Origin: Chromatiales bacterium
GTDB lineage: Bacteria > Pseudomonadota > Gammaproteobacteria > SZUA-152
Length of the DNA stretch: 48,582 nt
Reading direction: 5' to 3'
NCBI GenBank assembly: GCA_026982475.1
Contig: JALSHB010000177.1
Location: 1-48,582, forward strand
Within the stretch, counting starts at the first letter, position 1. The number at the start of each line of letters is the position of its first letter. Of the stretch, positions 1-48,582 are shown piece after piece. The translations under genes were made by a program, and so were the position numbers. The notes below the pieces were generated by a model, which saw only the letters and a list, made by a program, of their open reading frames with translations, did not search any database and was not told the DNA's origin.

Positions 1-31
1 GGTGGGATGAGGTTCTTTGTTTTGAAAAATC

Positions 32-319
32 GTATCTATTCACCACAGAGGCACAGAGAACACAGAGAATGCATCAGTGGGAGGCAATGCCCCGGGTGGC
101 GATGTGACCTGCCCCGACGACCTGGCATTTCATTTCTCCGTGAACGCCGTGTCTCTGTGGTGAATCCGGGGACGTTGGCACCGGAGGCCGGACCACGATA
201 TCCAACGCAAAGGGCGCAAAGGTTTTCTGAAAGGATTTCCTTTGCGCCCTCTGCGTTTCATTCCATTCCCGGCATGAACCTGAAGAGCCTTTCTCTGTGC
301 CTCCGTGTCTCTGTGGTGA
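32..319. repeat. Dispersed long repeat, copy 1
   Basis: First of three near-identical copies of about 290 bp. It opens with 'CACCACAGAGGCACAGAG' and closes with a near-inverted version, 'CCGTGTCTCTGTGGTGA'. Inside are a second 'GTGTCTCTGTGGTGAAT' and an inverted pair built on 'CGCAAAGG' and 'CCTTTGCG', so the element looks modular. ORFs on both strands are repetitive and unlike known proteins, so it is treated as non-coding. It ends about 28 bases before the hrpA start and so may carry that gene's promoter. Short 'cacagaggcacagag' repeats of this style are common in environmental proteobacteria; no mobility gene is visible. Confidence 0.85.
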
Positions 320-347
320 AAAACAAAACCCCCTGAAATCGAACGGT

Positions 348-3300
348 ATGTCTGAATCCACACGTCACCACCTGGGCGCCCTGTACGACGCCCTTGACAC
401 CTGCCAGACCGCCGACCGCCCGGCGTTGCGCAAGCGCCTGCACGGGCTGCGCCATGCCCTGCGGGCGGGGCGCGATACGGGCAACCGACTGGAGGCGGTG
501 AAAAGGGACATCGATGCCTCGCGCGCTCGCGTGGCGCAGCGGTGCGAAAACCTGCCCGCCGTCAGCATCAACGAAGACCTGCCCATCGGCGGCCGCTGGC
601 GTGATATCGCCGAGGCCATCGAGCAACATCAGGTGGTGGTGGTGGCCGGCGAGACCGGCTCCGGCAAGACCACCCAGCTGCCGAAGATCTGCCTTGCGCT
701 GGGCCGAGGCTGCGCCGGGCTCATCGGCCACACCCAGCCGCGGCGCATCGCCGCGCGCAGCGTCGCCACGCGCATCGCCGAGGAGTTGAATACCGAACCG
801 GGCCGGGTGGTGGGCTACAAGGTGCGCTTTTCCGATCACACCCGCCCCGAGTCCAACATCAAGTTGATGACCGACGGCATCCTCCTGGCCGAGCTGCAGG
901 GCGACCGCCTGCTCAGCCAGTACGACACCCTGATCATCGACGAGGCGCATGAGCGCAGTCTCAACATCGATTTTCTGCTCGGCTATCTCAAGCGTCTGCT
1001 GCCCAGACGCCCCGACCTCAAGCTGATCATCACCTCGGCCACCATCGACACCGGCCGCTTTGCCGCGCATTTCAACCACGCGCCGGTGATCGAGGTCTCC
1101 GGCCGCAGTTATCCGGTGGAAATCCGTTATCGGCCGCTGCAGGGTGACGATGACGAAAAGGACCGCGACCAGCAGCAGGCCATCCTCGATGCGGTGGACG
1201 AGATCGCCGCCCTCGACAGCCGTGGCGACATCCTCATCTTCCTCAGCGGCGAGCGCGAGATCCGCGACACCGCCGAGGCCCTGCGCAAGCACCATCCGGC
1301 GCACACGGAGATTTTGCCGCTGTATTCGCGCCTCAGCGCCGTGGAGCAGAACCGCGTGTTCAAGACCGGCGCGCGGCGGCGCATCATTTTGGCTACCAAC
1401 GTGGCGGAGACCTCGCTCACGGTGCCCGGCATCCGCTACGTCATCGACCCCGGTACCGCGCGCATCAGCCGCTACAGCACCCGCAGCAAGGTGCAGCGCC
1501 TGCCCATCGAAAAGATCGCCCAGTCCTCGGCCAACCAGCGCGCCGGGCGCTGTGGGCGTGTCGCCGCCGGCGTCTGCATCCGTCTCTATTCCGAGGAGGA
1601 CTTCCTGGCCCGGCCCGAGTTCACCGAGCCGGAACTGCGCCGCACCAATCTCGCTTCAGTCATTTTGCAGATGCGCCAGCTGGGCCTGGGCAACCCGGAG
1701 GAGTTCCCCTTCATCGACCCGCCGGACCGGCGTTTCATCCACGACGGCTACCGCCTGCTGCACGAACTGGGCGCGCTGGACGCGCACAACCAGCTCACGC
1801 CCCTGGGCCGGCAGCTGGCGCGCCTGCCGCTGGATCCGCGCATCGGCCGCATGATCCTCGAGGGTAGCCGGCAGGGCTGCCTCAGCGAGGTGCTGGTGAT
1901 CGCCAGCGCCCTGAGCATCCAGGATCCGCGCGAGCGTCCGCAGGACAAGCAGCAGCAGGCCGACGAGCAGCACCGGCGCTTCGCCGATGAGCACTCGGAT
2001 TTCGTCACCCTGCTCAGGCTGTGGAACCACTACGAGGAGCAGCGCAAGCACCTCTCCAACAGCCAGCTGCGCAAGTATTGCCGCAAGTCCTTTCTCGCCT
2101 TCATGCGCATGCGCGAGTGGCGCGAGACCTGGCAGCAGCTCAAGACCCAGGCCCGCGATATGGGCCTGGACCTGAACCGCGAGCCGGCCGATTACGCTGC
2201 GCTGCACCGCGCCCTGCTGACCGGCCTGCTGGGCAATCTCGGCAACCGGCTGGAGGAAGAGGACCGCAAGCCACCGGCGGTGAAGGGACGAAGTGTGCGG
2301 CCGCGCAAGGGGCCGCAGAAATACCAGGGCGCACGCAATTCAGTGTTTTATCTGTTTCCCGGCTCGGCGGTGGCGAAGAAGCGCCCCAAGTGGATGATGG
2401 CGGCGGAGATCGTCGAGACCAGCCGGCTCTACGCGCGCGGTATTGCCCGCATCGAGCCGGAGTGGATCGAGCCGCTGGCGCGACATCTGGTCAAGCGCAG
2501 CTACACGGAACCGCGCTGGGACGTGAAGCGCTCGCAGGTCACGGCGCTGGAGACGGTGAGCCTGTACGGGCTGGTGATCCAGTCCGGCAAGCGTGTGCAC
2601 TTCGGCCCCGTCGATACCCCGGTGGCGCGCGAGATCTTCATCCGCGAGGCCCTGGTGCAGGGCAACTACCGGCCGCCCGCGCGGCGCGGCCAGAAGGGCG
2701 CCGAGCCGGCCTTCCTGCGACACAACCGCGCCCTGATCCGCGAGGCCGAGGACATCGAGGCGCGCGGCCGCCGTCGCGACGTGCTGGCCGACGAGGAGGC
2801 ACTGTTCGCCTTCTTCGACCAGCGCATCCCCGAACACATCCACGGCGGCGCGTCCTTCGAGAAGTGGCGCCGCGAGGCCGAGAAGGCCGAGCCGGGGCTG
2901 CTGAAACTGCCGCGCGAGCTGGTCATCCACCCCCAGCGTGCCGGCCTCGGTGACAGCGACTATCCCGGCGAGATGAACGTCAACGGCGTGCGCCTGCACC
3001 TGCGCTACGGCTTCAACCCCGGTGGCGAGGACGACGGCGTCAGCGCCCTGGTGCCGCTGGGCGCCCTCAACCAGCTCGATCCCGCGCCCTTCGAGTGGCT
3101 GGTGCCGGGACTGCTGGTGGAACGCGTCACGGCCCTGCTCAAGGGCCTGCCCAAGCCCATTCGCAAGGCCCTGGTGCCGGTGCCGGATACCGCCGCCTCG
3201 CTGGTGCGGCGGCTGTCCGACGGGCCGCGCGAGGGCAGCCTGCTCGACGCCCTGACGCAGCTGCTGAAGCGCCACCACGGTGTCGCGGTGCCGGCCGACG

Positions 3301-4319
3301 CCTGGCCGCACGAGACCCTGCCCGACCACCTGCGCATGCGCTACGAGATCATCGACGCCGAGGGCAAGACCGTCGGCCACGGTCGCGACCTGGCGGCCTT
3401 GCAGGCGCAGTTCGGCGCCCACGCCAGCGACGACTTCGCGCAGACCCTGGAACGCCATCACTGGGAGCGCGAGCACATTCGTCGATGGGACTTCGGCGAC
3501 CTGCCCGCGTTCGTCGAGATCGAGCGTGCCGGCAGCCTGTTTCGCGCCTTCCCGGCGCTGGCGGTGCAGGCCGATGGCAGCCTCGCCATCCAGCTCTTCG
3601 ACGCCGAGGCGCGCGCCGCCAAGGCCCACCGCGCCGGCCTGCGCGCGCTGCTGGCCCTGACGCTCGCCAAGCCCTGCAAATACCTGCGTCGCCACCTGCC
3701 GGACATCGACCGCCTGTGCCTGCAATACGTGGCTGTCGATGATTGCGAATCCCTCAAGGACGACCTGCTGGCACTGATCATCGACCGCTGCTTCTTCCGC
3801 GATGGCTTTGCCGTGCGCGAGCAGGCCGAATTCGAGTCGCTGATCGAGACCCACCAATCCGCTTTGCTGACAGAGGCCAATGCGGTGGGAAAACTGGTCG
3901 CCGACATCATCGGCCGCCACCACGCGGTGCAGAAGCGCCTGCGTGGCCAGCTGCCCCTGCAGACCATGGATGCGGTGAAGGACATCCAGCAACAGCTTGC
4001 GGCACTGGTGTATCCACACTTTCTCATCGAAACCCCCTTCGAATGGCTGCAACACCTGCCCCGTTTTTTGCAAGCGGTGGAACAGCGCATCGAGAAACTG
4101 CAGCAGATGCCCGCGGCGGACAGGGAGCGGATGGCGAAGCTGCGGCCGTTTCTGCTGGCCTGTCAGAAAAAAATGGCCGCCGGGGAAAACCCCCATCCTG
4201 CCCTGATCCAGCTGCGCTGGATGCTGGAGGAATACCGGGTTTCGGTTTTTGCGCAGGGCTTGAAGACCTCGCAACCCGTTTCGCCAAAACGGCTGGAGGA
4301 GGTGATTTCGCAATTATGA
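348..4319 (+). CDS. hrpA: ATP-dependent RNA helicase HrpA
   Basis: A DEAH-box RNA helicase of 1323 residues, close to the usual 1300 of bacterial HrpA, acting on RNA in the cytoplasm (in E. coli linked to mRNA processing and rescue of stalled ribosomes). Visible motifs are the Walker A GETGSGKTT near residue 101, DEAH followed by ERSLN near 198, SAT, and the motif VI stretch QRAGRCGRV. The long C-terminal HrpA-specific region (DUF3418-like) is complete. The track ORF begins further upstream inside the repeat; the ATG at 348 (MSESTRHHL) gives the normal N-terminus. The gene stands alone between repeat copies 1 and 2. The large antisense ORFs are GC-driven shadows. Confidence 0.96.
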   Translation: MSESTRHHLGALYDALDTCQTADRPALRKRLHGLRHALRAGRDTGNRLEAVKRDIDASRARVAQRCENLPAVSINEDLPIGGRWRDIAEAIEQHQVVVVAGETGSGKTTQLPKICLALGRGCAGLIGHTQPRRIAARSVATRIAEELNTEPGRVVGYKVRFSDHTRPESNIKLMTDGILLAELQGDRLLSQYDTLIIDEAHERSLNIDFLLGYLKRLLPRRPDLKLIITSATIDTGRFAAHFNHAPVIEVSGRSYPVEIRYRPLQGDDDEKDRDQQQAILDAVDEIAALDSRGDILIFLSGEREIRDTAEALRKHHPAHTEILPLYSRLSAVEQNRVFKTGARRRIILATNVAETSLTVPGIRYVIDPGTARISRYSTRSKVQRLPIEKIAQSSANQRAGRCGRVAAGVCIRLYSEEDFLARPEFTEPELRRTNLASVILQMRQLGLGNPEEFPFIDPPDRRFIHDGYRLLHELGALDAHNQLTPLGRQLARLPLDPRIGRMILEGSRQGCLSEVLVIASALSIQDPRERPQDKQQQADEQHRRFADEHSDFVTLLRLWNHYEEQRKHLSNSQLRKYCRKSFLAFMRMREWRETWQQLKTQARDMGLDLNREPADYAALHRALLTGLLGNLGNRLEEEDRKPPAVKGRSVRPRKGPQKYQGARNSVFYLFPGSAVAKKRPKWMMAAEIVETSRLYARGIARIEPEWIEPLARHLVKRSYTEPRWDVKRSQVTALETVSLYGLVIQSGKRVHFGPVDTPVAREIFIREALVQGNYRPPARRGQKGAEPAFLRHNRALIREAEDIEARGRRRDVLADEEALFAFFDQRIPEHIHGGASFEKWRREAEKAEPGLLKLPRELVIHPQRAGLGDSDYPGEMNVNGVRLHLRYGFNPGGEDDGVSALVPLGALNQLDPAPFEWLVPGLLVERVTALLKGLPKPIRKALVPVPDTAASLVRRLSDGPREGSLLDALTQLLKRHHGVAVPADAWPHETLPDHLRMRYEIIDAEGKTVGHGRDLAALQAQFGAHASDDFAQTLERHHWEREHIRRWDFGDLPAFVEIERAGSLFRAFPALAVQADGSLAIQLFDAEARAAKAHRAGLRALLALTLAKPCKYLRRHLPDIDRLCLQYVAVDDCESLKDDLLALIIDRCFFRDGFAVREQAEFESLIETHQSALLTEANAVGKLVADIIGRHHAVQKRLRGQLPLQTMDAVKDIQQQLAALVYPHFLIETPFEWLQHLPRFLQAVEQRIEKLQQMPAADRERMAKLRPFLLACQKKMAAGENPHPALIQLRWMLEEYRVSVFAQGLKTSQPVSPKRLEEVISQL

Positions 4320-4331
4320 GTTGCAAATAAA

Positions 4332-4640
4332 GTATCTATTCACCACAGAGGCACAGAGAACACAGAGAATGCATCAGTGGGAGGCCATGCCCCGGGTGGC
4401 GATGTGGCCTGCTCCGACGATCTGGCATTTCATTTCTTGGTGAACGCCGTGTCTCTGTGGTGAATCAGGGGACGTTGACACCGGAGGCCGGGCCACGATA
4501 TCCAGCGCAAAGGTTTTCTGACAGGATTTCCTTTGCGCCCTCTGCGCCTTTGCGGCCTCTGTGTTTCATTCCATTTCCGGCATGAACCTGAAGACCCTTT
4601 CTCTGTGCCTCCGTGTCTCTGTGGTGAGCTGAATAGTTAC
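4332..4640. repeat. Dispersed long repeat, copy 2
   Basis: Second copy of the 'CACCACAGAGGCACAGAG' repeat, in direct orientation and starting 12 bases after the hrpA stop. It shares the start 'GTATCTATTCACCACAGAG' with copy 1 and the trailing sequence 'GCTGAATAGTTAC' with copy 3, so the flanks were duplicated together with the repeat. The central module lacks a short 'AAGGGCGC' stretch present in copies 1 and 3. Confidence 0.85.
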
Positions 4641-4672
4641 CAAATAAGCTGCATATTGAGTGACTTGGGGGG

Positions 4673-4687
4673 AACACTTGAAGTGTT
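4673..4687. promoter_or_regulatory. 15-bp perfect palindrome, possible operator
   Basis: AACACTT-G-AAGTGTT is a perfect inverted repeat with 7-base arms, in AT-rich sequence about 100 bases upstream of the small ORF at 4788. It may be an operator for that ORF. A run of T and A follows, so a weak terminator is also possible. No regulator in the window is obviously linked to it. Confidence 0.35.
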
Positions 4688-4787
4688 TCTTAAAAATACA
4701 TACCAGCCTTTAAAATCTGCGATTCGAATGACGCTATGGTTTCGGCCGATAGGGTGAAAAATCCTGAAAATATCGGGGGAAAGCTAA

Positions 4788-5018
4788 ATGTCTATTGATA
4801 ATCGGAACTTATATGTTAATCGGGAAAAATCGCTTGCAGTCAGCCAAAAATTGACTAATATCAAGATTAAGTGTTGCCCTGAAATGTCATTTGATCCAAC
4901 TCGAGTCTGCTCGGGGCCACAATGTAGATGCGGTGTGACGTCCACTCGACTGGAAATCCTAAAGCATCTCAGGGGCTGCCACCTGGACATCAGGTTCAAG
5001 ACAGCAGGGCAATACTAA
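4788..5018 (+). CDS. Small Cys-rich hypothetical protein between repeat copies
   Basis: A 76-residue ORF that I do not recognise. Support for it being real: a purine-rich site (GGGGGAAA) just upstream of the ATG and a strong intrinsic terminator 27 bases after the stop. The C-terminal half has five Cys and a His in the pattern C-x4-C-x-C, then GCHLD, which could bind a metal. Base composition is clearly lower in GC than hrpA or the downstream genes, and it lies between repeat copies 2 and 3, which suggests an acquired or element-borne gene. An antisense ORF of 71 codons covers the same stretch, so coding status is uncertain. Confidence 0.45.
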   Translation: MSIDNRNLYVNREKSLAVSQKLTNIKIKCCPEMSFDPTRVCSGPQCRCGVTSTRLEILKHLRGCHLDIRFKTAGQY

Positions 5019-5044
5019 AATTCATTTGTGTCACCACAACCCGG

Positions 5045-5074
5045 AGAGCCGTTCAGTCGAGCGGCTCTTTTTTT
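5045..5074 (+). terminator. Rho-independent terminator after the 76-aa ORF
   Basis: The stem AGAGCCG/CGGCTCT with a 10-base loop is followed directly by a run of seven T. It points in the direction of the small ORF at 4788 and ends just before repeat copy 3. Confidence 0.85.
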
Positions 5075-5084
5075 ATGTGCGATT

Positions 5085-5406
5085 GTATCTGTTCACCACA
5101 GAGGCACAGAGAACACAAAGAATGCATCAGTGGGAGGCAATGCCCCGGGTGGCGATGTGGTCTGCCCCGACGACCGGGCATTTCATTTCTCCGTGAACGC
5201 CGTGTCTCTGTGGTGAATCAGGGGGCGTTGGCACCGGGGGCCGAACCACGATATCCAGCGCAAAGGGCGCAAAGGTTTTCGAAAGGATTTCCTTTGCGCT
5301 CTCTGAGTCTTTGCGGCCTCGGCGTTTCATTCCATTCCCGGCATGAATCTGAAGAGCCTTTCTCTGTGCAGCCGTGTCTCTGTGGTGAGCTGAGCTGAAT
5401 AGTTAC
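5085..5406. repeat. Dispersed long repeat, copy 3
   Basis: Third direct copy of the repeat, starting right after the terminator. Small differences from copies 1 and 2 include 'CTCTGTGCAGCCGTG' near the end and a tandem duplication 'GCTGAGCTGAAT'. After it, 5407-5592 contains no gene I can support. Confidence 0.85.
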
Positions 5407-5592
5407 GTGCGATTTTTCATTCCTGAATCGATGCGCGGAGGGTTGTGATGAGGGATCCGGTCAGGCGGGTTTTTTTTCCGTTGCTCGTGGGCGCCCCGGT
5501 TGTCGAAGGTGAAGCTGAAAATGATGTGCGGGGCGCCAATGGTTCTGCGCCTCTGCGCGCCGTATCCATGCATGCCGGGATTCAGGCGGCGA

Positions 5593-6075
5593 TCAAGCGT
5601 CTTTCATGTCGAGAAACATGAGGCCGCACTGTTTTCCGGTGTGGACCACCAGGCAGCAGGCGCGAAGCCCCATGCCGGGAGGGGCGGTATTTGCGGGCAG
5701 GTCCACCTCGACGACGTCGCCTTCATGCAGGTTCAGCTTTCCGCATTCGACGCCGATGCCCCGTGCGTTCACGTCGCAGGTGCGCGTGGTGCCAAGGTCC
5801 TTGCCTCGCCGGTGCAGGCGAACGTCCTGCCTCGCTGTGCGGCGCCGGTCCCTGCGATGTTCCGATGGGTAGCAGGACGGGCAGGTTGTCGCGCTCTTTC
5901 TTCGCCAGTCGCTGAGTGTGTCACTCGCGACAAGACGAGGGTGCTCTGCCGTGTTGTTGGCGGAGGTGGTGTTCGTATCTCGCCGTTTTAAGTCTTCGAT
6001 TTTCGGAAAGGCCTGATAGGGCCCGGCAATCTTGCGGATGGGTGGGGGGTATATATCGGGGTTTGCTCTAGCCAT
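5593..6075 (-). CDS. PilZ domain protein
   Basis: A 160-residue protein with a C-terminal PilZ domain, the receptor fold for cyclic di-GMP. Residues 74-82 carry an Arg-rich segment (RRDRRRTAR) supplying the RxxxR motif. DVNARGIGVE at 101-110 matches the second [DN]xSxxG motif with Asn in place of Ser. Strands such as VVEVDLP and CGLMFLD complete the barrel. The first 70 residues look low-complexity and unstructured. The ATG is preceded by AAGAAGGA at good spacing. It is monocistronic, and a Crp-type box lies about 104 bases upstream of the start. The Ser to Asn change may weaken nucleotide binding. Confidence 0.78.
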   Translation of the reverse strand: MARANPDIYPPPIRKIAGPYQAFPKIEDLKRRDTNTTSANNTAEHPRLVASDTLSDWRRKSATTCPSCYPSEHRRDRRRTARQDVRLHRRGKDLGTTRTCDVNARGIGVECGKLNLHEGDVVEVDLPANTAPPGMGLRACCLVVHTGKQCGLMFLDMKDA

Positions 6076-6178
6076 GACCTGAATCCTTCTTTGTTGAATT
6101 TCAAAAATTTAACAAATGGTAAAGATTTCTCTGGGGCGACTGGGCGTGCAGAGTCGAACACAGACAGGTTTTCTGCGC

Positions 6179-6194
6179 TGCTACCCTGGTTACA
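6179..6194 (-). promoter_or_regulatory. Crp/Fnr-type (NtcA-like) box upstream of pilZ gene
   Basis: Read on the minus strand the site is TGTAACCAGGGTAGCA, nearly identical to TGTAACCCTGGTAGCA at 38622. With the spacing used by the other sites the -10 hexamer would be TCGACT (6157-6152), which is a weak match, so this is the least certain of the four boxes. The rest of the 6076-6359 gap shows no gene. Confidence 0.5.
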
Positions 6195-6359
6195 TTTGGC
6201 TTGTTTTTTTCTGTTTCCCGCTAACTGTAGTTGGGTTTTGTTATTTGGCTACCCCTGTCCACAGGTAGGAGGACGGGACTCAACAGAAGTTCCATTCGCA
6301 GGCGGGTTTTCGGCCGGAGAATGGGGGCAGCGGGTTGCGGCGGGAAGGATCGGGAGGGC

Positions 6360-8420
6360 TTACTGCTGATGCCGCTGCACGGGTTCCATGTGTGTGTCCA
6401 GGCGCACATCTTGTTGGCCCAGGCGGCTGGCATAGATGATGGTGTAGGCCAGGACGTTGCTGACGTATTCGCGGGTCTCGCGGTAGGGGATGGTTTCGAT
6501 CCAGCGATCGGCCTCCATGCTGGTGTCTTCCGGCAGCCATTTTCTGACCCGTCGCGCACCGGCGTTGTAGGCCGCCGTGGCGAGCACGGTCTGGTTGTCG
6601 AAGCGTTCCAGCATCTTTGCCAGGTGGCCGGTGCCCAGCTTGAGGTTGGTCTCCGGTTGCAGCAGGGTGCTGCGGCCGCGGTAGCGCACCTTCAGGCTGC
6701 GCGAGATACGCTTGGCGGTGGCCGGCATCAGCTGCATCAGGCCCGTTGCGCCACGTGAGGAGAGGGCGTCCCTGACGAAGGCGCTCTCGCGGCGGATGAC
6801 GCCATAGGTCCAGGCCGCCTCCAGGCCCTTGGTGGCCGACAGGGCGAGGACTTCCTCTTTGAACAGCAGCGGGAAGCGCAGCTCCAGGTCGTCGCGATAG
6901 GTGGTGCTGGCCATGGTGAGGATGGACTGTTCGTTCCAGCCCCATAGCTGGGCCAGCTTGGCGGCCTGCAGGCGGCGGGTTTCGTCCAGTTTCTGCATCG
7001 CGGAGCGCCATTCGCGGCGGGCTTCGAGGCGCCGGTCCAGCTGAAAAAGCTCGGCGGCGCGGCGAATGTCCGGTTGTTCCTGCAGGACGAACAATTCGGC
7101 GGCGCTGGGTTGGTAGGGCTGGGCCTGTAGGGGGTAGGGCAGGGACAGGCGGTCCGCGGCCAGGAAGCCGTAATAGTTGCGCCGTTTGGCCAGTTGGCTG
7201 AGCAGGGTTTTGGCGTCGTCTTCCCGCCCCAGCTCCGCCAGGGCCCGGGCGCGCCAGTAGCGCCAGCGGTCGGTCTGTCTCTGTGTTTCAGGCATGGCGT
7301 CGATGGCGAGTCGTACGGTTTGCCAGTGCTGGTTGCGAATCGCGGCGCGTACCCGCCAGCTGCGTGATGTGTTGGTCTGGTATTGCCGCGGGATGCGCCT
7401 GAACCAGGCTTCGGCATTGGGCTGGTGGCGCAGTGCCAGGGCCAGGGCGATGCGGCGGTAGAGTGTGCCGAGTTCGTCTTCGTCGAGCGGGATTTGCTCG
7501 CGGACCTGTGTGGCGTGAGCCTGCCAGAACGCGATGGCCTTTTGCGGATCGTGGCGGATCAGGCGTTGCAGGGTGGCGATGAGGATGGCCTTTGCCTTGG
7601 GGTGGGGTTCGAGCAGTTCCTTGTAGCGCCGCGGCAGCTGGGCGGGGTAGCGGTGCAGGCCGATCCACAGTTGCGCCCTGTGGCGATCCCGGGCCGGCAG
7701 TTGGCGGGCGAGGTAGCCAGCCAGCTGGCGGCGCCCCTGTCCCAGCGCCAGTTCGATGCGCTGCCAGAGCAGTTCATCGCTCATCTGTCCGGCGTCACGC
7801 CAGTGCGCGAATACGCCGTCGCATTCGCGGGGTTGGGAGCGGGCGCTGAGCCACAGGCGCTGGATGTCTGCATAGACCGTCTGGGTTTCGCCGTTGTGCA
7901 GGCGCGCGGTGAGGTAGTGGCACTGCAGGGTGACGTTCTGGGTGGGGCGATAGTAGTGCAGGTAGGTTTGCCAATCGCGCCGCTTTGCCGCGCGCCTGAG
8001 TACCTGGCGGCGCAGGCTGTCGGCGATGGGCAGGGTGGCGTAGTCGTCGAGAAAGCGGTCGATTTCCCGCTGGCTGGCGTGCTGCAGGCGATGCTTGAGG
8101 TCCTGGTATCGGAGGTAGGGGTAGAGGGGGTAGTCCTCGAGACGGGGCAGCAGTTCGCGGAAGCGCGGCAACTGGCGCTGTGCCAGGGCTTGCTCGGCCT
8201 GCAGATACAGGGCGCGTTGCGCGGCGCGCTCGTCGGCCCGGTAGCCGAGCACCCGTGAGATCATGTCGGCGCGGAATTGTGCGTCGTTGTCCGCGGCGAG
8301 GGACGGCGCCGTGGTCTGCGCCGGCTGCGTATCGCGCACCAGGGCATGGTTTGCCATGGGTGCGAGCAGCGCGGTCAGGACGAGGGTGCGGATGAGTATC
8401 TTTCGTCTGCCGGCCTTCAT
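6360..8420 (-). CDS. slt: Soluble lytic murein transglycosylase
   Basis: A periplasmic enzyme of the Slt70 type that cleaves the MurNAc-GlcNAc bond of peptidoglycan to form 1,6-anhydro ends. The protein has 686 residues from the chosen ATG, which starts a signal peptide (MKAGRRKILIRTLVLTALLAP); the 39 extra residues in the track ORF precede it. A long alpha-helical superhelical region is followed by the catalytic domain at the C-terminus, with RRESAF (catalytic Glu near 545), SSRGATGLMQLMP and the AAYNAG motif. It stands alone, and no strong ribosome site is visible at the chosen ATG. Confidence 0.92.
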   Translation of the reverse strand: MKAGRRKILIRTLVLTALLAPMANHALVRDTQPAQTTAPSLAADNDAQFRADMISRVLGYRADERAAQRALYLQAEQALAQRQLPRFRELLPRLEDYPLYPYLRYQDLKHRLQHASQREIDRFLDDYATLPIADSLRRQVLRRAAKRRDWQTYLHYYRPTQNVTLQCHYLTARLHNGETQTVYADIQRLWLSARSQPRECDGVFAHWRDAGQMSDELLWQRIELALGQGRRQLAGYLARQLPARDRHRAQLWIGLHRYPAQLPRRYKELLEPHPKAKAILIATLQRLIRHDPQKAIAFWQAHATQVREQIPLDEDELGTLYRRIALALALRHQPNAEAWFRRIPRQYQTNTSRSWRVRAAIRNQHWQTVRLAIDAMPETQRQTDRWRYWRARALAELGREDDAKTLLSQLAKRRNYYGFLAADRLSLPYPLQAQPYQPSAAELFVLQEQPDIRRAAELFQLDRRLEARREWRSAMQKLDETRRLQAAKLAQLWGWNEQSILTMASTTYRDDLELRFPLLFKEEVLALSATKGLEAAWTYGVIRRESAFVRDALSSRGATGLMQLMPATAKRISRSLKVRYRGRSTLLQPETNLKLGTGHLAKMLERFDNQTVLATAAYNAGARRVRKWLPEDTSMEADRWIETIPYRETREYVSNVLAYTIIYASRLGQQDVRLDTHMEPVQRHQQ

Positions 8421-8696
8421 GTCTGTGTTGGCTCGGCGCCAGGTGCTCGCCGATGTGCGGGTCCCTTGTCTGTATAGCGTCTGTTTCGAGACACGGCTGA
8501 AGCCTGCCGCGAGGCGGCGTTGGGCCATTTCCTGCAAGACGCAGGTGTCTCTTATTTTTAACAGATAATGGCGGGTTTGTACGATAAAAAATAATTTCCG
8601 ACTGTGTCGATAATCTATTGACGGGCAGGGGTATTTGCGGCCAACTTAGGGGCAGGTCTAATCTCTGCGAAAGCGCGCAGGTTTCCGGGAGCTTGA

Positions 8697-9542
8697 ATGG
8701 AGTCATTCCTTGCCCAACCCCCCGTGCAGTCGGCGCTGGCGCCCTTCGTGGCGAGCCTGGTGCTGGCCGTGGCCCTGCTGCGTGCGCCGGCCCGCTGGCA
8801 GGGGCTGGCCATTGTCGCTGGCTTGCTGCTGGCGGTGTTGCTGATCCTGGGTCCGGCGCTGACGCCGCTGACGTCGACTCGCAAGATCGTTGTCGCCAGT
8901 CTGGGTCTGCCGCTGCTGGCCATGGCGCTGGATCTTTCACCCTTGCGCTGGCGGACAGGGGTGGGGATCGTCGTCTTCGCCGCCGTGCTGGCCCTGCTGT
9001 GGGTGCTGTGGCCCGTGCTGATGCGGGGGGCGCCTGGCGAGGACGTGCTGCTGGGTGGCGGTCTGGCGCTGTATGTGGCGGCGCTGCTGATGGTCTTTGC
9101 CCGCCTGGGCCAGTGTTGCGCGCGCCTTGCCGGTGCGGCGCTGGGGGTTGCCGTGGCCACCGGCGTGGCGGCGGTGTTGGCGGCGTCGGCGCTGTATGGC
9201 CAGCTGGCCTTTGCCCTGGCGGCCGCCGTCGGCGGTCTCACGGCGCTGCGCCTGTGGCGCCCCGGGCTGGAGGGCGGCGCGGGCTGTTTCGGCCTGGGCG
9301 GCGCCATGGCGGTGGCCGTGCCGCTGGCCCTGCTGGGGGCGTCGGCGTCGGTCTATGCCCGCCTGCCGGTGATGGCCTTGCCCCTGCTGGCCCTGTCGCC
9401 ATTGCTGGCGCTGGCGCCCTTGGCGACGCAGCGGCCTGCCTGGCTGCGTGTCGTCGTCGCCGGCCTGCTGAGCCTGGCGCCTTCGGCCGGCGCCGTCTAC
9501 CTGACCTGGCAGGTGGCGGGCGCCGGTGCTGCCGGGTATTGA
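8697..9542 (+). CDS. Multi-pass membrane protein, unknown function
   Basis: 281 residues made almost entirely of hydrophobic segments rich in Leu, Ala, Val and Gly, about 9 to 10 membrane spans. GGGAG precedes the ATG at good spacing. I recognise no family motif; the first segment resembles mechanosensitive-channel-type N-terminal helices, but no channel domain follows. It is divergent from slt and followed by yceI 68 bases later. It may be a conserved inner-membrane protein of this lineage. Confidence 0.7.
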   Translation: MESFLAQPPVQSALAPFVASLVLAVALLRAPARWQGLAIVAGLLLAVLLILGPALTPLTSTRKIVVASLGLPLLAMALDLSPLRWRTGVGIVVFAAVLALLWVLWPVLMRGAPGEDVLLGGGLALYVAALLMVFARLGQCCARLAGAALGVAVATGVAAVLAASALYGQLAFALAAAVGGLTALRLWRPGLEGGAGCFGLGGAMAVAVPLALLGASASVYARLPVMALPLLALSPLLALAPLATQRPAWLRVVVAGLLSLAPSAGAVYLTWQVAGAGAAGY

Positions 9543-9610
9543 CCTGAATCTATGGATTCAGGATTGATTCAACCGTCGTTCATCAACAATCTCCAAGGAG
9601 GAGCGCAATC

Positions 9611-10192
9611 ATGTCCCTTTCTTTGTCGAAGACCCTGAAAACCGCTGCCGTCGCGCTGGCGCTGTGCGCACTGCCGGCCATGGCCGCGGCCGACACGTAT
9701 ACCATCGATCCTTCGCACACCTACCCGAACTTCAAGATCGACCACCTCGGTTTTTCCACCCTGCATGGGCGTTTCAACAAGACCACTGGGCGCATGAGCA
9801 TGGATCGCGCCAAGGGCACGGGGTCGGTGGAGATCGTCATCGATGCGGCCTCCATCGATACCGGCCATGGCAAGCGCGATGACCACCTGCGTTCGCCGGA
9901 TTTCTTCAATGTCATGGAGTTTCCGCAGATCACTTTCACCTCGGATACGGTGAAGTATGTGGGCGAGGGCGCCACGGTGACGGGGGATCTGACCATCATG
10001 GGCGTGACGCGCAGCGTGACCTTGGAGGTGCCGCGCATCAATTGCGGAACGCACCCGTTCAACAAGAAGGAAGTGTGTGGTTTCAATGCCACTACCCGCA
10101 TCAAGCGTTCCGATTTCGGCATGAACTACGGGCTGCCGGGCATCGGTGACGAGGTCAGTCTGGATATTGAGGTGGAGGCCTTCAAGGATTAG
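9611..10192 (+). CDS. YceI family periplasmic protein
   Basis: 193 residues with a signal peptide (LALCALPAMAAA) and a complete YceI domain, a lipocalin-like barrel that binds polyisoprenoids in characterised homologues. Family signatures are YTIDPSHTYPNF, GRFNKTTG, SIDTGHGKRDDHLRSPDFF and the closing FGMNYGLP segment. An AAGGAGGAG site precedes the ATG. In other bacteria such proteins respond to osmotic, pH or membrane stress; nothing in the sequence fixes its role here. Confidence 0.93.
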   Translation: MSLSLSKTLKTAAVALALCALPAMAAADTYTIDPSHTYPNFKIDHLGFSTLHGRFNKTTGRMSMDRAKGTGSVEIVIDAASIDTGHGKRDDHLRSPDFFNVMEFPQITFTSDTVKYVGEGATVTGDLTIMGVTRSVTLEVPRINCGTHPFNKKEVCGFNATTRIKRSDFGMNYGLPGIGDEVSLDIEVEAFKD

Positions 10193-10220
10193 GTGTTACA
10201 GGGCATACTAGTCCCACTTT

Positions 10221-10244
10221 CCTGTCCCGCAGACGCGGGGCAGG
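10221..10244. repeat. GC-rich hairpin downstream of yceI
   Basis: CCTGTCCCGC-AGAC-GCGGGGCAGG forms a 10-base stem with one G-T pair. No T-run follows, so it is not a classic terminator; it may stabilise the yceI transcript end. Confidence 0.4.
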
Positions 10245-10301
10245 GATGGCTCTTGCCTGAACCTACGGTTTCAGGCCTTGAACTATGGGGGACTCAGACA
10301 C

Positions 10302-10610
10302 ATGCCTGTCACTTCGACGGTTTCCGCAGACGGTAAGGAAGTCATCATCAAGGTCACCGGGCGCTTCGACTTTGCCGTGCAGAATGAATTCCGTGATTGC
10401 TATCACGGCGTCGGCCCGGACGACGGCGTCCGTTTCAGCATCGACATGAGCAAGGCGAGCTACATGGACAGCTCCGCGCTGGGCATGCTGCTGATGATGC
10501 GTGAGCACCTGGGCGGCAACAGTGCCAACATCACCATCAGTCATTGTTCGGCCGATATCAGCAACATCCTCACCGTCGCCAATTTCCAGAGCCTGTTCAA
10601 GATCGCCTGA
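10302..10610 (+). CDS. STAS-domain anti-sigma factor antagonist
   Basis: 102-residue stand-alone STAS protein. The switch segment YMDSSALGMLL carries the Ser (57/58) that partner kinases phosphorylate in SpoIIAA-like proteins. The ATG at 10302 is preceded by GGGGGA; the track start nine codons upstream has no good site. The next gene encodes a receiver/PP2C/HATPase protein, so the pair forms a partner-switching module in which the kinase and phosphatase domains set the phosphorylation state of this protein. The layout resembles HsbA/HsbR of Pseudomonas, which acts on the anti-sigma factor FlgM; the target here is unknown. Confidence 0.88.
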   Translation: MPVTSTVSADGKEVIIKVTGRFDFAVQNEFRDCYHGVGPDDGVRFSIDMSKASYMDSSALGMLLMMREHLGGNSANITISHCSADISNILTVANFQSLFKIA

Positions 10611-10679
10611 TTTCATTCTGCAGTCCAACAACCGATCATTCCTCAAGCCGACAGACCCCTGGCAGCCCAAGATAGACGG

Positions 10680-12395
10680 ATGAGTGAAAATACCCTGACC
10701 GTGCTGGTGGCCGACGACGATGTGACCAATCGCCTGTTGCTCGAAGCCATCCTGCACAAGGAGGGCTATGACGTCATCCACGCCGAAGACGGCCGCGAGG
10801 CGGTGGAGGTCTTCGAGCGCGAACGGCCGGACCTGGTGCTGATGGATATCCGCATGCCGGAGCTGGACGGCTACCAGGCCACGGAGCTGATCAAGGCCAT
10901 GAGTGGCGATGTGTTTGTGCCGGTGATCTTCCTCACCGCCAACTCGGACGTCGACAGTATGGTCAGGAGCGTCGAATCCGGCGGCGATGATTTTCTCGCC
11001 AAGCCCTACAACCGCATCCAGCTGCAGACGCGCATCAATGCCCTGATGCGCATCCGCGAGCTGTACAGTACCGTGCGCCAGCAGCGCAACGAGCTGATCC
11101 AGCACCAGAAGCGTCTCGAACGCGAGCGGCAGATGGCGAAGCGCCTGTTCGCCAATATCATTCACACCGGCTCGCTGGACCAGCCTAACATCAAGTATCT
11201 GCTGTCGCCGATGTCGCTGTTCTCCGGCGATATCCTGCTGGCGGCACCCAAGCCGTCCGGCGGATTGCACGTCATTCTCGGCGACTTTACCGGCCATGGC
11301 CTCGCCGCGGCCACGGGGGCGTTGCCGGTGTCCAGTATCTTTTACGGCATGACCGCAAAGGGTTATTCGATCGCCGAGATCGTGACCGAGATCAATACCC
11401 GGCTGAAAACCATTCTGCCCGTGGACATGTTCCTGGCCGCCTGCCTGATCGACATCGACACCACCACCCACACGCTTACCGCCTGGAATGGCGGACTGCC
11501 GCCGCTGGTGGTCTACGATGCAAGGCAGCTGACGGTCAGCCAGCGCATTCCCTCCCAGCATCTGCCGCTGGGCATCATCGATGGCGAAAGTTTCAGCCGT
11601 CGCGTGGAGGTGGTGGGAATCCAGCAAGGGGACCGGATCTATATCTGTTCGGACGGGGTGCTGGAGACGCAGAACCAGCAGGGCGAGATGTTCGGGCGGG
11701 ATCGTTTCAACGCCCTGTTCGAGGCCGGGCTGGCGCCGCAGGAACTGTTCGACACCATACTCGGCCAGCTGTCGGAATTTCAGGCGGGCAGCCTCCAGCA
11801 GGATGACGTCACGCTGTTGGAAATCTGCTACGACCAGACGCTGCTGGAGCAGCGCACCGGCACCCTGGAAGAGGAAGAGAGTGGCCGCGGGCGCATCTCG
11901 GCGGCCCCCGCGTCCTGGGGGATGAGCCTGACCCTCAGCGCCGGGCTGCTGAAAGACCTGGACCCGCTGCCCTTGCTGATCCAGGCGCTGATGGACCTGC
12001 AGGGTTTTTGCGGCCAGCGTCAGCAGCTCTACACGGTGTTCTCCGAGCTGTATTCCAACGCGCTCGAACACGGCCTGCTGGGACTGGACTCTTCACTCAA
12101 GGCGAACGCCCGTGGTTTCGTCGAGTATTATCAGACGCGGGAGCAGCGGCTGGCGGTGCTGAGCGAGGGCGAGATCCGCATCGACATCCGCCACCAGCCC
12201 GAGGCCGGGGGCGGCCGGCTCATTATCGATGTCGAGGACACCGGCGATGGCTTCGATGTCGATTCCGCCCTGCTGCCGCTGACGGAAAACCTCGGTCATG
12301 CCGGCCGGGGTATCCAGCTGTTACGCTCCATCTGCGACGAGGTGACGTTCCAGGGCAAGGGCAACCGGGTTCAGGTTGTCTATCGTTGGCAGTGA
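10680..12395 (+). CDS. Response regulator with PP2C phosphatase and HATPase domains
   Basis: 571 residues with three domains. Residues 1-120 are a receiver with acidic DDD at 12-14, phospho-acceptor Asp56 (LVLMDIRMPELDG) and the conserved Lys in AKPYN. Residues of about 165-395 are a SpoIIE-like PP2C phosphatase with GDFTGHGLAAA, CSDGV and QDDVTLLEI. The last 150 residues are an anti-sigma-type HATPase with N box ELYSNALEHG, DTGDGFD and GRGIQLL. One protein could therefore both phosphorylate and dephosphorylate the STAS partner 69 bases upstream. No histidine kinase is encoded nearby, so the input is unknown. Confidence 0.93.
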   Translation: MSENTLTVLVADDDVTNRLLLEAILHKEGYDVIHAEDGREAVEVFERERPDLVLMDIRMPELDGYQATELIKAMSGDVFVPVIFLTANSDVDSMVRSVESGGDDFLAKPYNRIQLQTRINALMRIRELYSTVRQQRNELIQHQKRLERERQMAKRLFANIIHTGSLDQPNIKYLLSPMSLFSGDILLAAPKPSGGLHVILGDFTGHGLAAATGALPVSSIFYGMTAKGYSIAEIVTEINTRLKTILPVDMFLAACLIDIDTTTHTLTAWNGGLPPLVVYDARQLTVSQRIPSQHLPLGIIDGESFSRRVEVVGIQQGDRIYICSDGVLETQNQQGEMFGRDRFNALFEAGLAPQELFDTILGQLSEFQAGSLQQDDVTLLEICYDQTLLEQRTGTLEEEESGRGRISAAPASWGMSLTLSAGLLKDLDPLPLLIQALMDLQGFCGQRQQLYTVFSELYSNALEHGLLGLDSSLKANARGFVEYYQTREQRLAVLSEGEIRIDIRHQPEAGGGRLIIDVEDTGDGFDVDSALLPLTENLGHAGRGIQLLRSICDEVTFQGKGNRVQVVYRWQ

Positions 12396-12426
12396 CTTAA
12401 TCGACGGGAAGAGGAGATTCAAGGTG

Positions 12427-12747
12427 ATGTTGAAAGCGGTGTTCGAGGGCCAGGTCTACCAGATAACGATTCCACCAGAGGTGATGCGCGATGGCGTGGA
12501 CTTTTTCCGGCGCATGAATGCCGACATGGACCGGGGTTGGCAGATGGGGCGTGAGTGGGTGGAAAATCCCGATGCCGTGCAACGCTGCCAGATCGCCGCC
12601 GACAAGCTCGTCGATGCCATCCATGGCGAAAACGAGACCCTGGCCAGTCTGATGGCCGGCTATATCGTCACCCAGTGTCCGGGAACGCGGGAGGTGCGCA
12701 TTGCCACGGACGGAGAGCCGATGGAGACGGAACTGATCGGCGCCTGA
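12427..12747 (+). CDS. Conserved small protein after the partner-switch gene
   Basis: 107 residues that I cannot assign. The ATG at 12427 lies downstream of GAAGAGGAG; a GTG immediately before it is also possible, and the track start overlaps the previous gene. The protein is acidic and mostly helical, with QMGREWVENPDAVQRC and a predicted helix over residues 55-90. It follows the receiver/PP2C gene by 31 bases, so it is probably cotranscribed and may belong to the same signalling module. Confidence 0.65.
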   Translation: MLKAVFEGQVYQITIPPEVMRDGVDFFRRMNADMDRGWQMGREWVENPDAVQRCQIAADKLVDAIHGENETLASLMAGYIVTQCPGTREVRIATDGEPMETELIGA

Positions 12748-12791
12748 ATCGGGCGGCCGATGGCGAGCAGGCCTTCGCGGACGCTTTACAG

Positions 12792-12809
12792 TATTAGAGG
12801 TTTCTAATA
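12792..12809. promoter_or_regulatory. Perfect inverted repeat before the rhodanese gene, probable operator
   Basis: TATTAGA-GGTT-TCTAATA has perfect 7-base arms and stands out as AT-rich in a GC-rich background, 34 bases upstream of the rhodanese ATG. Size and position suit a homodimeric winged-helix repressor. Rhodaneses are often controlled by sulfide-sensing ArsR-type repressors (BigR/SqrR), but this link is only a guess. Confidence 0.55.
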
Positions 12810-12842
12810 TTATCCCCGTATTCCCGACACTATGGAGTGGTT

Positions 12843-13175
12843 ATGTTTTTTGGCAATGTGAAAGAAATCAACGCCCCGGAACTCGGCCAGTGGCTGCAGG
12901 ACGAGGCGGACACCTTCCGCATCATCGATGTGCGGGAAATGGTCGAGATTGCCCAGGGCACGATCCCCACGGCCGAGCCCATGCCACTGGCGACCCTGCC
13001 GGTGCGCATGAACGAGCTGGATCGTGACAAGAAGACGGTCATCATCTGCCGCAGCGGCGCGCGCTCCGCGCAGGCCTGCCAGTTTCTGCAGCAGCAGGGC
13101 TACGACAACGTCTACAACCTGCGCGGCGGCATGATCGGCTGGGCGCACCAGTCGCTGCCCATCGTGCGGCCCTGA
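12843..13175 (+). CDS. Single-domain rhodanese-like sulfurtransferase
   Basis: 110 residues forming one rhodanese domain, cytoplasmic, with no signal peptide. The active-site loop is CRSGARS with Cys69, the residue that carries persulfide sulfur in GlpE-type enzymes. IIDVRE and NLRGGMIGW are the other family marks. The ATG at 12843 follows GGAG by five bases; the track start is an upstream GTG. It probably forms a single-gene unit, bounded by an operator-like repeat and a terminator. Confidence 0.92.
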   Translation: MFFGNVKEINAPELGQWLQDEADTFRIIDVREMVEIAQGTIPTAEPMPLATLPVRMNELDRDKKTVIICRSGARSAQACQFLQQQGYDNVYNLRGGMIGWAHQSLPIVRP

Positions 13176-13194
13176 TCGACGCGGCGTGGATGGC

Positions 13195-13227
13195 GGGGCA
13201 GGTTCCGTTGCGGGGCCTGCCCCTTTT
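13195..13227 (+). terminator. Rho-independent terminator after rhodanese gene
   Basis: The stem GGGGCAGG/CCTGCCCC with a 13-base loop is followed by TTTT, 20 bases after the rhodanese stop. It separates that gene from thrS. Confidence 0.75.
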
Positions 13228-13248
13228 GCGTACATGGCGCGGAAGACT

Positions 13249-13275
13249 TTGACTTGCCGCCGCCGGCTCTATAAG
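13249..13275 (+). promoter_or_regulatory. Candidate thrS promoter
   Basis: TTGACT at 13249 and TATAAG at 13270 resemble sigma-70 -35 and -10 elements, although the 15-base spacer is short. This leaves an untranslated leader of about 100 bases before thrS, room for the operator-type control known for thrS in enterics; no clear tRNA-like fold was worked out. Confidence 0.45.
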
Positions 13276-13379
13276 GTTGCGCCTCCGTTGTGGCGCCGCC
13301 GTGGCGGTTGCCCGTACCGACATCGATTTCCTGCTGACCAAGTGGTCTCTCGTAGCGATCACCACTGGAGATAATTCTC

Positions 13380-15305
13380 ATGCCTACCATTACCCTTCCC
13401 GACGGTTCCAAACGCGAATTCGATCATCCCGTCACGGTGCGCGACGTCGCCGCCGACATCGGTCCCGGCCTGGCCAAGGCCGCCCTGGCCGGCAAGGTCG
13501 ACGGCCGCCTGGTCGACACCTCCTTCGTCATCGATCACGACGCCGAGCTGTCGCTGATCACCGACCGCGACGAGGAGGGCCTGGAGATCATCCGCCACTC
13601 CACCGCCCACCTGCTGGCGCAGGCCGTCAAGGAACTGTTCCCCGAGGCCCAGGTGACCATCGGCCCGGTGATCGACGATGGCTTCTATTACGACTTCGCC
13701 TACGAGCCGGGTTTCAGCCCCGAAGACATGGCCGCCATCGAAAAGCGCATGAAGGAGCTGGTGAAGCAGGACATTCCGATAGAGCGCAGCGAGATGCCGC
13801 GCGAGGAGGCGATCCGTTTCTTCGCCGACATGGGCGAGGACTACAAGGCGAAGATCATCGAGGACATCCCCGCCGGCGAGACGCTGTCGCTCTACAAACA
13901 GGGTGATTTCATCGATCTGTGTCGCGGCCCGCACGTGCCGTCCACCGGCAAGCTTAAGTCCTTCAAACTGATGAAGCTGGCCGGCGCCTACTGGCGCGGC
14001 GACGCGAACAACGAGATGCTGCAACGCATCTACGGCACCGCCTGGGCCAGCAAGAAGGACCTCAAGGCCTACCTGCACCGCCTCGAAGAGGCGGAGAAAC
14101 GCGACCACCGCCGCCTTGGCCGCCAGCTCGACCTGTTCCACACCCAGGAAGAGGCGCCGGGCATGGTGTTCTGGCACGACCACGGCTGGACCGTCTACCA
14201 GCAGGTGGAACAGTACATCCGTCGCGTGCTGTGGGAGAACGGCTACCAGGAGGTGAACACCCCCAAGCTGGTGGACCGCTCCCTGTGGGAGAAGTCCGGC
14301 CACTGGGAGAAATTCCGCGACGACATGTTCACCACCGAGTCGGAGAACCGGGTCTACGCCGTCAAGCCCATGAACTGCCCCTGCCACGTGCAGATCTACA
14401 ACCAGGGCCTGAAGAGCTACCGCGACCTGCCGTTGCGCATGGCCGAGTTCGGCTCCTGCCACCGCAACGAGCCCTCCGGCACCCTGCACGGCCTGATGCG
14501 CGTGCGCGCCTTCACCCAGGACGACGCGCACATCTTCTGCACCGAGGAACAGATCCAGGACGAGGTGTCCGTCTTCATCGACCTGTTGTTCCGGGTCTAC
14601 CGCGACTTCGGCTTCGAGGACGTGATCATCAAGCTGTCCACCCGTCCCGGGCAGCGCGTGGGCAGCGACGCGGTCTGGGACAAGGCCGAGCACGCCCTGG
14701 AGAAGGCCCTCAACGACAAGGGCCTGGACTGGGACCTGCAGCCGGGCGAGGGCGCTTTCTACGGGCCGAAGATCGAATTCTCCCTCAAGGACTGCCTGGG
14801 CCGCGTGTGGCAGTGCGGCACCATCCAGGTGGATTTCTCCATGCCCGGCCGTCTCGACGCCCACTACATCGCCGAGGACGGCAGCAAGCAGGTGCCGGTG
14901 ATGCTGCACCGCGCCATCCTCGGATCCCTGGAGCGTTTCATCGGCATTCTCATCGAGGAATACGCCGGCGCCTTCCCGGCCTGGCTGGCCCCGGTGCAGG
15001 CGGTGGTGATGCCAATTACCGATAAACATGCCGAATATGCGCAAGAAGTCGAAAAAGGCTTGCGGAATCAGGGTTTCAGGGCCATTTCGGACTTGAGAAA
15101 TGAGAAGATCGGCTTTAAAATCCGCGAGCACACTTTACAGAAGATCCCTTATCAGCTGATCGTCGGCGATAAGGAAGTGGAAAATCATACCGTGGCCGTG
15201 CGCACGCGCAGCGGGAAAGACCTCGGCAGCATGGACCTCGACCGGTTCATGGAGGGCCTCTCCGGCGAGATCGCGAGTCGCGGCCAACGTGTTTTGGAGG
15301 ATTGA
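13380..15305 (+). CDS. thrS: Threonine-tRNA ligase
   Basis: 641 residues, full length. The N-terminal TGS domain ([14 protein letters not shown]) and editing domain ([10 protein letters not shown]) are followed by the class II catalytic core with the zinc Cys in KPMNCPCHV, the motif 2 region [24 protein letters not shown] (part), and the C-terminal anticodon-binding domain. It charges tRNA-Thr in the cytoplasm. GGAG lies before the ATG. It heads the conserved thrS-infC-rpmI-rplT cluster, and the infC start lies four bases beyond its stop. Confidence 0.98.
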
Positions 15306-15308
15306 AGC

Positions 15309-15827
15309 ATCGCTCAAGAAAAGAAAGTGCGCCTGAACGAGAGTATCACGGCGCCACAAGTCCGCCTCATCGGCGCGGACGGCGAACAGGTCGGCGTGGT
15401 CTCGCTGGCCGAGGCGCAGCAGGCCGCCGAGGAGGCGGAGCTGGATCTCGTAGAGATCGTGCCCAACGCAGCACCTCCTGTCTGCCGCATCATGGATTAC
15501 GGCAAGTTCCTGTTCGAAGAGAACAAGAAGCGCCACGCGGCAAAGAAGAAGCAGAAGCAAGTGCAGGTCAAGGAAGTCAAGTTTCGTCCCGGGACGGACA
15601 TCGGAGACTATCAGGTCAAACTACGCAACCTGAAACGTTTCCTCAACAACGGAGACCGGGTCAAGGTGACCCTGCGTTTTCGTGGGCGCGAAATGGCCCA
15701 TCAGGAGCTCGGCCTCAAGCTGTTGCAGCGGGTCGAGGAAGATCTGAAAGATATCGGTAACGTCGAACAGCGCCCGAGAATGGAAGGTCGTCTGATGGTC
15801 ATGGTGGTGGCGCCCAAAAAGAACTAG
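15309..15827 (+). CDS. infC: Translation initiation factor IF-3, AUC start
   Basis: 172 residues. It has the IF3 N-domain ([15 protein letters not shown]), the linker with [13 protein letters not shown], and the C-domain ([29 protein letters not shown]). The track starts at an internal GTG. The conserved N-terminus begins six codons earlier at ATC (15309), placed eight bases after a full GGAGG that overlaps the end of thrS. A rare AUU or AUC start is typical for infC, because IF3 rejects such starts and so limits its own synthesis. Confidence 0.95.
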
Positions 15828-15943
15828 CCACGCCGCTGTCGGTCGGGCATTAGGCCGCCTTGATCGCCAGTCGAAAGCGCGTGTTTTAAAATCCGGGGAT
15901 GCACGGTCGTCGTTGCAGGCCCCATCAAATGCGGAGTTATTCC

Positions 15944-16141
15944 ATGCCTAAGATGAAAACCAACCGTGGCGCTGCCAAGCGTTTCAAACGCACGGCGTCC
16001 GGCGGACTCAAGCGCAACCAGTCGCACCGCCGCCATATTCTCACCAAGAAGAGCACCAAGCGTAAGCGTCAGCTGCGTTCGCCGAACATGGTTCATGATT
16101 CGGACGTGCGCATGATCAACCGCATGCTTCCGTACATCTAA
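15944..16141 (+). CDS. rpmI: 50S ribosomal protein L35
   Basis: 65 residues, the usual length: [17 protein letters not shown] at the start and the typical basic body. GCGGAG precedes the ATG at 15944; the track ORF runs 15 codons further upstream without support. It lies between infC (116-base gap) and rplT (25-base gap). In E. coli, rpmI and rplT translation is repressed by L20 binding the leader, and the 116-base gap could hold a similar site. Confidence 0.97.
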
Positions 16142-16166
16142 CCGCTCAACGCAAAGGTAAAGAATC

Positions 16167-17697
<1,531 letters not shown>

Positions 17698-17735
17698 GGC
17701 TTGATTGTCCGCGACAGCTTATTACTTGTAGCATT

Positions 17736-17799
17736 TGTGGGAGCGGCTTCAGCCGCGAAGAGATAACAACCTTGTTTTGCGGCTGAAGCCGCTCCCACA
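17736..17799. repeat. REP-like inverted repeat in pheS-pheT gap
   Basis: TGTGGGAGCGGCTTCAGCCGC and its perfect 21-base reverse complement enclose 22 bases. This 'gtgggagcggcttcagccgc' type is widespread in Pseudomonas, Xanthomonas and relatives as an intergenic REP element. It may stabilise the pheS message or weaken pheT read-through. Confidence 0.85.
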
Positions 17800-17811
17800 G
17801 AAGTTCCGTAG

Positions 17812-17838
17812 CCCGGGTTGAGCGCAGCGAAACCCGGG
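17812..17838. repeat. Second short hairpin repeat, CCCGGGTT type
   Basis: CCCGGGTT and AACCCGGG flank an 11-base loop (GAGCGCAGCGA). 'tagcccgggttgagcgcagcgaaacccggg'-style elements are common in environmental proteobacteria. It is followed by a small direct repeat of GCGTTCATTC near 17861. Confidence 0.75.
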
Positions 17839-17930
17839 GTGAATGGCATGTTTTTCTTTGCGTTCATTCGCGTTCATTCGCGGACTGAACATACATTGTT
17901 CCGGCCGCGCCGGACTAGGGAAACAAAGAG

Positions 17931-20309
17931 ATGAAGTTCAGTGAACATTGGCTCCGCGAATGGGCCAATCCCGGCATCGGCACCGATGAATTGGCCCACC
18001 TGCTGACCCTCGCCGGGCTGGAAGTGGAGGCCGTCGAGCCCGTCGCCGGCGACTTCAGCCAGGTGGTGGTGGGGCAGGTGACGGCCATCGAGCCGCATCC
18101 CGACGCCAGCAAGCTCAAGGTCTGCCGCGTCGATGTGGGCGGAGACGAGCCCCTGCAGATCGTCTGCGGCGCGGCCAACGTGGCGGTGGACCTGAAGGCG
18201 CCGGTGGCCCTGGTGGGCGCGCGCCTGCCCGGTGGCATGAAGATCAAGAAGGCCAAGCTGCGGGGCGTGCCGTCCTTCGGCATGCTGTGCTCCGAGGCCG
18301 AGCTGGGCCTGGCGGAAAGCGCCGACGGCCTGATGGCCCTGCCCGCCGATGCCCCGCTGGGCGTGGACATCCGCGACTACCTGCAGCTCGACGACCGCAG
18401 CATCGAGCTGGGCCTGACCCCCAACCGAGGCGACTGCCTGAGCATCGCCGGCGTGGCGCGCGAGGTGGGCGTGGTGGCGCGTTGCGAGGTCAAGGCGCCC
18501 GAGGTGGCGGAGATCGCGCCGGCGACGGATGCCAGCTTCCCGGTGCGGGTCACGGCCCCTGATGACTGTCCGCGCTATGTGGGCCGCGTCATCACGGGTA
18601 TCGACCCACAGGCGGTGACCCCGCTGTGGATGCAGGAGGCCCTGCGCCGCAGCGGCCTGCGCAGCCTCGGCCCGGTGGTGGATGTCACCAACTTCGTGAT
18701 GCTGGAGCTGGGCCAGCCCATGCATGCCTTCGATCTCGACCGTCTCGACGGCGGCATCCATGTGCGCCATGCCACGGCCGGGGAGGGGATCACCCTGCTG
18801 GACGGACAGGCCATCGACCTCGATGCCGGCACCCTGGTGATCGCCGACGAAAAGGCCCCGCAGGCCCTCGCCGGCATCATGGGCGGGCAGGATTCGGCGG
18901 TGAGCGAGGCCACGCGCAACCTGTTCCTCGAAAGCGCCTTCTTCAATCCGCTCTGCGTGGCGGGACGCGCGCGCAGCTTTGGCCTGCACACCGACTCCTC
19001 GCATCGCTTCGAGCGCGGCGTCGATCCGCAGCTGCAGCGCCGCGCCCTGGAACGCGCCACCGATCTGCTGCTGAAAATCGTCGGCGGCCAGCCTGGCCCG
19101 GTCACCGAGCTGACGCAGGGCGAGCGTTTGCCGAAGCAGCCGGCCATCACTCTGCGCCGTGCGCGCATCGTGCGCATTCTCGGTACCGAGATCGCGGATG
19201 CGGAAGTGGAGGACATCCTCGGCCGCCTCGGCATGCAGCTGACGGCCACGGAAGAAGGCTGGCGTGTGGTGCCGCCCAGCTTCCGCTTCGACCTCGAAAT
19301 CGAGGTGGACCTGATCGAGGAGCTGGCGCGCATCCATGGCTATGAATCGCTGCCCAGCAGCCGTCCACAGGCCAGCATCGCCATGCAGCCGCAGCCCGAG
19401 GGGCGGGTGCCGCTGGCACGCCTGCAGCAGATCCTCGTCGATCGCGGTTATCACGAGGCCATCACCTACAGCTTCGTTGAGCCGGGCCTGCTCGAGGCGC
19501 TGGATCCGCAGGCCACCCCGGTACGCCTGTCCAACCCCATCTCCGAAGACATGTCGGTGATGCGCACCAGCCTCTGGCCGGGCCTGGTGAAGACCCTGGC
19601 CTACAACCTCAACCGCCAGCAGGATCGTGTCCGATTATTCGAGACTGGCTTGAAGTTTGTGCGCCAAGCCGATGAATTGGCTCAGGAAAAGTGCATTGCT
19701 GGTCTGGTTTCTGGTGCGCTGTATCCCGAGCAGTGGGGCGAGGCCGGGCGCGCGGTGGATTTTTACGACCTCAAGGGCGATGTGGAGGCCCTGCTGGCCA
19801 CTCTCGGCAAGGCTGGCGGCATTCGTTTCACCGCGCAAACGCACCCGGCGCTGCACCCGGGGCAGTCGGCGCGCATCCTCCTCGATGACCAGGCGATTGG
19901 CTGGATCGGCGCCATTCACCCCGCCATCGAAAGGGAAATCGGCATCAATCAGCGCGCCTACGTGTTTGAACTGTCGCTATCGTGCTTCGATCAGGCGGCG
20001 GTCCCCCGCTTCACGCCGGTGTCCCGTTACCCTGCCATTCGCCGCGATCTGGCCCTGCTCGTCGACCGTGGGGTGAGCGCCGCCGAGCTGGAAAAGGTGG
20101 TTCGCGCACATGCCGATCCGACCCTCAGGGACTTCCACCTGTTTGACGTCTATGAAGGCGAAGGTATTGATTCAGGAAGAAAAAGCATTGCATTCGGCTT
20201 GACCTTCCAGGATCAGTCACGCACACTCGAGGATGGCGATATTGACCGTGCCTTGTCACGGATATTGTCGGCGCTGACCGACAAACTGGGTGCAACGCTG
20301 AGAGAATAA
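17931..20309 (+). CDS. pheT: Phenylalanine-tRNA ligase beta subunit
   Basis: 792 residues, full length. The N-terminal tRNA-binding domain (residues 40-150) is followed by B3/B4 editing domains, B5, the core and the C-terminal anticodon-recognition FDX-ACB domain ending at [10 protein letters not shown]. The editing domain removes mischarged Tyr. The ATG at 17931 ([14 protein letters not shown]) is the standard start. ihfA follows 16 bases later, the usual gammaproteobacterial pairing. Confidence 0.98.
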
Positions 20310-20325
20310 TGAGAGATTGAGGTGT

Positions 20326-20628
20326 ATGGCGTTAACCAAAGCGGACATGGCCGAAAGGCTGTATGAAGAGCTGGGCCTCAACAAGCGTGAGGCCAAGGAA
20401 ATAGTCGAACTGTTCTTCGCGGAAATCAGGGATGCCCTGGAGGCCGGACAGCAGGTCAAGCTGTCGGGCTTTGGCAATTTCGATCTCAGAAGCAAGAACG
20501 AACGTCCCGGACGCAATCCCAAGACCGGCGAGGAGATCCCCATCTCCGCACGTCGTGTCGTGACCTTCAGGCCTGGCCAGAAACTCAAGGCCAGAGTAGA
20601 GGCCTATGCTGGAAGCAGCCAACAATAA
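20326..20628 (+). CDS. ihfA: Integration host factor alpha subunit
   Basis: 100 residues, the normal size. It is an HU-family DNA-bending protein, with the beta-arm region [14 protein letters not shown] including the Pro that intercalates in DNA. It pairs with IhfB, not present in this window. The ATG at 20326 ([12 protein letters not shown]) follows GAGAGATTGAGG; the track start is three codons upstream. The end overlaps the next gene by 23 bases, indicating cotranscription. Confidence 0.97.
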
Positions 20629-20962
20629 CGAGTTACCCACCATCCCCGGCAAGCGCTACTTCACCATTGGCGAAGTCAGCGAGCTGTGTGGGGTCAAGCC
20701 GCACGTACTGCGTTACTGGGAGCAGGAGTTCCCCCAGCTGAAACCCGTCAAGCGCCGCGGCAATCGCCGTTACTATCAGCGCCATGACGTTCTCATGATC
20801 CGCCAGATCCGCAGTCTGCTGTACGAACATGGCTTCACCATCGGCGGCGCCCGCCAGAAACTCGATGGCGGCGAGGCCAGGGAAGACGTCAACCACAGCC
20901 GACAGATCATCCGCCAGATGGTCAGCGAACTCGAAGAACTGCTGGAACTGCTGCGCCGTTGA
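20606..20962 (+). CDS. MerR family regulator
   Basis: 118 residues. An N-terminal MerR-type winged helix ([22 protein letters not shown], in part) is followed by a short coiled coil rich in Glu and Leu ([12 protein letters not shown]). No effector domain or Cys sensor is visible. A protein of this kind conventionally sits directly after ihfA in gammaproteobacteria, and its role there is not settled. The start lies inside ihfA. Confidence 0.93.
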
Positions 20963-21027
20963 ATTCGGCCTTGCCCTGCGGCTCTCTTTTTTTCACAAAA
21001 CCGTTTTCTATCTGTCGACCGCTGGGG

Positions 21028-21033
21028 TAGAAT
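21028..21033 (+). promoter_or_regulatory. Candidate -10 box of tRNA-Pro gene
   Basis: TAGAAT lies about 50 bases before the tRNA and is followed by GC-rich ACGCCGC, a discriminator typical of stable RNA promoters. A -35 element is not clear. Confidence 0.45.
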
Positions 21034-21084
21034 ACGCCGCTCTGAATCGCCGCCAATGGGTGATTCAGGCAGAAGTTTCTTGTT

Positions 21085-21161
<77 letters not shown>

Positions 21162-21336
21162 TATTTTTCAGCAGCGGAGTGTCCTGCTCCAATCCCTGCA
21201 AGCATCACCTTTACCCTTCGTATTTTCCCCTGCCACGGCCAGGGCGCGGCTTTGCGCTGTCTCGCCGCTTCTTGTTCCCCATCTTCCGCCATCTTCCCCT
21301 ATCGCTGGGTTTTCGCCGGCATGCCGGGCGGAACGA

Positions 21337-22278
21337 TCAAGGGAGATTTTCCGGGTATTGCACATAGCCCGCCTTGACGGCGATGGCCTGGCCTTGTGCC
21401 GAACGGGCGAAGTCGAGGAAGGCGCGCAGGGCGGGGGGAATTTCCCGTCCGGGCGGCAGATTGTAGGCAATGGCCAGGGTGCGACTGAGGGGGTATTGCC
21501 CGCGGCGGATATTCTCCGCGCTGGGGGCGATGGCGGCCTCGCCGTTGCGCGCGGCCACGGGCAGGGCGCGCAGGCCGGGGTCGCGCAGGGTGCTGCTGGC
21601 GAAGCCGATGGCGGCCCGGTCGTGGCCAATGGCGGCCTGTACGCCGCCGGGGCCGGGCAGGGCCTTGAAGTCCGCGCGGAAGTCTCCGCCGCACAGCGCC
21701 TTGTGGCGAAACAGGTAGTAGGCCCCGCTGTCGTCGCTGAGGCCGACGGCCTCGATGGGCAGCCGCGCCAGCTCGCCAGCCACGCCCAGATCGTCCCAGC
21801 GGCGGATGGGCTTGGGGGCGCCACAGCGGCGGGTGCGGGAGTAGATGGCGTCGAGCTGGGGCAGGCTGATGCCTGCCAGTGGGTTGGCCGTGTTGACGAA
21901 GATGGCCACGCCATCGCGCGCTACCGGGGTGGTGCGAGGTGGATAGTTGTAGCGGTCGATGAATCGCTGTCGCTGGCCCGGGCTCAGGGGCTGGCTGACC
22001 AGCACGGCGTCGGCGCTGCCATTGAGCAGGGATTCCAGGCCCACGGCGCTGCCGGGATCGGCAAGGGTGATCACGACGGCGGGTTGGTGCTCGCGGAAGG
22101 CTTCGGCCCACAGGCTTGCCAGGTTGGAGAGGGCAGTGGAGCCGGTGAGGGTGAGCCGGCCCGTGACCGGCGCCTGGTTCGCGGCCGTGGCCGGCGTTGC
22201 GGAAGACAGCACCAGCAGGGCGAGCAGCATGATCCGAAGGATCGGCAGGCCTGTGGCTGGAGGGGGTGTGGCTGACAT
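21337..22278 (-). CDS. PstS-like phosphate-binding protein
   Basis: 313 residues with a long signal sequence (LPILRIMLLALLVLSSATPATA, in part) and the substrate-binding fold of phosphate ABC transporters. LTGSTALSNLASLWAEAF is the anion-binding start, GSADAVLVSQPLSP and SDDSGAYYLFRHKAL follow, and the C-terminal NIRRGQYPLSRTLAIAYN region is typical of PstS-like proteins. No pstCAB genes are nearby, so it may act in sensing or feed a distant transporter. It lies 10 bases downstream of the proton ATPase gene with AAGGAG before the ATG, so the two are likely cotranscribed. Confidence 0.85.
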   Translation of the reverse strand: MSATPPPATGLPILRIMLLALLVLSSATPATAANQAPVTGRLTLTGSTALSNLASLWAEAFREHQPAVVITLADPGSAVGLESLLNGSADAVLVSQPLSPGQRQRFIDRYNYPPRTTPVARDGVAIFVNTANPLAGISLPQLDAIYSRTRRCGAPKPIRRWDDLGVAGELARLPIEAVGLSDDSGAYYLFRHKALCGGDFRADFKALPGPGGVQAAIGHDRAAIGFASSTLRDPGLRALPVAARNGEAAIAPSAENIRRGQYPLSRTLAIAYNLPPGREIPPALRAFLDFARSAQGQAIAVKAGYVQYPENLP

Positions 22279-22288
22279 GGTGTGCTCC

Positions 22289-24757
22289 TTATTTCGTGCG
22301 GCCGAAGGTGTGCAGGGGGCGCTGCAGGCGGGCGAGAAAGCCCCGGTGACGCGGTGTCTTCCGCTCCATGTGGCGGTAAATCTGTACCTTGACCCAGTCG
22401 GTGAGCAGGGCGGAGGCGAAGGAGTAACCCCAGATGAGGGCGATCTCCGGCCAGGTGATGGGGGTGATGAGGCCGAAGCCGTAGGCCGCCAGCAGGGTGG
22501 CCGCCAGCTTGGTGACCACCGCCGACCAGACCATGACGGGCGCCGGCCAGGGCCGCTCCCAGAAGTGGCCCTTGGTGCGCGCCACGAACAGCACCAGGTG
22601 ACCGGCGACGGCCATCTTCAGGAACACGTAGGTCTGAATCTGCGACACGTCCAGATGCATCCAGTCCATGGCGATCAGCAGCATGCCGAAGCTGCCGACA
22701 ACGCCGACGATGCCCATGGCGGTGGCCACGGTGATCACCTGCTGCATGTTCCAGCGCACCGGCTTCTTCTCCAGGCCGGTGTGGTCGTAGGCGATGGTCA
22801 TGATGGGCACGTCGTTGAAGAAGGCCAGCAGGATGATCATGATCGCGGTGATGGGATAGAAGTCGAAGAAGATCATCGCCAGGACGACGAAGAACATGAT
22901 GCGGATGGTCTCGCTGATGCGGTAGATGGCATAGGCGTTCATGCGCTCGAAGATGCGCCGTGCCTCTTCGATGGCGTGGGTGATCACCGACAGCCCCGGC
23001 GCGGTCAGCACCAGGTCGGCGGCGGCGCGCGCGGCGTCGGTGGCGCCGCTGACGGCGATGCCCACGTCGGCCTGCTTGAGGGCCGGGGCGTCGTTGACAC
23101 CGTCGCCGGTCATGCCGGTGATGTGGTTGCGTTTCTGCAGGATCTTGACGATGGCGAACTTGTGCTCGGGGAACACCTCGGCGAAGCCATCGGCCTTTTC
23201 CACCGCCTCGATGCTGGCGCGGTGGTCCTTGCCGTCGTCGTCCACGGGCAGCGCGTCGGCGCGCAGGATGTTGTTGCCCAGGCCCAGCTTGGCGGCGATC
23301 TGTCTGGCGATGGCGAGGTTGTCGCCGGTGACCATCTTCATGCTGACGCCATAGGCGCGGGTGCGGGCGATGGTCTCCGCCGAGTCCTCGCGCGGCGGAT
23401 CGAACAGGGAAAGGATGCCGAGGAAGGTCCAGCCGGCCGCGCCGCTGTCCTTGCGCGCCACGGCGAGGGCGCGGTAGCCCTGTTCGGCGAAGGCGTCGAC
23501 GACCCGCTGTGCGCGTTCCCGCATCTCGCCCGACGACAGGCCAGCCATTTCCATGATCACCTGTGGCGCGCCCTTGGCCACCTGGAAGGTGCTGCCGCTG
23601 GCGTCCTGGACGGTCGCCTCGGTGCGCTTGTGCACCGGGTCGAAGGGCACGAAGGCGGTCTGGTGGAAGGTCTTGAGGCGCTCCTTGTCCGCCAGCCCTT
23701 CCAGCACCGCCTCGTCGATGGCGTCGCGGTCTTCCTCGCGTGAGGCCAGCGACGCGGCCAGCAGCACCTCCTGGGTATCGCGGGCGTGGAAGACCTCGAT
23801 CTCGCCCAGGGTCAGGCGGTTCTGCGTCAGGGTGCCGGTCTTGTCCGAGCACAGCACGTCCATGCTGGCCATTTCCTCGATGGACTCCAGACGGGTGACG
23901 ATGGCCTTGCGCTTCGACAGCGCCATGGCGCCCGCCGCCATGGTCATGGACAGCACCGCCGGCATGGCGACGGGAATGGAGGCAACGGTGAGAATGAGGG
24001 CGAACTGCACCAGCTCCAGCCAGTCCATGCCGCGGTGCAATTCGACGATCATCAGAATCGCCACCAGCGCCAGACTGACGTAGATGAGATAGTCGCCAAT
24101 GGTCAGTACCGCCTTCTGGAAATGGGACACGGTCTTGGCCTGTTGCACCAGGCTGGCGGTCTTGCCGAAACGGGTGTTGGCGCCGGTGGCGGCGACCTCG
24201 GCCAGCACCTCGCCCTGTTTGACCACGGTGCCGGAGAAGGCCTCGTCGCCGGTGCGCTTGGTGACCGGCAGGGACTCGCCGGTGAGCGCCGACTGGTCGA
24301 CGCTGAGATAGTCGCCGTCCACCAGCCTGACATCGGCTGGGATCACGTCACCCAGGCGGATGCGCACGATGTCGCCCGGTACCAGCAGCTTGGCGTCGAT
24401 CTCCCGCCACTGGCCGTCGCGCAGCACCCGGGCCTTGAGGGCCAGCTGCTTCATCAGCGCCGCCACCGCGTTGCCGGCCGTGTACTCCTGCCAGAAGCCA
24501 ACCGCGGCATTGAAGATCAGCAGGGCGACGATGATCCAGAAATCGGCCCAGTGCTGCACCAGGGCGGAGAGCACGGCCGCCACCTCGATCATCCACGGGA
24601 TGGGACCCCAGAAATAGCCCAGCAGGCGCCGCAGGGTGGAGACCTGTTTTTCCTCCAGGGCGTTGGGCCCATACTGCGCCAGGCGTCGCGCCGCCTCCTC
24701 GCTGCTGAGGCCCTGATCGGGCGCGGTGCCGGTGATGCTCTGCGTGGAATCTGTCAT
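22289..24757 (-). CDS. Plasma-membrane proton-efflux P-type ATPase
   Basis: 822 residues from the ATG with GAGGAGG upstream. It is a P3A-type H+ pump, like fungal Pma1 and its bacterial homologues. LGDVIPADVRLVDGD and DQSALTGESLPVTK mark the actuator domain, CSDKTGTLTQN carries phospho-Asp305, and VTGDNLAIA with MTGDGVNDAPALKQAD forms the nucleotide and hinge region. About ten membrane spans are present. Bacterial copies occur in acid-tolerant and anaerobic species, where ATP-driven proton export counters acid stress. It overlaps no gene; the APC permease lies upstream. Confidence 0.94.
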   Translation of the reverse strand: MTDSTQSITGTAPDQGLSSEEAARRLAQYGPNALEEKQVSTLRRLLGYFWGPIPWMIEVAAVLSALVQHWADFWIIVALLIFNAAVGFWQEYTAGNAVAALMKQLALKARVLRDGQWREIDAKLLVPGDIVRIRLGDVIPADVRLVDGDYLSVDQSALTGESLPVTKRTGDEAFSGTVVKQGEVLAEVAATGANTRFGKTASLVQQAKTVSHFQKAVLTIGDYLIYVSLALVAILMIVELHRGMDWLELVQFALILTVASIPVAMPAVLSMTMAAGAMALSKRKAIVTRLESIEEMASMDVLCSDKTGTLTQNRLTLGEIEVFHARDTQEVLLAASLASREEDRDAIDEAVLEGLADKERLKTFHQTAFVPFDPVHKRTEATVQDASGSTFQVAKGAPQVIMEMAGLSSGEMRERAQRVVDAFAEQGYRALAVARKDSGAAGWTFLGILSLFDPPREDSAETIARTRAYGVSMKMVTGDNLAIARQIAAKLGLGNNILRADALPVDDDGKDHRASIEAVEKADGFAEVFPEHKFAIVKILQKRNHITGMTGDGVNDAPALKQADVGIAVSGATDAARAAADLVLTAPGLSVITHAIEEARRIFERMNAYAIYRISETIRIMFFVVLAMIFFDFYPITAIMIILLAFFNDVPIMTIAYDHTGLEKKPVRWNMQQVITVATAMGIVGVVGSFGMLLIAMDWMHLDVSQIQTYVFLKMAVAGHLVLFVARTKGHFWERPWPAPVMVWSAVVTKLAATLLAAYGFGLITPITWPEIALIWGYSFASALLTDWVKVQIYRHMERKTPRHRGFLARLQRPLHTFGRTK

Positions 24758-24796
24758 TGCCTGTGTCCTCCTCTGAGGATGCATATTTCCCGTTAG

Positions 24797-26224
24797 TCAG
24801 TCTTGCTTGTCCGGCAGCAGCCGATCGAATTCCCTGTCCAGCTCGCCATGCAGGTAGTGCTCACCCCGGCGCAGCAGCGACAGCTCTCGCAGCACGAAGC
24901 CGCGTCGGCTCACGCCGCGATAGATCAATTCCACCAGCAGGCTGCCGCCGAGGACGACGAAGGTGCCATAGAAACTGCTGCGGTTGGTGTGCCACTGATA
25001 AACCAGCAGCAGGACGAATACCGAGGCAACGACGACGAAGCCCGCGGCAATGATCAAGGCGTTGCCGCCATACTGTTGTTTCAGCCGCCAGTGGGCGTAG
25101 AGCACGAAAAGATAGATCACCATGAACACCCCGCTGGTGATGGAGGCGATGCCGTTGAGGTTGAAGGCCAGGGCAAACACGATGCCGAGGGCGGCGGTAA
25201 AGTAGAGGCCCTCGCTGGAGCCGAACCACAGCTTGCGATTGAACTTGCGCGGCAGCTCGCCGTCGCGGGCCAGGGCATAGGCCACGTTGGCGCCACCGAA
25301 CAGGGTGGCGTTGAGGGCCGAGGCGATGGAGAACAGCGCGCCGAGGGAAACCAGCAGAAAGCCGCTCTGGCCGAGGAAGGGCTCGGCGGCCACGGCGAGG
25401 GCGTTGTCCTGCGCCTTGATCAGATCGGCCAGGCTCAGATTACCCACCGCCACCAGCGCCACCAGGATATAGACGACGCTGACGATCAGAATGCTCAGAT
25501 AGATGGCGCGGGGCACGTTGCGCTCGGGGTCGCGCATCTGCTCCGAGGCATTGGTAACCAGGCCAAAGCCCATGTAGGAAAGGAAGAAAATGGCAATGGC
25601 ATTGATGCTGCCGTCGAGGGCCGAGGGCGTGAAGCGGGGTGTCACCAGTTCTGGTTGGATGCTCCACACGCCCAGTACCACGAACAGGCCGAGGATGGAC
25701 AGCTTGACGATGACGATCACCAGTTCCGCCTTGCCGACCGCCGACGAGCCGAGGATACCGAGGGCCAGAAACGTCAGCACCACGCCCACCTCGGTGACGG
25801 CATTGGCCAGCGGCGTGGGGGGGATGTGCAGGAAGGGCAGGAAATAGCCGGCAAAGCCCTTGGCGAACAGGGCGATGGAGACCACGTAGGTCAACCAGAA
25901 CAGAAAGCTCAGCGCCCCGGTCAATACCCCGTCGCCCAGGCCCTTGAGGATGAACTCGATGGGCCCGGCATCGGAGATGATGCGCCTGCCGAGGGTGGCG
26001 TAGGAATAGGCCACCAGCAGGGCGACCAGCCCGGAAAGCACGAACACCAGTGGCAGATTGGGGCCGGCCAGCTTTGCGCCAAGGCCGAAGATGGAGAAGA
26101 TGCTGGCGCCCACCATGGTGCCCACGGCCAGCGCCACCACCTGCCACAGCCCCATTTTCTTGCCGCTGTCGCTGCCCGATGCTGTTGAGGTATTTGCTGT
26201 CGAGGTGTCGTTGTTGACCGGCAT
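24797..26224 (-). CDS. APC-superfamily amino acid permease
   Basis: 475 residues with about 12 membrane spans. The first span region MGLWQVVALAVGTMVGASIF has the helix-breaking GTMVG motif seen in amino acid/polyamine/organocation transporters. It is an inner-membrane protein whose substrate is unknown. The ATG at 26224 opens a soluble 20-residue Ser/Thr/Asn-rich N-terminus; the 39-residue track extension runs through an inverted repeat and is not supported. It leads the operon with the proton ATPase, which could supply the gradient it uses. Confidence 0.9.
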   Translation of the reverse strand: MPVNNDTSTANTSTASGSDSGKKMGLWQVVALAVGTMVGASIFSIFGLGAKLAGPNLPLVFVLSGLVALLVAYSYATLGRRIISDAGPIEFILKGLGDGVLTGALSFLFWLTYVVSIALFAKGFAGYFLPFLHIPPTPLANAVTEVGVVLTFLALGILGSSAVGKAELVIVIVKLSILGLFVVLGVWSIQPELVTPRFTPSALDGSINAIAIFFLSYMGFGLVTNASEQMRDPERNVPRAIYLSILIVSVVYILVALVAVGNLSLADLIKAQDNALAVAAEPFLGQSGFLLVSLGALFSIASALNATLFGGANVAYALARDGELPRKFNRKLWFGSSEGLYFTAALGIVFALAFNLNGIASITSGVFMVIYLFVLYAHWRLKQQYGGNALIIAAGFVVVASVFVLLLVYQWHTNRSSFYGTFVVLGGSLLVELIYRGVSRRGFVLRELSLLRRGEHYLHGELDREFDRLLPDKQD

Positions 26225-26243
26225 TTTATATCTCGTGAGTCCG

Positions 26244-26324
26244 GCAGGGTGGGCATGTTTTCCGTGCCCACCTGCCATCCGAACAATGCGCCCCGCGTGG
26301 GCGCGAAACATGTGCCCACCCTGC
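26244..26324. repeat. Inverted repeat upstream of permease gene
   Basis: GCAGGGTGGGCATGTTT and AAACATGTGCCCACCCTGC form a near-perfect inverted pair around a 45-base centre. The 'gcagggtgggca' arm is common in intergenic repeats of environmental proteobacteria. It sits in the leader of the permease operon. Confidence 0.7.
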
Positions 26325-26436
26325 AAGTAGCCACGGTTCATCCCGGCACAGGGGTCCCTTGGCCCAGAAAATCATTTCCATCGCCTTGGAACCCTGCAAG
26401 GATTTTCCTTGCGGTCCCGGCACTCATCCCATTGCT

Positions 26437-26466
26437 GCATTCTCTGTGTTCTCTCTGCCGCTGTGG
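26437..26466 (-). repeat. Degenerate fragment of the CACCACAGAG repeat
   Basis: On the minus strand the sequence reads close to CACAGAGGCACAGAGAACAC, the opening of the long repeat at 32, 4332 and 5085. Only about 30 bases remain and the orientation is inverted. The rest of the 26342-26523 gap holds no gene. Confidence 0.6.
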
Positions 26467-26523
26467 CGAAGAGAGGCTTTTCTGCCTTTCCGGTCCTCAT
26501 GGCGGGCCGTCATGGCGCTTTTG

Positions 26524-26970
26524 TTACTCGGAGGCGGCGGGAATGAGCCATTTTCCCCGCACGAGTCGAACATGGAGTGGCGTGTTCTTGTTGGCGCCAC
26601 TGGCGTCGCCTAACTCGAAATAGATCCCCCAGGCATGGCAGGCGAAACCGTCGAAGGGGGATGAGCTCCAGTAACCGCCGCTGGCGGTATTGGGGAAATA
26701 ACCCTGGTCGATGCAGGTGCCGGGGCAGTTTTTCCTGGGTTCGAGGAGACTGTGGAGTTCGAAGGCCTGCGGCAGTCGCCAGTCGTCATGGCCACAAAGC
26801 CTTGTCGCATTGACGGCGTCGAATGGCTGGGGATGATCAGGGGGAGTGACGTCCGGGCAGCGGGCCTGTTCGTCATCGACTGCGCTGGTGAAACCGGCGC
26901 AACCGGAAAGACCTGCCATCGACAGGGCCAGGCCGGCCAGCCAGCTCATGGGCCTCAGGGTCTTGATCAT
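26524..26970 (-). CDS. Short lipoprotein with partial DUF1566 (Lcl) domain
   Basis: 148 residues. The first 23 form a lipoprotein signal with lipobox LSGC, so it is probably membrane-anchored and exported. LCGHDDWRLPQAFELHSLLE, YFPNTASGGYWSSSPF and VRLVRG are the conserved blocks of the DUF1566 domain, found on many surface proteins. The front part of that domain is missing, leaving only 20 residues between the lipobox and its core. The track ORF merges it with an unrelated upstream shadow. It lies 95 bases after batD on the same strand and may be the operon's last gene, or a remnant. Confidence 0.72.
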   Translation of the reverse strand: MIKTLRPMSWLAGLALSMAGLSGCAGFTSAVDDEQARCPDVTPPDHPQPFDAVNATRLCGHDDWRLPQAFELHSLLEPRKNCPGTCIDQGYFPNTASGGYWSSSPFDGFACHAWGIYFELGDASGANKNTPLHVRLVRGKWLIPAASE

Positions 26971-27065
26971 TATGTGTTCCAGGCTGTCCGTTCCATTGAC
27001 TGGCACCGATGCTATTCCCGGTGGCCCGCCCCGTCTGCTACCTGGGTTGCACCTCCGGGATGGCG

Positions 27066-28931
27066 TCAGGGATGCTGCGGATACAGGGGGTTCAGTACGT
27101 CGTCCTGCGCGGGGGGGTGGTGTCTTTCTTCCGGCAGGCCGTGCCGGAAGGCGTCCCACAGCGCGGCGCCGTTCCATGTCCTGCCGTCGGCGGCATAGAG
27201 GCTGCGGTCCAGTTCGAGGAGGAGGGGCTGTCCCGTTGCGATGCGCGCCGCCAGGGCGCCGAGGCTGCGCGGCGGGTCGTCGGGCCACTCGGCCCGGGCG
27301 AGGTCCAGCAGCGCCTGGGCGGCGGCGCGCCGGTGATTGCCGGCGCAGGCCTGCTGCAGTGCCCGCAGGGCGGCCTTGCGCTTGGCGCGATCCGTTGCCT
27401 GGCGACGGCCCGGGGCGTTGCTCGGATGGCCGGGCGGACGCCGCCGCGCGTAACGGGCCCACGCCGCCGCCAGCAGCACCACGGCGAGCAGGGCCCCGCC
27501 CGCGGCCAGCAGCCAGGTCGTTACGGGCGTCGTGGACGGCGGCTGACTGGCCGGCGTGGTTTCCGGCTTCGCGCCGGAGGCGTGTGTGGCGGGTGCCGGC
27601 GGGGGCGCGGCCGGCGACGAGCCGGGAGCACCCGGCAGCACCTCGATCTGCCAGGCGGGCAGGGTGGTGCTGGCCGGCTGGTCGTGGCGCGTGTCCCACC
27701 AGTCGACGGTGATGGGCGGCACCTCCAGGGTGCCCGGCGCGCCGGGGATGTAGGTGAAGGTCTGGCGGCGCACACCGTAGATGGTCTGGCCGTCGGTGCG
27801 GTTTTCCTGCTGCGAGGCCTCCGGGTAGATGCGGGCGCCGGCCGGCGCGGCGAGGCGCAGGTCGGGGATCTGCGAAGCGGACAGGCCCCGGGCCTGGAGG
27901 GTGATGGTGCGCGAGACCGGCTCGCCGACCTTGAGTTGCGGCGGGTCTTCCGTCCAGCTGTCCGTCAGCGTGACCGCTTCGGCCGGCAGCCAGTTCTGTC
28001 CCGCCGCGGCGGGGCGGGGCTTGATGGTCAGGTCGATGGCGCGGCCGCGAACGTGGACGGGCTGGGTCGGCCGGGCAAAGGGGTCGTCAAACAGGCCGCC
28101 GCCGAGGCGGTTGCGGAAGAACGGGTCGTTGGCGAAGGGGCTGTTTTCGAGGAATTCTTCCATCGGACTGCGCGGCCGGCGCGCGCGCGCCGCTTGCGGA
28201 AGCGCGATGCGACCACGGAAGCTGGCCGGCGGGATGTGCAGATCGCCACTCTTTTCCGGCGAGATCACATAGTTGCGTTCGATGACGTGGTACTGGCGGC
28301 CGTCGCGCACGGTGTCGTAGCGCCGGTCCTCGCCAAGTCGCTCGACCACGGCGTTTTCCGGTTCGGGGGCCTGGATTTCACCCGCCTGCAGGCGGTCGTC
28401 ATAAAACAGGCGCAGGGTGTAGGGGATCTGCTGCTGCACATAGACCGGCTTGCCGCGGGTGGCGGTCTCCGTTTCGATGAAGACATGGCGGCCGGCCCGG
28501 GCGGTGGTTTGCTGCGGCGCCTCGCTGACCGTCAGGGGAATGGGCGAGGTCTTTTCCCCGCCGACCTCGAGGGACGGAACCCGCAGCTGGCCGAGGCGGC
28601 GCGGTTGAAGCTGCACCTGCCAGCGGGTGGTGTCGCTGCGGCGGCCGTTGATGATGGTCACCCGGGTGCTGGTTTGGGTGCCCAGCACCTCGAAATCCTT
28701 TTTCAACGGGCCCAGGTCCGGTTGCAGGCGCGACGACGGACCGTCGCGCTCGATGGTCAGCGTGAACGTGTCGCCCTCGTAGACCACGCTGCGGTCGAGG
28801 CTGGCGCGCACCGCCGCCATGCCGGGCGTGGCCACGGCCAGCAGCAATACCAGCGCCAGGCCGATGACGATGTGTGTCAGGTGGCTGGTCCAGCCCAGCA
28901 GTCGCGTGGTGTGGTCCACCCGCATTTTCAT
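27066..28931 (-). CDS. batD: BatD aerotolerance protein
   Basis: 621 residues. After a signal segment (residues 16-40) a long extracytoplasmic part contains repeated beta-rich domains (VRASLDRSVVYEGDTFTLTI and similar), then a Pro/Thr/Ala-rich linker, one membrane span near 490-510 (LLAAGGALLAVVLLAAAWA) and a cytoplasmic tail of about 110 residues. This is the BatD (oxygen tolerance, PF13584) layout. It is thought to act with BatA and BatB on the cell envelope, but the molecular function is unproven. GGAGAAG precedes the ATG. It lies 67 bases after batB. Confidence 0.88.
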   Translation of the reverse strand: MKMRVDHTTRLLGWTSHLTHIVIGLALVLLLAVATPGMAAVRASLDRSVVYEGDTFTLTIERDGPSSRLQPDLGPLKKDFEVLGTQTSTRVTIINGRRSDTTRWQVQLQPRRLGQLRVPSLEVGGEKTSPIPLTVSEAPQQTTARAGRHVFIETETATRGKPVYVQQQIPYTLRLFYDDRLQAGEIQAPEPENAVVERLGEDRRYDTVRDGRQYHVIERNYVISPEKSGDLHIPPASFRGRIALPQAARARRPRSPMEEFLENSPFANDPFFRNRLGGGLFDDPFARPTQPVHVRGRAIDLTIKPRPAAAGQNWLPAEAVTLTDSWTEDPPQLKVGEPVSRTITLQARGLSASQIPDLRLAAPAGARIYPEASQQENRTDGQTIYGVRRQTFTYIPGAPGTLEVPPITVDWWDTRHDQPASTTLPAWQIEVLPGAPGSSPAAPPPAPATHASGAKPETTPASQPPSTTPVTTWLLAAGGALLAVVLLAAAWARYARRRPPGHPSNAPGRRQATDRAKRKAALRALQQACAGNHRRAAAQALLDLARAEWPDDPPRSLGALAARIATGQPLLLELDRSLYAADGRTWNGAALWDAFRHGLPEERHHPPAQDDVLNPLYPQHP

Positions 28932-28998
28932 GAAAGCTTCTCCAAGGTTGGGTCTCTTTGCTGTCGTTTTTCCATTCGTTACCAGACGCTGGCCGACG

Positions 28999-31044
28999 TT
29001 ACCAGGGCTGCGCGCTGCCGGTGCCTTCGCGCTGCGCGCGTTGTTGATACTGGTACTGGAACTTGCGCCGCAGCAGGCCGCCGGGGTCGTCGGGAATGCG
29101 CCGCAGCCACTGTTCGGCGGCCATCCGTTCCTCGTTGCCGAGGGCCCTGGCGCGGGTCGGCTGGCCGTTTGTCGCCGGCATCGGCTGGCGGGGCGGGGAC
29201 TGGCCGTTTGGTGTTTGTGTCACGGCCGGTTCTTGCTCCGGCTCTTGCGGCTGTCCTTCCGCGCCGGCGTGGGCGGCCGGCTGCGCTTTCTCCGCGGCCT
29301 CGCGGGCCTTTTTCTCGTCCAGCGCCCTGGCGGCATCGGCAAAGCTGTTTTGCCCGTGCTTCGCATCGGGCGTGGCCTCGCCTTGCTCGCCCGGCTTGTC
29401 CGGGGTGGCGGCCTGGCCGGCCTTGGCCTGCCCGTCCTGTGCGGTTTGCTCGCCCGATTTCGCCGCTTGTTCCTGCCCGGACGGTTCGTCCGCTTTGGCC
29501 TGCGTGTCCTGGGCGGAGGGTTCGCCAGGCCGGGACGACGGATTCTGGTTAGACGATCCTGCATCCCGAGCATTCTTGCCCTGTTGTGACTGCTGGCCCG
29601 GTTTGTCGCCCTTGTTTCCCGCTTTTTCGTTGTCCGGGGCTTGCTGATCCTGCGATTGCCCGTTCTCTTGTTGCCGTTGCCGGCGCAGCAGGGCCTCGAC
29701 CGCCGCCTTGTTGGCGCGTGCGTCGGCCAGCGTGGGGTCGGCCTTCAGGGCCTTGTCGTAGGCGGCGATGGCCTCCGGGTAGCGTCCCAGTCTGGCCAGC
29801 GCATTGCCACGGTTGTAATCGGCCGTGGCGCCGCTGGCCCGGGAGTAGGCCGCCAGCGCCTGCGCGTAGTTGCCGCGCCGGTATTCGGCGGCGCCGCGCA
29901 GCAGCGGGTCTTCGGCGAGCTGGCTGGCGCGTTCGTAGTCTTTGGCGGCGAGGGCCTCGACCGCCTGCTGGTCGGGACGCAGCCAGAGATCCTCCCAGCC
30001 GGCGGCCATGGCCGGCTGCGGCGGCGACAGCACGCCCACCAGCAGCACCAGGCCAAGCAGCCAGCCGCGGCGGAAGGCCAGCGCCGCCAGCGGCAGCAGC
30101 AATACCACCAGCCAGGGACCGCGGGACTGCCAGTCCTGCCCCTGCGTGTCGCCGGCGATGGGGTTTTCGGCGCGCATGGGTGTGGCATCGGCGAGCAGGG
30201 CGTCGATGTCGCTGTCGCTGCTGCTGAAGCGGCGATACTGGCCGCCGCCGGCCTCGGCCACGGCCGCCAGGGCGCGGCTTTCCAGCGCCGGCAGGATCAT
30301 GCGGCCGTCCTGGGTGCGCAGCCGTTGTCCCTGGGCGTTGGTCAGCGGCTCGGGGCTTTGCGTGCCGACGCCGAGCACCGAGACGCGGTAGCCCTTGCGG
30401 TGCAGTCTTTCGGCCGCCGCGCGCGCCTTGTCGCCATCGACGCCGTCGGCCAGCAGCAGGATCTGGCCATGCAGAAGCCCCGCCTGCCGCAACAGCTCCC
30501 CGGCCTTTTGCAGGCCGAGGTCGGCGCGACTGCCCTGCACCGGCATCAGCTCTGGGTCGAGGGACTTGAGCAGGGCGCGGATGGTGTCCACGTCGCGGGT
30601 CAGCGGGGTGACGGTGAAGGCATCGCCGGCGAATACCACCAGTGCGGTCTGGCCTTCGTCGTCGCGGGCGAGGATGTCTTCGATCTTGAAGCGCGCCCGC
30701 GCCAGCCGCGAGGGTTTGAGGTCGCGGTCGAGCATGGAGCGCGACAGGTCGAGGACGATGACCCGCGCGGCGCTGGTCTGCAACAGCGGCCGCGGCTGTT
30801 TTTCCCACACCGGATCGGCCAGCGCCAGGGTGGCGATCAGCCAGCCCAGGCCGAGCAGCCATAACACTAAGTGGCTGGCCCTCTGTCTCTGCCTCGTGAG
30901 CAGCAGGGCCTGCAGGGGGGCGTCGATGACGCGGGTCCAGGGGTTGTCGCCCGCCGCCGCGTGGCGCAGGCGCCACAGCAGCAGCGCCAGCGGGATCAGC
31001 GCCAGCAGCCACAGGGGCTGGAGAAAATGGAAGGATTCAGGCAT
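28999..31044 (-). CDS. Fused BatB-BatC protein (VWA plus TPR)
   Basis: 681 residues. Two N-terminal membrane spans precede a von Willebrand A domain with the metal site DLSRS (Asp99, Ser101, Ser103), a further span near 310, and a periplasmic or cytoplasmic TPR section (YRRGNYAQALAAYSRASG, YPEAIAAYDKAL). The last 250 residues are low-complexity, rich in Gln, Lys, Ala and Glu, ending in a conserved-looking EQWLRRIPDDPGGLLRRKF segment. BatB and BatC are often separate genes; here they are one. It overlaps batA by eight bases. Confidence 0.9.
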   Translation of the reverse strand: MPESFHFLQPLWLLALIPLALLLWRLRHAAAGDNPWTRVIDAPLQALLLTRQRQRASHLVLWLLGLGWLIATLALADPVWEKQPRPLLQTSAARVIVLDLSRSMLDRDLKPSRLARARFKIEDILARDDEGQTALVVFAGDAFTVTPLTRDVDTIRALLKSLDPELMPVQGSRADLGLQKAGELLRQAGLLHGQILLLADGVDGDKARAAAERLHRKGYRVSVLGVGTQSPEPLTNAQGQRLRTQDGRMILPALESRALAAVAEAGGGQYRRFSSSDSDIDALLADATPMRAENPIAGDTQGQDWQSRGPWLVVLLLPLAALAFRRGWLLGLVLLVGVLSPPQPAMAAGWEDLWLRPDQQAVEALAAKDYERASQLAEDPLLRGAAEYRRGNYAQALAAYSRASGATADYNRGNALARLGRYPEAIAAYDKALKADPTLADARANKAAVEALLRRQRQQENGQSQDQQAPDNEKAGNKGDKPGQQSQQGKNARDAGSSNQNPSSRPGEPSAQDTQAKADEPSGQEQAAKSGEQTAQDGQAKAGQAATPDKPGEQGEATPDAKHGQNSFADAARALDEKKAREAAEKAQPAAHAGAEGQPQEPEQEPAVTQTPNGQSPPRQPMPATNGQPTRARALGNEERMAAEQWLRRIPDDPGGLLRRKFQYQYQQRAQREGTGSAQPW

Positions 31045-32065
31045 GGGACACCTCCGCGGATTCTGCCCGGCGGGACGCGCTGGCCGCGCGCCCGCGGTAG
31101 GCGGCGGCGAGGGCGATCAGCACGCTGAGCAGCAGCGCGAGGCCCAGTGGCCAGGCATACAGCTCGTCCACCGGCCGCCAGGTCTGCTGGTCTTCGGAGA
31201 GCGGCTCGATGCGATCCAGCAGGTCGTAGATCTGCATCAGGCGGGCGGTGTCGTGGGCGCGGAAATAGCGTCCGCCGGTCTTGTCACTGATGGCCTGGAG
31301 GGTGGCCTCGTCGAGGTCGCCGGTGGCCACCCGGCGTGGGCCGAAGGGTGTCTGCACCACCATTTCGCCGCTGCCGATGCCGATGGTGTAGATGCGCACG
31401 CCTTCGTGGGCGGCCAGGTCGGCGGCCTTGAGCGGGTCGACGTTGCCGGCGGTGTTGGCGCCGTCGGTGAGCAGGATCAGCACCCGGTTGCTGGCCGGTT
31501 CCTGGCGCAGGCGCTTGATGGCCAGGCCGATGGCGTCGCCGATGGCGGTCTGCTGGCCAGCGAGGCCGATCTGTGCCTCGTCGAGCAGGGTGCGCACGGT
31601 GTTGCGGTCGAAGGTCAGGGGCGCCTGCAGGTAGGCCTCGTCACCGAACAGGATCAGGCCGATGCGGTCGCCCTTGCGTTGCTCGATGAAGTCGCCGGCG
31701 ACGATCTTCACCGCGCCGAGGCGGCTCAGCTGGCGGCCGCGGATCGGCATGTCTTCGTTCTGCATGGAGCCGGAGATGTCCACCGCCAGCATCAGGCTGC
31801 GGCCGCTCACCGGCAGGTGCACGCTCTCGCCAATCAGCTGCGGGCGCGCCGCCGCCAGCACCAGCAGCAGCCAGGCGGCGACGGCCAGCGCCAGCCGCAG
31901 GCGGGGGCGCTGGCTGTGGGGGGCTTGCAGCGTGTCGCCCAGGGCGGCGTAGAAGGGCAGGCGCAGCGCCGCCGGCTCGCGGCGCGCGGCGCGCGGCAGC
32001 AGCATGGCCAGCAGCGGCAGGGGCAGGGCGGCGAACAGCCAGGGCCAGGCGAATTCGATGTTCAT
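31037..32065 (-). CDS. batA: BatA, VWA-domain membrane protein
   Basis: 342 residues. N-terminal spans (residues 6-25 and 57-75) and a C-terminal span flank a von Willebrand A domain with an intact metal site DISGS (Asp96, Ser98, Ser100). It belongs to the MoxR/Bat aerotolerance operon, whose ATPase and VWA proteins are viewed as a chaperone-like pair. It overlaps batB by eight bases and follows the DUF4381 gene by one base, so translation is tightly coupled. Confidence 0.92.
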   Translation of the reverse strand: MNIEFAWPWLFAALPLPLLAMLLPRAARREPAALRLPFYAALGDTLQAPHSQRPRLRLALAVAAWLLLVLAAARPQLIGESVHLPVSGRSLMLAVDISGSMQNEDMPIRGRQLSRLGAVKIVAGDFIEQRKGDRIGLILFGDEAYLQAPLTFDRNTVRTLLDEAQIGLAGQQTAIGDAIGLAIKRLRQEPASNRVLILLTDGANTAGNVDPLKAADLAAHEGVRIYTIGIGSGEMVVQTPFGPRRVATGDLDEATLQAISDKTGGRYFRAHDTARLMQIYDLLDRIEPLSEDQQTWRPVDELYAWPLGLALLLSVLIALAAAYRGRAASASRRAESAEVSHA

Positions 32066-32066
32066 G

Positions 32067-32546
32067 TCAGTGATCCGTGTTCTTTCTTATCCAGTCACGC
32101 AGCAGGGCGCTGAGCGCCGCCACGTCCACCTCGCCGGGCAGGGCGGGACGATAGGGGCCGCTGGCCAGCACTTCGCCGGGCCCGTGGGTGAAGCGCCCGT
32201 CGCCGCCGGTGTCGTCGAGAAAGCGCAGCCAGTCGGCGCCGCTGAGGCGGGCGACCTTGCGGCGGGGATGGCGCATCAGCGCCAGGCGGCGCAGCAGGAT
32301 GGAGAGTTCCGCGAGGCTCTGTGGCGTGACTTCGTGGCTTTGGGTCAGCGTGTCGAGCCTGGCGAGGATGCGCTGGCGTTGACGATGCAGGCGGTAGCGG
32401 CGCAGGGCGATGCGGCCCAGCCACGTCAGCAGCGCCAGGGATATCGCGGCCACCAGCCACCAGCCGGGGGCCGGGGGCCACCAGCCGGGCGCGGCGGGCA
32501 GGTGGATGTCGCGCAGTTGCAGCGCCGTCTGGCCGGCCGGGTTCAT
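32067..32546 (-). CDS. DUF4381 protein of the Bat operon
   Basis: 159 residues with one membrane span near 30-45 (WWLVAAISLALLTWLG) followed by a basic helical cytoplasmic region (RRYRLHRQRQRILARLD). The segment LSILLRRLALMRHPRRKVARLSG and WLRFLDD are the family signature. It always sits between the DUF58 and VWA genes of such operons; the function is unknown. The ATG at 32546 overlaps the DUF58 gene by four bases; the long track ORF upstream is a shadow. Confidence 0.87.
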   Translation of the reverse strand: MNPAGQTALQLRDIHLPAAPGWWPPAPGWWLVAAISLALLTWLGRIALRRYRLHRQRQRILARLDTLTQSHEVTPQSLAELSILLRRLALMRHPRRKVARLSGADWLRFLDDTGGDGRFTHGPGEVLASGPYRPALPGEVDVAALSALLRDWIRKNTDH

Positions 32547-33559
32547 GCGGCGTTCTCCCGTGCGGGGGCGGCCGGCGTCGCGCCGAGCTGGCGCAGGGCG
32601 TGGGCCACGTCGTCGTCGGTGGACAGTTGCAGCAGCGGGATGGCGCGGCGGCGCATGAGGTCGCGCAGGCGGCGCTGATGGCGGGCGAAGACGTCGGCAT
32701 AGGCCTGGCGTGCGCCGCGCGAACGGGTGTCGAGGATGCCCGTGTGGCGGCCATCGCTGACGGCGTAGCGCGCCGGGGGCGGCGGCGCCTGTTCCAGGGC
32801 GTCGAGGATCTGGATGGCGACGAGGTCGTTGTGCTGGCGCAGCCGCGTCAGGTGCTTGCCGGTCTCGTCGCCGATGCCGAAGAAATCGCTGAGCAGGAAG
32901 ATCAGGCTGCCGGGCCGGCTGACCCGGCGCAGTCGCGCCAGGGCCGTGTCGAGCCCGTGCGGATGGGGCGGCTGCTGGCGGTTTTGCAGCGGGTCGCTCT
33001 GCGCCACCAGCTGACGGATCAGGCGCAGCACGCCGTGCTTGCCGCCACGCGGCGGCAGTTCGTGATGTTCGCCGTTGAACAGCAGGGCGCCGATGCGGTC
33101 GCCGTGGGCAGCGGCCGCCCAGGCGATGAGGCTGGCGGCGCGCGCGGCGATCACCGATTTGAGCGCCCCGCGGCTGGCGAAGAACATGCCGGGGTTGAGG
33201 TCCACGCACAGCACCACCGGGCGCTCCCGCTCTTCCTGGTAGAGCTTGGTGTGCGGCCGGCCGGTGCGCGCGGTGACCCGCCAGTCCATGCTGCGGATGT
33301 CGTCGCCGGGCTGGTAGATGCGCGATTCCTGATAGTCCATGCCGCGGCCGCGAAAGCGCGAGGCGTGGCCGCCGGCGAGCTGTGCGCGGGCCGGCTGGCG
33401 GCGGCCGAGGTCGAGCTTGCCGGCCTGCCGGCGCAGGGCGATCAGCGTGTCGAGGCTGGCGTGGGTGGCCGGGTTGATGGCCTGCCCGGGCAGGGCGTCG
33501 TCGGTGGCAGGCCCATGGGCGTCTTCGCGGCGCGCCAGGAATCGCGCGAACAGTCCCAC
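32543..33559 (-). CDS. DUF58 domain protein of the MoxR operon
   Basis: 338 residues, cytoplasmic. The DUF58 signature is GRGMDYQESRIYQPGDDIRSMDWRVTARTG (shown in part), and a degenerate VWA-like fold follows (VVLCVDLNPGMFF). It starts with GTG at 33559, one base after the moxR stop, with CCTGAG as a weak ribosome site, so coupling to moxR translation is likely. It is the partner normally encoded next to MoxR ATPases. Confidence 0.92.
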   Translation of the reverse strand: MGLFARFLARREDAHGPATDDALPGQAINPATHASLDTLIALRRQAGKLDLGRRQPARAQLAGGHASRFRGRGMDYQESRIYQPGDDIRSMDWRVTARTGRPHTKLYQEERERPVVLCVDLNPGMFFASRGALKSVIAARAASLIAWAAAAHGDRIGALLFNGEHHELPPRGGKHGVLRLIRQLVAQSDPLQNRQQPPHPHGLDTALARLRRVSRPGSLIFLLSDFFGIGDETGKHLTRLRQHNDLVAIQILDALEQAPPPPARYAVSDGRHTGILDTRSRGARQAYADVFARHQRRLRDLMRRRAIPLLQLSTDDDVAHALRQLGATPAAPARENAA

Positions 33560-33560
33560 C

Positions 33561-34562
33561 TCAGGCCACCGGGATCAGCGTCAGCAGTTCGCGGATCACG
33601 TCGTCGGCGTTCATGCCCTCGGCCTCCGCTTCGAAGGAGATCAGCACCCGGTGACGCAGTACGTCGACGGCCACCGCCTGCACGTCGGCCGGCGAGACGT
33701 AGTCACGGCCCTCCAGCCAGGCATGGGCGCGGGCGCAGCGGTCGAGGGCGATGGTGGCGCGAGGGCTGGCGCCGTAGCTCACCCAGCGCGCCAGCGCCGG
33801 GCTGTAGGGCGCCGGGTCGCGGCTGGCCAGCACCAGTTGCACCAGGTAGTCCTCCACCGGTTCGGCCATGTGGATGGCCAGCACCTCCTGGCGGCCAGCG
33901 AAGATCTGCGCCTTGCTCAACGCGACCTCGCTCGCCGCCGGGGCGGTGTCTTCGCGGCCGGCCTGCTCGCGGGCCAGTTTGAGGATGGCGTGTTCCGCCC
34001 GGGCGTCGGGGTAGCCGATGCGCACGTGCATCAGAAAACGGTCCAGTTGTGCCTCGGGCAGGGCGTAGGTGCCTTCCTGCTCGATGGGGTTTTGCGTGGC
34101 CATCACCAGGAACGGGCGCGGCAGGGGATAGGTATGGCGACCGACGGTGATCTGTTTTTCGCCCATCGCCTCCAGCAGCGCCGACTGCACCTTGGCCGGG
34201 GCGCGGTTGATTTCGTCGGCGAGGATCAGGTTGTGGAACAGCGGCCCCGGCTGGAAGTGGAAGTCGCCGGTTTCCGGGCGGTAGATGTCGGTGCCGGTGA
34301 GATCGCTGGGCAGCAGGTCCGGGGTGAATTGCAGGCGGTGAAAATCGCCTTCCAGTACCGCCGCCAGCTCCTTGATGGCGGTGGTCTTGGCCAGTCCCGG
34401 GGCGCCTTCCACCAGCAGGTGGCCGTCGGCCAGCAGGGCGATGAGCAGGCGCTCGATCAGTGCCTGCTGGCCGATGATGCGCCCTTGCAGGTGCTGGCGC
34501 ACCTGGCGAAAGACCGCCTGGGCGTGGCTGTCGGAGGTGAGCGGGGTGATGTCTGCCGTCAT
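33561..34562 (-). CDS. MoxR-family AAA+ ATPase
   Basis: 333 residues. The Walker A is GAPGLAKTT (52-61), the Walker B is LILADEINRAP, sensor 1 is ATQNPIEQEGTY, and the C-terminal lid ends in LLTLIPVA. MoxR proteins help mature or activate VWA partners, here BatA and BatB. It is the first clear gene of the operon moxR-DUF58-DUF4381-batA-batB/C-batD, all on the minus strand with overlaps or short gaps. Confidence 0.94.
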   Translation of the reverse strand: MTADITPLTSDSHAQAVFRQVRQHLQGRIIGQQALIERLLIALLADGHLLVEGAPGLAKTTAIKELAAVLEGDFHRLQFTPDLLPSDLTGTDIYRPETGDFHFQPGPLFHNLILADEINRAPAKVQSALLEAMGEKQITVGRHTYPLPRPFLVMATQNPIEQEGTYALPEAQLDRFLMHVRIGYPDARAEHAILKLAREQAGREDTAPAASEVALSKAQIFAGRQEVLAIHMAEPVEDYLVQLVLASRDPAPYSPALARWVSYGASPRATIALDRCARAHAWLEGRDYVSPADVQAVAVDVLRHRVLISFEAEAEGMNADDVIRELLTLIPVA

Positions 34563-34594
34563 GTCATGGGCTCCTTGGGGTTGAGGGGCTGGCC

Positions 34595-34912
34595 TTATCC
34601 GGCCGGGTTTTCATCCACTGCGTTGATAATGACGCTGTCGTGAATCAGGCCCTGCTGGGCATCGGCGAGGGCCTGGATGGCCTGCTGGCTGTCCTTGTCG
34701 GACAGGGATTTGAGGGCGGATTCCACGTTTGCAAGCGTCGCCGATATGGGCATGTCGACGTAGCGGTATTGCAGGCCGATATCCACGGCCTTGAGGATGA
34801 GCGGGCCATCCTTGCCATCGTTGGCCAGGTCGATGGCGTGACCGAGTTTCTTCAGGCCTTTGGCGATGTGGCTGGTCGTGTCGGTGTTGTCTTCGATGAC
34901 GATGATGCGCAT
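34595..34912 (-). pseudogene. Receiver N-terminus fused to YfdX C-terminus
   Basis: 105 codons. Residues 1-36 (MRIIVIEDNTDTTSHIAKGL and on) are the start of an OmpR-type receiver domain. From about residue 37 (PLILKAVDIGLQYRYVDMPI) to the end it matches the C-terminal part of YfdX-family stress proteins. The phospho-acceptor Asp and all of the output domain are absent, as is the YfdX signal peptide and first half. The most likely origin is a deletion joining two adjacent same-strand genes in frame. It lies directly upstream of moxR. Function is unlikely, although the frame stays open. Confidence 0.75.
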
Positions 34913-34945
34913 GGTGTCGTTCCGGGCCGCTGGAATTGATCTATC

Positions 34946-34973
34946 CTTGATATGGACAGATTCTGCCCGCATA
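34946..34973 (+). promoter_or_regulatory. Possible heat-shock-like promoter upstream of ftsH
   Basis: CTTGAT and, 14 bases later, CCCGCATA loosely resemble the sigma-32 pattern CTTGAA ... CCCCAT. It lies about 265 bases before the ftsH ATG in a 325-base gap (34913-35237) that contains no other feature I can support. The match is imperfect. Confidence 0.3.
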
Positions 34974-35237
34974 GGTTTTAGAGGGCGGCATAGACAGACA
35001 CCAGAATCCTCAGGGCCAGAAGACAATTACCGTGACAACTGCATCAGGTTGAAGGCGGAGGTGACTGGTCGATGGTGCGCTCGCCAAGGCGGGCGGCGAC
35101 TGAACACGGCCTGTCCAGATGGCCGGGTCAATACCATCGATTGCCGACGTAAACTCACCGGGGATTCGGCTGTCGAAGCAGTCCCGGTTGACGCATTTTT
35201 CCCATTCACCCTTTGCAGGCTAAGGAGTCAGGCGCGG

Positions 35238-37169
35238 ATGAAGAAGGCAGAGTTCACCCCCCCGGAAAAGAAGCCGGATATCGACATCAACAAGCCTGCG
35301 GACTTCAAGCCGGGTGGCGGCTTCTGGCATCGGCCCAGTTCGGCGCTGTGGCTTTATCTGATTTTCCTCCTGGTTTCGCTCTATTTCTGGCAGGGGGCGG
35401 AAGAGGTGCAGCGCACCGAGATCCCCTACAGCGAGTTCCTGCAACGCGTGGACAAGGGCGAGGTCGTCGAGGCGGTGGTGAGCGAGAAGATCATCACTGG
35501 CACGCTGACGGAGACCGACCCCAAGACCGGCAAGCCGCGCCGCTTCGTCACCGTGCCGCTGTGGAACAACGACCTGGCCAAGGAGCTGGAAGAGAAGGGC
35601 GTCAAGTACACCGTGCGCCCGAGCAACGACTGGCTGAGCAGCTTCCTCTTCAACTGGGTGCTGCCCTTCGGCCTGCTGTTCCTGTTGTGGGGCTGGATGG
35701 CCAAGCGCATGGCTGGCGCCGGCAAGGGTTTCCTCAATATCGGCAACCATATCCGCATCCACCCGGAAGGCGATGTGAAGGTGACCTTCGATGACGTTGC
35801 CGGGGCGGAAGAGGCAAAGACCGAACTCAGCGAGACCATCGCCTTCCTACGTGACCCCACGGTGCTGCAACGACTCGGCGGTCATGCGCCCAAGGGGGTG
35901 TTGCTGGTGGGGCCGCCCGGCACCGGCAAGACCCTGCTGGCGCGCGCCGTGGCCGGCGAGGCCCATGTACCATTTTTCAATATCAGTGGTTCCGAGTTCA
36001 TCGAGATGTTCGTCGGCATGGGCGCGGCGCGGGTGCGCGAGCTGTTCGAACAGGCCCGGCAGAAGGCGCCCTGCATCATCTTCATCGACGAACTGGATGC
36101 CATCGGCGGCGCGCGCGGCATGGCCCCGGTGATGACCGGCGGCCACGACGAGCGCGAACAGACCCTCAATCAGCTGCTCACCGAGATGGACGGCTTCGAC
36201 CCCTCCGTGGGCGTGGTGGTGATGGCCGCCACCAACCGTCCCGAAATCCTCGACAAGGCCCTGCTGCGCGCCGGCCGCTTCGATCGCCAGATCGTGGTCG
36301 ACAAGCCGGACCTGGAGGCGCGCCTGGCAATCCTCAAACTGCATACCAGGAAGCTGAAAATGGCCGATGACGTGGACCTGCGCGTGGTGGCCCAGCGCAC
36401 CCCGGGCTTCGTCGGCGCCGACCTGGCCAATATCGCCAACGAGGCGGCGATCCTGGCCGTGCGTTACAAGCACGAGGCCGTCACCATGGCCGACTTCGAG
36501 GCCGCCATCGACCGTGTCATCGCCGGGCCGGAGAAAAAGAACCGTGGCCTGAGCGCGGCGGAAAAGCGCCGTGTCGCCTTCCATGAATCGGGGCACACCC
36601 TGGTGGCGGAAAACGTGCCCACCGGCGAGCCGGTGCACAAGGTCTCCATCATTCCCCGCGGCGTGGCGGCGCTGGGCTATACGCTGCAACTGCCGGTGGA
36701 AGAGAAATTCCTTTCCACGGAAAACGAACTGCGCGATCAGATCGCCATCCTGCTGGGCGGCCGGGTGGCCGAGGAGATCGTCTTCGGCGATGTCTCCAGC
36801 GGCGCCTCCAATGACCTGGAGCGCGCCTCGGAGATCGCCCGCAACATGGTGACCCGCCTGGGCATGAGTGAAAAACTGGGACCGCTGACCTGGGGAATCC
36901 ACCGGGAGTTGCAGTTTCTGGGGCAGAGCAGCGAAGAGCGGAATTTCAGCGAGGAGACCGCACGACTGATCGATGCCGAGGTCAGAAGGCTGGTCGAGGA
37001 GGGCCGCCAGCGGGCGATGGAGATCATTACCGGACAGCGCGCCATTCTGGATGACCTGGCCCATGCGCTGGAAGAAAAGGAAGTGCTGGACGGCGAGGAG
37101 GTGGAAGCGATCATCCGCCGCCGAAAGGAAACCGGGAAAGGCGAGAAAAACGAGGAGCGTAGAGCATGA
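35238..37169 (+). CDS. ftsH: ATP-dependent zinc metalloprotease FtsH
   Basis: 643 residues. Two membrane spans (about 37-52 and 136-155) flank a small periplasmic domain. The AAA module has Walker A GPPGTGKT (225-232), Walker [10 protein letters not shown] and the SRH with RAGRFDRQ. The zinc site HESGH is at 449-453. It degrades misfolded membrane and cytoplasmic proteins. AAGGAG precedes the ATG at 35238; the track ORF extends 126 codons too far upstream. It is not next to the usual ftsJ/folP neighbours, so it is probably a second, stress-island copy. The stop overlaps the next gene by four bases. Confidence 0.96.
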
Positions 37170-37894
37170 ACCCCGCGTCGGCTTTTTTCGATGAAAGTAT
37201 CCGCTGTCTGAAACGGTCGCCGCTTTTTCGCGGCCTGGCGCCGAGCGCCATTGCCGACATGGTCTCACGCTGCCGGCGCGAGACCTGGAAGCGTCGCCGC
37301 CAGCTGCCCATGGAGGAGACCTGGAAGCGCTTTCATATCCTGCTCTCGGGACGGGTGCGCCTCAGCCGCGGCAATCCCGAAAACGGCCGCATGATCACGC
37401 TGTTCCTGCTCGGCCCCGGCGAACCGTTTTGCATCTTCAGCCTGCTGGATGGCAAGCCCCACGAGGTGATGCTGGAAACCCTGGATGACGTCAGCCTGCT
37501 GAGCCTGCCCATGAACGAGGCCCGCCAGTGGCTCGATGCGCACCCGGAATTCAATCGCCAGCTGTTGCCCTACCTGGGCGAGCAGATGTGCAGCCTGGCC
37601 GGACTGGCCTCGGACCTGGCCTTGCACGATACGGAGACGCGCCTGGCGCGGCTGATCCTGCGCCATGTGGATTCGGATTCGCCGCAGCAGCACGTCACGC
37701 CGCGGCTGATCAATGACCTCTCCCACGAATCCCTGGCCGAGATGATCGGCAGCGTGCGGGTGGTGGTCAATCGCCAGCTGCAACACTGGAAACAGGAAGG
37801 CATCGTCGATGCCCATCGCGGCCACCTGGAGGTGGAGGCCTTGCAGGAGCTGGTGAGACGGGCCGAGGAACTCCCTCACAAGGTGCCGGCCTGA
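37166..37894 (+). CDS. Crp/Fnr-family regulator with NtcA-like recognition helix
   Basis: 242 residues: a cyclic-nucleotide-binding-type sensor domain (residues 15-125), a dimer helix, and a Crp-type winged helix (residues 155-235). There is no N-terminal Cys cluster, so it is not an Fnr-type oxygen sensor. The recognition helix GSVRVVVNRQL places Arg198, Val199 and Arg203 at the positions of CRP Arg180, Glu181 and Arg185; the Glu to Val change is as in NtcA and predicts a non-CRP target. It is translationally coupled to ftsH (ATGA overlap) and to the decayed paralogue after it. It is a good candidate to control the boxes at 6179, 38622, 43626 and 47165. Confidence 0.93.
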   Translation: MNPASAFFDESIRCLKRSPLFRGLAPSAIADMVSRCRRETWKRRRQLPMEETWKRFHILLSGRVRLSRGNPENGRMITLFLLGPGEPFCIFSLLDGKPHEVMLETLDDVSLLSLPMNEARQWLDAHPEFNRQLLPYLGEQMCSLAGLASDLALHDTETRLARLILRHVDSDSPQQHVTPRLINDLSHESLAEMIGSVRVVVNRQLQHWKQEGIVDAHRGHLEVEALQELVRRAEELPHKVPA

Positions 37895-38588
37895 TGTTGT
37901 CCAATGCGCATTCCCGCGGCGTCGTCGACGTCAAGGATCTGCTGCGCCATTCGCCGCTCTTCGAAGGGCTGGACGATGCGGTGCTGGACGAGATGCTGAG
38001 CCATTTCCGCCGCGAGACCTGGCGGCAGGGCCGTCAGGTCGATGGCCAGCAGTGCGGTGAGCGCTTTCACATCATCCTCGCCGGGCGGCTGAAAATGGGG
38101 CAGATCAATGCCGACACCGGCAGAATGGTGACCCTGTTTCTGCTCCAGCCGGGCGATGCTTTCGATGTCATCAGCCTGCTGGACGGCCAGCCCGACCCCC
38201 TCATCTTCGAGGCGCGGGATGATCTGATGATGCTCTCCACGCCGATGCAGGAGGCGCGCCGCTGGATCGAGCGTTGCATGACACGGAAACCCGCCTCGCG
38301 CGTCTGATCCTGCGTCATGTCCAGCACGAAGAGCCGGGCCAGCCCCTGCGTCTGATTCACAACCTTTCCCACGAGGCCCTGGCGGAGATGATCGGCAGCG
38401 TGCGGGTGGTGGTCAACCGCCAGCTGCAACACTGGCAACGCGATGGCGTGGTGGTGACCCGGCGCGGTGAACTGATCATCAAGGAACTGGAGACATTGCT
38501 GAAAAAGGCCATGCACCTTTCACCCTTTCCCCATTCCTCTCCTTCTTCCCGCTCTCCCCATTCCTCCCACCATTCATCGCCCTCGTAG
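37894..38588 (+). pseudogene. Second Crp/Fnr regulator, broken by internal deletion
   Basis: A tandem paralogue of the preceding gene, starting in a TGATG overlap. The first frame covers the sensor domain up to ARRWIERC near 38271, then shifts. The second frame continues from ALHDTETRLARLILRH and holds the same recognition helix GSVRVVVNRQLQHW. Alignment to the paralogue shows about 82 bases missing, which encode the dimer-helix region, and this is not a multiple of three. The tail after the helix-turn-helix is Ser/Pro/His-rich low complexity. It is therefore not expected to make a working dimer. Confidence 0.85.
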
Positions 38589-38621
38589 CTCCTCCTCCAC
38601 GCGGGTTTTTCCCGTCTGGTG

Positions 38622-38637
38622 TGTAACCCTGGTAGCA
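38622..38637 (+). promoter_or_regulatory. NtcA-like Crp/Fnr box upstream of general-stress gene
   Basis: TGTAACCCTGGTAGCA. Its centre (38629.5) is 29.5 bases before a -10-like TAACAA at 38659, placing it at about -41.5 from an inferred start near 38671, 53 bases before the ATG at 38724. Confidence 0.55.
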
Positions 38638-38723
38638 GAAAAAATGCGGTGTGGCGGGTAACAATCGACTATCGCCAGATTGTCGAATGCCGATGATGGA
38701 CGCAGGCGGGGAAAAACAGAAAG

Positions 38724-39239
38724 ATGGTTGAGGAAAACAGTTGTGTTGCGGTCTACGACAATCATCTCCAGGCCGAGGAGGCCGTGCGGCAGTTGCTGGA
38801 ACAGGGCTTCGCGGCCGACAAGCTGTCCATCGTCGGCAAGGGCTACCAGCGCGAGGAACACCCCATCGGTTTTTACAATACCGGCGAGCGCATGAAATTC
38901 TGGGGGGCGCAAGGCGCCTTCTGGGGAGGTCTGTGGGGTCTGTTGCTGGGGGCGGCCTTTTTCTGGGTGCCCGGCCTGGGCACCGTGGTCATCGCCGGGC
39001 CACTGGTGAGCGCGCTGGTTACGGCGCTGGAAGGCGCGGCCGTGGTTGGCGGGCTCAGTGCCCTCGGCGCGGCGCTCTACAGCATTGGCATTCCCAGGGA
39101 CAGCATCATCCGCTATGAAACGGCCATCAAGTCGGACCACTACCTGCTCATCGTGCACGGCGACCAGAGTCAGGTGGAACAGGCCCACGAGGTACTGGCG
39201 GGCGGAGACGCCCGGGATGTGACGATTCATCTCAGCTGA
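38724..39239 (+). CDS. General-stress-type membrane protein
   Basis: 171 residues. The first 45 (CVAVYDNHLQAEEAVRQLLE, GFAADKLSIVGKGY) form a small alpha/beta domain like the YflT/general stress 17M domain. A Gly-rich hydrophobic segment (residues 62-120, with WGGLWGLLLGAAFFWVPG) probably makes two or three membrane helices, and a final domain (YETAIKSDHYLLIVHG) resembles the first. The exact function is unknown; such genes recur in bacterial stress islands. A Crp-type box lies about 90 bases upstream. The stop overlaps the next (broken) gene by one base. Confidence 0.78.
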   Translation: MVEENSCVAVYDNHLQAEEAVRQLLEQGFAADKLSIVGKGYQREEHPIGFYNTGERMKFWGAQGAFWGGLWGLLLGAAFFWVPGLGTVVIAGPLVSALVTALEGAAVVGGLSALGAALYSIGIPRDSIIRYETAIKSDHYLLIVHGDQSQVEQAHEVLAGGDARDVTIHLS

Positions 39240-39361
39240 TGAGCACCCCGTGGTGGCTTTCCCATCTTGCCTGGATCGGGGGCCTTCTTCTCGCCACCTT
39301 GTTGCTCGCGCATATCATCCGGCAGCATCGCCCGCCGTCCTCCACCCTGGCGTGGACTCTA
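39239..39361 (+). pseudogene. N-terminal stump of a cardiolipin synthase
   Basis: The first 41 codons encode a membrane span followed by RQHRPPSSTLAWTL, the N-terminal PLDc_N signature of cardiolipin synthases. After that the frame runs into unrelated sequence (SCLLRDLFSHAFRR) and no phospholipase D HKD motif follows. The start codon overlaps the previous stop (TGATG), so the original operon structure is still visible. The catalytic part has been deleted. Confidence 0.72.
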
Positions 39362-39503
39362 TCTTGCTTACTGCGGGATCTTTTTTCGCACGCATTTCGG
39401 CGTATGCTTGTCCTGAGCGGTAGTGGGCGCCGCATGGTCATTACGCCGGGCATGGCACGATGGTCACAGGCTTTCTGGCTGAAAACCTGTTTGGAGTGTG
39501 AAG

Positions 39504-39899
39504 ATGATCGAAAAACTGCAACCCGAGAAGGGCAATGTGATCGCCTTCAGATTGTGGGGGAAATTGCGCGATGAGGATTACAAGGAGTTTGTTCCTGAGA
39601 TCGAGGCACTGATCGAACGCCACGGAAAGATCCGTTTGCTGTTGCAACTGGAACACTTCCGTGGCTGGGACTTGCATGCCGCCTGGGATGACATCACCTT
39701 TGGCATCAGGCATTTCCGTGATCTGGAGCGCATTGCCGTGGTGGGTGATCCGGCGTGGGAAAAATGGATGGTGAAGCTGAGTGCGCCCTTCAGTGGGGCG
39801 AAAATCAGATTCTTCCCGGCCGATGAAATGCTCGCGGCCTGGGACTGGCTGCTCGACGACGCAGCGAAGCCCGCCACGGAGACGACGTCATGCAGATGA
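39504..39899 (+). CDS. SpoIIAA-like (STAS-fold) protein
   Basis: 131 residues of the SpoIIAA-like family (PF11964). Marks are KGNVIAFRLWGKLRDEDYKEFVP, IRLLLQLEHFRGWD and IAVVGDPAWEKW. This family has a STAS-like fold but is not a phospho-switch protein, and its role is poorly known; members often sit in stress gene sets. The ATG at 39504 lies seven bases after GGAG; the GTG used in the track is too close to that site. The end overlaps the phosphorylase gene by ten bases. Confidence 0.85.
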   Translation: MIEKLQPEKGNVIAFRLWGKLRDEDYKEFVPEIEALIERHGKIRLLLQLEHFRGWDLHAAWDDITFGIRHFRDLERIAVVGDPAWEKWMVKLSAPFSGAKIRFFPADEMLAAWDWLLDDAAKPATETTSCR

Positions 39900-42409
39900 A
39901 CCATTACCTTCCCCGTGCGCTGCCCGAGCCGGTGAAGGGCCTGGCGACACTGGCGCTGGATCTGCGCTGGAGCTGGAATCACGGCGCTGACTCCCTGTGG
40001 TGTCAGGTGGACCCCAAACTGTGGGAGGCGACGGCCAATCCCTGGCTGATTCTGGAGACGGTCTCCGACCGCCGCCTGCAGGAGCTGGCCACGGATGCGG
40101 CGTTCCTCGAAAAGCTGAAGAAACAGCTCGATGCGCGCGAGGCCCACTTCGGAGAAAAATCCTGGTTTTCGGAATCCATCGATGGCGCTATTGATGGTTA
40201 TGTCGCCTACTTCAGCATGGAGTTCGGTATCTGTGAATCCCTGCCCATCTATTCCGGTGGCCTCGGCGTGCTGGCGGGGGACTATCTAAAGACTGCCTGC
40301 GATCTGGATGTGCCGTTGATCGGTATCGGCCTGCTCTACCAGCAGGGCTATTTCCGCCAGGCGCTGAGCGCCGCTGGCGAACAGATCGAATTCTATCCCT
40401 ACAACGACCCGACCATGCTGCCGGTGGTGCCGCTGCGTGACGATCAGGGTGAATGGGTGCGCATCAGTATCGAGCTGCCCGGTCGTTCCCTGCATTTGCG
40501 CAGCTGGCGTGCACAGGTCGGGCGCCGCTCGCTGTTGTTGCTCGACAGCAATGATCCACTCAATGATCCCGGCGACCGGGGCATTACCAGTGAACTCTAT
40601 GGCGGCGGCAAGGAGAAACGTCTGCAACAGGAGATGGTGCTGGGTATCGGCGGCTGGCGCCTGCTGGAAACCCTGGGCATACGCTGTCCGGTCTGTCACC
40701 TCAACGAGGGCCACGCCGCCTTCGCCATCCTGGAGCGGGCGCGTTACCACATGCAGCGTGCCGGGGGCAGCTTTGCCGAGGCGCTGCGGGCCACCCGCGC
40801 CGGTAATTTGTTCACCACCCACACGCCGGTGGAGGCGGGCTTCGATCGTTTCTCACCACAATTGGTCAGACAATATTTTCAATCCATGGCCAGCGAGCTG
40901 GGGATCGGCATCGATGCCCTGCTGGCGCTTGGCCGAAGCCATGCAACGGCCGTGGACGAGCCTTTCAACATGGCCTATCTGGCCCTGCATGGCGTTGGTG
41001 CGAGCAATGCCGTGAGCCGTCTGCACGGTGAGGTCAGCCGGCGCATCTTTTCGCCCTTGTTCCCCCGCTGGCCGGAGACCGAGGTGCCGGTCGGGTACGT
41101 CACCAATGGTATTCATGTGCCGAGCTGGGATTCGCCGGAGGCGGACTCCCTGTGGACCGAGGCCTGTGGCAAGCATCGCTGGCGCGGCACCCTGGAAACC
41201 GTGGAGACGGATTTCCGCCAATTGTCGGACGCCACATTGTGGGCCTTTCGTTCCCATGGCCGTCAGCGACTGGTGGCCTGGCTGCGGCATCGCCTGGTGC
41301 ATCAGTACCGTGGTCGCGGCTCGGAGGAATCACGCAGCCGGGAGTATGCCGGCGCCCTCGAACCCGATGCACTGACACTGGGCTTTGCCCGTCGTTTTGC
41401 CGAGTACAAGCGGCCCAATCTGTTGCTGCACGACCCGCAACGGCTGGTGCGCCTGCTCACCAATCGTGACCGGCCGGTGCAGCTGGTGATCGCCGGCAAG
41501 GCCCATCCGCGTGACGACATCGGCAAGGGCATGATTCGCGAATGGCAGCAATTCCTGGCGCACAATGGCCTCTGGCAACAGGTGGTGTTTGTCGAAGACT
41601 ATGACCTGCAGGTGGCGGCACAGCTGACCCAGGGCGTCGATGTGTGGATCAATACCCCGCGCCGCCCATGGGAGGCGAGCGGCACCAGCGGCATGAAGGT
41701 GCTGGTCAACGGCGGGCTCAATCTGTCGGAGCTGGATGGCTGGTGGGCCGAGGCCTGGGCGCCGGAACTGGGCTGGGCGCTGGGCGATGGCCAGGAGCAT
41801 GCCGATGTCGCGGCCTGGGACCGGGCCGAAACCGAACAGCTTTACCGCCTGCTGGAAGAAGAGGTGGTGCCGTGTTTCTACCAGCGCGACGAAAATGGCA
41901 TTCCCCTGGCGTGGGTCAGTCGCATGCGTGAAAGCATGGCCCGCCTGACCACGCAATATTCCACCAATCGCATGCTGCGTGAATACACCGAGAAGTACTA
42001 CGTGCCCCTGGCCCGGGATTGGCGGCAACGCGAAAGCGAGCCGGCCATGGCCGCGGAACTGGAGGCGTGGCACCAGCGCCTGCAACAGCACTGGCCGCGC
42101 ATTCACTTCGGCAACGTGATGACGCAGGAAGACGATGGCGGCTGGCGGGTCGAGGTGCAGGTCTATCTCGACGACATCCCCGTCCAGGCCGTGAGCGTCG
42201 AGCTGTACGCCGACGCCAGTGATGGCGGCGAGCCGCTGCGCCAGGTGCTGACGCGCGGCGCGGCGCTGGCCGGCTCGGCCAATGCCTGGCTGTATACCGG
42301 CCACGTCAGCGCCGGGCGGCCGTTGTCCGACTACACCCCACGCATCATTCCGGCACATCCACTGGCGAAGGTGCCGCTGGAGGCGAACATGATCCTCTGG
42401 TATCGCTGA
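39890..42409 (+). CDS. glgP: Alpha-glucan phosphorylase (GT35)
   Basis: 839 residues of the short phosphorylase type found in many bacteria and archaea, with an N-terminal DUF3417 region (ALDLRWSWNHGADSLW). It releases glucose 1-phosphate from glycogen or maltodextrin. FSMEFGICESLPIYSGGLG and HLNEGHAAF are family blocks, and ASGTSGMKVLVNGG carries the Lys (near residue 603) that holds pyridoxal phosphate. It is cytoplasmic. With class I aldolase and pyruvate dehydrogenase nearby it fits stored-glucan breakdown. GGAG lies eight bases before the ATG at 39890. Confidence 0.94.
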   Translation: MQMNHYLPRALPEPVKGLATLALDLRWSWNHGADSLWCQVDPKLWEATANPWLILETVSDRRLQELATDAAFLEKLKKQLDAREAHFGEKSWFSESIDGAIDGYVAYFSMEFGICESLPIYSGGLGVLAGDYLKTACDLDVPLIGIGLLYQQGYFRQALSAAGEQIEFYPYNDPTMLPVVPLRDDQGEWVRISIELPGRSLHLRSWRAQVGRRSLLLLDSNDPLNDPGDRGITSELYGGGKEKRLQQEMVLGIGGWRLLETLGIRCPVCHLNEGHAAFAILERARYHMQRAGGSFAEALRATRAGNLFTTHTPVEAGFDRFSPQLVRQYFQSMASELGIGIDALLALGRSHATAVDEPFNMAYLALHGVGASNAVSRLHGEVSRRIFSPLFPRWPETEVPVGYVTNGIHVPSWDSPEADSLWTEACGKHRWRGTLETVETDFRQLSDATLWAFRSHGRQRLVAWLRHRLVHQYRGRGSEESRSREYAGALEPDALTLGFARRFAEYKRPNLLLHDPQRLVRLLTNRDRPVQLVIAGKAHPRDDIGKGMIREWQQFLAHNGLWQQVVFVEDYDLQVAAQLTQGVDVWINTPRRPWEASGTSGMKVLVNGGLNLSELDGWWAEAWAPELGWALGDGQEHADVAAWDRAETEQLYRLLEEEVVPCFYQRDENGIPLAWVSRMRESMARLTTQYSTNRMLREYTEKYYVPLARDWRQRESEPAMAAELEAWHQRLQQHWPRIHFGNVMTQEDDGGWRVEVQVYLDDIPVQAVSVELYADASDGGEPLRQVLTRGAALAGSANAWLYTGHVSAGRPLSDYTPRIIPAHPLAKVPLEANMILWYR

Positions 42410-42467
42410 GGCTTTGCGGCGCACGGTTTAAGGACAGAGATTTCCGGGGTCGTGAGGCATAAGAGCC

Positions 42468-43148
42468 ATGACGCGTGAGCGCTACCTGACAGCGAAACAG
42501 GCCCGCGAATTCTACAACCGCATGGGCAGGCGCCAGGACTGGCAGCGCTTCTACGAGGGCCGCGCCATCGACGCCTTGCTGCAACACGGCGGATTTGCAC
42601 AGGCCACGGCGGTGTTCGAACTGGGCTGCGGCACCGGCGCCCTGGCGGAGGAATTGCTCAGCCATCACTTGCCGCCGCAGGCGACCTATACCGCCGTGGA
42701 CATCAGCCCGGTGATGGTGTCGCTGACGCGCCGGCGTCTGCGGCCATTCGGCGAGCGGGTGCGGGTGTTCGAGAGCGACGGAACCTTCGACTTTTCCCGT
42801 TATGCCGAGCGCTGCGATCGTTTCGTCGCGGTCTATGTGCTGGATCTGCTGTCGCCCGAGGCCATTCAGCAGGTGCTGGATCAGGCGCACGCCATGCTGG
42901 ATCGGCAGGGCAAGCTATGTCTGGTTACACTGAGCGAAGGCTGCACACCGTTGTCGCGCGCCGTTATTCGCCTGTGGCGGGGCGCAAGGCGCATCAGTCC
43001 CCTGCTGGTCGGTGGCTGCCGTCCTTTGCGGCTGGCGCCTTGTCTGTCCCCGGAACGCTGGCGCATCGACGTTGACCAGACCCTCAGCGCCGCGGCGGTG
43101 CCCTCGGAGATCGTCGTGGCAAGCCCAACGGACGAGGCAGGGGCGTAG
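42468..43148 (+). CDS. Class I SAM-dependent methyltransferase
   Basis: 226 residues with SAM-binding motif I ELGCGTGAL (51-59), the acidic strand end YTAVDIS and a post-motif VYVLDLLSPEA. Fold and size fit small-molecule methyltransferases of the UbiE type, but the substrate is not indicated. It follows glgP by 58 bases and could be cotranscribed. It converges with the YvlD-like gene downstream. Confidence 0.85.
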   Translation: MTRERYLTAKQAREFYNRMGRRQDWQRFYEGRAIDALLQHGGFAQATAVFELGCGTGALAEELLSHHLPPQATYTAVDISPVMVSLTRRRLRPFGERVRVFESDGTFDFSRYAERCDRFVAVYVLDLLSPEAIQQVLDQAHAMLDRQGKLCLVTLSEGCTPLSRAVIRLWRGARRISPLLVGGCRPLRLAPCLSPERWRIDVDQTLSAAAVPSEIVVASPTDEAGA

Positions 43149-43151
43149 CCG

Positions 43152-43556
43152 TCAGAAGTACATGCCCGGCGGCCCGCCGCGAACCATGATCCAGTGCACC
43201 TCACCCATCATCATCCAGCTCATGAGGATGAAGCCGATGATGCCCAGCAGCGCCATCACCAGCGCCGCCAGCAGGGCGCTGCCGAAATTGTCGATCTCGA
43301 AATCCTTCACCATCGCCGCGGTCAGCCACAGGGTGAAGGCGTTGATGACCAGGGCGAACAGGCCGAAGGTGAGCACCGTCAGCGGCAGGGTCAGTATCCA
43401 CAGCAGCGGGCGGATGAAGGCATTGACCAGGCCCAGCACCAGGGCCGCCCACAACAGGCCACCCGTGGAGTGCGCGCGCACCCCCGGCACGATGCGGGTG
43501 ACGATCCATAGTCCCGCCGCCGTGACCAGCCAGATGAAGAGAAGGCCTGTCAGCAT
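43152..43556 (-). CDS. YvlD/phage-holin-like family membrane protein
   Basis: 134 residues with four hydrophobic segments; LVNAFIRPLLWILTLPLTVLTFG (in part) is the signature of the PF04020 family, unrelated to true phage holins. Function unknown, though in other bacteria members belong to envelope stress regulons. AGGAG sits eight bases before the ATG at 43556, so the GTG used in the track is not preferred. A divergent Crp-type box lies upstream at 43626, with TACACT at the right distance for this gene. Confidence 0.88.
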   Translation of the reverse strand: MLTGLLFIWLVTAAGLWIVTRIVPGVRAHSTGGLLWAALVLGLVNAFIRPLLWILTLPLTVLTFGLFALVINAFTLWLTAAMVKDFEIDNFGSALLAALVMALLGIIGFILMSWMMMGEVHWIMVRGGPPGMYF

Positions 43557-43625
43557 GGGTTTCACTCCTGGTTTGCGATGTGATTTTTTCCAGTCGCCAG
43601 TGTAGCCGCAGACGGCACGACGCTG

Positions 43626-43641
43626 TGCAACCTGGGTTACA
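43626..43641. promoter_or_regulatory. NtcA-like box shared by divergent promoters
   Basis: TGCAACCTGGGTTACA, the best palindrome of the set. To the right TAGTGT (43663-43668) and to the left TACACT (43604-43599, minus strand) both lie exactly 29.5 bases from its centre, and both fit TAN3T. It can therefore serve the YvlD-like gene and the flavoprotein stump at once. Confidence 0.7.
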
Positions 43642-43697
43642 GATGCCGGCCGCGCGCGGTGCTAGTGTGCTCAGGGTTCGATGCCGGAGACAAAAGG

Positions 43698-43967
43698 ATG
43701 GAGGTGGCCGTGGCGCGTTACGATTTTTCCGCGGACGCGCGTGCGCAAATTGGCGGGCACGAGCATGGCCTGCTGAAGATCGTCTACACCAAGGCGGAGC
43801 ACAAGGTGGTGGGCGTTCATGTGCTGATGGAAGGTGCCTCCGACCTGATGGGCGAGGCGGCCCTGCTGGTGCGCCACGGCCTGCCGCTGGAGGCCATCGC
43901 CGTGGCCATCCACCCTCACCCGACATTGACCGAGTCCTTTGCACAGGCCGCGTGCATGAACCACTAG
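43698..43967 (+). pseudogene. C-terminal stump of a flavoprotein disulfide reductase
   Basis: 90 codons. YDFSADARAQI, VYTKAEHKVVGVHVLMEG and HPHPTLTESFAQAA are the dimerisation domain of pyridine-nucleotide disulfide oxidoreductases, between soluble transhydrogenase and dihydrolipoamide dehydrogenase. The FAD, NAD and redox Cys parts are missing. The ATG keeps an upstream GGAG and lies 23 bases after the inferred start of transcription, so a regulated promoter and start site are fused to the gene's tail. The stop codon lies at the edge of the MITE. Confidence 0.8.
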
Positions 43968-44251
43968 TGCTCTTTCAAGGTAATAACACGGATTCAGTTG
44001 GTCTGTCAGCGTTCAGGGCAAGGCGCGCCTCGCAGCGAATGGCCTTAGTCCTTTGCAAGAGGCGCACCAACAGTAGGCGCTTTAGGCGACGCGGCCATGG
44101 ACGCTGACAGGCCAACCCTTCGGGCGCTCCTGTGGTGTCCCGCGCCCACGTTGCAGTGCTTGACAAGGGGAACAGCCATTGCCTGCGCACTGCGCCTTGC
44201 CGCGAAACACCACAGGAACGCTGAGTCCGTGTTATTACCTTGAAAGAGCAC
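43967..44251. mobile_element. 285-bp MITE with TA target duplication
   Basis: Terminal inverted repeats of about 32 bases (GTGCTCTTTCAAGGTAATAA ... and its complement) differ at one position. TA flanks both ends (43965-43966 and 44252-44253), the mark of IS630/Tc1-type transposition. There is no transposase ORF, so it is non-autonomous. The interior is GC-rich, with partly self-complementary GGCAAGGCGC/GCGCCTTGCC segments. Confidence 0.85.
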
Positions 44252-44299
44252 TAGCAAGCCCCATGATGAAGAGCTAACTGAAAAAAGGAGACGTTTGCC

Positions 44300-45325
44300 A
44301 TGACGACGCAACAGCAACTCCAGGCCACCATCGAACAGATGGTGCAGACGGGCAAGGGCATTCTCGCCGCCGATGAAAGCCTGCCCACCATCGCCAAGCG
44401 TTTCGCCCTCATCGGCGTCGAATCGACACAGGAGAACCGCCGTGCCTGGCGCGCCCTGTTGTTCACCGCGCCGGGCATCGAGGATTACATCAGTGGCGTG
44501 ATCGAGTTCGAGGAGACCCTGAGCCAGACCACCGACGACGGCACGCCACTGCCCGAGGTGTTGGCGCGGCGTGGCATCGTCCCCGGCGTCAAGGTGGACA
44601 AGGGCAAGGGGCCGCTGGCCCTGTCGCCGGGTGATCTCATTACTTATGGTCTCGATGGCCTGGCGGAACGATTGCAACAATACAAGCAGCAGGGTGCGCG
44701 CTTTGCCAAGTGGCGCGAGGTCTATCCCATCGGCAGGCACAACCCCTCGTCGCTGGGCATCACTGCCAATGCCGAGATGCTGGCGCGCTATGCGGCGGTC
44801 TGCCAGGAACAGGGCATCGTGCCCATCGTCGAGCCGGAGGTGTTGATGGATGGCGACCACAGCCTGGCCCGTTGCGCCGAGGTGACCGAGGCGGTGCAAA
44901 AGGAAATCTTTCATGCCCTGCACCGCCACCATGTCACGCTCGAACACATGGTGCTCAAGCCCAACATGGTGCTGCCAGGGAAGGACTGCCCGCAACAGGC
45001 CAGCGCCGAAGAGGTCGCCGCGGCCACGGTGCGGGTGCTGCGCCGCTGTGTGCCGGCGGCGGTGCCGAGCATCAATTTTCTCTCCGGCGGCCTGAGCCCG
45101 GCGCAGGCCACGGCCAATCTCAACGCCATCAATGCCGGTTTCCCCCTTGAACCCTGGCTGCTGTCGTTTTCCTATGGCCGGGCGCTGCAGCAGCCGGTGC
45201 TGCAGGCCTGGCGGGGCAGGGCGGAGAATGTGCCGGCGGCGCAGCGGGCGTTGCTCAAGCGCGCGCGGCTCAATGGCGCGGCGCAGCGGGGGGAGTACCA
45301 GGCGTCCATGGAGGAAGATGACTGA
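44300..45325 (+). CDS. Fructose-bisphosphate aldolase, class I
   Basis: 341 residues of the metal-independent class I type found in animals, plants and some bacteria. GKGILAADES, the Schiff-base Lys220 in LEHMVLKPNMVLPG and INFLSGGLSPAQATANLN are family marks. It cleaves fructose 1,6-bisphosphate. AAAAAAGGAG precedes the ATG. It starts 46 bases after the MITE, which could therefore have changed its promoter. Downstream lies the tail of a metallo-beta-lactamase gene. Confidence 0.95.
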   Translation: MTTQQQLQATIEQMVQTGKGILAADESLPTIAKRFALIGVESTQENRRAWRALLFTAPGIEDYISGVIEFEETLSQTTDDGTPLPEVLARRGIVPGVKVDKGKGPLALSPGDLITYGLDGLAERLQQYKQQGARFAKWREVYPIGRHNPSSLGITANAEMLARYAAVCQEQGIVPIVEPEVLMDGDHSLARCAEVTEAVQKEIFHALHRHHVTLEHMVLKPNMVLPGKDCPQQASAEEVAAATVRVLRRCVPAAVPSINFLSGGLSPAQATANLNAINAGFPLEPWLLSFSYGRALQQPVLQAWRGRAENVPAAQRALLKRARLNGAAQRGEYQASMEEDD

Positions 45326-45340
45326 TGGGCGAGCTGCCGA

Positions 45341-45499
45341 TGGGACCAGGCCGAGCTGCTGGCCTGGCACGGGAAAACGGGCAATCCGCCACGCACCATC
45401 CTGATCCACGGTGAAAAGGGCGCGATGGCGCACTTCGCCGCTCTGCTCGACGACACCCGGGTGGAGATGCCGGCCAATGGTGAGCAGATTGCCCTTTGA
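45341..45499 (+). pseudogene. C-terminal stump of a beta-CASP metallo-beta-lactamase
   Basis: Not in the ORF track. The frame DQAELLAWHGKTGNPPRTIL, IHGEKGAMAHFAALL and a final PANGEQIAL stop is the C-terminus of RNA-processing MBL-fold proteins (usual form: ADQ.EL..W ... VHGE ... P..GE). The metal-binding HxHxDH part is missing, and there is no start codon or ribosome site. It is the fifth truncated gene in this 11-kb stretch. Confidence 0.75.
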
Positions 45500-45526
45500 T
45501 CTTGCCGAAAAACCGACGGGCGCCCG

Positions 45527-46336
45527 ATGACGCCGTGCCAGGGGGGGGCGAAGCGGCCCACGCGGACCCTGCTGGCCGGTTTCTTTACCGGCTTCGGGGG
45601 CGGCCTGGCCAGTCTCGGCGGCGGCACCCTGCTGATCCCCCTGCTGACCGACTGGCTGGGGCTGAGCCAGCACGAGGCGCGGGGCACGGCCATGGTGATC
45701 GCCGGCTTTACCGCCATCAGCGGTGCGCTGGGCTATGGTCTGCATGCCAGTGTGCAGTGGGACACCCTGCTATGGACCGGCATTCCCGCCCTGATCTGTG
45801 CCCCGCTGGCGGCGCGGTTGTCGGTCAACTGGCCAGAGTCGACCCTGCGCCGGCTGTTCGCCGTTGTGCTGCTGCTGGGCGCCGTGGCGCTGGTTCTGCG
45901 CGGCAGTGAGCCGGCCAGCGGCTTTGCCAGTGGCTGGCCCGATCTCTGGCTGGTGCTGGTGGGCGTGATTGCCGGTGTGGTCGCGGGGGTGGTGGGCATC
46001 AGCGGTGGGCCGGTGCTTGCACCCCTGTTCGTGCTTGGTCTGGGCATGCCCCAGCAGATGGCGCAAGGCTCTTCACTGACCGCCCGTCTGCCAGCCATCG
46101 CCAGCAGCATCTGGGAGAACCAGCGTGAAGGCCTGATCTGCTGGCGTCTCGTGCCGCTGCTGGGGCTGGGCGATGTGGCCGGTACCCTGATGGGTACGCA
46201 GCTGGCCCTGTGGCTGCCCGAACATCAGTTGCGCTATGCCTTTGCCCTGCTGCTGGTGGTATTGGCCGTGCACGAGCTGGCCGGTCGGCCGGCCCAGCCC
46301 GGTGTCGCTCACCGCCCCCACGGCACCTATCCCTGA
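45527..46336 (+). CDS. TSUP family transporter (TauE/SafE type)
   Basis: 269 residues with about eight membrane spans in two repeats. GFGGGLASLGGGTLLIPLLT and GVVAGVVGISGGPVLAPLFV (one from each half) are the duplicated signature of the family, which exports sulfite, sulfoacetate or similar anions in characterised cases; the substrate here is unknown. The ATG at 45527 has no strong ribosome site. It follows the MBL stump directly, and the small gene after it is on the opposite strand. Confidence 0.88.
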   Translation: MTPCQGGAKRPTRTLLAGFFTGFGGGLASLGGGTLLIPLLTDWLGLSQHEARGTAMVIAGFTAISGALGYGLHASVQWDTLLWTGIPALICAPLAARLSVNWPESTLRRLFAVVLLLGAVALVLRGSEPASGFASGWPDLWLVLVGVIAGVVAGVVGISGGPVLAPLFVLGLGMPQQMAQGSSLTARLPAIASSIWENQREGLICWRLVPLLGLGDVAGTLMGTQLALWLPEHQLRYAFALLLVVLAVHELAGRPAQPGVAHRPHGTYP

Positions 46337-46456
46337 GGCCTCGTCAACGACCATTCTGGTGTGACAGGTGGTGGCACAAATTGCGCTGTGGTTGTCCCTG
46401 TGTGCTTCATTGTGTGAGGGTCAGGCGGGCTGTCGCGTATTTCTTTCGCGCTGAAC

Positions 46457-46699
46457 TCACGGCTTTGGCCGGGCGTTGTCCCCGCCAGGGCGTGGTGGCC
46501 CCGGCTCATCCTTCACGTCTCCTTGCGAGGATGGCGGGGCCGCCGAGTCCGTCCCGGATTCCAGCGCCAGCAACCGCGCATCGATGTCGGCCATCAACTG
46601 TTGATAGGCCTCCATGCCGATCATGCCGCGGCGCCAGGTTTCCAGGACCCGGGATTTCTCGAATTGCAGCATGCGCCGACGGCTGGGTGGTCTTGCCAT
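46457..46699 (-). CDS. Small hypothetical protein
   Basis: 80 residues from the ATG at 46699; a GTG two codons earlier (track start) is equally possible. A basic N-terminus (ARPPSRRRMLQFEKSR) and a predicted amphipathic helix (YQQLMADIDARLLALE) are followed by a Pro/Gly-rich tail. I recognise no family. It converges with the TSUP gene. Coding is supported only by frame openness and helix pattern. Confidence 0.45.
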   Translation of the reverse strand: MARPPSRRRMLQFEKSRVLETWRRGMIGMEAYQQLMADIDARLLALESGTDSAAPPSSQGDVKDEPGPPRPGGDNARPKP

Positions 46700-46760
46700 G
46701 GGCACTATCTCAGGTTATGGGATGTGTCGGCTCCCTGCGCTTGCCCAGGGATCCTCGGCA

Positions 46761-47084
46761 TCAGTCATGAATGACGATACGCCGGGTTTCCGTCTCGATG
46801 TCCACCACCTGAGCGGCCTCATGGGCGGCTTTCGCCAGTTCCGCCAGCGCCGTTTCGTCATTTGCCCGGGCCAGGGCCTTGAGGGTGTCTTCGGCGTGGC
46901 AGTCGATGTGCTGACCGGCAAACTTGCCGGGCTTGCAGCCGCAGGCGGGGGCATCGATGGCCATGTCGAAATCCACCGGCATTTGCAGGATTACCGGCTC
47001 GGCGTGGCGCACCTGCGCGAGGGCCTTCTTGGCCGTGATCGGGCCTTGCCAGTCGAGGGCCGGCATGTTGCTGTAGTCGCGCAT
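46761..47084 (-). CDS. Hypothetical protein with Cys-rich centre
   Basis: 107 residues from the ATG at 47084, which follows AAGGAGA; the track ORF extends 18 codons further. A central segment ACGCKPGKFAGQHIDCHAED has three Cys and two His that could bind a metal, and the C-terminal 45 residues look helical, ending with VVDIETETRRIVIHD. Family unknown. It is divergent from pdhA and shares the NtcA-like box at 47165, with TACAAT as its likely -10. Confidence 0.6.
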   Translation of the reverse strand: MRDYSNMPALDWQGPITAKKALAQVRHAEPVILQMPVDFDMAIDAPACGCKPGKFAGQHIDCHAEDTLKALARANDETALAELAKAAHEAAQVVDIETETRRIVIHD

Positions 47085-47164
47085 GATGATTCTCCTTGTG
47101 TTGGCGGGTATGGCGGGGTGTTGGAGGATGCGGTCCATTGTATCCCGGTCAATTCTTCATGGAG

Positions 47165-47180
47165 TGCAACCTAAGTTACT
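47165..47180. promoter_or_regulatory. NtcA-like box between hypothetical gene and pdhA
   Basis: TGCAACCTAAGTTACT. To the right TATGGT (47202-47207) begins 29.5 bases from the centre; to the left TACAAT (47142-47137, minus strand) begins 30.5 bases away. Both fit TAN3T. This arrangement mirrors the site at 43626. Confidence 0.68.
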
Positions 47181-47285
47181 GACGCCGGTGGTTCCTTGTC
47201 CTATGGTTCGATTATTGTTGGTCCGCACGGGAGTTCAGTACAGGGGAAAGGCCGATCGATAAAACGGGCACAAAGGAGGCAGGCT

Positions 47286-48341
47286 ATGGAATCGGATGCA
47301 TTGAAGAAGATGCTGCGCGACATACTGCTGGCGCGGGCCTTCGAAGAGCGGGCGGCGCAGGAATACGCACAGGGCAACATCGCCGGCTTTCTGCATCTCT
47401 ATCCGGGCGAGGAGGCGGTGGGCGTCGGTGTGCTGCATGCGGCGGAACCGGCGGACTATGTCGTTTCCACCTACCGTGAACACGTCCACGCCTTGGTGCG
47501 CGGCGTGCCGGCGCGGGTGGTGATGGCCGAGCTGTTCGGGCGCAAGACCGGCTGCAGCGGCGGCATGGGTGGCTCCATGCACCTGTTCGACCGCGAACGC
47601 CGCTTCATGGGCGGCTATGCCATCGTCGGCGAAACCTTCCCCGTCGCCACCGGTATCGGTTACGCCATCGCCATGCGCGAACTCCCGGAGGCGGTGATCT
47701 GCTTCTTCGGCGACGGCGCCGTCAACCAGGGCACCTTCCACGAAAGCCTCAACATGGCGGCGTTGTGGAAACTGCCGGTGCTGTTCGTGTGCGAGAACAA
47801 CCATTACCAGATAGGCACCGAGATCCATCGTCACTCGGCAGTGGCCGAGGTCTACAAGCGCGCCTGTGGCTATCGCATCCCGGCGCGCCGGGTCAACGGC
47901 ATGGACGTGCTGGCCGTGCATCGGGCCACCGCAGAGGCCCTGAGGCAGGTCCGCGCCGGCAACGGTCCACAGTTTCTCGAATGCGAGACCTACCGTTTTC
48001 GTGGCCATTCCATGGCCGATCCCGGCAGCTATCGCCCCAAGGTGGAATTGCAGGCCTTCGAAAAAGGCGAGGATCCGGTAAAGATCGCCATTGCCGAGAC
48101 CGTGGCCACCTATCCCTCGGCAGAGCAGATTGCGGCTGTGGGCAGCGATAATATCGACAACCTGATGGGTAGCCTGCACAGCGGCGGACACTTTCCGCCC
48201 GAGCATCTCGATGCCATGCAGGCGGCAATCGCCGCCGAGGTGGAGGAGGCCGTGCGTTTCGCCAGCGACAGCCCCGAACCGACCCTGGCCGATGCCGAGG
48301 CGGCCCTGGACTGCAACCGTCACGGGGAGGTGCTGATCTGA
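47286..48341 (+). CDS. pdhA: Pyruvate dehydrogenase E1 component, alpha subunit
   Basis: 351 residues of the two-subunit E1 type found in Gram-positives and mitochondria, not the single-chain AceE typical of gammaproteobacteria. The thiamine diphosphate motif runs from [17 protein letters not shown] (from residue 142) to CENN, and [11 protein letters not shown] is also typical. It decarboxylates pyruvate, or possibly another 2-oxo acid such as acetoin, with E1 beta. AAAGGAGG precedes the ATG at 47286. The stop overlaps the pdhB start by one base. Confidence 0.93.
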
Positions 48342-48582
48342 TGACGACGCCAATTCATTACTGGCAGGCGCTCAATCGCGCCCTCGACATCGAGCTGGCC
48401 GCGGACGACTCTGTCATCGTGCTGGGTGAAGACGTGGGACTCTACGGCGGCAGTTACCGTGTTACCGAAGGGCTGTATGCCAAGTATGGTGAGTGGCGGT
48501 TGCGCGATACGCCCATTTCCGAGGGCAGCTTCACCGGCCTCGGTGTCGGCGCGGCGCTGGTCGGCCTGCGCCCGGTGGTGGA
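48341..48582 (+). CDS. pdhB: Pyruvate dehydrogenase E1 component, beta subunit (partial)
   Basis: The first 80 codons only, cut by the window end and too short at the edge for the ORF track. [39 protein letters not shown] and [18 protein letters not shown] match the N-terminus of E1 beta. The overlap with pdhA indicates coupled translation. An E2 gene would be expected beyond the window. Confidence 0.92.

Follow-up and report, generated by a model that had tools for sequence, protein, structure and literature searches.

A two-armed palindromic MITE upstream of a class I aldolase gene belongs to a widespread superfamily in Gammaproteobacteria

The 48,582-nt stretch of Chromatiales bacterium DNA analysed here (assembly GCA_026982475.1, contig JALSHB010000177.1; hereafter the window) carries a class I fructose-bisphosphate aldolase gene (44300..45325, + strand; PF00274, E 2.4e-142) downstream of a C-terminal stump of a pyridine nucleotide-disulphide oxidoreductase (43659..43967, +). 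Between the two lies a 291-nt element at 43964-44254, both CTAGs counted, and 45 nt of host DNA separate it from the aldolase gene downstream. Sequence and repeat search delimited a left terminal inverted repeat, with its CTAG target context, at 43964..43997 (+; CTAGTGCTCTTTCAAGGTAATAACACGGATTCAG) and a right one at 44221..44254 (-; CTGAGTCCGTGTTATTACCTTGAAAGAGCACTAG); the repeats are 34 nt long with one mismatch between them (43993 against 44225), and the ends of this copy begin CTAGTGCTCTTTCAAGG. The target TA occurs on both sides, each time within CTAG (43965..43966 and 44252..44253), and its left copy supplies the TA of the TAG with which the stump ends. A sequence-only reading of the stretch had described near-perfect terminal repeats, an intact TA duplication and a length of 285 bp; all three hold, the last as the 285 nt between the two TAs. 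The element is non-coding, and the only ORFs inside it are mechanical ones.

That reading also had a G of the element completing the stop codon of the stump. When the flanks are joined with a single TA, they read ...AAC CAC TAG CAA GCC..., so the stop predates the insertion, which merely restored it; creation of the stop codon by the insertion is ruled out. A preference for landing in TAG stops was not significant, with 13 of 48 CTAG boundaries ending an ORF of at least 100 codons versus 12 of 75 background CTAGs (p 0.10). A gene-orientation bias of insertion sites was dropped as a candidate, as the ORF heuristic misread even the window. The upstream gene itself is reduced to the disulphide oxidoreductase C-terminal domain. 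Among relatives, the oxidoreductase gene stands directly before the aldolase gene (L062) or has a peroxiredoxin gene between (L054), and in L058 an oxidoreductase remnant holds another palindromic insert.

Other repeats occur in the window. A REP-like hairpin, TGTGGGAGCGGCTTCAGCCGCGAA, is followed by its inverse 16 nt away (17736-17799), and a 227-nt repeat is present in three direct copies that are 81-89% identical (16-242, 4316-4542 and 5069-5295). The latter contains the motif ACCACAGAGGCACAGAGA, which is found again, inverted, at 26427-26480.

A search of the window's own genome returned seven full or nearly full copies of the element (contigs 177, 154, 172, 220, 119, 48 and 88) and one half copy. 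Identity among them is 85-96%, and their flanks show no similarity apart from CTAG or TA. Because of these copies, the element is a MITE: it is short and non-coding, has inverted ends and a target duplication, and occurs at multiple unrelated sites. It is one of a superfamily that is widespread in the class Gammaproteobacteria. The MITE identity put forward from the sequence was thereby upheld.

The inference that the insertion is young because its ends match fared less well. Loci L028 (genome G002) and L036 (G006) share one insertion in the same gene neighbourhood (3.3 kb aligned at 86% identity). Two changes at the left end of this insertion are mirrored by two changes at its right end. Matching ends are therefore no sign of youth, since both ends changed together. 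The window copy moreover differs from the nearest recent copies at 10-12 positions, whereas four other copies in the genome differ from one another at 0-3; in the alignment, most of its differences fall in one right-arm stretch that is also present in copy C88. A second insertion is shared by two species at a cytochrome c maturation locus (L132 in G003, contig C13, and L134 in G005, contig C220), and in L132 the arms have been lost, leaving the two matching terminal repeats as a simple hairpin. The window element may be recent, though not among the freshest copies, because two congeners with an intact aldolase gene are without it, and an identical insertion at this site was not seen in those relatives. 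The TA duplication is also present in copies from G048, where contigs C1, C3, C5 and C8 hold near-identical, recently active copies and no DDE_3 transposase match was found.

Inside the terminal repeats, the element consists of two arms. The left arm (43999..44117, +) comprises an outer stem and an inner bulged hairpin broken by a 22-nt insert, and the right arm (44123..44219, -) is its inverted homologue. A covariance model of the arm, R1, scored them at 65.5 bits (E 3.6e-12) and 99.8 bits (E 1.1e-19), respectively, its E-values being rough owing to a short calibration. The same layout runs through the superfamily: terminal repeat, arm, a CCCTTCGGG turn, inverted arm and terminal repeat. The predicted fold is a three-way junction in which the terminal repeats pair as one stem and the two arms branch off. 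Its stability was well beyond that of shuffled sequences, with z = -12.2 for DNA folding and z = -13.5 and -12.7 for RNA folding of the two strands, and no shuffle was as good.

Comparison of copies indicated that pairing, more than sequence, has been preserved. Among copies from the genus, the ends differ between copies, yet each copy's own ends match. In order to examine the arms, 22 of them were aligned in the same sense, with sense assigned from motifs and not from wobbles. The alignment has the common blocks CAAGGCG, GCAG, AATGG, CCTT, CAAG and AACGC, and two-sided change was seen in 21 of its 34 stem pairs. In total, 98.4% of cells were paired, a figure that fell to 35-46% when the partner was slid by one to three columns and that none of 500 shuffles equalled. 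A bulged T and a U-G pair persist at fixed places, the latter in 20 of the 22 sequences. The arms are kept as bulged hairpins by compensatory changes. Wobble cells were also strongly asymmetric, with G-U to A-C ratios of 73:3 in the genus and family set and 104:10 in arms from distant genomes. This excess of G-U over A-C suggests that the structure matters on one strand, which runs from each end to the middle. Conserved as a one-strand structure that is read from the ends inward, the arms are probably more than passive filler.

A serious rival is that the paired changes are unselected and arose through template switching during replication of hairpins, which uses one arm as the template for the other and would homogenise any palindrome. 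It would explain why ends and arms are both matched, although a transposase need not read the arms, as well as the paired changes in the shared insertion and the concentration of the window copy's differences from young copies in the right-arm stretch that it has in common with C88. Template switching should, however, erase bulges and wobbles, whereas the bulged T and the U-G pair stay where they are, G-U is far above A-C, and conserved loop and stem motifs are seen throughout the class. We consider it rather unlikely; the fixed bulges and strand-specific wobbles favor selection on the folded strand.

The R1 model was then applied to 274 genomes sampled across the class, most of which are drafts. 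Matches at E <= 1e-4 (a rough value, as above) were obtained in 69 of them, covering 56 of 222 genera, and many positive genomes had at least 14 scored matches, the count per genome being capped near 15; most often the matches form inverted pairs separated by about 5 nt. Nothing was found at E <= 0.05 in 60 named control loci (550 kb). The ends vary widely among these elements (GTGTCCTGTCACACGTC, TATTAACCCGGCAACC, GTGTACCGCGCCACTCC and others), mostly in CTAG or TA context and usually terminated by TCAG. Neither a description of the superfamily nor its arm core sequence was found in the literature searched, which left most subscription journals outside, and as a class-wide MITE superfamily it is apparently undescribed before now. 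In L271, L276, L277, L287, L200 and L270, the 22-mer of the left arm is embedded in an AT-rich sequence, GCAGGAATAGTCGTTCTATTTCGAG, that may be related to the arm core; the superfamily may be larger than R1 shows.

The nearest known relative appears to be the Correia element of Neisseria (also NEMIS or CREE), the first bacterial MITE ever described. The comparison used a 107-nt Correia sequence that two N. gonorrhoeae records contain with 100% identity. Like the window element, Correia is a MITE that targets TA and contains a long palindrome. R1 aligns to this 107-nt copy over all 97 positions, from 1 to 97, at 34.8 bits (E 1.9e-5), a score that is not decisive alone, as antisense arms also reach 22-36 bits under R1. 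For this reason the stronger evidence is the series of ordered blocks CAAGGCG, CGCAG, CAAG and CAACGC that Correia and the superfamily arms have in common. Their spacing in Correia is CAAGGCG-N7-CGCAG-N18-CAAG-N6-CAACGC, against N5, N20 and N5 in the superfamily, i.e. 1-2 nt off. The spacing of the block pattern was loosened post hoc, a first, stricter pattern having failed on the superfamily itself; in this loosened form it matched 15 of 33 near loci, 8 of 27 distant loci and Correia, with no match in the 550 kb of control loci or in 22 Mb of shuffles. Correia differs in that it has a single arm, with the terminal repeat itself serving as the outer stem, and in its ends, which begin TATAGTGGATTAA and are absent from the window element. 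For Correia, cutting by RNase III, promoters and an IHF site have been reported (PMC10969869, PMC2229807). ERIC, RUP, RU-2 and REP/REPIN are likewise small palindromic intergenic repeats, and several of them are TA-flanked MITEs (PMC2229807); their sizes and ends differ, and the text consulted describes no such two-arm core for them. A palindromic, TA-flanked element with a Correia-like core (GTACTACTTGTACTGTCTGCGGCC) and different ends was noticed on the megaplasmid of Cupriavidus metallidurans CH34 (L223).

The association of one core with many unrelated ends could also mean that the arms represent a structured RNA which has no part in transposition and was captured by many transposons. The strand-specific wobble pattern fits such an origin, as do the existence of a single-arm form (L185) and the resemblance of Correia to one arm. 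The arms are inverted, however, so that each transcript would carry one sense and one antisense arm, and Rfam 15 returned no family at or above its gathering score, the sole match at E <= 1 being to a miRNA family at 18.3 bits versus a gathering score of 268. On this balance, capture of a free-standing RNA seems improbable, and we retain the MITE superfamily with structurally conserved arms as the preferred reading.

The 22-nt module in the left arm (CCAACAGTAGGCGCTTTAGGCG, 44067..44088, +) neatly separates the two A's of GCA^ACGC. In the insertion shared by L028 and L036, it is present in G006 and absent from G002. In other copies, it borders the inner hairpin on the left, on the right or on both sides, or takes the place of the hairpin, a replacement of the kind expected from recombination between two copies. 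The 22-mer was found in 12 of 274 class genomes when up to one mismatch was allowed and, with up to two allowed, in 17 of the 24 genomes from the order to which the window belongs, with multi-copy variants. It is not confined to this superfamily, being found in other repeats, in a group II intron (L201), where it is an exact 22-nt insert relative to the Rfam model, and inside the reading frame of an IS91-like transposase (L202), so named from reading the translation and not from a family search. Loci at which it has inserted into unrelated elements of distant Gammaproteobacteria are L201, L202, L288, L195 and L211. Without the 22 nt, L201 and L202 align unbroken to plasmid homologues, with the junctions AATCCA^AAA and TTCA^ATATCGAC. 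Over 53 distinct junctions, position -2 is C or T in all, position -1 is A or G in all and position +1 is A in 51, and no target duplication was seen at these junctions. The viral contigs, phages and E. coli genomes searched did not contain the 22-mer, and one weak relative occurs on a Saccharobesus plasmid. No enzyme, source element or literature for it was found, most subscription journals being outside the literature searched. We tentatively suggest, with somewhat less than even confidence, that the module moves on its own as a micro-insert, entering YR^A sites (best GCA^ACGC) with no target duplication, and that an undescribed enzyme or process spreads it between unrelated mobile elements in Gammaproteobacteria.

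The sequence-only reading had proposed a search for an IS630-like element with the same ends. An IS630 link stands at the level of the family, and no such element was found in the window's genome. No match to an IS630-type (DDE_3) transposase was found in the draft assembly (G000), and in a pattern search of this genome the ends of the element occurred at MITE copies only. The genome G015, from the same family, contains an IS630 element (L246:1368-2613; about 1.25 kb, two ORFs, DDE_3; NF033545 at E 3.5e-39, above cut-off) whose ends, TAGTACATCGACCAGTTTATATTGACGGATAG, are perfect and stand in CTAG context. The letters of these ends compared with MITEs were GTACATCGACCAGTTTATATTGACGG. Sister MITEs match them nearly identically, at 17-23 of 26 letters overall: L185 at 23, L186 at 22, L041 at 21 and L254 of G004, a full two-arm MITE (R1 E 4.4e-11, equally rough), at 23. 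The ends of the window copy match at only 11 of 26 (shuffle p 0.047). Its TA duplication within CTAG is shared with IS630 elements and their derived MITEs. The arms of the MITEs are without counterpart in the IS. An IS630 origin is thus well supported by end similarity for the sister elements and only plausible for the window copy. An IS630 partner within the genus was ruled out, as the DDE_3 loci there are without MITE ends, and so was the IS630 of G144, whose ends (TATTGAGCCTTGCATAAATA) mismatch its MITE. Another enzyme, or one since lost, may be the current mover, because 11 of 14 element-rich genomes, including G048, show no DDE_3 match; most of the genomes are drafts, which lose IS elements.

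We propose that a non-autonomous DNA transposon, a MITE of this superfamily, entered the CTAG site, with its TA duplicated, and that an IS630-type transposase, or a relative since lost from the genome, would have acted on it in trans through the matched ends. A transcript crossing the element would fold as a three-way junction of long duplexes and, by analogy with Correia/NEMIS, would probably be cut by RNase III. Such a cut would leave the aldolase mRNA with a 5' end made by processing, for which a new promoter is not needed. With trans-mobilization and RNase III processing as its inferred steps, we regard this explanation as a whole as likely. That the insertion has taken on a role in regulating the aldolase gene, through an outward promoter or an attenuating hairpin, we consider doubtful: the element lies 45 nt 5' of the start codon between genes of the same direction, and Correia elements are known to carry promoters, an IHF site and sites of RNase III cutting (PMC10969869), but the single promoter-like match at its right edge (TTGAAA-16-CATGAT, 44240..44267, +; one found in the search versus 0.3 expected in shuffles) is weak at 9 of 12 positions and half host sequence, with its -35 in the terminal repeat and its -10 in host DNA, no terminator-like site was found, and two congeners have an intact gene without the insertion. 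This one match is all that was found for the new 5' region that the sequence-only reading saw in the insertion.

The preferred reading, a mobile MITE with structurally conserved arms, extends beyond this locus. Within the superfamily, the shared insertions make end identity unusable as an age clock. That the 22-nt insert is found clean in a transposase gene as well as in a group II intron prompts the question of how such a short DNA spreads. The results suggest that Correia represents a single lineage within a far larger MITE superfamily. About a quarter of the sampled genomes of the class carry this superfamily, and its inner arms are conserved by folding and not by letters, so that selection on the structure of a bacterial MITE, and the purpose of that structure, becomes testable.
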